This document shows positions 1 to 64,000 of a stretch of 64,000 bases of DNA, one piece after another. This stretch comes from Tomocerus qinae. Its lineage: Eukaryota; Arthropoda; Collembola; Entomobryomorpha; Tomoceridae. Positions within the stretch are counted from its first letter, which is position 1. Each line of letters begins with the position of its first letter. The notes beneath the pieces were generated by a model. It made no database searches. It saw only the letters and a list, made by a program, of their open reading frames with translations, and was not told where the DNA came from. Made by a program: the position numbers and the translations under genes. The DNA lies in contig CM034546.1 in the NCBI GenBank assembly GCA_020055645.1, positions 80,786,001 to 80,850,000 on the forward strand, given 5' to 3'.

Positions 1-690
1 TAATTGTTCCTGTCAGCGGGTTGCACCGTTTTTAATTTATTTCAAATTCCAAACTTACATGCGTCAGACAGTTCAACTATTATATATTTTAATGATGAAG
101 TCGACTAATTTTATTTCTCTTAAATAGATTATTACGTGTGTAGTTTCTGACAAAGCGGTTTATAGAACTGTTATAATTTCCTACCTATACGTCAATAACA
201 TAAGGTTATTTTCCTTGTAATATGCGGATATTAATATAATTCTCATAGTTGACTCTATATTATATTATTTCCCCATTACAAGTAATAGTATTGGTTACTT
301 CATGTACCTGACCTATACAGTAATACAGTGATGTACTATGTACAATTGTTTCAATAAATACGATATTATTACGCTTCCTAATTCAAGACTAATTATGATT
401 TTTTATCAACAATCATAATTACATACTACAAGGCAGTGATTTGCTGTAATTTGGCCAGCCAATTAAACAATTAGATGGCAGATAAGAAAGATTTACGTGA
501 GGTTTACAAAAGCGATTTTCATTCTCATTCGATTTAGTGACAAGGAAAGTTGGGACTGTTAATTGATAAGATATTTTAGACATTTTAACATTTATTTTAC
601 CTTAGCTTTGCAATTGTTAGTTAAATTGTTGCATAAAATATAAACGTACATAGGCAGGTACTTGATTTACGATAGGCAGTACACAAGTTT
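1..690. other. AT-rich non-coding DNA
   Basis: I see no ORF of substance, no RNA gene and no clear repeat boundary in this stretch. Confidence 0.5.
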
Positions 691-703
691 GTATGGGCGT
701 ACA

Positions 704-772
704 GGTCTGTCTAGTGGTCTAAACAGCCGCTTCTCAGGCTGATGTCTGGAGTTCGAATCTCTGGAGCGCCTC
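704..772 (+). repeat. tRNA-like sequence (SINE head or tRNA pseudogene)
   Basis: The stretch has an A-box-like segment (TAGTGGTCTAAAC) and a B-box-like segment (GAGTTCGAATCTC) at tRNA-like spacing. The T-arm can be drawn, but the two acceptor strands do not pair over seven bases, so a working tRNA is unlikely. A tRNA-derived SINE head is the best guess; the following 600 bases are non-coding and could be its body. Confidence 0.35.
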
Positions 773-1560
773 AGGTCTATAAGGTAGTAGTCTGGAGCTG
801 GGAGAAGCTGTCATTGCCGTATATTCGTTATTAGCATTGATTTGCCTATCTTAGTGGCAATATGATTATCTATCAATGCCCTGTCTGTAGTGTATGGATT
901 GTTCTGTTGGTCTGTATACGTGCTACGAGTTCTACCTAGCACAAGTCTGGACAATGGAATGTACATGAGGTGATAAGGTGGGTTGAAATAGACTGCCATA
1001 ATTGATTTGAAGGTGGTCACTGGTGGTCGGCTTACATGTCCCGGTCCCTCTCTGCCTGCTCACCAGATTGAGTTGCGGGACAGTGTCTCTTCGTGTAAGT
1101 CTGTACACTTAGTAAAGTTGTTCCGGGAGTCACTGCAAGTAAGCCCTCGCGGCTTGAGCGGTAGCATAGCTCTACTATTCAATAGTAGTAGCCGTGCTCT
1201 CCCCCTAACACACACACACACAACTTTGTATGCATTAACAATTGTCACCACGTCTTGCTATGAACTCTTACTAAAACTTCCGTCCATTATTTCTATTGCA
1301 ATTGCAAAATACATTAGTAAGCCATTTGAATTTCTCAGCCACTTATAATGCTAAATAAAATATCGCTGCATATATTATTATTCTTTCGCCGTCACAGTTC
1401 CTCCATTGTATTCAACAGACAATGAATCATATGTTGGAACACAAAAGACTCAACTTCAGCTCAAACTTCAAGTCGAGGAAATGAACGTGGGAGGTCTAAC
1501 TACACTATTCCACTACGAGTCTATTGGGGAACAACTCATAACCGAAACCCGACAATATTT
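773..1560. other. Non-coding, possible SINE body, short CA microsatellite
   Basis: No protein-like ORF. A short (CA)n run sits at about 1208-1222. A second tRNA-like segment may lie near 1138-1205 but is too weak to call. Confidence 0.35.
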
Positions 1561-1569
1561 CCCGAACGA

Positions 1570-2694
1570 CGAATCAGTTTACAATTTTATGGGATTGATC
1601 CCCACTGGTTTTCATCTTATCTCGAAAATAGAGGACAATTTGTGTATGTTGATGGGGACAATATTTCAGAGATAGGATACACATCTTTAGGAGTCCCTCA
1701 AGGCAGTATTTTAGGACCTGTTCTGTTCTCATTATATATTAATGACTTGCCTTTAGTGATAAAAAATAGCTTAAGTATTCTATTTGCTGACGACACTTCC
1801 ATGGCTATTGCTGGACCTCCGGACAATATAGCAGCACTTCTTCATTCAATTGAACAGGATATGCTGAGTGTATTAGATTGGATGGACAGCAATAGAATGG
1901 AATTAAATGTAGACAAAACACAATTCATGGTTGTTGGTAGACCACATGTTGTTAGTTCATTAGGGACACTTAGTTTTACTGTCAATAACATTACTGTGAA
2001 ATCTGTCGATAAGATTAAATGCTTAGGTTTAACAATTGACTCGAGTCTACAATGGACTCTTGAAACATGTAATATTAACCGTAGGTGTAATTCAATAATC
2101 TGGTCTATGTATCCCTTGCAGCCATATATATCTATCTTAAACCGTAAAGCTATTGTAAATGAGAATTTAATGCCCATTATTAGGTATATGTGTGCTATAT
2201 GGGGGACTGCTCCAAAATATAATTTAAATCTATTGGAAAAGCTTGTGAGACGACTGGGTCGTTTTGTACTAGGATACGGCAAGTATGATTGTGTTAAACT
2301 AGATATTACTGAACAGTTAAAATGGTTATTCCCTAATAATCTGTATAAGTTGGAGGTACTTAAGCTTACTTACAATATGTATAACAACACATGCCCTCCC
2401 TACTTTAGTAATTACCTTGATATTGATAATGTTAATACTATTACCACAAGGGCTAATACTTTTGCACGACCACAATATGTAGGAAAATCTGAAATATTTA
2501 AACGAACTTTTAAGTACTCCTGTATTAATTTATGGTATAGCCTACCTGAAGATTTACGTAATTCTACAAGTATAGTTAACTTTAAGACAAATGTGAAAAG
2601 GTTCTTGCTACAGAAACAAAGTGAAGAATGTATACCCATTGATAGTGCCCTTAACTACTCTTGTATTGAAGAGGTAGCTTTGGGATTGATTTAA
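1570..2694 (+). pseudogene. LINE reverse transcriptase fragment
   Basis: Frame +1 reads about 370 residues of a retrotransposon RT with no internal stop. It opens in finger motifs (YGIDPHWFSSYLENRGQ), followed by the GVPQGSILGP motif near 1693 and the catalytic FADD box at about 1783-1794, a variant of YADD. Downstream come the thumb-type CLGLTIDSSLQW motif and the WYSLPEDLRNS C-terminal motif shared by CR1/L2-type elements. There is no start methionine for this frame, so the reading begins at the truncation point. The 3' untranslated tail follows directly. The protein would copy element RNA into target DNA, but this copy lacks its N-terminal half and is presumably dead. Confidence 0.8.
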
Positions 2695-2843
2695 TTCTAT
2701 ACCAATATGTTGTTTTTATATTAACTGTCTACTACCACAAATGTAATTATAATATTATTGCTAATAGTATTATCCTGCTTGTATCCTGGTATTATAACGA
2801 CCTTAATTTAAGGGCAATATCTTGTAATGAAATAAATAAATAC
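1570..2843 (+). mobile_element. 5'-truncated non-LTR retrotransposon (LINE) copy
   Basis: The copy begins inside the reverse transcriptase, runs through its stop codon at 2692-2694, and ends in an A-rich tail of AAATA units near 2825-2843. Loss of the 5' part with a simple-repeat 3' tail is the usual signature of an aborted target-primed insertion. No endonuclease domain is present. The RT style and C-terminal region fit the CR1/L2/Jockey group; I cannot assign a clade. Confidence 0.75.
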
Positions 2844-2878
2844 ACAGTAAGCAAAATGTTAATGACAACATTACTAAA

Positions 2879-2965
2879 TGTGATTGACTACATATGCGAA
2901 TGCGATTGACTACATAAATACGACTGCGATGGACTACATATACGACTGAGATTGACTACATGTTA
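2879..2965 (+). repeat. Minisatellite, about 22-25 bp unit, four copies
   Basis: Imperfect tandem copies of a unit containing GATTGACTACAT and ATACGACTG. It directly follows the LINE tail and may belong to it. Confidence 0.6.
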
Positions 2966-3060
2966 TACGAATGGTTCTGACTATGATGTGCCCATCCTGT
3001 AAAAATTTGAAAGTCGTAGGTTGATGTTACAGGATAAATGAATTATTATAATGATATGGG
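2965..3060 (+). repeat. Dispersed repeat A (copy 1)
   Basis: Shares GGTTCTGACTATRATKTGCC, then AAAATTT.AAAGTCGTAG.TTGATGTTA, with 30834-30905 in the same orientation. Family unknown. Confidence 0.6.
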
Positions 3061-4035
3061 AAAACTACAGCTGACAATAACAACACCTACCGACTGATGT
3101 AATTAGTATTAGTATTGTAATTATTTGAAATATTTTTGTCAAGTTATAAAACAAACTAAAAAAATTGTAATACTTACTTTGATGTTTCAGGATTGTATGA
3201 ATGTTCGGTTATTAATTCAGCTCCCGATCCTTCGCTGTAGATTAGCCTTCCATTGCAATTTTTCCTATTTTCACATCTCTATGTGGTCCTTCCTTCTTTA
3301 GTAGTGGCTGTAAATGTATAAGCGTAGCCTTGCTGCACTAACTTATCTTTTCCTCTTTGCGATTTTACTAATGTCACAGCCATAGTGTTCTACTCAAAGT
3401 TCTGCAGAAGACTAAACTTGATGTCAGAGCTCATAACTTAGGTACTGAGTTGTACGATAAGGTTGAGATTGGATAAATTAGTTCTACATACCATAGCATA
3501 TACACGTCAACTCATCAAACTAAAAGATATAAGGCGCTTATTTTCATGGGAAGAACAATCATAGTGTTTGACCAAGACCAGTTTACTTTTGGCATAGGAC
3601 CAGTTGGTAATTGACCAAGACCAGTTTACTTTATACCTAAAATACCAGTTTACTAGGACCGGTTTACATAGAACCCATAGAGTAACTTCCATTATTTACG
3701 TCTATAAAATCAAAAATTAAGGCATAAAAATTTAATTTTTAACATGTTTTAGTACAGTTAACACGCAGTATTTTTCGTGAGTATCTAAATAGAAAATATA
3801 AAAAATTGTCATTTAATAATGAAAATCAAATTATATCGCCTAACTTATAATTATTTAATTTACGGAATTACAGATAGTTTTCGCTTACAAATAAATGCGT
3901 TGTGTTGTTTAAACGTAAAGTATGTCTCTTTGTTGTGTTACGTATGCGGAAAAGCCATTTCCATGTATAGTTGTGACCAAATAAGATTTATTTTGATATT
4001 CAAATATAACCTATTTTACTTATTTTAAAACTTTT
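3061..4035. other. Non-coding DNA with short GACCAGTTTAC repeats
   Basis: Between 3570 and 3670 the words GACCAGTTTACTTT and CCAGTTTACTAGGACC recur. No gene is visible. Confidence 0.4.
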
Positions 4036-4197
4036 TGGTGTTGATAGTCAATTATGATCAATATTGATCTAATTTGAGTTACTGTAGATTTTAGTAATCA
4101 AATCAAAATAGACCTATTTCTACTATCATTCTACCAAAAATGTGCACATGGTCGCCTTTACCCAGGCGAGCTTCTGTTACGGCTTGCTGTAGGTTTT
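4036..4197 (+). mobile_element. Remnant of type-1 minisatellite element (3' end)
   Basis: It contains degraded TGATAGTCAAT/ATCAATATTGAT minisatellite words, then the family tail with CAGGCGAGCTTCTGTTACGG and GCTTGCTGTAGGTTTT (about 4163-4197). The same tail ends the copies at 15.7, 16.9, 17.5 and 53.3 kb. Confidence 0.7.
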
Positions 4198-6215
4198 GTT
4201 CTCTACTCCTGTACTCGAAAAAGAGTAAAATTTGAACGTGAGTAGCCTCCACTCCTTTTTGGTAACAGTCCATACTCACGTGTCCAGTGGGGGAGGGGGT
4301 GCAGCGCCCCTCTCAAAGTAACGTTACCTTATACCCCAAGTTAAAAATGTGACCCTAGTGGGTGGCCAGAGTATTGTCGGAAGAAAAATGGATTTGCTGG
4401 GTTTGTTCATTGTATTGAGTGGGAGTAAATATATTAATTACTAGCCGGTCACAGGGCCCAGGCCCTGTTATAAATAAAGCTAGTGTTTATTCCTGGGCAT
4501 AAATTGTACGATGATTAGAATGAAATAAAAATCTAACAGATGCACAGATTTTTTATAATAATTCCAAATTGATCTTCCTATGTTTTCTCATTTTGTGGGA
4601 CGGTAGGTAAATTTTACATTCATAGAGTCAAAAAGTATTCCAAAACTTCGCCTTAGTACGAATTTAGAGTCAACTTTTTGATCACATGTTTGCCTCGCGG
4701 TTTACGGTACTCGAACCACCATTATACATTAACCATTACATTACATTGAACTGCCATTAATTGATAATGGACCATTTTGAAATCAAATTAGCCTTAATAC
4801 CATCAATGTAGCGTCAAGCGGTCAATTAGAAAACTGAATAATTTTGATTGTAATATTTTGTCCCATAAGAGAGTTCAAACTTTTATCTGGGATTTTTCTA
4901 GCTGATACCATTATTCTTGAGTTCCATTCCTGTTCCTGACACAATAGTTTAGTTTTACAGAAACGAAAACGGACTCACTTTTTTGGAAATCTACTAACTT
5001 TTTTAAGCATTTAAATTAGAGATATCAAAAACCCAATAACCACATTTTGTTTGTGGATAGTCCACGGTTCCAAAATTGTAAGCCCCATAAAAATCAAATA
5101 CCTCCTTTGGGAACAATTAAGCCGGATATAAAAACTAATTTTAAATTCTATGGAGGTTGACCAGAAACGTTTATTATGGAATATCTAACTATCTTTTTAT
5201 TCATTGCGCTGCCAAATTTCTTCCTCTGAGGTAATGAAATAACCGGACAGGTTAACATTAGGTTTCGGCTTGAACAACAATTGAGGCATATTTCGGCAAT
5301 AAATTTTGGAAATTATGTTTTATTTCGTTAGCAACCAACTGTGATGAGCGTCCTTAATTGAAATAAAGGAGACAAAAAGTGCTGTACATATTGTGATGCA
5401 AATGGTGAAGTATTTTCAGACAATATTCCACTTAGTTCTAATTTTACAGTTTCCAACAAATTTCTAGCACATATTTTGTCTCTTTATTTTTCAATTAAAC
5501 TGTTGGTTGTGAAATTGAGAAATATCATAATCCAATGTAAATGGACCAATTATAAATTTTCCCGCACATGAAATAATGGGATCCTTGAGAGCACTCAGCA
5601 CCGAAAGCTGGAAAAATTTGCACACAGAATGCATGCAACTTCTGTTATGAAATATTTCTCACCTTGTTGAAGTTGTAGGAGACTTAACTGATCGCACAGT
5701 ACACAGAATGACAACATACAAACGGAATTGGTCACCCTCACCGCGCATGTCAAACTTTTACCGTTTATCGTTTACTTCTAATACAGTGGCACGGAAATCT
5801 CTTGATACAAACATACAAAGCTACACGGGTACACATACGGAATTATCTAAGCGCATGTCCCACTTAACACTTATTAAAAGAGATGTAGGGAATTGGGACT
5901 ATTTTATTTTAGGATACAGCGGCTGAATTAGCGTCAGATGTAAGAGGTAGAATAATTTTGAGTTAGGAATGAATGTAATTTTTAATGAAGAAATAAAAGT
6001 AATTTTAGTTATATTAGGGTAAAGGGGCGTTTTTCTAGAAATCTCTCGGTTCGGACAGCACCGTCTAGATGTTGGTAAGGTCAGAGTCAAGAAGTAAGTG
6101 AAGTTCAAAAGGTAAAATTCTGGAGTTCATCGTAAGAAATTAGATAATTATTAGCATAGGTAGATAGGAAATAGGAAATAATACAGGTAAGCTATGTGAG
6201 CAATGGCAGCAATAG
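4198..6215. other. Non-coding DNA with dispersed repeat B
   Basis: Positions 4316-4382 match 63670-63746 in inverted orientation (shared words include TATACCCCAAGT and TGACCCTA). Positions 4625-4665 resemble 63597-63635 in direct orientation. Two related 40-50 bp segments near 5706-5760 and 5808-5870 look like a local duplication. No gene is supported. Confidence 0.45.
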
Positions 6216-6223
6216 GATAGAAG

Positions 6224-6410
6224 CAAGCACGTATCCAGGAATTTGACCTAGGGGGGGCACATGAAAATATATTAATAAAATAATGGCATATTCGCGCGAA
6301 GCGCGAAAATTTTTTGGATTTTTAACCTTTTTTGACAAAAAGATCGTCTTTTTTTGGAAGCTTAGGGGTGGGGCCGGACCCCCCCGGCCCCCCCTCTGGA
6401 TACGTGCTTG
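6224..6410. mobile_element. hAT-type MITE, family CAAGCACGTATCC, with 8-bp TSD
   Basis: Termini CAAGCACGTATCCAGGA and TCTGGATACGTGCTTG are inverted repeats. The flanks 6216-6223 and 6411-6418 are an exact 8-bp duplication, GATAGAAG, as hAT transposases make. The interior has no coding capacity and is G/C-rich near each end. A sister copy lies at 31083-31272 and damaged ones near 19.1, 40.4 and 54.1 kb. Confidence 0.9.
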
Positions 6411-6418
6411 GATAGAAG

Positions 6419-6880
6419 GACAATTCCAAAAAGAGATAAGAACGGAGACGGAGTCATTTAAATTTAGGCAGATTTTAGTCAAATCTGACTGATCTGATGG
6501 GACATTGGCCACTGAGAATGCGAAGTTAATTCGGATTCTCTCAGTATGTTACCGATCGCAAATATGCTATTTTAATACAAAAATATTGACTCAAGCATCG
6601 AAAATCTCTTCCAACCTGCATGGTTGCTGTGGAAATCGGCCCTTGCCCCGCCCCCAAAGTAGGAGGAGCTTACGTATTCTCAGCCAATAGAATGTCACGC
6701 TCCCTTCGGGGGCGCCGCTAATTGGCCGAACTAAAGTGTGGAAATTAGCCAGTGGGCGGGGCCTGTTACACTGGAAATTAAAACTTTTTCGATGCCTATT
6801 GACCCTAGGTAGAAGTAAAGATGAAATTTTAGAGTATTTTTTGACTATTGGAGTAACTCAGTAACAGCATACTATTATAC
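6419..6880. other. Non-coding DNA
   Basis: Includes a G/C-rich patch near 6635-6765. No gene is visible. Confidence 0.4.
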
Positions 6881-7075
6881 CAATTAATGTATATCGTATA
6901 TTTTATACATTGTGATGGTCGACATTATATTCAGGATTCCAAATATGTAGCACACAAGAAAATCGGGTAAGAACTTTAGACAGAATTCCAAGAGTTGTAA
7001 AGAAATTTTTACATGTATTTTGATGAGCATCAGATATTTCCAAATCTGAGGTACCGGGAGCTTAAAGTCCTGGTG
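6881..7075 (-). repeat. Dispersed repeat C (copy 1)
   Basis: Inverted relative to 63005-63195. Long near-identical blocks include CAGGATTCCAAA and AGAAAATCGGGTAAGAAC. Both copies keep small ORFs, but those ORFs do not share a frame-conserved protein, so I read the pair as non-coding. Confidence 0.75.
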
Positions 7076-8044
7076 CATACCAACATAAATGATCTCTTGA
7101 CTATCATATTCCTCATTAACTTTTTTGGGAAAGTGCTAAAGGATCCGAGATTACTGATCCAACACTCATAAAGTAAATTCAATAAAGATTCATCGGAACT
7201 TATTCTAGAGGTTATATTTTGAAAATTTCACAATTTTGTCTTTGATTAGAAGATACACGGATCACAAAATGCAAATACAGGATTATGTATCAATTTTAAG
7301 TTTCAAACGATGATATCTTCAAGCCAGAGACAAAAATGTGAAGTTTTCAAAGTATAACCTCTATTACCTGCCAACCATAGTTATTATTACAATAATCTGC
7401 GGGTTTCGGCTACCGGAATGCTTCCCTAACGTTAAAAAGGCAGTTTTTGACCACAGATATCTCGAAAACGGTAGCCCATATTGAATTTCGACAATAATGA
7501 CTTTTGGTCAGAAAAAATAGGGCTACAACATATTTTAATCCTATTCAGATCTGTCGGTGCATGAACTCCATAAGACTGGTGCCTACCCCTTAATATACTT
7601 TTATTCTCTACAGTGGTTTGAAAAATTAGCAGCAGCCCCAACTTCCTGATCAAAAAGGAATTCCCTACACCAAAATAATAACTGTAGATCGTATCATCAA
7701 ATAGAGGGAACAATGAAAGACTCAATTTTCGAAAAAACTCCCACAAAGTTACCAAAAAGCTCCCTTTTAAAATCAGAAAAAAAAGATTCCCCGTGAGATT
7801 TTGGAAAAACGTACAAATCCCATATGTGTACAACTTACGAATAAATATTTTTAAAGAATAAATTAGTGGCTCCCAGTACTGTTATTTAATTCTACAAAAA
7901 GATGTCCCAACTGGATCAAAGGAATCAAGCGGGTAGTAAAAAGTAAGCCCAGCTCCACTAAAAAATGTTAAAAATGTTTGTAGATATAGCAGAACCAATT
8001 TGGATTAGAAGGTTTGAAACGCTATTTAATACACACATCGTCTG
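7076..8044. other. Non-coding DNA
   Basis: A 133-codon minus-strand ORF at 7432-7833 has no recognisable domain and sits in low-complexity AT-rich sequence. I see no gene. Confidence 0.4.
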
Positions 8045-8240
8045 CTTAATATTGCAAGGTAACAAGCCATTTATTTTATCATGACTGCTACAAAGTAACA
8101 AACCATTTTATCATGGCTGAGACAAAGTAACAAACCATTTTATCATGACCGCGACAATGTAACAAACCAATGTATCGGGAGTTAGGTTTGTTACATTGTC
8201 GCAGCCATGATAAAATGGCTTGTTACCTTGTAATATTAAG
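8045..8240. repeat. Inverted repeat with internal tandem units
   Basis: The left side carries three units of AARGTAACAAACCATTTTATCATG. The right arm, 8186-8240, is their reverse complement and also mirrors the outer CTTAATATTGCAAGGTAACA. It would fold into a long hairpin; probably a non-autonomous element. Confidence 0.7.
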
Positions 8241-10094
8241 TTGACGACATTACGATCATTAAAAAATTTCCCCTTTCGCCAATCATTTCTATTCAATCAC
8301 CATTCAGCTTTCTGATGTAAAGGATGCCTTGGGAAATCCTATTTGTGGTAGGCTACCCGTTATACATAGTTCGCATGAAATGTAGACAATGAAACTTTTA
8401 CCACTAAAAGTCCATAGTCTTATGTACCCATAACAGGAGTATTACATGCGGGATCAGCTTAATTACCGAAAAAATTGCGTTGAAAGTATACACCTTTTCC
8501 CATAAGAATAACATTGAAATATCATTTTATTAACTTCAAAATCGTATAAAACTGTGTTAGCATAAAATTTTTTGCGTGCCCCCCTAATGCCCCTAATGTG
8601 CACTATACATCAGCCAAAAATTACGTGCGGGCTCTCTTTAGGTCAACTGATATTATTTTTTTTGCAAAACTGACTAGGTATAGCTACGTATCTCTATATC
8701 CTTATATAGCTTTATACCAAGGACAGTATAGGGGTACATGCCATCATTATGCAGTAACTATTTATGTTTCCATATAGATAGACGTACGTATTTTTGCATG
8801 TTGATAGATAGTCTCAGCCGAGCTTGGTGCTGACCAAGGAAAATAAACTGTTACCAGTCCCGCCTCCCTCCCCTTCCCCGCATTAGGTGGGTCCAGTAGA
8901 GTGAGGTCCCATAAGAGAGGCAAAAAATATTTTTTGTTGCTAGTGGAAAATGTACCTTGCAGTACGTTTTAAGTGGGATTTATTGGAAATCAATTTTTCG
9001 AAATGAGAATTTCCCATTTAAAATGTACTGCAGATGACGTCTCAAAAATATTTATTATTTTTTGAGATTTTCTATATGGGAAGTTGCCACGAGTTGGCTA
9101 TAACGGATGTTTTACAGATTTTCCAGATAAGGGGGCAGGGATTTTAACAAAATTTTGCAATTACTGCAAAACACAACACAATACATGAATTGAATATTAC
9201 AAACAGAATGCGCACAAAGATTAAAAGCTTTGCCTACAACAGAATCGTACTCATACTAGATACTACATACTACTGCCACCCTCGTGATACGTGCATGCAA
9301 CTATTTATTATGAATCATTTACCCCGCATAGTAATTTAAAACCCCGAAGTTGAAATGTGAATTATCTACCTATCTAAAAATAAACTGCCTCCGATTCAAA
9401 AGGCTACAAATTAATTTTTGCTCTTTACTGGTGTATTGCAAAACGAATGTTTATGGGTAAATGATTCATGATGAGACTGTTGCACGCAAGTGACGTAAGT
9501 TTTAATCTTAGTGTGCATTGCATTGTACGTGTGCATAATATTCATGTATAGTATAGTATTGCAAAATGTTGCAAAAATCCTCCCATGTGGGGAATCTATA
9601 ACATATAGAATAGAGATTATTGATATAGCAATAATCAATCAGATTGCTGGATGTCAAATATTCGGGCAGTAATTTTGCAAAATCGGGCAGGCAGCATTCG
9701 TAATTTTACAAAAACGAACAGGCAGCGCGAAGTGCTGCCCGCCTGAACAGATTTTATATTGACAAATGTGGACTTGCGGACGCAAGACCTAACGTACGTA
9801 GTTACCGGGCAGGTAACGATTTTTGGCTGCCCTAACCTGGTTACCGGGCAGGCAGCTTTTTTCCTGCCCGAAAAGGGAAGCCCAAAATATTTTGGTTACC
9901 GGGCAGAAAAACATTTTCTGTATGAAAATTCGAATTCTACCCATACTCCCACAGAGAGGTACCCAAGTCGAAAGTAACCATGGTTATATGGTTTGCTTGC
10001 CTACTTCTCGGGGTAGTAGGTAGAATACGCATTGGGTGCAATAATCCGGGAAACTCCCTCTATGTCTCCACCGTAAAACTAGTAAACGTACCGG
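8241..10094. other. Non-coding DNA with CCGGGCAGGCAGC words
   Basis: Between 9660 and 9930 the word CGGGCAGGCAGC and its complement recur as short inverted copies, a probable small hairpin element. The rest shows nothing I can name. Confidence 0.4.
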
Positions 10095-10296
10095 CGTTAG
10101 GTGAAAAGTCAATAGGATGTTTTGCTCTCTTTCTGCAGCCAGTTAGAATAGGAAAACTGGGTGCAGACCCAGTGGGGATCGGTGCCTGTATCCACGACCA
10201 CGGGCTCTTTCCCAACTAAAACTTTACTTAATTCACCCAAACCTCAAACTGGCTGCAGAAAGAGGCTTTATTGGCTATTGACATCACCTTACGTTC
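10095..10296. repeat. Imperfect inverted-repeat element
   Basis: Arms containing CTCTTTCTGCAGCCAGTT (left) and AACTGGCTGCAGAAAGAG (right) are extended outward by GTCAATAG / CTATTGAC and AGGTGA / TCACCT. No ORF. MITE-like. Confidence 0.65.
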
Positions 10297-11703
10297 GATC
10301 CATCTTGATACCGGTAATCAACTCCAAACTAAATAAATGATTATTCTTAAACTGTCACCATATCAATAATTATGAGTCACTTCACCGTTGTTGAAAGAGG
10401 AGGGCCCAATCTTTCACGGCAAACTAGCTAAATTTTTGCATTCGCAAGCTACATTGCTAGGTGGCCCAGCTGAATATTTTTAACCCAAGGGGTCCTTTCT
10501 ATTATTATTTTGATGTTATAATAATAACAATATGAAACGACTCATTTTGGTGGTTTAGAGGAATTGGGCTTGCGCATTTGGCTTTTAAGGAGCCTGCATA
10601 TATTACGTGTGCAGTTGATGGGAGGAGGAGGTACTCAAAAGGGTTTCAATCAGCACTTGCGTTACACATGGGGGAGTGGGTTTTGCGTTAAGTAATTTAT
10701 GCAGGTTTCCTTGGTTCTCCATACCACACGTACAGACATATATAGAGACAGGTAAATTTATTGCTTTATCAAGTCTAGGATTATAAATAGAGATATGTAT
10801 ATAATATATCGTCCCTTAAGGATCGAAAAAGCCTGTATCCACTTTCAGATTGGTGGACGAATAAGCCTAAATCCATTTTTTGTTTGGTGGACGAATAGGA
10901 GGTAGGACAGGAATTTATTGCTTTATCAAGTCTATACGATTATAATATAGAGATTGAGATGCGTAGCTAAATTAAATAAGAGAATCAAAAAATATTGCAG
11001 GTACATGTTTTTGTTACCAACCCATTTTTAATGTATTGGTATTGATGTACATGTTTTAGTGCCAGTTCATCCACGCTCCGCCATAATATTATCCGTAGAC
11101 AATGTTTCACAGTTTGTAAATTGGTAAGATTTTACATTGTACATTGACGGTCATTAATAGCATGACGTGGATATTTACATAAATAAATAGGTACATAGAC
11201 AATGGTATGTCAATAAATGAATTTTTATGCCGATAACAACATTCATTTTGTGATGGAAAAATGGTATCCAAAACAGGAAATTACTTCAGTATTGTGTTAC
11301 AGATAGTGAGAATTGAAATATCTATTCGCTTTCATAGATAGCAAATCTTGTTTTCATAATTGTAAATAGTACATGCATGCAAGCTTTGCAATTTATATTT
11401 GTAGTGTATTGCGTATTGAGAGGATTTTGGCTTATATTTCCTGTGAAGTGCTATTGAGCTAATATAATGAGAAAATTAATTAAATGGTATATAAAATAGA
11501 AGCATGTCAACAATACCTTAACATAATATATGTAACCGGAACCGAGATGAATGAGCTTTTGGTCATTAATATATTTATGGTTTCTTAATTAATGATCGAC
11601 TTTGTCATAATTTTGTATTTAATTGCGACTAAATATTTATTTGTGACACCATTAACACTGACGAGACGGTGTAAAGCATCCGACAGAAAGTAATTATTGA
11701 AAT
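10297..11703. other. Non-coding DNA upstream of the lipocalin gene, with a direct repeat
   Basis: GACAGG(T)AAATTTATTGC and CTTTATCAAGTCTA occur at about 10748-10800 and again at 10908-10960. Between them are words (CGTCCCTTAAGGATCG) related to the hairpin in intron 1 of the lipocalin gene. No promoter element is clear. Confidence 0.45.
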
Positions 11704-12923
11704 ATGAAGACTTTAAAAGCAGGAGATATTTGTAGCTCCGTGTGTTTTACAATTGTAGTAATAGTTTGTGTCTATTTTTGCAATGGGGCAGAAGAAAATG
11801 AAATTTGTTCGAATCCCCAGAAGGATTTAAATTTTGATGCTAAATGGGTGAGTTTCATTAACTAAAATTTGTCTTTGAAACTAATTGATTCACTTTTATA
11901 TCAAAAAATGGTAACGAAATAAATGACGATTGGTGAAATCGTAAATAGTCCCTTTAGGAACGATTTAGCCTCAATGCACTTTTCGTTTTGTGCACGAAAT
12001 AGCCTTAATGTATTTTTCGTATTGTGTAGGAAATAGCCTTAATGCATCAAATAAGAAGTGCAGTAAGGCTATTTCGTGCACAAAGAAAAGTGCATTGAGG
12101 CTAAATCGTTCCCTAAGGGACGATATATATAAAATATATAGGTACATGACAATGCTCCTGAAAATGGCTGGTACATTTTGTACGGAAATCCTGTGTCAAG
12201 ACTCCATTTTGCACAGCTAACCCAAGGCAGAAATTTGGATAAGAACGAAGATCTTTCAAAACTTTGTCTCAAAACAGTTTGGGATAATACCCATCAAGAA
12301 ATCGGAGGAATCTACCAGGGATACGGAAATTTAACTGCAGTAAGACAATGTGTCCATTCTGAAGGTCATAATATAACTTGTGGGGCTGTCAGCACCACAA
12401 ATTCAAGTTACAGTAAGTTTCTGAATTTTATCAAACAATAATAATAATAATTCTAATAATAATAATAGTTTCTTACAATAATTATTATCTTTGGCAAAGT
12501 AAATGCTATACCAATTCATAATTATGGTATTTATATGCCCAGTTAAGAATTAAATATTATTATTCAGTTTGAAAAATTGTTAGAAAATAGATAATTGTCA
12601 TAAGCTTTGTTCTTGAGGTTATATTTATTTGTAATTTGTACTTTGGTTACAATTTTGGAAATAAGTAATAAAAATAACTTTTGAATAAAAATAAATTAGG
12701 TATACAGTTTAAAGGACACGTAGCTTATGTGGACACAAAGGATTTCCGTAGCCACCACATTGGAGTCCTATGTTTCGAAAATGGAGATATTGGTTGGGTT
12801 GTCAGTTCGATTAAGAGAACCCTCTCTGACAAAGATATGGCAACGATCATAGAAGAGTTGAAAAAAATTGGATTAAAGCCTGAAGACCAAGTCAAGCTGT
12901 ATGAGGATTCTTGTGGAGATTGA
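11704..12923 (+). CDS. Secreted lipocalin-like protein, three exons, 212 aa
   Basis: CDS join(11704..11847, 12142..12412, 12700..12923), phases 0 and 1. The three exons join without a stop, and each boundary matches GT-AG (GTGAGT, GTAAGT donors). Residues 1-28 form a hydrophobic signal-peptide-like segment ending near FCNG|AEEN, so the product is probably secreted. The mature start has the lipocalin pattern: a cysteine (C35), NFD (43-45), then GWYILYGNP in place of the family GxWYEIA box. The end has the lipocalin helix pattern TLSDKDMATIIEELKKIGL followed by a terminal cysteine, as in apolipoprotein D and bacterial Blc. Two NxT/NxS-type sites are visible. Lipocalins bind small hydrophobic ligands in a beta barrel; the ligand here cannot be inferred. 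Length fits the family (160-210 aa). A poly(A) signal follows 69 nt after the stop. Confidence 0.7.
11947..12123. repeat. Hairpin MITE in intron 1 of the lipocalin gene
   Basis: The left arm (about 11947-12005) and right arm (about 12060-12123) are reverse complements, including AACGATTTAGCCTCAATGCA. It occupies most of the 294-bp intron and leaves both splice sites free. Confidence 0.85.
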
Positions 12924-12991
12924 TCACATTTTCCAAGCCAATGTTATCACTTCTATGCAAACATATTATTTGACATTAGTTTAATTAGTAA

Positions 12992-12997
12992 AATAAA
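12992..12997 (+). promoter_or_regulatory. Poly(A) signal of the lipocalin gene
   Basis: AATAAA 69 nt after the stop codon, on the coding strand. Confidence 0.5.
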
Positions 12998-13768
12998 ACT
13001 GACAAAAAAGGGATCGTGAACAATTACAGGAATCTGTTAAATTGTATAATATTTTGATTCAAAGACAGAGTACAGGCTAAGTTTATATTCCCTTCCCAGA
13101 TTAGTAAGTGTACTTCACTATAAAATGGTATAATGTGTGTAGTGAGAGCGTGAGACTATCGAATTTGATTTGGGTGCAACTCGGTTTGTTTGATGGAGTA
13201 AGGTGACGATATTGGCTCACCTTTGGTGCTGATTGTTGTTGACTTTCTAGGTTTGTTATCGCTTTATGCTTTCTCTCGCTCTCTATATCTTTCAATTCTT
13301 TATTTAAGTAGTTAGTTTTTGGGGAGCTTCAGTGAATACTAAGCTATATTCATGACAAAGTACGAAGTGCTATATAAGTAAAAATCAATTTGTTAAGTTT
13401 TTCATCAGTATCTGCAAATCAGGTAATGCAACTTGTAATACCTAATTGAGAATTGTAGCAAAAATGTTTGACACTATAAAACGGTACAATTTTATTCTTG
13501 GCAATTGTTATTATTCAAATGGACATGGCTATATTCAGCAGAATAAAGTTGGTTGGCATTTGGCAATTAAATACAATAAATTCATGAGCACCATTCAGGT
13601 AAACTACACATTTTATTTATAAAGCATTGAGAATGTGCGTGGCCAGGATGGCATTATGATGCTTAACCACAGTTTAAAAGAAGAGTGGTACACACAAAAG
13701 GACATTGATACCTAAGAACATTTCACAGTTCATTTTTCAGCAGCTCTGCCAACAATATCAGCAGCTTT
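12998..13768. other. Non-coding DNA
   Basis: No gene or repeat boundary is seen. Confidence 0.4.
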
Positions 13769-16700
13769 AGCTCGCCTGATAAGGCAGCTTATAGAATCGC
13801 ACAGTCCGTCCGTCCGTCCGTCCGTTCGTCTGTTACCACGATAACTTTCGAACGCATTGACCGATTTTGATCAAACTTGCCAAAAACATTGCCTATGCCC
13901 ATAGCACAAAGCCTATTGAAAATGGGCCACATTGGTCCATAGGTTGCTGAGATGACGCGCGCTCACTTTGTCTTCATTTTGATAGTCAAAATGAAAATAT
14001 GGCATTAAATGGACATTAAAAGTTCAATTGTGCTTCCTATGGATTGTTAGCGGGATAGTACAAAATAATAAATACCGCTTCGACCAAATTTAAGATTTTA
14101 TAATAAAGTAATTAAATCCGGAGAATACCTATTATAGGACGGAAATAAATCTATTTCGCATTTATATGCAAACTGATAGTCAAATTTACATTTTTAGAAT
14201 TGGCTTTCTTTATGATAGTCAATATTAACCGATTTTGATTTTCTTTTGATTTTTATATTCCATATTAATCAATTTTGATTTTTTGTTTAATTAGATTCCC
14301 AATATTAATCAATTTTGATTTTTTGTTCATTTTGATAATTAATATTAATCAAATTAGATTTTTTGTTTATTTTGATACTCATTATTGTTTAACTTTGCTG
14401 TTTTTAGCTCGCCTGAATAAGGCAGCTTATAGGACCGCACAGTCTGTCCGTACGTCCGTCCGTACGTCCGTCCGTACGTCCGTCCGTACGTCCGTCCGTC
14501 CCCACGATAACTTTCGAAAGCAATGACGTATATTGACCAAACTTGGCAAAAACAATGCCTATGGACCACTGACGATCCCTATTGAATTGGGAGTAAATCG
14601 GTCCATTGGTTCTTGAGATACCGCGCGCTCACTTTGTCTTCATTTTGATAGTCAAAATAAAAATCTGGCATTAAATGGACATTAAAAGTTGAATGGCGTT
14701 TCCTATAAATTGTTAGAGGGATAGTATAAAATATTTTAATCCGCTTCTACCAAATTTAAGATTTTATAATAAAGCAAAATAAACCGGAAAATTACTATTA
14801 GACGATGGAAAAAAATTTCCTTTTAATTTTGATAATCATTATTAACCGGTTTTAATTTTCTGTAGATTTTAATACTCATAATCAATTTTGATTTTCTGTT
14901 GATTTTCATAGTCAACATTAATCAATTTTGATTTTCTGTTGATTTTCATAGTCAACATTAATCAATTTTGATTTTCTGTTGATTTTCATAGTCAACATTA
15001 ATCAATTTTGATTTTCTGTTGATTTTCATAGTCAACATTAATCAATATTGATTTTCTGTTGATTTTCATAGTCAACATTAATCAATATTGATTTTCTGTT
15101 GATTTTCATAGTCAACATTAATCAATTTTGAATTTCTGTTGATTTTCATAGTCAGCATTAATCAATTTTGATTTTCTGTTGATTTTCATAGTCAACATTA
15201 ATCAATTTTGATTTTCTGTTGATTTTCATAGTCAACATTAATCAATTTTGATTTTCGGTTGATTTTTATATTCAGCATTAATCAATTTTGATTTTCTGTT
15301 GATTTTCATAGTCAACATTAATCAATTTTGATTTTCGGTTGATTTTTATATTCAGCATTAATCAATTTTGATTTTCTGTTGATTATGATAATCGATATCA
15401 ATCAATTGTGATGGCCTGTTGATTTTAATACTCAATGTTAATCAATTTTGATTTTCTGTTGATTTTGATAGTCAACATCAATCTATTTTGATTTGCTGTT
15501 GATTTTGATAGTCAACATCAATTTATTTTGATTTGCTGTTGGTTTTTATATTGAATAATGAATTATTTTAATCTAGTTTGAATTAGTTCTTACTTTAATA
15601 ATCAAAATAAATTTATTTCTATTATTATTACAACCAAATGTGCACACGGTCCCCTTTACTCAGGCGAGCTTCTGTTACGGCTTGCTGTTGGTTTTAGCTC
15701 GCCTGAATAAGCGAGCTTATAGAACCGCACAGTCTGTCCGTCCGTCCGTCCGTCCGTCCGTCGGTCCGTCCGTCCGTACCCACGATAACTTTCGAAAGCA
15801 ATGACGGATATAGACCAAACTTGGCAAAAACAATGCTTATGGACCACTGACGATCCCTATTGATTTTGGGGTAAATCGGTCCATAGGTTGCTGAGATACC
15901 GCGCGCTCACTTTGTCTTCATTTTGATAGTTAAAGTGAAAAATGGGCATTGAAAATTGTAATACCGTTTCCTATAGATTGTTAGCGGGATAGTATAAACT
16001 ATATCATGCCGCTTCTACTAAAACTGAAATTAAATAGTAAAATAACAAAACCGGAAAATTACCTTTAAAAGCAAAATAACGAATCTGTTTCAAGTTTGTC
16101 TTGATTTTAACAGTCAATATTAATATATTTTCATTATGTATTGACTTTGATAGTCAATATTAATATATTTTCATTATGTATTGACTTTGATAGTCAATAT
16201 TAATATATTTTCTTATGCATTGATCTTGATAGTCGTTATTAATATATTTGATTTGTATTGATTTTGATAGTCAATATTAATCAATTTTGACTTTCTGTTG
16301 ATTTTCATAGTCAACATTTATCAATTTTGATTTTCTATTGATTTTCATTGTCAACATTAATCAATTTTGATTTTCTGTTGATTTTCATATTTAAAATTAA
16401 TCAATTTTGATTTTCTGTTAATTTTCATATTCAAAATTAATCAATTTTGATTTTCTGTTAATTTTCATATTCAAAATTAATCAATTTTGATTTTCTGTTG
16501 ATTTTTATAGTCAACATTAATGAACTTTGATTTTCTGTTGATTTTCATAGTCAACTTTAATCAATTTTGATTTTCTGTTAATTTTCATAGTCAACATTAA
16601 TCAATTTTGATTTTCTGTTGATTTTCATAGTCAACATTAATCAATTTTGATTTTTTGTTGATTTTTCAAATAATATAGCTTCGTTTCCCTATAATATCAA

Positions 16701-17506
16701 TGTCTGAATTTTTAATATGTCATAGCTACATATATAAAGACCCAATTCTGAAAGTTTGATCAAAATCCGTACGCTCGGTTTTGTGCTACGTGCGAGTACT
16801 TTTTGTCTAGCAAAATATGTACACGTTAACCTTTAATCAGGCGAGCTTCTGTTACGGCTTGCTGTAGGTTTTTTATTTGGATACCCAGTATTATTTAATT
16901 TTGAATTTTTGTTTATTTTGATACTCAGTATTATTCAATTTTGAATTTTTGTTTATTTTAATACTCAGTATTATTCTATTTTGATTTTTTGTTAATTTTG
17001 ATACTCAATCTAAATCAATTTTGATGTTCTGTTGATTTTCATAGTCAACAGTTATCTATTTTGGTTTTCTGGTGATTTTCATAGTCAACAATTATCTATT
17101 TCGACTTTTTGTTGATTTTCATAGTCAACAATTATCTATTTTGATTTTCTGTTGATTTTAATAGTCTAAAATAATCTATTTTGATTTTCTGTTGATTTTA
17201 ATAGTCAATAATAATCTATTTTGATTTTCTGTTGATTTTCATAGTCAATAATAATCTATTTTGATTTTCTGTTGATTTTCATAGTCAATAATAATCTATT
17301 TTGATTGTCTGTTGATTTTAATAGTCAATTTTAAATCTATTTTGATTTTCTGTTAATGTTGAAGATTTTTCCAATAATTATAAATATTGATCTAGTTTGA
17401 ATTACATTGTACTAATCAAAATAAATTTATTATTATTCCACCAAAAATGTGTACATGGTCCCCTTCACTCAGGCGAGCTTCTGTTACGGCTTGCCGTAGG
17501 TTTTTT
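13769..17506 (+). mobile_element. Cluster of type-1 GTCY/minisatellite elements (HINE/pearl-like)
   Basis: Head motif AGCTCGCCTGAATAAGGCAG recurs at 13769, 14406 and 15696. Each head is followed by (GTCC)n microsatellite and a conserved segment with ATAACTTTCGAA and TTGGCAAAAAC. Then comes a minisatellite core of a 40-bp unit (ATTAATCAATTTTGATTTTC plus TGTTGATTTTCATAGTCAAC). The tail, CAGGCGAGCTTCTGTTACGG plus GCTTGCTGTWGGTTTT, ends copies at 15695, 16873 and 17506. Tail and head abut at 15695/15696, so copies 2 and 3 are head-to-tail. The first copy lacks a tail and the last lacks a head. The 10 terminal bases, AGCTCGCCTG and CAGGCGAGCT, are inverted. Short inverted ends, a GTCY microsatellite and a tandem-repeat core are the hallmarks of Helentron-associated (HINE, pearl, mini-me) elements; assignment is by architecture only. 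No transposase is present. Confidence 0.75.
14880..15375 (+). repeat. 40-bp minisatellite array
   Basis: About twelve near-perfect 40-bp units inside copy 2. The array is too regular in its whole length and lacks unique spacers, so it is not a CRISPR. Related but more diverged arrays lie at 16250-16660 and 17020-17345. Confidence 0.9.
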
Positions 17507-18210
17507 GCTTTAGAAGCATGTAGCCAATAAACAATTGTATGCATTATAAAATCCTCTGTAGATTTATTTGTGTTAAAACTGGAACGTACCATAACCGCTT
17601 GTAAACTGATTCTATATTATAACCACAATCTGAGATGAAGCAATACATTTACCTATCTATGTATGTCTCGTAGGTAGGGAGGCCCTAAAAACAAAATGCG
17701 CATGTCTACAAGACAATCAATTCCACTCTGAGTTAGTGTTAGCATATTTCGAAAATAAATCAAAAAGTTGAAACATTTTTAGTAAACCTCTTAATATCCA
17801 ATGGCAGTACTGGTGGCCTATGGAATAATGTAGTAAAATTACTGTGCTGTCATCAATTAATATCTGTAATTCATAATATTTCAAACTGTATCCTCAAACC
17901 AAAATAACTAGTAAAATTTAAATAAATATTAATGACATCATCTGCAATCGGAAAAATATGTGATTGCATGTGCCTTTCGTTTTGATTTTGAATTTTCACT
18001 GCAGAGAAATTTCGACATTGAAATGTTATTAAATTATGCATGTACGTTAACTAAAACTACTTGTTTGACACCAACTACCAATTCCAACAATTTTGTGTCA
18101 TAATTGATCCATCGCATGATCCATAATTGATAGCATCCATTTTGTTAGCTGAATCTACATGCAGTAATAATGGATTTCTTTATCCTTGCTTAAAAACTAT
18201 AATTAGTATA
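17507..18210. other. Non-coding DNA
   Basis: No gene or repeat boundary is seen. Confidence 0.4.
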
Positions 18211-18336
18211 GGGCCGCACGCAGCCAGAAAATAATTTCGGAGGGAGGGGAGGGGGGCAAATTATATGTGAAAAGATAAACAATTTTTGCACGAAGCGCGA
18301 AAAATTTTTGGGTTTGGCCGGGCTGTGGCTCTGGTA
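18211..18336. mobile_element. Degraded GGGCCGCA-type MITE remnant
   Basis: GGGCCGCACGCAGCCAG at the left and GGGCTGTGGCTCTGG at the right resemble the ends of the intact elements at 29676-29816 and 35955-36116. The interior shares the AAGCGCGAAAAATTTTTGGG word. Target duplication is not clear. Confidence 0.5.
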
Positions 18337-19119
18337 TAATATATTGTGCCAATACTCCACCAATTCTTCCATTTAATCATAATACCCATTTCTACACTAA
18401 GAAAATTTAGAAATAGGGAAGTGGGTCAAAAAGCGCTAATGTGACTTAAAAGACCCTGGAGGTAAAAGTTGTACCTACAGAGGTGTGTAGAACTTGATCA
18501 ACGGGCTTATGTAATGCAGTACCCAAAAATAATACATTGTAGTACAATCCAACGATTGTTAAAATCGTCATGTTTCCTGAAATCCCACACCCAAGCTACA
18601 TTACAAATTAGGAATAATCATCATCCATTTAAACTGCTATGGCAATTTACAGTTGCACATATATTGAGTCTCAGATTCTCAATTAACATCAACTGAAAGC
18701 GAACACTTTTAGTTAATCTATACTGTATTTGCAGATATATAAATATGAAATTTATCTAAATTAACTCTTCTGTTAAGTCATTGCCATGCAATATGAACTA
18801 AATAATAAGTATAACTAGCTGGTTAGCCCGTCCTACGACAGGACTGTGATTCACATGAGCAAAATTAAAGATTAAAATTACTAATCTCAAACTCAAGTGA
18901 CCTCAAACATACCACAGTTTACTATACAACCTTGGCAAATCTGTACCCATTCAACCCAAAGCTGAAAAACAATTTTCAGCATTTTTTCATTTCTTTCATT
19001 CAAACGTTTTTTTCATTTTTAGCTCATTTTTTATTGACAGGTATATAGTCGATAAAAATCCCTATCACAAATAGCATAATTTTTTCATCGATATGTAGTC
19101 TCCTTCTCCCCGCTAACTC
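18337..19119. other. Non-coding DNA
   Basis: A 75-codon ORF at 18469-18696 has no recognisable features. No gene is supported. Confidence 0.4.
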
Positions 19120-19320
19120 CAAGCACGTATCCAGCAGAGAATACTTATCTTTCCGCCAGAGGGAGAGCCTTATTCGTTGCGTATCCAGTAGGGGAGCGCA
19201 GCGTTCCCCCTAAATCTGAGAAAAAGAGAGGATTTTTCCCAAAAAAGGCAAAAAATTGCAAAAAAAATTTACATTACTTTGGTCGCGACCCCTTTGACCA
19301 AATTTCTGGATACCTGCCTG
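19120..19320. mobile_element. Damaged copy of the CAAGCACGTATCC MITE
   Basis: Left end CAAGCACGTATCCAGC, right end TTTCTGGATACCTGCCTG. The flanking octamers (GCTAACTC and TCCAACTC) agree at six of eight places, consistent with an old 8-bp duplication. Confidence 0.6.
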
Positions 19321-19665
19321 TCCAACTCAGCACCCTTTCCGAAAATAAAATATAATGTTTTCATTGACATGTAGTAACCGCCTTCCTACTCCCTTCTCAA
19401 ATAAAATATAATGCTTTCAACGTCATTTAGGCTCCAATTCCCCGCCTCCTCCCCTTTGCCTAACAAAATGGCGTATAGTCCCCACTTCCCCCATCCTTCA
19501 CTGTCCCAGATGAAAATGTCTTTTTTCTGGACATGAGTCCTGACCCCAGGACCGATTTATGATTTTTTGGTGCTATTAAAAGTAGTCCATCTCCATCATT
19601 GTCTTCCTGAAACGAAGAAATTTTATTCAAGCGTTATAGAAAATGAGATAAATCTCAATTATTAC

Positions 19666-19671
19666 TTTATT
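19666..19671 (-). promoter_or_regulatory. Poly(A) signal of the degenerate HSP70-like gene
   Basis: AATAAA on the minus strand, about 60 nt beyond the stop codon at 19729-19731. Confidence 0.6.
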
Positions 19672-19728
19672 ATGCTATACAGTTTGTAATTAACACATTA
19701 TTTTGATTCAGGGTACAGAAATTTTACA

Positions 19729-22584
19729 CTACGCACGAATTTTAATTCGTTTGAAATAATTAAGAAACTCTTGTGCTTCTTCTTTGGTGAAGTCGGGCTT
19801 ACTGACCCGTTGCATAGCTTTCTCTGCCTCAATGCTAATATCCTCTTGCATAACTCTGTTGACTTTGCTAATGTTATTCTGAATGTGTTGAACCAATTCC
19901 TTCAATTCATTTTTCTTCAATTCCATTTCTTCGTCTTTTTCCAAGTTGTTGCGAATAACTTTAATATAATCTTGAATATTTTTCATTCTAGAGTCTTTGA
20001 AATCCAGACTATCTGTTGCAGAGTTGATTCCGAAAATGTTTTCTCTATTGACGGTGCAATTAACAAAAAGGACGTGTCTCTTATGAACGGGATCTTTAAT
20101 TTGAACAAACTCGACTATTTGTTTTTCGTTTCCTTTGTCTTCATATATTTTCACAGAGTGACCGTCCTGAGCTGTTTTTGGGACATTGTAAGCCGTAGAA
20201 AATTCTTGAGGAGTAAGGCACGACGTGCCTTGGTTAATAATTATACGGTTTGTCCTATTTTTATCATAAATGCACAAATTGTAAAAGGTTTTGTCCAGAA
20301 CTGAGTCTCTGGCAGAGACAATTGTATTCGCCAATGCTTCCCCAAATATTAAGGCGCCCTGCAAGACTTGGCTTCCAGATGCGTGATAATATTCTGGTAT
20401 ATCTCGTTTAATAAAACTGTCTCTGAATTTGGTCAGTATTGTTTGATCTTCGCTCATTACTACTGCCGCTGTGATGGCATCTTCAGGATGATGAGCATAG
20501 GTTGTCGTTATTATGTTTTGTTTATAAAACCTACTTTTCGTAAAACGACAGTCACCAAAATTGGAAATCATTCTGATTTTACCGTCTTGGCATTTTTTAT
20601 AAACTGCAGTGCATAATTCAGCTTCGTCAGATGTCAAAACTAATAAATGTTCGTCTTGTGATGATAATTTATTTCGGCTGGATAGTGTTTGCGAGTCATA
20701 GTCATAAGTAGAAGTTTTCCATTTGTAATGGTAAAGCGCAGCAGCACTTGTATTGTTAATCAGGAAACATTGTTTAAATCCCGCAATTGTCGCAGCGTCT
20801 TTGATGTTTTGTCTTTTCAAGCTACCAAACCAAATGGGAACCGCTATCAATGCTGTCGGATAACTGCATTTCGACATTTTGTCGCATTTCTGCTTAATAT
20901 CACGGAATATCAACGCAGAAATGAATTGGAAATTTATTGGAATGCTATCCTTCTTTCCTGGTATGGTCAAATTCCTCAGGGTAGCATTTGGTTCGATCAA
21001 AAGCTCTTCAATTGTAATAAACTGCAATGTTTCATTGCCATAGGTCGTATTTGGCGATTCTCCAACTGTAAATTCTCCATTGAGACTAAATGTAACAACA
21101 TTATTCACCTTCCGTCCTGTTCCAAAATCCACAATAGCATGTTTCAGTAAATCCGTTTCTGCTTCCCGAAGTAATATAGCCACTTGGCTGTACTTAATAC
21201 AGAAATCAATTGCAATCAGAGGCAATTCGCAGCCTTTATTTTCTTCCTCTGTCAATTTGGCATTGTTTTCTTTTCTCAAATTGACCCCATGGGTCTCAAT
21301 CATTTGGAGAAGCATTTTTGTATAGCGACTGTCTTTCTCTTCTGGGCAGAGACGCTCTATTTTGTCGTTTAGTTCATTCAGCAATTTGTTTTTGGCCTTT
21401 TCGAATAAGCCTTTGAATTCTGTATCCGTCCGAGGATATTCCGATATTTTCTTGTTTAAATCACTATAAAATTTACTCTGAAGTACACCGATGGTCTTGT
21501 TGATCTCTTCAATTGCTCGATCCATTTTGATTTCGTTTGCAATTTCATACTCCTTAAGTGTGACATTCAGTTGTGCCAGTAGGTCGTCAATATTTAGCCC
21601 AATATTCTCTAGATTGATTTTCTGAGTTACAATATCAATGCAAATATTACAAATTTCTTCGTGATATCCCTTGATCTCCCTGTTGCGACGAATCCCGCTT
21701 TGAATAAACGCTTGCTGTTTGCTTCTGTGGAAGTTCTTCACTGCAGCTTCAACAGTTTGTTGTTCTTGCTTTCGAATCCGAGCATTATACAACTGGAACT
21801 TATTCTTCTGCAGGGATAATACGTGTTCAACAAAGGATTGCAATTCGTTTGAATGATTATTGGTCTTAAGAACATCTTTTATTGCTTTTCTGTGTAAATC
21901 CTCGAGCACCTCCAATGAAAAATATGGATTTTCCAAGAAATGGTTGCTCATAATTGATTCGTAGTTTTCCAAGAAATGTTTTGCTTCAAGGGCAGATCGT
22001 TTGAGTCTTTTAACTTTGTCGTTAATCAATACCTTGATAATTTCCGCGTCTTCGGGATGTAATTGCTGTAGCTCACTGGTCAATAATCTTTCATGAATTT
22101 CGTTAACCAAATTTTTCAAATTGCCGAAATCCTTCTCTCGGTTTATACAGCTTTTCAACCTACTGAATAATCGGCTTTCGTATTTTTCTGATAATTCGTT
22201 TGCGGTCTTCCCCACCGATTGTAAGGTCGAGTTTCGAATTACTGTCAAATATTCGAATTCTAGTGAAAGTTTTGTTCTGTTTTCTTGATCTTTATCACCA
22301 TTTTGAAATAAAGGCAAGATTGTGTCCACCACTTCAGTATGAATATTTCCCCAGTCGCTTAGTTTACTGTTCGCCAATTTAATAGTCATATCCTGTCTGT
22401 ACAAAGAATTGAGAATGGGTCTCGTTTCAGTATCCACTGCAACTGGAATGTTTGGTATTGAAACAGCTTCAGATGATGAAATGCATCCAAAACTTGCATT
22501 TTCCATTGAAGTCAAATCATTACTTCTAGTCTCAAAATCCAATTCCACTGCTATTGTAGCGGATGTTCCTTCCTCCACTGACAT
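19729..22584 (-). CDS. HSP70-like pseudo-chaperone with helical N-terminal half (951 aa)
   Basis: One uninterrupted 951-codon exon. Residues 1-100 are unassigned. About 100-450 are helical and charged, with units near 198, 285 and 372 of the type seen in the neighbouring fusion protein (AKHFLENYES...LEDLHRKAIKD). Residues 455-870 follow the HSP70 fold colinearly: IAIDFCIKY (457-465) stands for [29 protein letters not shown] (581-600) for [17 protein letters not shown], and INNTSAAALY for [12 protein letters not shown]460 remains, but the GTT phosphate loop, the Glu of INEP (now N611) and the whole DLGGGT motif (now TSDEAEL) are gone, so ATP hydrolysis is very unlikely. A substrate-domain-like part and a helical tail follow. 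The frame is open throughout, which argues for a selected pseudoenzyme. It lies 1.5 kb downstream of, and on the same strand as, the fusion gene. A splice acceptor 41 bases before the ATG suggests a 5' UTR exon. Confidence 0.8.
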   Translation of the reverse strand: MSVEEGTSATIAVELDFETRSNDLTSMENASFGCISSSEAVSIPNIPVAVDTETRPILNSLYRQDMTIKLANSKLSDWGNIHTEVVDTILPLFQNGDKDQENRTKLSLEFEYLTVIRNSTLQSVGKTANELSEKYESRLFSRLKSCINREKDFGNLKNLVNEIHERLLTSELQQLHPEDAEIIKVLINDKVKRLKRSALEAKHFLENYESIMSNHFLENPYFSLEVLEDLHRKAIKDVLKTNNHSNELQSFVEHVLSLQKNKFQLYNARIRKQEQQTVEAAVKNFHRSKQQAFIQSGIRRNREIKGYHEEICNICIDIVTQKINLENIGLNIDDLLAQLNVTLKEYEIANEIKMDRAIEEINKTIGVLQSKFYSDLNKKISEYPRTDTEFKGLFEKAKNKLLNELNDKIERLCPEEKDSRYTKMLLQMIETHGVNLRKENNAKLTEEENKGCELPLIAIDFCIKYSQVAILLREAETDLLKHAIVDFGTGRKVNNVVTFSLNGEFTVGESPNTTYGNETLQFITIEELLIEPNATLRNLTIPGKKDSIPINFQFISALIFRDIKQKCDKMSKCSYPTALIAVPIWFGSLKRQNIKDAATIAGFKQCFLINNTSAAALYHYKWKTSTYDYDSQTLSSRNKLSSQDEHLLVLTSDEAELCTAVYKKCQDGKIRMISNFGDCRFTKSRFYKQNIITTTYAHHPEDAITAAVVMSEDQTILTKFRDSFIKRDIPEYYHASGSQVLQGALIFGEALANTIVSARDSVLDKTFYNLCIYDKNRTNRIIINQGTSCLTPQEFSTAYNVPKTAQDGHSVKIYEDKGNEKQIVEFVQIKDPVHKRHVLFVNCTVNRENIFGINSATDSLDFKDSRMKNIQDYIKVIRNNLEKDEEMELKKNELKELVQHIQNNISKVNRVMQEDISIEAEKAMQRVSKPDFTKEEAQEFLNYFKRIKIRA

Positions 22585-22685
22585 TGCAATTTGAGAAAAT
22601 CCTTATGCCTAAGCCTTAGGGAAATCTAAAACAAAGAATTATAAATTAATCAACTACCTTCCGGATAAACTAATACTTCAGTTTT

Positions 22686-23279
22686 ATTTGCTAAAATTCG
22701 GTTGCATAGAAATGGGAAGCAAGAAAGAATTTGTAACCGAGAATTTTGTATGATAAAATGATAATTTCCTAAGGTGCATCAAAAACAAATAATACAATGT
22801 TTCAAAATCTTTTCTGAAAATCATTGTCATCGAAAAAAAATTATCCTGCAATCGACATACTAACTGAATTGTATTTTGATTGAATTCGTTATTGTTTGAC
22901 AATTTTATGAAAATTAAGGACATGATAATGAAATAAATAAATAAGCCAAAAAAGGTTTAGGACAATTTATTTGGTAATTGTTACGTCTCTACTGCCACAG
23001 TGCTTTACATATGATATTGTTTGTTTACTAACGGACCCGTTTCCTGTTTTCATAATGGAGACAATTGCTTTTTTCGTTTTTTACCCAATTTTTCATCCAT
23101 AACTTTTAAAATATTGAGTATATAAAACGTGATACTACTGACAAATGCCAACATAATAATTAGTTACCGACAATTAATTTGTGATTATTTGATATTTATT
23201 AATTTATTACCTGTGCGCCAAAAGTCAAAGCAAAAAACGAGATAGATTTTAAGAATTAATTTATTTTATCAAATTTATT
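22686..23279. other. Non-coding DNA between the two HSP70-related genes
   Basis: No heat-shock element (alternating GAA/TTC blocks) is obvious. A 79-codon minus-strand ORF at 22684-22923 has no recognisable domain. Confidence 0.4.
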
Positions 23280-23864
23280 CAGAGGAGTTTACTCCGATGT
23301 ATGCGTTTACACTCTCTGTCTGTCTGTCTGTCTGTCCGTCCGTCCGTCCGGTCCGTCCCTATACGTGATAACTTTGGAACGGTGACACCTAAAATACTCA
23401 AATTTTCAGGAAACAATCTTGAGGTAAAATGTAGGTCTGAGTTCGTATATGAGCAGGATCGGTCACATCCCCTGACTGGGGGAAAGGGTTGAAAATTTCA
23501 ATTGGCGATAACTTTGGAACAGTTATACCTAAACTGCTCAAATTTTCAGAGCACAATATTGAGGTAAAATGTAGGTCTGAGTTCGTATATCAGCACAATC
23601 GGCCACATCCCCTGATTGGGGGAAAGGTTTGAAAATTTCAATCGGCGATAACTTTGCAACGGTTATACCTAAACTAATCAAATTTTCAGAAAGCAATATT
23701 GAGGTGAAAAGTAAGACCGAGTTCGTATGTGAGCAAGATCGGTCACATCCCCTGACTGGGGGAAAGGGTTGAAAATTTCAATTGGCGATAACTTTGGAAC
23801 GGTTATACCTAAACCACTCAAATAAATTTCAATTGGTGATACTTTGGAACGCGAAACTCCTCTG
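23280..23864 (+). mobile_element. Type-2 GTCY element with 140-bp tandem repeats
   Basis: Ends are CAGAGGAGTTT (23280) and AAACTCCTCTG (to 23864), an 11-bp inverted repeat. After the head comes (CTGT)n(CCGT)n, then units starting GATAACTTTGGAAC at 23367, 23507, 23647 and 23787, exactly 140 bp apart, and a short fifth start. The plan matches the type-1 elements at 13.8-17.5 kb, but the sequence differs. It separates the two HSP70-related genes. Confidence 0.85.
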
Positions 23865-23981
23865 CTGTTATACCCCGTTTTGCAACGGTTTATTACACAT
23901 TACATTTTATTTAGATTTTATCCATTTCTTAAATGTAATTCCAGTGTAATATACAAATGCGTACATTAATATTATACTAAC

Positions 23982-23987
23982 TTTATT
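23982..23987 (-). promoter_or_regulatory. Candidate poly(A) signal of the fusion gene
   Basis: AATAAA on the minus strand, about 130 nt beyond the predicted stop at 24114-24116. Confidence 0.5.
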
Positions 23988-24113
23988 ATGAATAAAATAT
24001 TACTGTAATTAACAAAGCTAACCAAGTTAATGTATTAATTAGTTAACAGCGAAATGTGGAAATGTACTATCAGTAGAACCGTCATTGAAAATATGTTTTC
24101 CTCTTCAAAAGGT

Positions 24114-27100
24114 TTACCCAGTTTCCCTCGAGCCCTGCAAAAATAATTATTGTGTAAATAAATAAATGATTTATAGCTTAGTAGTCTCAATGTCTTAAAT
24201 AACTTTAATTAAAAATGCAGAATTCAGAAATTAGCCTTGAAAGGAAATATCAATTTACCCTGCTTAAAATCCTTTGAATCGTTTCTTTAGTCAAGCGCCA
24301 TTTCTGCTCAGTGACAGTCAGTCCCATTTTAGAGACACCATTGGTTGAACAAGTAGCTGTAACATGCAAGACGCCTTGAAAATCAATTTCTATTTGGACA
24401 ATAATTTCCTCCTTTCCCCTTAGATTTGGTGGGATTCCATCAAGGCTGAAATTTCCCAGTGGGACATTTTCAACTGCAACAATTTTTTCTCCTTGGAATA
24501 CTCTGATTGCCACACTAGTTTGGTTGTCATAAACTGTGTAGAAGTCCTTAAGAACGGTTGTAGGAATGGTCGTATTTCTTGGTATGATGACAGACAACCC
24601 GCCTCCAAGAACTTCAATGCCGATTGAGAAAGGATTGACGTCGCTGAGTTCGTTGTAGTCAAGTGAGACTTTTGAAATTTCTCCGTTAATAATTGCAGCT
24701 TGAATGGCTGCTCCAACTGCAACGGCTTCGTCGGGGTGAATTTTATGACTTAAGGTCTTATTGTCGAAATATTCAGAGAGTAGTTGTTGTATCTTTGGGA
24801 TCCGAGTGGATCCGCCAACAAGGACAATGTCATCGATGGCTGATTTGGGGACTTCAGCTGATTTCAGGACTTCCTCGAGGATTTCGATGGTACGGTCAAA
24901 AAGATCTTCGTTCCGCTCTTCGAATGTTCCTCTTGACAAGCTGATATTCACATCCAAATCGGGGGCAACACCATCAATACATATGTTAACATTTTCATTT
25001 GTAGACAGAAATTTTTTCTGGCGTTCGCTTTCGTCTTTGAGACGTCTGAGAAGTCGCAAAGAATCCCGCATTTCGTGAAATTTTGGCGAATTTCTATCTT
25101 TTAGTAAATCAACATCATGCGTTGCTTTAAACTTTTCTACGCAATAGTCAACAATGTTGCTGTCGAAATCTTCTCCTCCCAAATGTGTGTCCCCGCCAGT
25201 AGCTTTAACCTTAATTTCTCCTCTTTTCATTTCCAGAACAGCGACATCAAAGGTCCCTCCTCCAAGGTCAAAAATCAAGATATTTCTGGTGGAAGTGTCC
25301 ATGTGGGCTATTTTATAGGCAATAGCAGCGGCAGTCGGCTCATTAATTATTCGAAGAACGTCTAATCCCGCTAATACTCCAGCATCTTTAGTTGCCTGTC
25401 GCTGGCCATCGTTAAAGTAGGCAGGAACAGTAATCACCGCTTTTTTTACCGGGCAGCCAAGGTTCTTTTCTGCTATTTCCTTCATTTCTGTCAAAAGTTT
25501 AGCAGAAATATCTTCGGGAGTATAAGTCTCATCATCAACTTCTATCACTGGGGATTCATTCTGCTCAATAACTCGGAATGGAAAATGTTTAATATCTTTT
25601 TGAAGCACTTCATCGTCAAATCGGCGACCAGTCATGCGTTTAGCATCGTAAATTGCATTTCTAGGATTTTCGCCAGCCTGGGTTTTGGCAGCTTCTCCCA
25701 CAATCGTCCCGCCTCTCATGAAAGCGACGTAACTCGGAGTTGTATTCTGTCCATTCCTGTTAGGAATGACAATAGTTTTTCCTCGATGGTAATAAGCCAC
25801 ACAGCAGTAGGTAGTTCCAAGATCAATTCCTATTGCAGGATCTTGGGGTAAATTCGCGGTGTTCTCGTCTTTATATTTCTTGTAGGTGATATCCAAGGAA
25901 CGTTTCAAATCCTCTTTTTGGAATTCGCTAAGGGTCGCCTTATCGCATCTGGAGATGGAATTCTTGACTACACTCTTGTGAATCTTGTCTAACTCAAATG
26001 GATTAATGAATCTTTTGTTGGCAAGGTTTTTTTTCATTTCTTCGTGGTAAAAACTCTTGGCTTCTATCAACGCTTTTTCCGTCACGTCGGCGTCCTTTGA
26101 CCATTTTATTTCACAAATTTCAAAAATGTCGTCATACGATGTTTTAATATCTCCTTCCAAGGCCCTGAGAAAAGGTTCCCAAACAGAAGAGTCGTTTACT
26201 GCACTCTTCTTCTTGAAGTTATCTAAAGCTATTTGCTTGGCTCCGTTGTGGGAAGAAAGAAGCATTTCTTCCTTTCTTGCAAGTTTGTAGGACTTTTTTA
26301 ATTCATTATCATAAATTCGTTGACTATGTTGCTGGAGGTTAGTCAGTTCTTCAAGAACTTTGCACCGATTTGCACGATTTTGCTCTGTGATTCTTTCGAA
26401 GTATAAATTGCATTGCCTTTCTAATTTATTCTTGAATTTTGTGTCATTTTCTTTGCTGTCATCAACTTTGGGAAAATCCGAGTAGACTGTCAAAGCTTCT
26501 TGCCAAAATTTGTCTTTTTGATTTTCCAAAACTTCATCATCATAAAATTGTCTCTTTTGCAGAAAAGTCAACAGTTTGTTTGAAAAGTACAGCAAGCCAT
26601 TTTGATGTGCTCCTTCAAAACTCTCTTCAATCGCTCGCTTTTTCCGCTGAAATCTTTCCAGAAGTTCGTTTTTGATGGCCAGCATATCTCTGTCTAATTG
26701 GGAAATGAAGAATCCAACTTTGACATAGTCTAAGTCTTGATTGCCTTGGATAAATTGGTTTCTGGCCTCCGCAGATTTAACTTCATAAGTTTCATTAATA
26801 AGATTTTCTGTTTTCATAGTATCATCGTGATTCATGCTGTCTCTATAGGCATCTAAAACGACTTTCATACTATTTTCCGCAGCTAGATTTAGCCGTTCAA
26901 GTCGCATAATCTTTAGAGAGCAAATTTTTTCTTCGGCAAATGTGTCAATCATTTTCTCCAATTGTAGCGAGTATTTCTTGAATACCTCGGGATAATTTGC
27001 ATTCAATTGTTTAGCTTCTGTAGTAAATTTTGCTATGGCGGTCAGCTTTGCATTATTAAAAAGCTCTTCTAAGCCTTTATCGCTTGTCGACCATGGAATT

Positions 27101-28485
27101 TCATCGCAGTCAGTGGAATATTTAAAAAATACTCCATTTATTTTGTCATCGAGGAATTCTTGATTTCGTTTGGATATAATTTCAGTTTTGTCCGTGTCAA
27201 ACATCTCTGTGAGTTCTCCTATTGTGATTTGCAGCTTTGCCATTGAATCTTGAACAGAAGCAAGTAAATTGCTGGTCAATTGAGAGGAAAAGGTGTCAAT
27301 TTCCTCCGGAATGTAATCAGATTGGCTGTTACTGAAGAAAACTAACGCGTTTCTGTATTCCTCTGTGACTTTTTCTTTCAGGTTCTTGACTCTGTTCTCG
27401 TGGTTGTATCCTTTCAATTCGATGAATCCCTCTTCAATGCATTTCTGTAGAGTGTTCTTCATCGTCTCCGAGTCGTCTCCAAAGGTGAACATAAAGGATT
27501 TTGCTTCTTTCTTCCACTTTTCGTGGCATTTCTCCAAGTCGTCGTTCTCCAAGCTATTCGATTCAATAGAGGTTTTCATATTTTCAGAGTAGAACAAAAA
27601 AGCACCGTGGATTTCATTTTTTTGAAATTTTTCTAAGGTTGCCACCGCCAATGAAGGGTTCGATGGGTTTTTATCCTCGTTCAATACTTCGATAAATCTG
27701 ACACAGTACTCCAAAAGTTGTTTGACCTTCAACTGCTTTCCAAAAAATTCTTTCGGTACGAAAATATCTTCAGAGCAGAATTGTTCAAAATATTTGAGAC
27801 AGGCAGGATTGAAACCCGTGGAAGATTTCATTTGTGGCAAAAGAAGACATTCCACATTTTCGAATGACTCTTTAATAGTGGCATTTCTGAAAGAATTGTC
27901 GGCCAGTTTGCTATTCAGCATTGCAGAGCCCCCATCTTTGCCATATTGATATTGACTTGTGCCGTCCCAGCTCTGTACAAAGAAAACCAAGTTCTGTAGT
28001 TTCATCAGGTTCGTTTCTTCTTCCCTGAGGCAGTTGTAAGTAATTGTGGCTAGAATATTTTCTTGTATGTATTTTGAGCAGCTGACCAAAAATACGGAAG
28101 AAGTGAACATGGAAAATCCCACTAATTTTCTCCATTGCTCATCTGCTTGTGTGTTTCCGTATTTTACTTGTGCTTCAAGTATTATTATTGCCAAATCTTC
28201 ACCATTGGTGTTTTTAGTCAGTATCGGCTCGTGGATCCAAATCCCATTTCCTTTCAGCTCATTAGAATGAACGCGAATGTTTTCCTTCAAAGAGACGCAG
28301 GAGCTGCTGCATGGCAAATATTCTTTCAAAGCAGATATCACAAGATGACCATCTTCTCTGCTAGCCACAGTGATTACAGCCACAGTCATTTCTCCTAATG
28401 GCTCCAATATGTTTGCAAGTTTCGGTTCATCAAGAATAGCAGCATTCTCCGAAAATGATATTATTTGCTTCTTGACCTCCACCAT
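24114..28485 (-). CDS. Atlastin-like pseudo-GTPase / helical repeat / HSP70 fusion (1415 aa)
   Basis: CDS complement(join(24114..24134, 24259..28485)). The main exon ends at AGG|GTAAAT and the next begins after TTTTTGCAG, adding six residues. The start is the ATG at 28485 (GAAATGG context), just after an acceptor; a 75-bp 5' UTR intron (28491-28565) has a GTAAGA donor. Residues 30-290 track the atlastin G domain and its linker: GIWIHEPI (81-88), FTSSVFLV (127-134), NLVFFVQSW...YQYGKDGG (165-186), LLLPQM, KQLLEY. Every nucleotide motif is lost: P-loop GKS is GHL (46-48), DTxG is EAQV, RD is QS. Residues 290-870 hold about seven helical units of roughly 87 residues. Residues 882-1390 are a canonical HSP70 ATPase and beta substrate domain. 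D888, K949, E1049, D1073, T1078 and GGSTRIPK (1224-1231) correspond to the catalytic and binding set. There is no helical lid and no EEVD. Fusion is within a single exon. Confidence 0.88.
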
Positions 28486-28566
28486 TTCACCTGTAAAAAT
28501 TAATTTACAAATATGTATCAAACGAAACAAGAATTGATCTATTTTAATTGTCCAACGAGTCTTACC

Positions 28567-29149
28567 AAAATATTTGTGCCCAGGATAATATTTAGACGAA
28601 AATATTGACTTGATTATTCACCGTCTTATTTTAAAATCTAGTAGAAACAATTGGCGTTGAAACGGTGTAGTATTGACAATAAAAACTAGGTGAGTTAAGT
28701 TTAAAATAATATTCCTTATCATGCTATAGCCTTAACTATCGCAAGCTTACGTATAAATGTAAAGCCTCAATAGATTGATTGATTGGTAATAATAATGAAG
28801 AAATCTGAAATTTGATATCATTTTTCATTAAGGTATTATGATACTATTAATAAGGAGAAACAACAATTTATTTTATAAATTGAATTTACATCCCACTATG
28901 AGAAGTAGGGATATGAAACATAAATATAAAAATAACTAGTAATAGGCCCGTTCTCCGAACGGGAAATGGGTAACCCCTTAATGGGGATGATAGACCATGA
29001 GTGTGCATTATGCAATAAAATCAACATAATAATAGTGAACCAAATTCAACATGATTTAACTAAACAGCGAAATTAAAGTAAACGTTTGAAGTCCTTTCAT
29101 CAGCGCCTGATTTTCATTATATTATCGTTAATATGGATAGAATATATAA
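28567..29149. other. Region upstream of the fusion gene; no promoter motif recognised
   Basis: It should hold the 5' UTR exon (ending at 28566) and promoter of the minus-strand fusion gene. I see no clear TATA box and no heat-shock element. Confidence 0.4.
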
Positions 29150-30300
29150 TTTTAAGTCACCCCGTCATTTAACATCACCCCGCGTCATTTTACATCACCC
29201 CATCATTGTAAATTGACGTCCTTTTAAATAACCCCGTCATTTTAAATAGACGTCCGTTTAAATAACCCCGTCATTTTAAATGGGCGTCCTTTTAAATAAC
29301 CCCGGCATTTTAAATTGACGTCCTTTTAAATAACCCCGTCATTTTAAATAGACGTCCTTTTAAATAACCCCGTCATTTTAAATAGACGTCCTTTTAAATA
29401 ACCCTGTCATTTTAAATAGACGTCCGTTTAAATAACCCCGTCATTTTAAATGGACGTCCTTTTAAATAACCCCAGCATTTTAAATTGACGTCCTTTTAAA
29501 TAACCCCGTCCTTTTAAATAACCCCGTCCTTTTAAATAACCCCGTCATTTTAAATAGACGTCCTTTTAAATAACCCCGTAATTTTAAATAGACGTCCTTT
29601 TAAATAACCCCGTCATTTTAAATAGACGTCCTTTTAAATAACCCCGTCATTTTAAATAGACCTAATTGTAAATGACAGTGCCGCAGCCAGGGGGCCAGAC
29701 ACTCCCCCCGAAATCAAAGAAAAAAAAGCAATTTTTTTGTCTTAAAATCCAAAATTTTTTCATATTTTCACAGATAATTTGTCGCCCCCCCCAAATTTTT
29801 TTTGGCTGCGGCCCTGGTAAATGACCCCGTCATATAAAATAGACGTCATTGTAAATGACCCTGTCATTTTAAATAGACGTCGTTGTAAATGACCCCGTCA
29901 TTTAACACTGTCTTTTCAAATAGACGTCATTGCAAATGACCCTGCCATTTTAAATAGACGTCGTTGAAATGACCCCGTCATTTTAAATAGATGTCATTAT
30001 AAATGGCCCCATCATTTAAAATAGACGTCATTTTAAATAGACGTTATTGTAAATGACCCCGTCATTGTAATGTCCACACATTTTAAATAGAAGTCGTTTT
30101 AAATATTTTCGTCGTTTAGAATCACCACTTCAATTTGAATAACCCCGTTGTTTTAAATCTGTTAACGTCATTTTAGAAAATCTCGTCATTTTAAAAAATC
30201 TCATTTTAAATAACCTCGTCATTTTAAACGTTCCTGTCATCTTAAATAATCTCTTTATTTTAAATATTCCCGTCATCTTAATATTCACGTCATTTTCACC
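29150..30300. repeat. 34-bp minisatellite (CCTTTTAAATAACCCCGTCATTTTAAATAGACGT class)
   Basis: Alternating half-units GTCATTTTAAATAGACGT and CCTTTTAAATAACCCC recur for about 1.1 kb. They are nearly perfect up to 29660 and increasingly diverged after the MITE at 29676-29816. Not coding. Confidence 0.9.
29676..29816. mobile_element. hAT-type MITE, family CAGKGCCGCAGC, with 8-bp TSD
   Basis: Ends CAGTGCCGCAGCCAGG and GGCTGCGGCCCTG are inverted. Flanks 29668-29675 and 29817-29824 are both GTAAATGA, an exact 8-bp duplication. It is inserted into the 34-bp minisatellite. Confidence 0.9.
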
Positions 30301-31074
30301 TCTTCGTTTTAAGTAGCTCTGTTATTTTAATTAGCTACCACTATTTTAATTGTCCTCGTTATTTCTATCCATGTTTTACCTATCTCGTTACATTTATTAA
30401 CCAATCCTATGTCAAGTCAAGTCAACCTATTCAATCCACAACCAAATGATACTAACTGAATAAACGTTGCCTTGTATTAATAGTTTGACTCCGCTGCTGC
30501 GATCGCCCCGCTCGAGGTGAAAGGGACACTAATCCCTTTACATGCCGGAGGCCTGCCTGCTTAAAGAGTAGGACTTTGTCAAATTTTTGACTTTCACTGG
30601 CAAAATATTTTCTACTAAAAAATAAAAAACTGGAGTGGCTACCGTCTTCATTATTAAGTCGAGTAAGTCAGGAAAAAGTTTGGTAAAGATCGGATGAAAA
30701 CTGTAGGAGGAGTATTTGAACAAAACATGAAAGATCGGAGCGTTTTCTCCCACTCCTTCAATGTTAAACTCGAAATTCAAAAAATCGTAAAACCATTACT
30801 ATGAAAGATATCATTTTGAAACTCGAGGTTTGGGGTTCTGACTATAATTTGCCCATCCAGTAAAAATTTAAAAGTCGTAGATTGATGTTAAAGGGGAAAT
30901 GAGTTGCTATTATTATATAGATAGGTATGACAGTGCTAGTATTAAGACTATATAATAATATAATAATATGACAGTTAATGCATGTTAAAGGTTGCGTATA
31001 ATTTTTTTGCATTATGATTATGTTGATGTTATCGTTGTACTGAATGTATTTATGATTTTATTATGATCAATATA
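30301..31074. other. Non-coding DNA with dispersed repeat A (copy 2)
   Basis: 30834-30905 matches 2965-3060. No gene is seen. Confidence 0.5.
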
Positions 31075-31082
31075 CTCAGCCT

Positions 31083-31272
31083 CAAGCACGTATCCAGGAA
31101 TCTGACCGAAGGGGGCGGCACAACAAAATTTATTAGCAAAATGATGGCATATTCGCGCGAAGCGAAAAACCCAAAAGTTTTTGGGTTTTTAACCTTATTT
31201 GACAAAAAATCGTCTTCTTTTGGGACTTCAGGGGGGGCGTGCTCCCCGGCCCCCCCTCTGGATACGTGCTTG
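31083..31272. mobile_element. hAT-type MITE, family CAAGCACGTATCC, with 8-bp TSD
   Basis: Ends CAAGCACGTATCCAGGAATC and CCTCTGGATACGTGCTTG. Flanks 31075-31082 and 31273-31280 are both CTCAGCCT. Closely similar to 6224-6410 throughout. Confidence 0.9.
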
Positions 31273-31280
31273 CTCAGCCT

Positions 31281-33451
31281 AAAATTATGACAAAGGCTGC
31301 CTACAGATTACTTTAACTGACCACGATAATTTTTGACACCCTAACAATACATTGTAGCTTGTCAAAAATTCCAAAATTTTGAACATTGCAATGTTTAAAT
31401 TCTGTGCTTGGATTACTAAAATTGACTAAACCCCTCAGGTCGAATTTATCAGTCCCTCTAGAAGTGGCAGTCAAAAATAATCTGATCTAATTAACTTTTA
31501 GTGAAATTCTAGATAACACAGGAACTAATGAGATACAATATTAAACAGCATTCATTCAATTAAGAATTAACCACATGAAGATATTTTTTGCATTACTATC
31601 ATTGAAGTTTTGACTCTTTTGTAGAATACACATTTAATCGTATAAGTTTTGAAGGAAATAAAATAACGCGTCAATACAATTGACGTGACAACGTGTACAA
31701 TAATAAAAGACTAATAAGTGTAATGTAAATTACCTAGAAGGGAAGGATGCCAATTTTAGAGTTGATTGACTACGACCCAGTAAGTTAGATAGGATAAGTC
31801 ATGCACGTTTTCAGATACTTGATCCCTGGAAACTGTCAAAATCAATTGGATTGGATGAGGAAAATGAGATTGTATATAATTTTATACAAATAGATAGTAT
31901 AAGTATGCAAGACTTGCTATAAATACTAAAAACACCCACGTACATAATGAAGCTTAATAGATTGGCACGAAAAAGAAAAGAAATAATCAACTCGGTTCTA
32001 CGTTAACGTTGCGTTTACTGACTTGGGTATAAGGGGGAATTCTAGCCTCATTGAAATTATACTTTTGGAATTGTAGAAACAATTTCATGCATAAAAACTT
32101 TGGGAAGATATCAACAAAATAAATGGAGAAGCCCCAAGACCTTTTTAGCATTCAATAGTAAATTCCATACAAAAGTAAAGTGTAAAAATGAATTACGATA
32201 AAATCGAGGGTTTACTACCTTTACCCGACAGTAAGCACCACTTTTCCCCTGTGCTACACAATTTTGTGAATTCGATTTTATTCTTTTGCAGCTTCTGGAT
32301 CTAAATAACAGTCACTGAGAAAATAGTTATTCACCATTTACCTGACGATAGATCTTTTTGAATCAATTAAAGTAAGGACAACTCTCATTTATATATAAAG
32401 GCAAAGAAGGAATAAACTTCAGTGTATAGAAACAACCTTTCCGTCCGACTCTCTGTTTCTCATTGCGTCTCTCTTCCAGTGAGTCAGAGACGAGTAGCAA
32501 GTTTAGTACCTAAAATACATAAATGCAAAATCTGAGCGATGCCATAAATCCCTGGAGGTTAGAAATAAAAACATTCTAAATCAGCATTGCATTGAGAAAA
32601 TGGTAACCGACTCAAATGTAATGTTTGATTGTTAGATCAGGATAATAGTATAATAGGTATACTAATATAAATATGATTATCATTGTTACTATAATATAAT
32701 ACTGTCATGAGCTAGCATAGTTGATAGATGGGTATAACAGGTATTAGGAATTTTTTTCATTTACTAAGTTATTGTCTGGTTTAAATAAATTTATTAATTG
32801 TAATCTCTTTACTTTCGATTTTAAGTATTTAATTTTCATTTAGATATATTTTTAATTTATTCCACCAAATTAGCAGTTAACACTCTTAGTGTAGTGAAAA
32901 ATGTATATAAAGAAACCAATAATATAAGTAAGTAAATGTATAAGATTTTGGTATAGTTGCTTGGAAATATTAAGAGGCATTAATTTTATAAAAGGTGCAA
33001 ACGTAAATAGTGTAATATATTTTTCAAGTAGCTGAACAGAGATCGAAGGAAATAGCTATTGAATTTACAAAATAGGGTAGACACATATTCGACATTTACG
33101 TTAACCAGACAGACAATCTCTATTTTCCATTCATGTTCTCCGACGTCCTGTTTCTTTCTACACGAATATACACCAACAAACACAAAAAATCGTATCGTAC
33201 GATTCTGAATTTGCATTAGGGTTAAGTTTTTTGTGTCTTGTGATGATGAGTCAAACTACTCGCTGTACCAAGAACTCCAAGTCCAAAGTCCAGTCCAACC
33301 AATTGTTCTGAGCCATAAAAGTTTTACAAATCTGCTTTGAGTAATACAATGCACAACTGAGTTAATATTATGTCTTTGTACATGGTAAATTTTATGCATG
33401 ACTTATATGAACACAATAATATTTGTCATTTACCTACATTATATCGGACTA
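31281..33451. other. Non-coding DNA
   Basis: Two kilobases of AT-rich sequence with no gene or repeat boundary that I can support. Confidence 0.45.
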
Positions 33452-34122
33452 CCCCTTTTTGTCAACACCATTTTGTCAACAACTTTATTTTGGAAATCAC
33501 TTTTTGTCAACACATAGTAACCTTTTTGTCAACACATAGTACCCTTTTTGTCAACACCATTTTGTCAAAAACGTTTTTTTGGAAATCACTTTTTGTCGAC
33601 ACATACATATAGTAACCTTTTTGTCAACACATGTACATGTAAGTGTACATGTTGCACTTACATGTACATGCTGAAATGTGAAATGTAATGTTGGAATGTA
33701 CGTGCGTTAAATACTGTACTACCTTACCTGTACTCTACCCATTTAAGTATATCTAGGATCCCCAAGCTAAACCAATAGCAAGATATTTTTTTTAAATTAC
33801 ATCGGAACGTCCTGGGAGGATTTATACCTTGTTAGCAAACTATTACACCTTAAAATATTTATGATACTTTTCTTACTGCTTATATAACGTATTTAATTTG
33901 ACTTAATTTATTTTTGCTCAAATAGGGACTTATTTTATGGTTACTAAACCATAAATCTTATACTCAGTATTTTCATTGCCTGTTTAGATTAATCTAATAC
34001 AAGTATGTAGTTTCAACTATTTATATCAATAACACTGGTGTTGACAAAAAATATAATGGCGTTGACAAAAGGTGTTTTCGATTTTTTTGCTCTGTTGACA
34101 TTTTAACGTTGACAAATTGGGG
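33452..34122. repeat. Inverted-repeat element with TTTTTGTCAACAC words
   Basis: The left end (CCCCTTTTTGTCAACACC, then ATTTTGTCAAC) and right end (GTTGACATTTTAACGTTGAC then AAATTGGGG) are imperfect inverted repeats of about 29 bp. CTTTTTGTCAACACA repeats several times inside the left side. No ORF; a non-autonomous element is likely. Confidence 0.55.
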
Positions 34123-34530
34123 ATGAAAATTCCTCTATTACATGATCCAGACTCAGTCAAATGAAACTTACGTTTTATATCTAGAGCTGTGAATTGTGTA
34201 AATTCATGAATAAAAAATTTCCCTAACACTCTTCAGTCTTCAGTGTGACGGTTGAGCGGTTGTGCTTTTCGCCAATGTACTTGTCGAAGTAAAACTCTAA
34301 ACCCCTTTTACTTTCCCACTCTGTAGATGAGACATGATAGGAAAGTTTTTATTTAAAAGGAGATAAAACTAAGTAGTTGGCCTTCATTTTCACGTGTAAA
34401 ACTCTGTGTTTGATGGCACCACTCATTCAAATATGAAAGACAAATTATTTGTGATTATATCGATGATCGACAAAAATTAGCATTTGATTAAACAATTTAT
34501 TGTAACTCAAATCAGTTGTGGCAGTGTAAG

Positions 34531-35145
34531 ATGTTTACTAATAATATCAATTTTCATCAACAGAGCATTGAACGAAAAGGCACAGAGAAAAATAGGGCAT
34601 TTAATCTGGAATCTGAACTGGAAAAAGAGTGCAAAAACCGGCCGTCTCAGATAATAAGTAAAAGTCTTTTGGTTTTGGTAAATTGTTGCTGCTTTAGAGT
34701 ATTGGAAAACTGTTCATTACATGGGAAAATTTATTAAGTATATTCTTTTCAATGAAGGGAAGTGAGATGTTGACGTAATTATAAAGTTGTGGTTAATATG
34801 AATAATGAATATCCTTTTAACTTTCCAGTCCAACCAATAACGGATGTGCTCAAAGCCTGCATGGAGGACTTGGAAGAAAAGACTGAAAATTTAGAAAAAG
34901 AAATTGAAGGAATAGAAGAGGAGATTGAAGAAAGGAAACATTTAAAACCTATTCATCATAAATTATCAGAAAGAATTGCCCAGTATCAATTAAAATTGGA
35001 CAGAATCATTGTCACCGGACACGAAGACATGCGAACGGAAAGAAAGAAAATAATTGACAAGCTAAATTTATTGGCCGTGCTACTAAAATCGAAAACTCAC
35101 GCTACTGGACTTCCTTGTGACGATTGTGAACTAAAAACCTTCTAA
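34531..35145 (+). CDS. Small BAG-domain co-chaperone-like protein, two exons, 147 aa
   Basis: CDS join(34531..34657, 34829..35145). Exon 1 ends phase 1 at a GTAAAAG donor; exon 2 starts after a strong acceptor (CCTTTTAACTTTCCAG). Without splicing, an ATG at 34798 gives 115 aa; the domain is the same either way. Residues 45-130 are a charged helical bundle with the BAG pattern: paired acidic helices (ENLEKEIEGIEEEIEE), a KLSERIAQYQLKLDRI helix, then HEDMRTERKKIIDKLN, matching the family helix-3 signature (D-x-R-x-x-RK-x-x-V-x-K-x-Q) that contacts the HSP70 ATPase domain. The tail has CDDC. BAG proteins release nucleotide from HSP70. No ubiquitin-like domain is visible upstream, unlike BAG1. 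It lies 6 kb from the fusion gene and is divergent to it. A generic coiled coil is the alternative. Confidence 0.6.
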
Positions 35146-35323
35146 AGCCCAAAAGGTAAATATCATGGGATAAATGTTGCCATAATTTTATTTCAATAAC
35201 ATAACTCGGTAACTTTTCCATTCTTCAATCGCTGTGTCCAAGTTTAATGGTTTAATCTTTTGAGTAATATTTTTTTAAATATCCATAGTTCCCAACGCGT
35301 TTATGTTAAAATATATAACCACA

Positions 35324-36515
35324 CATACTGTTGCTATCACGAATTCGGGATATGGGTATCATAAAAACCGCAGTCGAAGTCTCTTCTCATTGGTGGATTC
35401 AAATTGTTTTTAGCCAATAGGATTGAAGCTTTCAATTACAAAATTTTATATGCTTTCCACAAATCACCCCAAGGGGGAATGTTTATTTTTGCTTACTACA
35501 TTTCATTACAACAGACATAATACACTGCTGAATACACACATCAATATATCTAATTTTACGACGATACGAACAAGTTGTATTGACATAAATATTTAATTAC
35601 TGAAACTTGCTAGCACTATTAATTACTAAACGGAACTTTGACTGTTCATGATAGTCGATACAATTTAACCATACTTGGAAGCATAACACGATCTATCTGC
35701 GATCTAAACAGAATTGCTAATTGTATCACATTACATAGACACAATAAAACGACTACATGATTACAATTACGATTTACATGACTCTGAATCTGAATACCTA
35801 AACACTCTCAATGTACCCTCTTTTACAACAAGAAAATAGAACTACTTTACCTAAAAACATAATACTTCTACATGTTTAATTTTAGGATAATGGTAGTTAA
35901 GCTGAAAGTGTTGTATTTGGAACAAATTTCAGATTTAGAGTCATGTAAAGAAAACAGGGCCGCAGCGAGGGGGGGCACCGGGGCACGAAATCGAGAAAAC
36001 TAAAGAAATTTTTATCCAAAATCGCAAAAAATCGCTAAAATTTTTGCGCTCCGCGCGAAAATTAGCTAATTTTTTCTCGGTGCCCCTCCCGAAATTTTTT
36101 TCTGGCTGCGGCCCTGAAAGAAAATGGTAATGATATATTGTTTTACTGTGTCTTCGTAATGTGATACAATTAGCAATACTGTTTTGATCACAGATCGTGT
36201 TATGCTTCCAAGTATGGTTAAATTGTACCGACTACATGAACAGTCAAATAATCAATATTTGTGTCAATACGATTTGTTCGTATCGTCGTAAAATTGGGTA
36301 TATCGATGAGTGTATTCAGTGTATTATGTGTTGTCATGAAATGTAGTAAACAAAAATAAACATTCCCCCTTGGGGTGATTTATGGAAATCATATAAAGTT
36401 TTGTAATTGAAAGCTGCAATCCCATTGGCTAAAAACAATTTGAATCCACCAATGAGAAGAGACTTCGACTGCGGTTTTTATGATACCCATATCCCGACGT
36501 GATAGCAACAGTATG
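35324..36515. mobile_element. Long inverted-repeat element, probable TA target
   Basis: Arms about 35326-35750 and 36130-36513 are reverse complements at high identity, starting CTGTTGCTATCACG and both flanked by TA, which would fit a Tc1/mariner-type target. There is no ORF. The centre is split by the hAT-type MITE at 35955-36116. Confidence 0.8.
35955..36116. mobile_element. hAT-type MITE, family CAGKGCCGCAGC, with 8-bp TSD
   Basis: Ends CAGGGCCGCAGCGAGG and GGCTGCGGCCCTG. Flanks 35947-35954 and 36117-36124 are both AAAGAAAA. It is nested in the 35.3-36.5 kb inverted repeat. Confidence 0.9.
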
Positions 36516-37558
36516 TATTTAGAGATAAGATTATAACCTAGGAATATGGTATTAGTTCAGAAATAATCAAAATCACGACAAGAGTCAAGGGATGAGGATC
36601 GAATTTATTATTTACAAATTTAATTGAAAACATAATCTTCTAATATTTAAAAAAAAGTAATTATTTACAAGTTTAATACCTAAATGTGGATACTAACAAA
36701 CTGAATTTTTTGTATTTTTTATATAACATACTAGTAAGAGTGCAGAAAAGTAGTAAGGCTAGTAAGTAAGGAATAGCATTACTGCTTTCTGCACTCTTAC
36801 TAGATCACTTTATTGTACTGTATTGGTCAGACCGCATATAACACCGTAATAATACTTAATTATTGTTCACTGATATCTAAATTATCGATATGAACCAATT
36901 GCACTACAACTCGTTCTAAACTAAATGTTCCATTTTGTATTAAACTGATGATATTTATAAATATTTACCCTACACCAATGACTACAATTATTATAGGATA
37001 TTAAATTGTTACCGATTAACTATATTATTTGGCTTGTTTGAGACATCTGTCACACTCACATTTTCCAATATTATTTAATGCAACCAAACGTTTCTGTTGT
37101 AATTTCTATTTTACGTATAGTATAGTATTTGGTACATTTATAGCAGGACTAAAAAATTAGGATATTTTGAAAAACATTCCAGATTGAATATTTATAGAAT
37201 AACTGTTATTCAAAAATTGTGCCTATTTGCGAAATGTAATATTAAATAATAATGTACCGATTTGAATCACAAGGATGTACTCACTGCACTAACTAGTATA
37301 GACTGCAATAGTCATAGGTATGCTACCTATATGTATAAACCTATAACGTGTTAATAAATCAGTCATTACGTTACTAGAAAACAATTGTTCATTTGTGAAT
37401 GGCAAAATGCTATGAATTTTGCCAATGCAAAGCGTCATACTATTATGTTCAGTCCATTAAATGTTAAATTATTACCATTCCAGGTTTGTTCATTGTATAT
37501 CTACTTGGCACTCTTATTATTATACTGCATTGTTAATGAATGGGCCACAACAGGCAAT
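36516..37558. other. Non-coding DNA containing a small hairpin
   Basis: Apart from the hairpin at 36731-36803, nothing is recognised. Confidence 0.4.
36731..36803. ncRNA. 73-nt stem-loop (pre-miRNA-like or small MITE)
   Basis: The arms CTAGTAAGAGTGCAGAAA and TTTCTGCACTCTTACTAG pair perfectly over 18 bp. The stem continues with one bulge over AGTAGTAA/TTACTGC, leaving a loop of about 23 nt. Size and shape suit a microRNA precursor, but a short foldback transposon would look the same. Strand is undetermined. Confidence 0.35.
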
Positions 37559-37700
37559 ACAATAAATAGAAATGGTCAGTTCATACAAATTACAATAAAT
37601 AGAAATGGTCAGTTCATACAAATTACAATAAATAGAAATGGTCAGTTCATACAAATTACAATAAATAGAAATGGTCAGTTCATACAAATTACAATAAATA
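37559..37700 (+). repeat. 33-bp minisatellite, four near-perfect copies
   Basis: The unit ACAATAAATAGAAATGGTCA plus GTTCATACAAATT is repeated four times. The period is a multiple of three, so the surrounding ORF (37385-37765) reads an 11-residue repeat; this is probably incidental. Confidence 0.9.
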
Positions 37701-38410
37701 GCCTCTCCACCAAGAGCAACATTAGTGTTTATTATTTCATTGAAATATTTTTTAAAGTGTTGTAGTTATTTTAATGGGGACATCAAGTTACCAAATAAAT
37801 GGTTATAATTTTATAATTTATTATGTTTACGTCAACCTGCCTGTATTAAAAAGATGTGTTTTCCGAACCTGAAACATAATAATATATTATTATCTTAATT
37901 GAGGGGCATTTAATTCAAAAAGTTTGTACGTACTATAGTCGTATTACTCAATTCTCAAAATCCACGGTTAATATTAATATTGAATACGTACAGCCAAGTG
38001 TAATACCTAATGTAGGAATGAACCTTTCGCTTTTAAAAAAAGCATGACTCCGATCCGAAATCATTAAAAATCTGATAACGAGAATATGATTCGGCTACTG
38101 TAGTAAGTATAAAAATGAATTAAAGTCAGAAGCCTATTTTTGATGTAAATCTCGTAATATTTATCGATACAAATAACTTATGACTTAGTAAATATATTCC
38201 ATTCATGAAGTAAAATAAAATTGACATGGGACAATGAATATAAATGTCTAAAATGCTTAAGCAATTACAGGAGTTAAACAAGATATATTTCCTTGGAAAA
38301 GACATACAATAGTTGGCGTAATAAATAACAAGTTTTCACTTTTAGTACAACAGAAAAGAAAAAATGTAACAAACGAGAAGTCTACAAAATTTTACCCTCT
38401 CCATCTCCAA
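37701..38410. other. Non-coding DNA
   Basis: No gene or repeat boundary is seen. Confidence 0.4.
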
Positions 38411-38422
38411 GTGTTTTGCCAC

Positions 38423-38520
38423 CTAGGCCAAGAAGGCCCTCTGACAGGCCAAGAAGGTCTCCTGACAGGCCAAGAAGGCCCCCTGACAGAGGCCAGGCCA
38501 AGAAGGCCACCTAGGCCGAT
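38423..38520. repeat. Short tandem/palindromic GGCCAAGAAGGCC repeat
   Basis: CTGACAGGCCAAGAAGGCCC-like units recur four times, bounded by CCACCTAGGCC on both sides. Confidence 0.75.
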
Positions 38521-39607
38521 AAGATTGATAACCATAACTTCTTCCAACATTGAAAGCAACAATGGGAATGAAAAAAGGATTTGTCGTTTCTAATTCATCG
38601 GCATTCATTGTATTAATCGCTGATTCCAAATCGTTCAAGGCTCTCTGCGCACTGAAGCACTACTGCACGAACCAAAGATTATTGCTAAGAAGAAAATGGG
38701 GTGAAATATCTAAAACGATTGAAACAATGGTTTTAATTTCAATTTTTTTTTAAATTTCAAACTAAAAAAGTCAAAATTATGAAATGAAACGTTACCGCAT
38801 GTTGATTGCGGAGTTTCATTTTCAGGTGAACATCAGCAAATGGGCCCCGATATTATACCTATCAGTTAATGTCAACTGAATTGAAAGAGTGCTAAGGTCG
38901 TGGCACCAGATACACCTTATATACAAAACATTCATGTATTTTCACAAGTTTCACGACATGATAAAAGAAGCCATTATGTAAATTTCCCATCCATATGATA
39001 CAAATATTTTGCATTAACATAGCTGAAATTGCTTTCTGTTAAAGCCTAAAAGCCGAATTGTTAGTTTATGAGTATTAATTTATTTTGGCTGTTGCAATGT
39101 TTACATTTACTTTTATTTCAGCACTTGCATAATGAGTTCCAAGAAATCCCTACAGTGCATGCATGCAGTGTTTAGGGTTAACAAGATAATAAATCTGGTC
39201 AAAAATAACTTTGCTTTGTTATCCCATGAAAGAAAAAGTTCAGAGGGTTTTCTGGCAACAATATTAATATAAATATATTAAATCCGCTCGAGGTTCTTAC
39301 CACTAGTTTCTTAAGTAGTTTAAAACTGAATAACATTCTTATTGGGATAACGTTTCTTGTAAAGGGTCATTCAACTAACATTAAAAGTTACGTGGCAATT
39401 GCTTAAAAGGAATTAAAATAATATTTGCATTTGCTAAGTATTTTGTCAATATACTAGTAATGAAATCGAATGCAGTAATTGGCTGTTTAATGTTAAATTT
39501 ATTTATTTACACTCTGAAACAAACGAGTCAAGCTGCTGTTGATGAACCTTGTCCAATTTACTCTTACCTTCTAATAACACTGTAGATGAGTACTACTTAT
39601 CACCCGG
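38521..39607. other. Non-coding DNA
   Basis: No gene is seen. Confidence 0.4.
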
Positions 39608-39762
39608 TGGTTGATATTATGAATCCTACAGTTCTTTTCCTCTGCTGATAAGAGAAAACATTAGCTTTGTAGGTCTCCTTTGTTCGTGCTCAGTCAAGCG
39701 TGAACTCCCTTTTGTTATCGTTATCAGCAGAGGAAAAGTTTCGTTGGATTCATAATACCTTT
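39608..39762. repeat. Small inverted-repeat element
   Basis: Arms around TATTATGAATCC...TTTTCCTCTGCTGATAA (39613-39652) and TTATCAGCAGAGGAAAA...GGATTCATAATA (39714-39759) are reverse complements; the centre is unpaired. MITE-like. Confidence 0.75.
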
Positions 39763-40251
39763 GCTTGGTAATATTTACAAAACGATACAAGTTATTTAAT
39801 AGTATTTAATAGTAATGAAGTGTTGAATTGTATTCAAATATTGTCTTTATGACAGCTTTAATGGGTTTAAAATGTTGCAATTTAATAATATTTGTCGATC
39901 TAATTGATATTTAGCATGTGTTTATTTTTTACTTTTCTTTGAATATTGTTAGGTTTGTGAATTCATTGTAAATAAAACTCTGAAATTTTGTACCAACAGT
40001 TACAGTAAATACTAATAAGTACTAAACATTCAGCGAGTGAAAATAAGTCCTAAATTAAAGTAGTGAGCAATTGCACTCGTATTAATTTTTTGTGACTTTA
40101 TAAGTTACTAGATTAATATATAGTATCACTAATAAATGAGGTAGTAAACGATAGTGAACAATTGAATTTTAGCAGCTAAATTAAATGCAATTTGCTGGTA
40201 AAATTGGTAACAGAAGAAGGAGGAACATATTATTTATCATCAATTGATCAA

Positions 40252-41534
40252 TCAGTATTTCTCAGCAAGTTCAAATAAAGGTTTGTGTAAAACTTCGTTG
40301 ATGTCATTTGTAAATCCATAATCCACATGATTCCATAATGGTATTGTTTTGAGGAGGATAATATGTATACTTAAAATATCTATTGCAAATCTAGCCCCCT
40401 CCGAAACTCAGTTCTGCATACGTGCTTGGCCAGCCGCATGATATCCTACAAATTACAAATTATATAATATATGATAATTACAGCTTTAAAAAAACTATCT
40501 TCATTTTCCAGGTCTAGATGTCTGAATAACTAATTTATTTGAACCTTAGGCCTAACTAGGATATCTGTTTCCCCGTGCCATATTGCGACTGGACAAGTGG
40601 TATTTTTTAAAAGGTGTAATGGAGCAGTTTCTTGGCCATACTTCTTCAAATTTCCTGAACGCCCATAATTGAACATTTGGAAATTTCCAGAACGCGTCCA
40701 CTGAACAAAATGATTGATCGTCTTACTGGAGGTTGAACTTGGCAGCATTTGAAGAGTCGTTGAGTAGGTGGACTAAAGGATTTATAAAACTGCTAATTTT
40801 ATGACCATATTTCAAATATTTCACCAACTACATTTATTAGCAATTAATTATATCATTCGTTAATGTAAAGTTGAATAAAACAATTAAAATATGTTACAAG
40901 ATTTAATAGTTAAAACAATTAAAGAAAATGTACTAATTTTTATCAAATTATCATTATAAATATAATGCATAATATGTGGTAAACTGGGTGGGATATGATG
41001 CTGTGATGGATATAATGGATATAATATGTGTGGTCATAGTAATTATATGATAATTACTAAACGGTAACAGTTAGAGATATGATATAACACCATCCGCATT
41101 CCGACGTCGATTAAAACTTGTCTAATTATCATAGATTTGAAATAGTATTAACAAAAGATGGATATTAGGCTCTTTCCAATACCAAACAAAAAATGGATAT
41201 GGGCTTTTTCTATCCTTACGGAACGGTATGTAGTGATAATAATTGGCATTTAAATAAAATAATATGAATCTGAATCCCAGTCTAATATCCTTCCCAGTAG
41301 TTTACCACATATATACAATTCGTACATGGTTCATTTAATTTATTTAATGGCAAACAAAATGTAATTCACTAATGAGACAATAAATGCTTACGCTTATTTG
41401 GTCAAACTGTTTGGTATTCCCGGTGGCAAGGTTGATAACAGTATTGCATACTAAATTGCTGACTACTGGAATGTTACACACAAAGCCAGCAACTAACTGC
41501 AGTAAAAACGAATGTATCGGAGCAAGAAATTTAC
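40252..41534 (-). pseudogene. Acid lipase (LIPA/gastric-type) gene fragment, three 3' exons, disrupted
   Basis: Exons complement(41392..41534, 40545..40772, 40252..40445), phases matching 0/0. Residues GKFLAPIHSFLLQ...CNIPVVSNLVC, then STTLQMLPSSTSSKTINHFVQW, the conserved SGNFQMFNYGRSGNLKKYGQ block, CPVAIWHGETDILVRPK (with the Asp of the family W-x-G-x-x-D motif) and finally TIPLWNHVDYGF with the catalytic His region track lysosomal/gastric acid lipases colinearly. The last exon begins DIMRLA, but 40399-40433 is foreign sequence carrying one end of the CAAGCACGTATCC MITE; the frame stops there at TAG. The 5' exons, with the nucleophile GHSxG, are missing: upstream lies the 41.64-48.69 kb transposon, and I could not find them beyond it. 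Function in life would be hydrolysis of triglycerides and sterol esters. Confidence 0.75.
40397..40433 (-). mobile_element. MITE fragment inside the lipase last exon
   Basis: On the minus strand the exon reads DIMRLA, then CAAGCACGTATGCAGAACTG, the terminus of the hAT-type MITE family, in place of the conserved ELPNL codons seen in the dead copy at 53548-53683. The other terminus is missing. Confidence 0.65.
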
Positions 41535-41642
41535 CTGCCCCATTGGAAAGAAGAAAATCCACACCAAACTATGAAATATTCAAATGCACTTTCACATTCA
41601 TTGGTAAACGTATCCGGGAAAAATTTGGATTTATATTCATAC

Positions 41643-41686
41643 AATTGAATAAGCGCGTGCTAAAAAAACACATTTCAATAACAAAC
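41643..41686 (+). repeat. Left terminal inverted repeat
   Basis: Matches the reverse complement of 48645-48688 at 43 of 44 positions. Confidence 0.9.
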
Positions 41687-42449
41687 TTGGTCTCCAGGGG
41701 GGACAATAAAATGTCTCAAGTGTCATGTCAATAGGAAAGCCGACAGTCTTTGAAAAATGGCCCGCCAAAGGTCAATTTTATCTGAAGTTGTTGATTTAAT
41801 TTAACTACGGTTTTAAAACAATTATTCGACACAATTTATAGCAAAAAAGGGCTAAGATAAATGTAAGTAGAAATTAAGTAGCATAAGAAAATCTAGGAAT
41901 TTCAGTAATTGCAACCTAAATCATGGCTGAGGGAGAAATTCGTGGAAAGAAAGCATCAAAAAATCCAACGCTATGGAGAAGAAATGTCATCAAAAGATTG
42001 AAAGTTCAAGGTAATTACAATTAGCACATCGATATTTCTGTTAACGATATTAAGTTAGTATTTCCATTACGCTAAACCAAATTGTGAAAGCTAAATCCTA
42101 AACTAATTATTTAAGGAATAGAGCATGTTGCCCACAACAGAATCAAAATAAACACGCAACGAATAATGAATGACATCGACTGCAAACACTACTGCCGAAA
42201 CGAACTTAACGCTGACGAAAAGCAATGGATTTTTGAAAAATTCAACCAACTAAGCAGCCATGAAATTCAAAATGCGTATCTACAAGGGTAAACTCCTTGT
42301 ACAAACAAGCAAGTTGATTATAAGTTAAGATTGCCAGGAAGAACCGTACTAGTGTGCCATAAATACTTTATTAATCTTCATGGTATTCTAAAATCAAGGC
42401 TACGGAGCAAAGTAAACATTATATTATAATAAAGAAAATGTGTCCTTTT

Positions 42450-42688
42450 TGTAGTGTATTTGTATCTGTCTCACATTAGTCCTAATGTTGTCTCACATAA
42501 TACCACTACTCTATGTTAATGTGTGTGTGCGCGGTGGTTCGACACTCTTGTCTGCGTGTTGCCTTGCCGTAGTTGATTCTATTTCATGTCTGTAAATAAT
42601 AATTACTTAATCGTAATTAAAGTACATAGTTTGTGCATAAGGTGAATAATAGTTGTCTCTCGGTCTTATTCCACCTTCATACACAACG
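42450..42688 (+). repeat. 5' LTR
   Basis: About 239 bp. Contains a CGGTC insertion relative to the 3' LTR. Confidence 0.9.
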
Positions 42689-42755
42689 TTTGGCGCAGCC
42701 TGCTAAACTTTTTTGTGTTTTTCTGAGTTAAAATGTGTCGCCAGTAAAACTCACC

Positions 42756-45700
42756 ATGCCTGTTGGGAAGTTAAACATTTTTAACCCCTCGTGTGACGAT
42801 TTTGAGTCGTGGGTGGGTATCTTTCGAAACTACCTGATCGCCAACGATGTCGACCCTGTCAAGGAAAAGGACAAGTGTCGATCCATCTTCCTTTCGTCAA
42901 TTGGCATGTCATCGTACACTGTTCTCCACGATCTACTTTCTCCGGACAAACCCGAAGCAAAAGATCTGGATGTGTTAATTAAGGAATTAACGAATCACTA
43001 CAAACCAGCACCAAAAGCCATTGCTCAACGTTTCAAATTTTTCAGTCGCAAGCAGAAGCACGGTGAATCAGTTAATTTGTTTTTAGCTGAACTACGTAAA
43101 CTCGCCGTCACCTGTAAGTTCGAAAAACTTGATGTCTCTCTCCGTGATCAATTTATATTTGGTTTACTCTCTGAGGCTGCACAGAAAAGACTTTTTCTGG
43201 AGGATGACTCACTCGCCCTCGCCAAGGCAGTTTCAATTGCCCTTAGCCAAGAAGCAGCAGAAACCAGTACTCAAATTGTAAGGCAAAATGGTAGTCCTAC
43301 CAATTCGTCGCCGTCGGAGTTTACCAACAAAGTTCGTGGCAAGTTTACGCAGCACCCCAAGAGTCAAGGGAAAGAGTCAAAGTCAGAATCTTGTCCCAAC
43401 TGTGGAAACAAACATTCCAAAAAGGACTGTCCACACAAGGATGTCACGTGCAGATCCTGTGGAAAATTAGATCACTTTGCGAAATTCTGTCGCTCAACGC
43501 CTAAAAACGAAGGTTCTTCTAAAAAACAGTCTAGTAAGGCTCGTACAATCAACCAAGTATGTCGTACTAATCGTCAAATAAGCATACCCGTGTCTATAAA
43601 TGATGTTACTCATGTTATGGAGTTGGATACTGCTTCAGGAACTAGTTTCGTTCCAGTTTCGTTTTGGAAACGTCTCGGGTCCCCAACGTTAACCAAATCA
43701 GCTGTTGTCTTCAGTACCTACACTGGTCAACAATTCAAGGCGGAAGGAAAGTTCTCCTGTATCGTCAAGTACAACGGTCAGTCCGTCAAGCACTTTATGC
43801 ACGTCGCTGAAGGTTCTGCTCTGTTCGGTCGTGACCTCATCAACAAATTGCAAATGGATTGGCAAAACATCAAAGCCCAATGTTCGCAAGTTTGTAAGTT
43901 AACTAACAATACAGATCTAAAATCATTGTTATCAGAATTTAGTGATGTTTTTGACAAACCAGTTGGAACAGTTAAAAGTTTTAAAGCAAAACTCGTGCTC
44001 CGTGATGATGCAGTACCTCGTTTTTTTAAGTCTCGTCCAGTGCCCTTTGCTTTACGTGACAAAGTGAATGCAGAACTTGAAAGAATGGAGAAGTCTGGTG
44101 TCATTACTCGTATTGAACATTCGGATTGGGCATCTCCTCTTGTTGTCGTCCCAAAGCCAAACGGTGGTATTCGAATTACTGGTGATTTCAAGAAAACAAT
44201 CAACAGTCAGCTGTGTGTGACTCAATATCCGTTGTCACGTGATGAAGATATTTTCGAGTCAGTTTCTGGTGGTGAAAAGTTCTCCCAGTTGGATGGTCCA
44301 GATGCCTTCCATCAAGTGGAAGTAGAGGAATCCTGTCGAAAATTTTTAATGATCAACACCCCCCGCGGTTTATATCACTACAACGTTCTTCTTCAAGGTA
44401 TCGCTTCTTCGCCTGCAATTTTTCAAGAGCTCATGGATAATATGCTAAAAGATATCAGCATGTGCAGATCTTTTATCGACGATGTCATTTGCTCTGGGAA
44501 AAATGACAAAGACCATCTCCAGAATCTACGTAAAGTTTTTCAGAGGATGCGTGAGTGCAACTTTCGACTCTCCCGTAAGAAATGCCAATTCTTACAACCT
44601 CACATCAAATTCTTAGGCCAGCAAGTCAGCTGTGACGGTCTAAGAACGGATCCATCCAAAGTGGAAGCTATCATGTCCATGAGAGAGCCTAAGGATGTTC
44701 CGGAAGTCAAGTCATTTTTGGGTTTGATTAATTTCTACTCAAAATTCATTCCCAATTTGTCCCATGTGTGTGAATCGTTAAACCATCTCACTCGTAGTGG
44801 AGTAGAATGGAAGTGGACAAATCAGTGTCGTAATTCATTTAATCATGTTAAAAAACTTGTTTCGTCTGCAGGTGTATTAGCTCACTATCAACAGACAGTT
44901 CCTGTTGGTATCGCGTGTGATGCTTCTTCTGTCGGTTTAGGTGTCGTCCTTTTCCACAAATACCCAGACGGAGACTAAAAACCAATTGCGTTTGCTTCGA
45001 AAACACTTTCATCAGCAGAACGTAATTACTATCAAATTGAACGAGAAGGACTTGCTATAGTGTTCGGACTGAAAAAGTTTTTCCAGTTTTTGTGTGGTCG
45101 TAAGTTTTTACTTATCACAGATCATAAACCACTATTAGCTATATTTGGCACTAATCGCGAGGTACCTCCATTAGTAACTACCCGGCTTAATCATTGGAGT
45201 GTGTTTATTAGTCAATTTCAGTATGACATTGTATATCGTAACACAAACAGTCACGGAAATGCCGACGCGTTGTCACGTTTACCGCTCCCAGATTGTTCTC
45301 CTGCTGATGAGGAAACACAATTCGTCGTAAAGAAGATTGGAGATGAAAATCCAGTTACTTCAAAGTTAGTCAGATTTCGTACGTCACGAGATCGAGTGTT
45401 GTCTTCTGTTCTACGCTATATACAGAATGGTTGGCCCAGTAAACCGTCTCAAGTTCCTGACAACCTGAAACCGTACTTCAGTCATCGTTATGAATTGTCT
45501 GTGTAACATGGAATTCTCATGTGGGGAATTCGTGTCGTCCTTCCTTCATCTCTCAAGTCAGATATCCTACGTCAACTTCACGACACCCATCCTGGCATAG
45601 TTGGAATGAAATCTATCGCAAGACAGTATGTGTGGTGGCCGGGAATCGACAGCGATATCGAGACTATGGTGAAAAGTTGTGTTGAGTGTGCAGAGCATCG

Positions 45701-46720
45701 TCACAATCCAAAGTAATGCTCCACTGCACCATTGGTCTTTTCCTGAACGACCGTGGCAGAGATTACATATCGATCTAGCTGGTCCGTTTCAAAATAACAT
45801 GTGGTTATTCGTCGTAGATGCTTACTCCAAGTGGCCCGAAGTTTTCAACATTGGAAATGATACCACGTCTTGGAAAGTTATCAATCGTGTGCGTAAAACT
45901 TTTTCTCGTTTTGGAATACCAGAAACAATTGTGTCTGACAATGGTCCTCAATTGGTTTCCAAAGAATTCGGTGAATTTTGTAAAAAGAACGGTGTTCGTC
46001 ATACCACAAGTAGTGCCTACCATCCTCGAAGCAATGGGGAAGCCGAACGTTTTATTCAATCATTCAAGAACGCAATGAAGATGAGTAGTAAAGGCAACCT
46101 TTAATTTGAGTATGTGTGACTTTTTACTAAATTACAGAACGACTCCTCATGGTACAACTGATGTGTCACCCTCAGAATTACTCATGAAGTCTAAACCGAA
46201 AACGTTACTGGATCTCATCCGTCCCGATGTCAACTCCAGAGTCCGTATCAAACAAGAGCTTCAACAAGAAACATTCAACGGAAAATCTCCATGTCGCGAA
46301 TTCCGTGATGGTCAGTCAGTTTGGGTTCAGACTTTCTCCAAAGATACTCCGAAGTGGTCACTAGGAAAAATTGTCCGTCCCATGGGTCCAGTTTCTTACG
46401 AAGTCAACGTAAATGACCGTGTGATGAAACGTCACGTCGATCATATTTTGTCAGGGGAGGTAGCAGAGTCAGTTCCTGTAAAACTTCCTAGTCCTGTCAA
46501 AGTTAAAAGTGAAACACCTTATCACTCCGCTTCGACTACTCCAGTAAAAGTTGAACGTGGACATTCTTTTTCATCGTCTCCAGGTTCCAGTCTTGTGTCC
46601 GTTCCATTTCCAGAAGATGATGAAAGTTCCCCAGTTGTAAACACTGAGTCAAATTCAGGGTCAAGACCTCAACGGCAAACCAAGCCAATTGATCGTCTGA
46701 ATTACAGTAGTTTCAAGTAG
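42756..46720 (+). pseudogene. Ty3/gypsy gag-pol, broken by two stops and two frameshifts
   Basis: From ATG 42756: capsid-like gag, then two CCHC-type zinc knuckles near 43395-43495 (CPNCGNKH, CRSCGKLDHFAKFC), an aspartic protease with a variant active site ELDTASGTS (about 43622), RT with FIDD (about 44475), RNase H with CDASSVGLG, an HHCC integrase zinc finger (LHDTHPG...CVEC) and an integrase core with HIDLAGP, SDNGPQ and NGEAERF. Breaks: in-frame TAA at 44976-44978 and 45504-45506, and frameshifts near 45712-45720 and 46095-46106. The protease DTA instead of DTG/DSG is unusual. It resembles K02A2.6-like elements of invertebrates. Confidence 0.9.
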
Positions 46721-46730
46721 TGGGGAGGAG

Positions 46731-46963
46731 TGTAGTGTATTTGTATCTGTCTCACATTAGTCCTAATGTTGTCTCACATAATACCATTACTCTATGTTAA
46801 TGTGTGTGCGCGGGGTGGTTTCGCACTCTTGTCTGCGTGTTGCCTTGCCGTAGTTGATTCTATTTCATGTCTGTAAATAATAATTACTTAATTCTAATTA
46901 AAGTACATAGTTTGTGCATAAGGTGAATAATAGTTGTCTCTTATTCCACCTTCATACACAACA
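46731..46963 (+). repeat. 3' LTR
   Basis: 233 bp, near-identical to the 5' LTR, followed by target copy CTTTT. Confidence 0.9.
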
Positions 46964-48644
46964 CTTTTAGCTTATTAATATGTACTTCATTACAATAAGA
47001 AATTTAACTCCTCAGGTGCTACGACCTGATGTTCCCATTGCTGATGGCAGAGGAAAGCACACAAACCATCGGAGAACAGATGAAAATACATTACGAAATG
47101 TACGAAACTACCTAAATAACTTACCTGCCAGGCAGAGCCATTACTCTCGACAAGGAAATCCTAACAAGAGATTTCTAGAGTCAAAAGAAAATATTAAGTC
47201 TTTGTACAACAATTTTACGGCGAGAAATCCAAATTCAAGACTCAAATATTGGCAATTTCGTAAAATTTTTAACTACGAAAACAACATAGGGTTCGGATAT
47301 CCAAGATCAGATGTTTGTGAAGATTGCGATGTGTTTCATGCCAGACTAACTTCAAGTTTAGCAAGCGGCAATAAAAATGAAGAATTTCAAATAAGACTAT
47401 CTCAAGAATTTCATTGGTCTGAAGCTAGAGCGTTTATAGATAGAATGGGAAGAAACGTCGTACAAGGATTTGACGCAAGTCATGGCATTTACTGTTTTGA
47501 CTATCAAAACAATTTGGCATTCCCCGTTACCAACACTGGAAAAGAATTTTTTTGAGACAAATGTGGCTGTTTAATTTTTGTATTCACGATTTAAATAATG
47601 GAGAGTCTTACATGTTTGTTTATCCTGAAAATTTTGCCAAGAAAGGGGCAAACGAAACAGTCTCATTTATAAAATATTTCGTCGATAGCATTGTACAGCC
47701 TGAAGTACGGAATCTTCATCTGTTCGCCGACAATAATTTTGGCCAGAACAAAAACCGTTACCTAATGACATTTTTGATATCTTTAGTACCAGAGAGATTT
47801 GACTCGATAAATCTTCACTTTCCCCTTCCTGGCCATTCTAGAATGCAATGCAATGCCGATTTCGCCATTATCGAAAAGAAAAAACGCAAAAACGATAAGA
47901 TATACTTTCCTATGGAATGGATAACATTAATTAGGCAAGCAAGACCAGTTAAACCATTCCGGGTGTTTTATGTTGAGAATCCACCTACGAACGACCTTCT
48001 TCCAGATGGAACACCAACTGTGCCCGTTTTTGACTTTAAAGCTGTACTTGATGACATCCTTCGACCTCCTCTACACATAAATAGCATAAGGAGGCTCCTA
48101 ATAGACAGTCAATTAAGAGTTACAATTAACACGGAAATTGAGAATGGAACATGGTCAAACTTTAACTTTCTGAAAAGAGGATTTGATTACAACGACTTAA
48201 AACTACGTATCCTTGCAGCGAGAAGAGCTTATAATGAATACCTTCCTCTACCGCTTCCAAAATATGAAAACGTCCAACATCTTTTAAGTACATTTCATCG
48301 CCACCCTGAAGATACATTTTATGAATCCATTGAACCCCAGGGAGAACACGCAATTACGTTGTCGATGTCATAAATGATTTTCCAGATCCAAACTTTGATA
48401 TTGCATTCTTAGAACACTAGAAAATGTCTCTTCCGATTTAGTTTTGAATTGTGTTCCGTTAATTATTTGGTAAAGCATTAAACAATTTGTATTACGAGCA
48501 CTGTCGAATAATACAGACACTTGTGGACATACCACATTACAAAGACACTAAAAAAACACGTGTTAATGCTATTCTTATTAGTGACCTTCGGGTGCTTAGT
48601 AATCAAGATGTTAGTTGCTTACTACATTAATAAACTCTATATTT

Positions 48645-48688
48645 GTTTGTTATTGAAATGTGTTTTTTTAGCACGCCCTTATTCAATT
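48645..48688 (-). repeat. Right terminal inverted repeat
   Basis: Reverse complement of 41643-41686 with one mismatch. Confidence 0.9.
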
Positions 48689-49004
48689 AAAGATTTCTCT
48701 GTCGTGGAGACAGAGTTGAAATTAAATTTTTTTATTTTCAACTTAATGTAAGTATATTCCTCTATAATTACTGGATTACAATGACTTTGATACGAAGTGC
48801 AATAAACCATTACAAACGGAAATGTGACAACATTGAAGTTTACCCTGACCTTTGACTGGCACTTGAGTACTGACAGCCATTGAACTATTTACTAATCACA
48901 TACCGTATTAATCGATTTAATTCCCCATATCGAAATAGTCCCCAAATGAAAAGAATTGTTTACCGTCGTGAGAGGTCCCAAAGATACTAACAGCTTCAAT
49001 ATCC
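48689..49004. other. Non-coding DNA
   Basis: Short stretch between two elements. I searched the minus strand here for lipase 5' exons and saw none. Confidence 0.4.
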
Positions 49005-51466
49005 CTTGCAGACAGAATTTATTTGATATAGGAAAGTAAAAAACCCGAGGTGTTCAAAAAACATTGCTAAGTACTTTTTTATGTCCACGTTAGGGATGTA
49101 AACTAACATCATTGGTCAAAAAAATTAATTTTTCTGTACTTCAGGGGCTATGTTAACAAACGCTTCCAAATCGGAATATGAAATAGCTCCAAAACTACTA
49201 CACCGATTTAGATGAAACTTGGACCAGATATTGGCCATTATCATATCTCGGGGTGTTTTTTGAATTTGTGAAAAATTCGCATTTCTTCCCTTTCAAAATT
49301 ACGAAATAAGTTTTGAAATAGGCGGTTTTTCATACAAGAAATTTTTTTATCAAAATTCTAATGGATTAAAATTAAAGCCCTTTATAAATTATGGTTAATG
49401 GGCAGAAATGGATTTTCGAAATTGTTGACCTCTACGAGATTTCAGAGGTCAAATTCCATTTTTCGTCGAAAAATGCCCTTGTAAGGTGTCGTTCGCAAGC
49501 TAAAGATATGGTAAAGGTCAAATAATTACATATTTTGGCAACCGAGGACTTCATAACGAGGTCAACGGTCGTTTTCGTCAAAAGTGAAATCTCTGATGCA
49601 AAAGCTATGCCGCCATGTAGTGCATCCGGCATTTGGGTACATACCAGCCATAGCCCATTTTTAACACAGGTATGTGCCTGCTCCAGTGCGTAGCTAATAC
49701 ATTGTAAAGTGTCTTTTGGATTTCTGAAGATATAGGCAAGTGTGTAAATTGGCTAAGACAGAAGTCATGAAGTTACAGTCTTACAGTGGACAACAATTGG
49801 TTGATGTCAAGATGTAAAACCTTAGTGCAATGTAAACAAGAATGAAGCCAGCGTCAAAAGCAGAAGACCTGTTCAAAATCAAGGCTTTTGCCTGTTAGCT
49901 TTGTCGGGCAGTGTACTCTCCGGCTACTATAGGTACTCTTTCACTACAGTCCTATTTTTCCGTCGACCACTCCACGACAGGAATCAAGTTATCCCCCATC
50001 CATTTCCCTAGTGCCAAACATTCACATTCGGATGGCTTCTGTGTAGCTTTTATTGACAGAATTTTCATCGACGCAGAAATAGAGTTATCGAAACTTGTGC
50101 CCCAGTTGTTGGCCATTTCCAGACTTAAACTTTTCATCGAAGGAACAACAAGACCATTTTAGATATCACGACGACGTTGATTACACGAAAAGGGGGATTA
50201 GATATCTTGCGGATACAGGCAGGCTTCGCGACCAACTATACGCATAATGCTGTCCTTCTCATCATTAGGGCCCATGCACATTATACACTTGGTTGCTTGA
50301 GGCACCCAGAGACTTAATACCAACTTAATTGGTACTCTTGGTCTTCACCGGGTAATGTCTTGCTGTAGCAGCGTCTGTTTGCAAAGCTGAGAAGTAGCAA
50401 AAATTGACAGGGCTTCCGCGTAGTCAGTCAGAGTTTGTTAATTTCATATCGGAGGTTTTCGTAGAATTTTGCTGAAAAGACTGTAACTGTAAGTCATCCG
50501 GAGTTTTGCTCTATTTGCATTTTGTGCAGTGTACTGTTCGGGGACAATTTAAAAATGTACAAGCTTGAAAAGTCCCCTTGGCACTACTTTTGCACTCCAG
50601 ATTCTCTACAGCTCCGGCTCCATGGAAATCCAGAGGAGTGAAACAGTAATGGGTGCATTTTGTGAGAATGAATTTTGTAAAAAAGATTTGTGAGAAGTCT
50701 TTTGCTTTCCTGAAGATTGAAGATATAGACACGTGTGTAAATTGGCAGGAAAACAAAAGACACTTTACAATGTATTAGCTACGCACTGGAGCAGGCACAA
50801 GCCTGTGTTAAAAATGGGCTATGGCTGGTATGTACCCAAATGCCGGATGCACTACTTGGCGGCATAGCTTTTGCATCAGAGATTTCAATTTTGACGAAAA
50901 CGACCGTTGACCTCTTTATGAAGTCCTCGGTTGCCAAAATATGTAATTATTTGGCCTTTACCATATCTTTAGCTTGCGAACGACACCTTACAAGGGCATT
51001 TTCGACGAAAAATGGAATTTGACCTCTGACATCTCGTAGAGGTCAACAATTTCGAAAATCCATTTCTGCCCATTAACCATAATTTATAAAGGGCTTTAAT
51101 TTTAATCCATTAGAATTTTGATAAAAAAATTTCTTGTATGAAAAACCGCCTATTTCAAAACTTATTTCGTAATTTTGAAAGGGAAGAAATGCGAATTTTT
51201 CACAAATTCAAAAAACACCCCGAGATATGGTAATGGCCAATATCTGGTCCAAGTTTCATCCAAATCGGTGTAGTAGTTTCGGAGCTATTTCATATTCCGA
51301 TTTGGAAGCGTTTGTTAACATAGCCCCTGAAGTACAGAAAAATTAATTTTTTTGACCAATGATGTTAGTTTACATCCCTAACGTGGACATAAAAAAGTAC
51401 TTAGCAATGTTTTCTGAACACCTCGGGTTTTTTACTTTCCTATATCAAATAAATTCTGTCTGCAAG
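49005..51466. mobile_element. Element with about 700-bp terminal inverted repeats
   Basis: Left arm 49005-49715 and right arm 50757-51466 are near-identical reverse complements (outer end CTTGCAGACAGAATTTATTT). The 1-kb centre has no recognisable protein; the longest ORF, 49911-50162, is not domain-like. Long arms and a short centre resemble foldback or MULE-type non-autonomous elements. No target duplication is obvious. Confidence 0.9.
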
Positions 51467-52609
51467 CTCTTAACATATACTGCTGGAGCCAAACCAATCA
51501 TAAGGCTAATTTTTTCATTATACTCTGGCCGCGATGACATAGCGATGTGAAATACTGGTCCATGTTGTAATAGTCACCTGGTAAACCTTTTTCAATTGCA
51601 AAAATTGGTTTAAGAATCGTAAATTGTAAAATTAAAAACACCGATATCCTTTAGATCCACATTGCTTTGCGATGCTTTTCTCCTTTTCAGTGTACCTTAG
51701 ATTTTTCCTAGTTTTGAAACGTCGTACTTGTGACATAATGATCTCCTTTAATCCAGAATGTTTCTCAAATATCGCTTCTAGTTTCTCTTCTAATGTTTTG
51801 GATTTCTTAATTCGTTTGTGTAGTTTCCATTTTGACTTTTGGCAGCTTTTTACGTTTCCGTAAAAAGTCTAACTTTGTTTTGTTTTCATAGTACAATTCT
51901 TAGTCGCTTTATTACGATGCATCAGAGCAGTATGTTGTTCTGTCATTCCACTATTGACCGTTTTCGGACTTTCTGAATCTTGAAACAACTGTTTTGGCCT
52001 GATGCTTCTACGAACCATAAATACATTTCATAAGTAATGGCTATTATTTTAGAATTATTAAAAGTTAATACTTCAGCGTGCAAACAAAATACAAAATTAA
52101 TATATACATAGTTTAATACTTCAATAATGCAGGCCTGGGAGAAATATTTTCGTTATTCGCCGACTGCTGAACCAGTGGCAATGACAGAGTTCGGGCGACT
52201 TGCGTTTTGGATTTTAACGTAATGGCTGCACAAATATTCACCATTGGAGCCAAGTATAGATGATTTGTTGACTTGGGTTGTAAAACTCTAGATTTATAGC
52301 ATAAATAAGTACTATAACTTTTGTGCTAATACACAATTTTTTTAAACCACATGCTAAAAGGGAAAAAGGTAATAGTAAAATGCTGAATATTTGTAGTATA
52401 TTGAATACCTATGAAATTCATGACCTGGGACATTTCCGGGAGATTTATTTGCTGATATTGTCAGTGGTGCAGGACATCCCAAAACAGTATTTCGCATGGC
52501 CATATCGCATGCTCTAGTTTTTACATTCGCATTTTTAATCGCAGACTAATGGTGTGGATTTATTTTTTATAGGGCAATGCTTTCTTCACCAATCGAATAT
52601 TACTTTTTT
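51467..52609. other. Non-coding DNA
   Basis: Nothing recognised on either strand; a lipase GHSxG exon was looked for and not found. Confidence 0.4.
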
Positions 52610-53292
52610 GATCTTTATGAAAATGTTGGTCTGATGATTTTTATAGTTAACATTAATGAAATTTGATTTTCTGTAGACTTTTATAGTCAATATTAATCAA
52701 TTTTGATTTTCGGTTGATTTTCATAGTCAACATTAATCAATTTTGACTTTCTGTTGATTTTTATAGTCAACATTAATCTACTTTGATTTTGTGTTGATTT
52801 TTATAATCAACATTAATCAATTTTGATATTCTGTTGATTTTCACTGTCAACATTAATTAATTTTGATTTTCTGTGATTTTCACTGTCAACATTAGTCAAT
52901 TTTGATTTTCGGTTGATTTTCACGGTCAACATTAATCAATTTTGATTTTCGGTTGATTTTCACTGTCAACATTAATCAATTTTAATTTTCTGTTGATTTT
53001 CATGGTCAACATTAATCAATTTTGATTTTCAGTTGATTTTCATTGTCAACAATCATCAATTTTGATTTTTTGTTGATGTTTCAAATGATATAGCTTCGTT
53101 TCCTTATGATATTAATGTCTGAAATTTTAATATGTTGTAGCTACATACATAAAGACTCAATTCTGAAAGTTTGATCAAAATCCGTACGCTCGGTTTTGTG
53201 TTACCTACTTGTGGGTACTTTTCGTTTATCAAAATGTGTACACGGTAACCTTTACTCAGGCGAGCTTCTGTTACGGCTTGCTGTAGGTTTTA
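52610..53292 (+). mobile_element. Type-1 minisatellite element, copy lacking its head
   Basis: About eleven diverged 40-bp units, then the segment with GATATAGCTTCGTTTCC and GATCAAAATCCGTACGCTCG (also at 16.68-16.78 kb), and the family tail CAGGCGAGCTTCTGTTACGG to 53292. Confidence 0.85.
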
Positions 53293-53547
53293 CATATATG
53301 GCGTACATATACAAACATCCGTACATAAAAACATTCCTATCACGTTTATATTATAGTCATGATGGAAAATCCAAAACTATATTCGCGTGATTCAGAAATA
53401 AATAACTAACTTCCAGTTGCAAATTATGGCAACACAAATGGGTTAAAAATATTTGGTATTTATTACTGAGTGGTTAGCGCTGTTAACCATTCTTATAATT
53501 TTCTGCATGCTAAGTAAGAACAATAAAAACATAATATTGACTATTAA

Positions 53548-53683
53548 TCAGTATTTCATAGCAAGCTCTATTATAGAATTGTGTAATACTTCATTTTCGA
53601 AACCCATAGTCCCCATGATTCCACTATGGTATTGTTTTAAGAAGAACGAGATTTGGAAGTTCCGAAGCTAGACGCATGATGTC
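53548..53683 (-). pseudogene. Dead copy of the acid lipase last exon
   Basis: After a good acceptor (TTTTTGAATTGTAG) the minus strand reads DIMRLASELPNLVLLKTIP, then a TAG stop in place of Leu, WNHGDYGF, and a frameshift before an ELAMKY end. It matches the last exon at 40252-40445 but keeps the ELPNL part that the other copy has lost. No further lipase exons were found around it. Confidence 0.8.
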
Positions 53684-54884
53684 CTACAATTCAAAAATAC
53701 AATAAATATAATCATTTCTTTCAAACAATAAAGCCCAAATAGTTATTTTCAATTATGTCCTGTCCTAATTTAAGTAATATTAAAAGACTCAAAAATAGAA
53801 TGAATTTTTGAAGCAGGACGATATTTGTCAACATTCAACAATTCATTATAATTCACGGTCTCTGGAAATTATTTACCCCATTTCAAATTTTCTCAGTTTC
53901 GAGCCGCAAATTTTTTTAATTTTCATAAAAATTTGGATGAGATTTCCCAAATATTCATCAAAATCGTTGGCAATTAATTACACAGCTATTCGGTAAAATT
54001 AAGCTACTGAAAATTCGGAAAATACAGCTGTGAACTAAATAAATGATACTGCATCTCTGCATCGGTCAGCAAGCACATATCCAGAGATTGGGTCAACGGG
54101 GGGCGCAACCAAAAATAATGTCACAAATGAGATATATTCGTACGAAGTGCGAAAAGTTTTGGCAATTTTTGGGGAAAATCTTTATACAAACCTATTCATC
54201 CCTCCTGTTCCACCCTACAAACCTTACATAATTTATCATAATCTAATCTAAGGTTGGGGCGGGTGAGGTGTCTCGCCCTAGGAAGGGGCCTTTTAACCTG
54301 GCCATTTGTAAACCGATATGACAATTTTGATTTATTTAGAACTCATACTGTATTTGCAGATCTGTTTGAGTACTGTTAGTATAGCCCCACTTCTTCCCTT
54401 TTATTCAATTATGAAATAAAATATGATCTGCAGATATTATTCATTTTATTATTTGTGAAAGCATCCCCAGTGACAATATTATGAGCCATTCAACTGAATT
54501 GAAAACAGTATACCAATAAAAAACCACCATTATTTCAAACTTTCGGAATAAGTTAAGTTCTACTTTGGAACGCTATAATGATTGGATAAGATTATTATTA
54601 TCTCTATACTTGGCATTTTTCAGTCATATATTATATTCATGTCCAAGGACGTATTTAGGGGGGGTCCTAGGGTGCTTAGCTTAAGCACCGGGTAAGGGTT
54701 TATGGGGCTGTAGAAAAAGTCATTTTGTCAGTTAAAAGAAGTCATTTTGTCATTAGTCCAAGGAGCGGTAAATAAAGTCTTTGGGGCAGTTTCAAAAAAA
54801 GTACAAAAGGCAGTAGAACGAGTAACAGCAGCAGCAATTTATGAAAACAAATTTATTTAGTCAAAATGAAATTAAATAATGAGA
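53684..54884. other. Non-coding DNA with a MITE remnant
   Basis: CAAGCACATATCCAGAGATT at 54070 and the following GGGGGGCGC resemble the left end of the CAAGCACGTATCC MITE family. A G-rich word at 54655 may be another remnant. No gene. Confidence 0.45.
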
Positions 54885-55265
54885 TTAAAACAAATATATT
54901 AAATGGCAAATAATTTGCTTACAGATATGATTCTTACGATAAAAAGGACATGTACAAGTTGAATTTATATAATTGTCAGCAACATGCCACATGGTAGTTT
55001 CCGATCCCAAAAAGTCCTCAAATTTTCTCCATTTCTCCCAAAGATTAGGATTCATGTACGCTGTAATCATCTCGTTTGTTACATCGTTAGTTAGTTTTCG
55101 TTTACATGGGCACTTTTTGTTGTCTTTGCAATAATAATAGATAACTTTTCCACCTTCATTGATATTTCGATAATGGACAGACCAGCTTTCCTTGATGTCC
55201 AGCGATGCTTCCTCTTCAGTTTTATACTTTTTTATGATAGTCCAACTTTGACTTGACTTTGACAT
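54885..55265 (-). CDS. MULE transposase-derived ORF, internally deleted (126 aa)
   Basis: Single-exon ORF. Residues 1-60 contain KYKTEEEASLDIKESW and YYYCKDNKKCPCKRKL, resembling the N-terminal zinc-type domain of Mutator-like transposases. Residues 75-126 (WEKWRKFEDFLGS...TCTCPFYRKNHICKQII) match the region around their C-terminal SWIM finger. The catalytic DDE core that normally lies between is absent, and the last SWIM ligand is Q instead of H (CKQ). So it is either a decayed deletion derivative or a small protein left from one. Its ATG is only 83 bp from the METTL16 ATG, in the opposite direction. Confidence 0.6.
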   Translation of the reverse strand: MSKSSQSWTIIKKYKTEEEASLDIKESWSVHYRNINEGGKVIYYYCKDNKKCPCKRKLTNDVTNEMITAYMNPNLWEKWRKFEDFLGSETTMWHVADNYINSTCTCPFYRKNHICKQIICHLIYLF

Positions 55266-55348
55266 TATATATTTATTTATTTATTATATGATTATTGGTT
55301 TGATTATTATTAAATATTAAAGTGTTTTAATTTCAACCTTAAAAAATC

Positions 55349-57849
55349 ATGCACGAAAGAAACACGTACAAAATCAAAAGGAATTTTGGCCTCTTGGGGC
55401 AAAAATATGATTTTTTGACTCCTTTCGTTCAGCAAGTTGTAAGTCAATATTATTGATTATTTGTTTCAAATTTTTTGTAGTACTTAAAACTTAAATTACT
55501 TTTGTAAGCAGCAATTTAAATTTAATGGAAGTTTATTTTTGACAACAGATTACATTATTATTTCAAACGAAGATAATTTTTTTTCTTTATTCATTATTCC
55601 CTTTTTATTGAATTTTTGCTGTTTTTAGCTTACTATACTTTTTAAGATTTGATTGCATTGCATTCGAATTGCAGGATGGAAAAGATGAATATTCAATCGA
55701 TTTTCAAGACTCAAAAGCACTTCGTGCATTAGCGAAAGCATTGTTATTAGATGATTTCGGATTAGATGTTGAATTCCCAGTTGAAGTATTGGTCCCAAGA
55801 ATACCTTCCAGGTTGGATTACATTTTATGGATTGAAGATTTAATTCATTGCTACGATTACACTAAAGATGAAGTTAAAGGAATCGATATTGGTATGTATA
55901 CACAATCCTATTATATTTTTGTGGTATATAAATCACTACCCTAGTAATCATAGTAATCAAGTACTCACTCATATATTAACCTGCAAGCTACTACCGATGG
56001 GTTCGGTATCCATGACAAAATTGACATTATTATTTGATGAAATTTTGATTGCCTTATGCCGTATCCTAAGTTACGTAACTGGGCATTGTTGTTATTCGGA
56101 TTATAATATTGAGAAACTAGAATAAATTACTGTCCCAAATAGAGGAATAAAGGCTTTCATATTTGAAAATTATGACGGAGTCGGGCCCAAGTGACATACT
56201 TATGCAGTACGTCAAATGGCGAATTTGGTCCTTTAGAATAGTTTCTACAACTACGTCTTATGACGTATTTGGTCTATTGTTACGACAATTTAATTCCGTC
56301 ATATGACGATTTTGGGCAATGAAAAGTGTTCGACTACATCATTTGACGGAGTTGGTAGCTTGCAGGTTAAAAGTAATATAAACTTATTTATTTTTAACCA
56401 CTTCTATCAAACTCACAGGTACCGGATCATCGGCTGTCTATGCTCTTCTCAGCGCTAGAAAAAATAATTGGAGTATGCTTGCAACCGAAGTAGAAGAAGA
56501 TGCTTTGAAATGGGCCGTTAAAAATGTAGATCGGAACAATCTTACTGATTTTATAAAAGGTGTGTACTTTCAAATATTTTAATTATTATAACTATTTCTT
56601 TACCATTGCAGCAGATTTAGCTATGAACAAATGATGAATGAAGAAATTGATCTAGGTTACTTATGCTAATTAATGACATTTATTAAAAGGTTTGGGTTTA
56701 AAAGATGTATAGCTAAATTGTGTAACAATCAAGTGTTACAGTAATTAAAAATTCTGCTTAGCATAAAATATTGACTTTTAGTGGTGAAGGCGACCAGCAA
56801 AACTGTTTTCGGCGGCCTTGACGTACATTTGAAAGATTCCAAGTACACATTTACAATGTGCAATCCTCCCTATTTTGCACTCGATGAAGTGATTGGGAAA
56901 AGAAGAAGCAGTCAGTGTCCTGGTCCGAGTGGTGCACAGATAGGCACCAAAAGTGAATTAAGTACTCATGGTGGCGAGGTTCAATTCATCGCAAAAATGA
57001 TAGAAGAATCGCAATTATACTCAAAAAATATTCTGTACTTACCAAATACATTAATTTTTCTGATAATCAATTTTCATAACATTTTCCTGTGTTTAATTGC
57101 ATTGTATTCACTTTAGTATATTCACATCCATGGTGGGGGTTCTCCGTCATCTGAAATATATAAAGGACCAGTTTTGGAAGCTGGGAATCTGCAACTTTCT
57201 GACTGAAACGATTGTATGTGGGAAAACTCACCGGTGGTTTATTGCTTGGTCTTTCGACAAAGATATTCTGTTGGTATCTAAAGAGCCAGATATCTCAAAC
57301 CGTATAGAAAATGTCCCGAGATGTATTGACTTGGAGTGCATGATTCTTGGATTCATAAACGAATTCTCTATTTCTGGAAAACTTGTTAACTGTATTGGTG
57401 GGAGAGTTATTCATTTAGTAGCATATGAAAATTTTTGGAGCAATCAGAGAAAACGAAGAAGAGAAAAGATGGGAAAGTCAAAAAGTTCCATATCTGAAGA
57501 ACCGCCAGCCAAGAATGGTAGAAATAGTTCCGCAAGTATTTCAAATAAAATAGCTCCTATTAATCAGAGAAGTAGTGATAACGGAACATTCGAATTGCCC
57601 ACTGAGGAGGTTCAGTCCAATGAAAGAAAGCCTTTAATTGATATGGTCATTAAAATTCTTCAACCAGTAGAAGCAAATGAAGCAGTTATCCAGTTGACGT
57701 TTCGAGGAGGAGACCTCAGGAAAGACGGTCTCCATCAACTAAATCAATTCTTAAAAAATCGTTACTCAGAAAAAGCTATATCTCTAAATGCAAGTTTAGG
57801 GCTAGTAGATCCTTTGTCAATAGAAATGCATCCCGTAACTAATTGTTAG
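55349..57849 (+). CDS. METTL16: METTL16, U6 snRNA / mRNA N6-adenosine methyltransferase, five exons, 447 aa
   Basis: CDS join(55349..55438, 55675..55891, 56419..56559, 56782..57034, 57117..57849); all phases agree (0,1,1,2). The N-terminus MHERNTYKIK...YDFLTPFVQQ matches the METTL16 RNA-binding start. Next come DFGLDVEFPVEVLVPRIPSR, the SAM-binding GIDIGTGSSAVYALL, LATEVEEDAL, and the catalytic motif NPPY at about residue 144 (NPPF in vertebrates). HGGEVQFIAKMI and HRWFIAWSF follow. After 290 come the KRRRE stretch and a C-terminal part resembling the vertebrate-conserved region (PLIDMVIKILQPVEANEAVIQL). METTL16 methylates A43 of U6 snRNA and MAT2A hairpins, in the nucleus. The exon 4 donor (CT|GTACTT) is weak. 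An ATTAAA lies at 57883. It is shorter than human METTL16 (562 aa), mainly in the linker. Confidence 0.92.
55980..56366. mobile_element. piggyBac-type MITE in METTL16 intron 2
   Basis: Ends CCTGCAAGCTACTACC and GTTGGTAGCTTGCAGG are inverted. Both sides are flanked by TTAA (55976-55979, 56367-56370), the piggyBac target. The interior has several TCATATGACG/CGTCATATGA words and no ORF. Confidence 0.85.
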
Positions 57850-57882
57850 TACACATAGAATTTACGATGGTAATTTAATTGT

Positions 57883-57888
57883 ATTAAA
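57883..57888 (+). promoter_or_regulatory. Candidate poly(A) signal of METTL16
   Basis: ATTAAA 34 nt after the stop codon; a common variant of AATAAA. Confidence 0.35.
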
Positions 57889-59491
57889 AATATTATCATT
57901 TAAATACTGTAAACAACAATCTTTAAAAGTTTATTTTATATTATTAAAGTTAGAAAAATCATTTATGACCATAAATTACTTTGAAAGCAATCCATGCTAT
58001 TTTTATATGACCATTAACTTGAACTTCGTGCATTATATTATATTTTATGTGTAATAATAATGAGTATGTTCTAATGCAACTAGTTCGTATTGTAAAGGTT
58101 GCTATTTTTGCATAAAAAGCTTTGTTTGTTTCTGATTCACTATTCCGGTGTCAAAAATGTCATTACTACTTAATATTACATTACTATTTACATTAATTAC
58201 ATTAATATTAAAATAACCTAACATCAATGTATATATTATGTATGTACAGGTATACCATATTTATCACTTGTGCATGTGTGGGGAAGTTTAAAAAAATTTA
58301 ATTGCTTTGTTGAAATGCCAATTAAGCAATGAAATACATTCATTTAATCTTTAGCTTTGCTAATGTGTAATAGTCTAATTTAAAATATTAGTTGGGTGGG
58401 TTTTTTCAGAAAAGGGGTGATCGGGGTGAATATGCAACCGTTCGGGAAATTTCCGAAAATTTCTATGCAATACTGCATATTTCAAACTCTCTTCAAATAA
58501 TCTTACTTTTTGAATCCGAATAGTCAAAAAAGTTTTAAATTTAAGTTTTAATTTTAAATTTTAAAAGTTTCAAATAGTAACAATGTTTTTTTTTAATTTT
58601 TACAACATTTGTAAATTTTTCGGTTAATTTTGGGAGTTAAGAGACCCAAAAAGTAGTGCTGTGCGGAGAGTGGGGAGATCTTTTTCGTTAGGACAAAATT
58701 CGGTGCGTGAACGTGGGGCCAAAGCCCGAAAAAGACTGTTTTTTGGTGCAAAAGACCGGCAGAAACATCATTTTCAGTGTTGAGTGTGGATTTCGTGGCG
58801 TGAAATGTGAAGGGAGATAATCGTGTCTCAGACTCAGACATGTGTGTGAACGCTGGCGACATGCAGATAAGTGATAAGGCCTGTTGAAGATCTGTGCTTG
58901 TATCCTGTCCTGCATCTACTGCTTTGCATCCCATGGCTGCTTTCCAAGATCTCCGGCAAAAGACAAGCAGTGTAGCACCAGTGATATCATCTAGTCTAAG
59001 GTCCCCACTCTAGCACAGTCAGTAACTAATTGGCATTTTGACGATTCTGTTATCACATAGCTAACCTGGAATTTCCGCGTATACTGGAGTATACGCGTAA
59101 AACTTGTAAGGGTTTACAATATCTACTTATTACATTTATTATATTACTTGTCTTATACTATAGGATGAATTGTTTGGTTATGTTTATTAACTTCTGTATT
59201 GTTTGAGTGAACTGTGATTGCGTTTAGCTTCGATATCTCCTTCGACGTCGACTGGAGTTTCGTTAGGGTCTCTCGATATGGGGATTATAGTAACACGATT
59301 GTTTTTCCGTTAGTACGGGTATGGTGATTAATAAATTATATGGGTCTATCCCCCGATTCGACATACCTTACTAGCAATAAAAGAGGAAGAATGAATTGAA
59401 TGAAAGCTATGCGTGAAGGGAGAGTGCACTCTTTACTGAGGAACCAAGCAAGGGCATTATTGTCTGAAGACCAGAGTGTGATTTGAGCACA
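57889..59491. other. Non-coding DNA
   Basis: Two overlapping minus-strand ORFs at 58593-58934 lack any recognisable domain. No gene is supported. Confidence 0.4.
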
Positions 59492-59918
59492 CATGCTAGT
59501 TTAGGTCAGCGAGCCGAGCCACTGGCCTCCAATAACATTGAGCGAGCCGAGCCAGACCCACAAAAAATTTTTTGGCGAGCCGAGCCGAGCCAGGTCCACC
59601 AAAAAATTTCGACCGAGCCGAGCCGGGTCCATGACTCGGCTCGGCTCGCTGAAAAATCGACCCACTAATGGTTAAGAAGCCTGTAGGTTTAAAATAAAAA
59701 TGGCGGGAAATATTTTTGAGCGAGCCGGCCAAGGCAAGGGCGAGCCGAGCCACATCATCCAATAAGGCGAGCCGAGCCAGGTCCATAAAAAAATTTCAGC
59801 GAGCCGAGCCGAGCCAGGCCTGCAAAAAAATTTCGACCGAGCCTAGCCGAGCCACTGGCTCGGCTCGGCTCGCCGAAAAATCGAGCCAGCCTGGCTCGCC
59901 GAGCCAGAAACTAGCATG
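59492..59918. repeat. G/C-rich palindromic repeat of GCGAGCCGAGCC units
   Basis: Outer ends CATGCTAGTTT and AAACTAGCATG are inverted. Inside, GCGAGCCGAGCC and its complement GGCTCGGCTCGC alternate with CAAAAAATTT linkers. The composition stands out sharply from the AT-rich surroundings. Confidence 0.85.
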
Positions 59919-61252
59919 ACTGGATTTGAGAAAAAGTTGGCTATGAATATACTGTAGTGTGCCAGTGGACCATTGCGCATTGTCAGCGATGAGAGATGAC
60001 TATTGTAGAGGCAAAAAGTGGTTTATGCATTTTTCATTGCAGAGACGTGACTTTGCATATTATATTCATATTCCATATCACTCTATAATATAAACGTCAT
60101 TGTAATGTTTGTATGTTGTATGCAGGGTTGTGGGTCGGGTTTTTTATGGGTTGGGGTTTTTTGGGTTTTTTGGCAAAAAACCCACCCCGCTTTACTTAAA
60201 TAACCCCGGGTTTTTTGGGTTTATTACAAAACATACAAAAATGTGCACTACAGCTCCATCTAGATACGCAATGCATACTAATTTCTATTCAAAAATGTAA
60301 ACAAATGCATAATCAGGTGGAAACAAATATAGCTTCTACACTTCTACGCGTAATTAATGTATCGTAATGTGATGACTATAATAATATTAGTTTTATGTAT
60401 ACTTTAGTCATTCATTGTGAAGATTATGTTTACAATATTGTTGTACACATAATTTCAATTTATCACTTACATATTCATTAATGTAATGCTTTGCAATTAA
60501 AGCTTCAAATTAACAAAGGAATAATTTCATAAAGTCAATATAATCAGTAAAATATTATAATGCCTAATACTTCACTAGTTGTTATCAAACAATAATAATA
60601 ATGTAGGTGTTCACAAAAATTACATAATTTTCTTTTTTGCTTTAATTTTTCTTTTCATTGACGTAAGTAATAGTAGTTGACACGGTTGTTGTTGTCAGCT
60701 GTAGTTTTCATATATGGTATGTATAGGCTTGTATTTATACCTATAGTTATATAAAAAACCCTTAAACCCAAAAAACCCCAAAAAACCCGGGGTCGAGGGT
60801 TTTTTCCTAAAAAACCCGGGTTTTTCGATACCTTGGTTGTATGTTTGTGTGTGCGGATGTTTGTGTGTACGGATGTTATGAAATTATGAATGTTATTTCT
60901 CGGCCACCGTACCGTTATTTCAAAATGTATTAACAACAATTGCTGTAATTGGTTTATTTGCTGAAGATGCTAAATTCCATCCAGATAGAACTTGGTTTTA
61001 TGCATACACGCTTGCGCGGTGATAATTAATCCAAGTATTCTTTCAATTTAATCCACCGTGCCGTGACCTTATTTTATACGCAGGAAAGTTTAAAAATTGG
61101 CTATTCATAATAAAACTATATTTTTTTCAATTCGCAAATGGTTTTAAGCTAATAGGAGGTTAAAAATGTTTTACGTCTTAAATAGAAAAACTAAGTCCAT
61201 TCTTAAATAGAAATAATCAAGACTTCCTGTATTCTATTCTTATTATTTCATA
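59919..61252. other. Non-coding DNA with GGGTTTTTT / AAAAAACCC inverted blocks
   Basis: Blocks of GGGTTTTTTGGG (60124-60230) and their complement AAAAAACCCGGG (60755-60830) face each other across 500 bp, perhaps the ends of a MITE. Nothing else. Confidence 0.45.
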
Positions 61253-62378
61253 CTGTTAGAATCAGCCAACATCAGACCTATGGTTGCCCTGTGGTACGGG
61301 GATAAGCCTTCTGATTGGCTGAAATTTTTTGAAATCCAGCCTTCTGATTGGCTATTTCTATGACGAAAATTCTATAGATTACCCAAATGGGAACATTTTA
61401 GCAAATTTTGAATTGTTGCAAGCTACAATGCAGTCATATCATGAATCATCTATTTTATTGCCTAATAGTTTTCATTTCAAGTAGACCTTCATTCTGGAAT
61501 ATGATATTGAGCAATGAGAATGAGAAATGTATAGATTGAGCTATTTACATGCATGTCTTATGCAGTTATTACACTACAAATATTATGCCATGCATGAACT
61601 ATGAATCATCTATTTTTATTACCTACCAGTTTCCCTTTCAATGTAGACGTTTATTCTGTAATACGATATTTAGCATGAGCAATGAGAAACAAGTATAAAC
61701 CGGAAGAACACACATTGTGGATATATAAATATAGTGCATAATCGAACAAGGAATGATGTGATTAATATTAAATTAGTATCGTACAAACAAACTCTTCCTA
61801 CAATGACCTTTAAAATGATAACTCAGCAAGAAAATTACTGATAACTGAAAAATGTGTGAATACTAAATATATCTAAACATTAGACCGTTTCTGGTGATTC
61901 CTGACCACCCGATCCTTGTTCCTCAGTAGTATCCAGGCGTCGATAGCCTTTCTTAGACAAGTTTTCCTTCTTAGCTTTGGTAAACTCCTTGATAGCATTT
62001 AAACGCTAATGGTAATTAAAAATAGATGATTCATAGTTCATGGCATAAAATTTATAGTATAATAACTGCATAAGACGTGCATGTAAATAGCTCAATATAT
62101 ACATTTCTCATTCTCATTGCTCAATATCATATTCTAGAATGAAGGTCTACTTGAAATGAAAACTATTAGGCAATAAAATAGATGATTCATGATATGACTG
62201 CATTGTAGCTTGCAACAATTCAAAATTTGCTAAAATGTCCCCATTTGGGTAATCTATAGAATTTTCGTCATAGAAATAGCCAATCAGAAGGCTGGATTTC
62301 AAAAAATTTCAGCCAATCAGAAGGCTTATCGCCGTACCACAGGGCAACCATAGGTCTGATGTTGGCTGATTCTAACAG
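61253..62378. mobile_element. Long inverted-repeat element with about 370-bp arms
   Basis: Left arm about 61253-61622 and right arm about 62010-62378 are near-perfect reverse complements, beginning CTGTTAGAATCAGCC and both flanked by TA. The start CTGTT resembles the element at 35324-36515. The loop holds a coding-like terminal exon (61880-62005). Confidence 0.85.
61880..62005 (-). CDS. Orphan terminal exon, 41 codons plus stop
   Basis: On the minus strand an acceptor with a pyrimidine-rich tract (ATTTTTAATTACCATTAG) is followed by an open frame that begins RLNAIKEFTKAKKENLSKKG and ends GGQESPETV with a TAA stop. The charged start and Ser/Glu/Thr-rich end look like a C-terminal cytoplasmic tail, but I do not recognise the protein. 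Upstream exons would lie beyond 62378 and were not found before the window end. It sits in the loop of a long inverted repeat, so the element either carries it or was built around it. The acceptor tract lies at the arm edge. Confidence 0.4.
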   Translation of the reverse strand, partial: RLNAIKEFTKAKKENLSKKGYRRLDTTEEQGSGGQESPETV

Positions 62379-62735
62379 TAATAAGAGAATCAAGAGTCGG
62401 AGTCAAATTTTTGAAAATCACCTTAGCTACTAGCTAATTTTAATTTAAAATCCCTCCCCTTCCCTTAGCATAAAACTGTAAACTGTGTATACCAAAGGTA
62501 TCAATTCGGTGTATAATCATACTTTGGTGTGCCAATTTATGCTAAGAGGTTGTTGAGGGGATAATGGAGCGAGGTGCTGGAGCAAGATGCTAAATTCCGA
62601 CTCCGACTCCAGACTAAAATAGAAAATATTCAGAGCGGGATGAAGTGGTAAACTATTTTTTATTTCAAATGTGTACGTTTTGAATCTGCCACTTGTGTTA
62701 AAGAAATTTATTATCATAAAATTATGACTTCTAAT
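62379..62735. other. Non-coding DNA
   Basis: No gene seen. AAGAAATTTATTATCATAAA starting at 62701 recurs at 63200-63233. Confidence 0.4.
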
Positions 62736-62908
62736 CAGGGTTGCGGTGTCCGGATAGGAAGGTGTGGACAAAAGTGGTTTTATCCAGGGCAAAACTAGTT
62801 TCATCCTGGAAGAAATTAGTTTTGTCCACTTTTGTCCTGGATAGAAAGTGGACAAAACTAATTTCATCCTGGACACTAACAGTTTTGTCCGGACAAAACG
62901 CAACCCTG
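62736..62908. mobile_element. hAT-type MITE, family CAGGGTTGCG, with 8-bp TSD
   Basis: Ends CAGGGTTGCGGTGTCCGG and CCGGACAAAACGCAACCCTG are inverted. Flanks 62728-62735 and 62909-62916 are both CTTCTAAT. The interior has several GTCCACTTTTGTCC / GTGGACAAAACT copies. Confidence 0.9.
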
Positions 62909-62916
62909 CTTCTAAT

Positions 62917-64000
62917 ACGACGTCACAAATGGTGATGATGATAGGATTAGGAAGAGTATAAGTAGCCCTTAAAAAGTTTGGGTGGGTGAGTATTTATGAA
63001 TATAGAATACTTCTTTAAGGGCCCAGTACCTTTAAATTTGGAAATCTCTGAAGACTATCAAAATACATGTAAAAATTGTTTTACAACTCTTGGAATTCTG
63101 TCTAAAGTTCTTACCCGATTTTCTTGTGTGGTACATTTTTGGAATCCTGAATATATTGTAAACCACCCCATTGTACAAAATATACCAATATAAAGTTAAA
63201 GAGATTTATTATCATTAAATTATGACTTCTAATATAACACCTTTTGATTTCCATACATTTCCCAGTTTTCCTAATTTTCGCAGGTGACTAAAGGCCCCTT
63301 TAGACTCATCCTATTCCTATCATCATCATGCTTGGTGACGTCAAAATGACGTCAAAAATGTCTCATTGGAAACAATTTTTAGTAGATTTAAAATCAACTG
63401 ATATGACGTCACTAATCGTGATGATCATAGGAAATGGGAAGAGTAGCCCTTAACAAATGAGTATAGAATATTTCTTTGAATGTGATGCCATTTTCGTTGG
63501 TCATAGTCATGAATGTCATGGAAGTTGACATTTTCCTTGCATTGATTGATACTGTACATTAATGGTAGTATATGTAATTAGTTATTCAAAACCCGGAGTT
63601 AAAAAGATTTCTAAAACTTCACCTTATTACGACCAAGGGCCAATATTTTCCTGTTGGAATTGTATTGTGACTATCGGCACTTATTCTGGTCACCCATTAG
63701 GGTCACATTTTTGACTTGGGGTATAAAGTTACGTCTACATACGTTACTCTGACTCATCATTATGCATACTGCCAGGCATAGATGTAAGCATCCCATCTAT
63801 TTTACCAAACATCCCCATCCAGGGGTTTGGATGGGCTGGAAGGGATGTGTTGGTGATGGCTGTATTGGGTGGTTTACTTTATTTGGAAACTGGTGATGGG
63901 CTGTATTAGATGGATTACTTTATTTGGATATTGGCAGAGAACTAAAAAGGTACTCCTTTTTTACAAAAAAGGTAAAAAGTACTACTTTTTCTAAAAAAGC
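62917..64000. repeat. Dispersed repeats (copies of B and C) and a local direct duplication
   Basis: 63005-63195 is an inverted copy of 6881-7075. 63670-63746 is an inverted copy of 4316-4382. The segments at 62918-63020 and 63412-63480 share GACGTCAC.AAT.GTGATGAT, then AGAGTA.AAGTAGCCCTTA, as a direct repeat 500 bp apart. No gene. Confidence 0.65.

Follow-up and report, generated by a model that had tools for sequence, protein, structure and literature searches.

Atlastins (ATL1, ATL3) combine a G domain with a three-helix middle domain and a C-terminal hydrophobic hairpin, and cytosolic HSP70s (HSPA1A, HSPA8) have a nucleotide-binding domain (NBD), a substrate-binding domain with a beta part (SBD-beta) and an alpha lid (SBD-alpha), and an EEVD motif. 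BAG domains are nucleotide-exchange cofactors of HSP70. The immunity GTPases of the GBP and IRG families occur, like the genes described here, in many copies with dead and active members clustered together, and none is known to carry an HSP70; nor is plant Hsp70T1 or yeast Ssz1 known to be fused to a GTPase. Both of the latter (Hsp70T1 being of type III) resemble the HSP70 described below in having no SBD-alpha, according to PMC10687569.

Within the window (the whole stretch of 64,000 nucleotides of Tomocerus qinae DNA that was analysed), one gene on the minus strand (24250..28485) joins two of these machines: from an ATG at 28485 to a stop at 24250, 1411 codons run through a degenerate atlastin-type G domain, an array of atlastin middle domains and a lidless HSP70, whose start directly follows the last repeat. 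The single uninterrupted frame, from the G domain through helical repeats to HSP70, had been claimed in an earlier, sequence-only reading and is confirmed; this architecture and the gene's membership of a larger family are almost certain. The end at 24114 given by that reading holds only if a putative 3′ intron (24258-24135, minus strand; junctions AGG/GTAAAT and TTTTGCAG/GGC) is spliced to a last exon at 24134-24114, in which case the predicted protein would terminate in GSRETG; otherwise the stop is at 24250. Judged by eye, 14 of 20 loci have a GT at roughly this codon position, which may be a chance agreement. The literature that we searched held no description of an atlastin-HSP70 or GBP-HSP70 fusion (eukaryotic protein databases may hold undescribed entries), in agreement with the earlier reading, which knew of no described protein with this plan.

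The atlastin-type half

The degenerate G domain occupies residues ~1-290 (27616..28485, minus strand). Residues 76-286 match human atlastin-1 (E 3e-12), which bears out the earlier assignment to the dynamin superfamily, and a profile of intact paralogues matches the domain at E 1.2e-22. The Pfam GBP profile reached only E 7.8e-4 (19.1 bits, below the cut-off of 21.1) on the G domain and gave no match at E<=1 when the whole window protein was scanned. In the paralogue L014, the G domain and three-helix middle domain are homologous to atlastin (ATL1/ATL3 and the genome's ordinary atlastin, L030) from end to end: in a PDB search its residues 11-423 score E 9e-89 against human atlastin-3 and only 1.5e-14 against GBP5, so that a GBP identity was dropped, and by sequence the fusion differs from GBPs and IRGs in having an atlastin-type G domain. 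The N-terminus of L014, scanned against viral contigs, found no relative there.

In contrast to atlastin, the window copy has none of the four GTPase motifs, in line with the P-loop, DTxG and RD losses claimed earlier. The former P-loop (residues 42-47; 28345..28362) reads SREDGH where the paralogues have GxxRxGKS, the former G3 motif (residues 103-107; 28165..28179) reads LEAQV in place of MDTQG, and the former G4 motif (residues 170-173; 27967..27978) reads VQSW in place of VRDW, all on the minus strand. All four are also lost in the sister copy L019. The window member presumably no longer binds GTP in the canonical manner. Sixteen of the 19 fused copies, however, keep all four: a P-loop with an Arg at the position of atlastin's catalytic Arg, DTQG, RDW and the Thr of switch I. 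In L024 the switch-I stretch is missing. The pseudo-GTPase therefore looks like a derived branch made up of the window copy and L019, and the idea of a pseudo-GTPase scaffold on an HSP70 applies to that branch, not to the fusion as such.

The helical repeats reported earlier are present, and can now be named as tandem copies of atlastin's three-helix middle domain. Repeat 1 (residues 295-357; 27415..27603; iE 4e-13) occupies the position of atlastin's own middle domain; further repeats lie at residues 631-697 (26395..26595; iE 1e-9) and 722-786 (26128..26322; iE 2e-8), and the last, at residues 809-871 (25873..26061; iE 6e-16), adjoins the HSP70 (all minus strand). When the first copies were left out of the repeat profile, the best 11 of 20 PDB matches were atlastins (from 1.3e-7); one repeat profile omitted 16 of the 37 extracted repeats. 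Repeat matches numbered 58, against 0 in five-fold shuffled sequence, with a profile trained on the same proteins. The fused proteins have 3 to 8 recognisable middle-domain copies each (2 to 7 at a stricter cut). Thus, compared with atlastin, the fusion has multiplied the middle domain and carries an HSP70 in place of the C-terminal hydrophobic hairpin, which a hydropathy scan of eight fused proteins did not find: their highest 19-residue values (1.35-1.86) fall within the G or HSP70 domain, compared with 2.15 in the tail of the ordinary atlastin. The membrane role suggested earlier consequently has no direct support from these eight proteins; oligomerisation via the atlastin part is likely.

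The HSP70 half and linked genes

The HSP70 half (residues 884-1411; 24253..25836, minus strand) consists of an NBD, an altered linker and SBD-beta. It matches PF00012 at E 1e-178, the match ending at profile position 511 of 599, and it aligns to residues 6-520 of human HSPA1A (E 2.4e-156), with the same catalytic residues as HSPA1A/HSPA8. Of 20 fused copies, 18, the window's among them, show no change at twelve key positions, upholding the claim of a full catalytic set; the NBD is thus complete, unlike the atypical NBD of Ssz1. The window copy has an SBD-beta with a hydrophobic pocket; V438 and T430 are kept, and the arch residues 406 and 431 are changed. Not one of the 20 fused copies retains the hydrophobic interdomain linker of HSP70 (DLLLL) unaltered, so the coupling of ATP to substrate may be weak.

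To call this HSP70 "intact", as the earlier reading did, is too strong, because the window protein has neither the SBD-alpha lid nor EEVD, its HSP70 ending near HSPA1A residue 520. A lid exon just downstream was considered and dropped, since nothing lid-like was found within 0.5-1.2 kb 3′ of the 20 loci. Diversification of the substrate pocket was also rejected: in a test on 16 sequences (L022, L023, L024, and L026 left out), of 10000 randomly drawn sets of SBD-beta columns, 6503 equalled or exceeded the 12 pocket columns in variability. The fused genes further differ from HSPA1A/HSPA8 in their large N-terminal fusion and in having no paired near heat-shock elements. Upstream of the 19 fused genes there is no perfect element, and near-matches occur in two (one each), compared with two near-matches (again no perfect site) in each of three canonical HSP70 genes; a heat-shock promoter on the fused genes was dropped for this reason.

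A second gene, 6.3 kb from the fusion gene and divergent from it (34798..35145, plus strand), encodes a 115-residue mini-BAG protein that, like BAG exchange factors, matches PF02179 (E 2.3e-7; 31.6 bits, cut-off 23.4). It differs from them in being a stand-alone domain of ~100 residues, with a C-terminal KTH..G..C..C-like stretch, and in its linkage to fusion genes: mini-BAG genes are found in six of the seven fusion clusters (the window's, and homologues in five others). Four of seven genome-wide Pfam BAG matches fall inside the fusion clusters, which make up 0.3% of the genome (P 3.4e-9), the one at 129 Mb being under the Pfam cut-off; counting only matches over the cut-off, it is three of six (P 6.2e-7). 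Three mini-BAG homologues scanned alone each fell under the cut-off, the 64-Mb mini-BAG is 12 kb from the start of the nearest fusion gene, and the 132-Mb one does not adjoin the 5′ end of any fusion gene. The mini-BAG is probably the exchange factor of the fused HSP70. A linked DnaJ partner was dropped, as none of 58 DnaJ matches lies inside the fusion clusters.

The window also contains a degenerate HSP70-bearing paralogue (19729..22584, minus strand). It carries two copies of the middle-domain repeat, and of its 951 residues those at 553-617 are what is left of an HSP70. It is akin to L031 (E 1.5e-36), and no convincing G-domain exon for it was found within the window.

Family history and possible functions

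The fusion is carried by 19 loci of the genome, the window included, and an isolated chimera was therefore dropped: G domain, repeats and HSP70 lie in that order and on one strand in 18 of 19 fetched loci and the window. Some frames are broken (e.g., L022, L024, and L026); the frame is single and uninterrupted in seven of the 19 fused genes, unlike that of the ordinary atlastin, which is spread over many exons. Judged by motif, the family is clustered and multi-copy and comprises both active and dead members. The fused HSP70s form one clade (support 100/100) apart from the genome's other HSP70s, in a tree of 16 fused sequences from which L022, L023, L024, and L026 were dropped, which shows their common descent. 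The fused G domains also form a clade (support 90/91, not starred; L022, L024, L026, and L031 dropped). L013, however, groups with L009 and L010 in the G-domain tree (97/96) and with L012, L014, L019, and the window copy in the HSP70 tree (90/80), and dS between L012 and L014 is uneven (0.17 in the stalk, 0.38 in the G domain, and 1.01 in the HSP70), indicating that copies have traded parts with one another. The trees fit one fusion event followed by duplication, with some exchange between copies. Between the window copy and its sister L019 silent sites are saturated (pS 0.74-0.81), yet the window frame is open, so that the window gene is, by this sequence comparison, maintained; in seven other pairs, where dS was computable, dN/dS is 0.08-0.31.

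Our best explanation, to which we give about even chances, is that these genes encode soluble-looking chimeric machines, GTP-gated pairs of lidless HSP70s with their own mini-BAG, of which the window copy would be an adaptor or regulator. In these proteins an atlastin G domain leads through a three-helix middle-domain stalk to a cytosolic-type lidless HSP70. GTPase-competent members would, by analogy with atlastin, dimerise head to head on GTP, bringing together two stalks and two HSP70 modules as a GTP-gated pair of holdases, and the mini-BAG protein would reset the ATP cycle of the pair. The window member would most likely be a constitutive or heterodimeric adaptor or regulator that still clamps substrate with ATP. 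Taken separately, gating of the chaperone by dimerisation falls a little short of an even bet, and we hold with similar reserve that the window copy is a regulator or adaptor rather than an independent scaffold. The fusion has put two unrelated NTPase machines into one polypeptide, and it has persisted, duplicated and diverged, while most clusters retain a gene for an HSP70 cofactor. It suggests a new means to localise and gate HSP70 and a new role for atlastin middle domains as a stalk, and since each half exists in both an active and a dead form, the family offers direct tests of GTP-driven dimerisation as chaperone control.

A less likely possibility is constitutive proteostasis, in which a lidless HSP70 acts as a holdase, the atlastin part is only a rigid oligomerising arm, and the protein can do without GTP hydrolysis, which would be incidental. 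Holdase function is described for lidless cytosolic Hsp70s in PMC10687569, and between the window copy and L019 the HSP70 is the best conserved part (pN 0.29, versus 0.45 in the G domain and 0.45-0.52 across the parts outside HSP70). The window branch has also kept its frame despite the loss of the GTPase. Dispensable GTP hydrolysis is at odds, however, with the 16 of 19 members that keep every GTPase motif and with G-domain dN/dS of 0.12-0.21 in six pairs.

An immune role is plausible, although we consider it rather unlikely that this is a cell-autonomous immunity family, in which GTP-competent effectors and dead regulators of the window type are clustered together by a logic like that of vertebrate GBPs and IRGs, and in which the HSP70 would seize or unfold material that is foreign or damaged. 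Many copies are clustered, broken ones among them, and dead fused genes, active ones and degenerate paralogues lie close to one another; URGCP-type GTPases are present in the genome as well, one of the two examined being near the 132-Mb cluster; and the scarcity of near heat-shock elements relative to canonical HSP70 genes is in line with it. In mice, GKS IRGs are under the control of GMS IRGs (PMC2904798). Against this, the substrate pocket has no excess variability, measurable pairs are under purifying selection, and cluster expansion is also compatible with other roles. Slightly more doubtful is a dedicated two-fuel (GTP and ATP) chaperone machine in a pancrustacean that is also a cell-autonomous defence system, independent of vertebrate GBPs and IRGs and analogous to them: here the atlastin heads would dimerise on GTP, the middle-domain stalk would bear paired lidless HSP70s, the linked mini-BAG would recycle them, and the machine would have its regulators in the linked paralogues of pseudo-GTPase and pseudo-HSP70 type.

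That the array consists of decaying, non-functional duplicates and the window gene is a pseudogene open by chance is very improbable: several copies have broken frames (those named above), but the window copy retains 1411 open codons despite that saturation, and 12 of 12 HSP70 positions. Hardly credible is that two separate genes, or an assembly join, only appear as a fusion, given the shared order and strand at the fetched loci, the single frame across the junction in seven whole genes, and the HSP70 start directly after the last repeat.

The fusion gene and its relatives

The window gene is a single open frame of 1411 aa on the minus strand (ATG at 28485, stop at 24250); the end assigned to it in the sequence-only reading, 24114, holds only with a 3' intron spliced out. 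The protein ends in an HSP70 of 528 residues (PF00012, E 1e-178; HSPA1A residues 6-520, E 2.4e-156) and begins with an atlastin-like part (residues 76-286 against atlastin-1, E 3e-12). The Pfam GBP model scores 19.1 bits on its G domain, below the cut-off of 21.1, and a Pfam scan of the whole protein gave no GBP match at E<=1. Tandem arrays flank the gene upstream (29183-29661, 14 copies of a 34-bp unit) and downstream (23367-23823, 3.3 copies of a 140-bp unit); the window also holds gypsy-type retroelement-like frames (42732-46720, judged by eye) and a reverse transcriptase fragment (1426-2694, PF00078 E 7e-15).

We searched the genome (334 Mb, of which C1, the contig carrying the window, is 140 Mb) and obtained 86 matches to HSP70 (E<=0.001) and 85 to the GBP domain (E<=10); 19 C1 loci with HSP70 matches were then compared alongside the window. 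The order G domain, middle-domain repeats, HSP70, all on one strand, is found in 18 of the 19 loci and in the window; no G domain was found within the stretch examined at L023, and that of L024 is fragmented. Seven fusion genes are uninterrupted single frames (the window gene, L009, L010, L011, L014, L015, and L019); the remaining loci are interrupted by introns or broken frames. Because L009 (C1:132.38 Mb) and L026 (132.44 Mb) have identical G and HSP70 domains across the compared columns (zero differences in the pairwise dN/dS comparison) despite the broken frame of L026, this pair is possibly an assembly duplicate or a sequence error. C1 also carries mitochondrial-type inserts, L028 and L029 (36.67 and 139.12 Mb); COX1 in L028 is open across 524 codons (table 5), and the gene order of this insert (I-Q-M-ND2-W-C-Y-COX1-L2-COX2-K-D-ATP8-ATP6) is the ancestral pancrustacean one.

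G domain, stalk and HSP70 half

The first 476 residues of L014 match human atlastin-3 across the G and middle domains (E 9e-89), far more strongly than its N-terminal part matches GBP5 (E 1.5e-14). All G motifs (P-loop GKS with Arg, switch-I Thr, DTQG, and RDW) are kept in 16 of 19 fused G domains, some of which lie within broken frames; the P-loop Arg is at the position of the atlastin catalytic arginine, R77. L024 lacks the switch-I stretch, and all four motifs are lost in the window gene and its sister, L019.

The stalk repeat covers 64 positions, with a spacing often near 88. A repeat profile, trained over successive rounds on the proteins that it then scored, gave 58 matches at iE<0.01 against none in five-fold shuffled sequence, and found 3 to 8 repeats per protein at iE<1 (2 to 7 at iE<0.01; n=8). 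For the PDB search a profile was built from 21 of the 37 extracted repeats, with first copies excluded; the best 11 of 20 hits are atlastins (best E 1.3e-7), and the matches fall on the atlastin middle domain. Thus the stalk is made of multiplied copies of atlastin's own middle domain.

Of 20 fused HSP70s, 18 retain all twelve of the key positions compared, that of the window among them; the exceptions are L022, with one gap, and L023, which differs. All 20 have an altered interdomain linker. Their matches stop near HSPA1A residue 520, and a search of the 0.5-1.2 kb downstream of the 20 loci turned up no lid-like sequence. There may be an additional 3' exon, since 14 of the 20 loci have a GT (candidate splice donor) at roughly the same codon (by eye alone). 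A second lidless-looking group comprises the exon-split Hsc70-like copies L035 and L036 (C1:60.08 and 60.75 Mb), in which the HSP70 match runs to about profile position 510 and the frame stops 20-35 residues further on; the genome-wide GBP search gave no match near them.

Origin and constraint

In a tree with 16 rows of fused HSP70s, these fall into a single clade (100/100), separate from the Hsp70, Hsc70-like, BiP-like, and mitochondrial HSP70s of the genome. The fused G domains cluster with support 90/91 (not starred); ordinary atlastin, human ATL3, and four stand-alone C1 atlastin-like proteins fall outside. These four (L040-L043; C1:74.76, 13.90, 70.90, and 13.90 Mb) are about 530-550 aa long, keep the P-loop, and form a distinct clade in the G tree; the C-terminal part of L040 has a glycine-rich hydrophobic stretch. 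Groupings common to both trees (L012 with L014, L009 with L010, the window gene with L019, and the 27-Mb cluster) fit a single fusion followed by whole-gene duplication. Partial exchange between copies must have followed duplication, to judge from L013, which groups with L009/L010 in the G tree (97/96) and with L012/L014/L019/window in the HSP70 tree (90/80), and from the uneven dS between L012 (C1:129.58 Mb) and L014 (129.60 Mb): 0.17 in the stalk, 0.38 in G, and 1.01 in HSP70, which points to gene conversion or an exchange of domains.

The window gene and L019 are sisters in both trees (HSP70 93/87; G 99/99, with the tool's long-branch warning for G). The pair is saturated at silent sites (pS 0.74-0.81), pN is 0.45 in G, 0.52 in the stalk, and 0.29 in HSP70, and both frames are open. 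In seven other pairs dN/dS is 0.08-0.31 wherever dS is computable (for L009-L010, HSP70 only); it is 0.47 for window-L014 G (dS 1.8) and 0.52 for the L019-L014 stalk (dS 1.7).

Linked genes and a proposed working

Adjoining the window gene is a degenerate neighbour (19729-22584), a 951-aa frame carrying two middle-domain repeats together with an HSP70 remnant; it is similar to L031 (E 1.5e-36), where separate G-domain exons (P-loop present, DTQG absent) precede repeats and a degenerate HSP70. By our reading, this short degenerate type accounts for 16 of the 86 genomic HSP70 matches, each of the 16 on C1.

A BAG domain gene lies at 34798-35145 on the plus strand (31.6 bits, cut-off 23.4); BAG proteins are nucleotide-exchange factors of HSP70. 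Four of the seven Pfam BAG matches in the genome (E<=1), one of them below the Pfam cut-off, fall inside the fusion clusters, a total of some 1.06 Mb (0.3% of the genome); the binomial P is 3.4e-9, and 4.7e-8 within C1. Over the cut-off the count is 3 of 6 (P 6.2e-7; 4.2e-6 within C1). The clusters were known before the BAG search, and their margins were set after it. Homologues of the window mini-BAG occur in the 27-, 64-, 78-, 129-, and 132-Mb clusters, which with that of the window makes six of the seven clusters; the one left, at 128.96 Mb, was covered by the Pfam BAG search alone. Five mini-BAG genes stand in divergent orientation to a fusion gene whose start is 2.6 to 12.3 kb away; that at 132 Mb lies 11 kb past L026 and about 2 kb from a GBP-type exon. 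None of the 58 DnaJ matches in the genome is inside a fusion cluster.

Hydropathy gave no clear hydrophobic anchor in the fusion proteins, and the ATPase and peptide-binding half of HSP70 is complete by sequence, without a lid. We suggest that the atlastin-derived heads would pair, in most members GTP-dependently, that pairing would let two lidless HSP70s jointly form a holdase clamp, and that mini-BAG would drive nucleotide exchange on them. The dead-headed window form is most readily understood as an adaptor or a regulator. A role of the family as a putative immunity system is a tentative reading; in its favour are the cluster structure, the broken copies, active and dead copies side by side, the presence of URGCP-type GTPases in this genome, and the lack of heat-shock elements. 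A precedent for a division into regulator and effector GTPases comes from the mouse IRG system (PMC2904798).

The URGCP-like GTPases are a further large-GTPase family of this genome: L033 (C1:23460300-23465400, E 2e-64) and L034 (C1:132683800-132690300, E 8e-44) carry such domains and belong to a set of about fifteen long frames that match GBP weakly.
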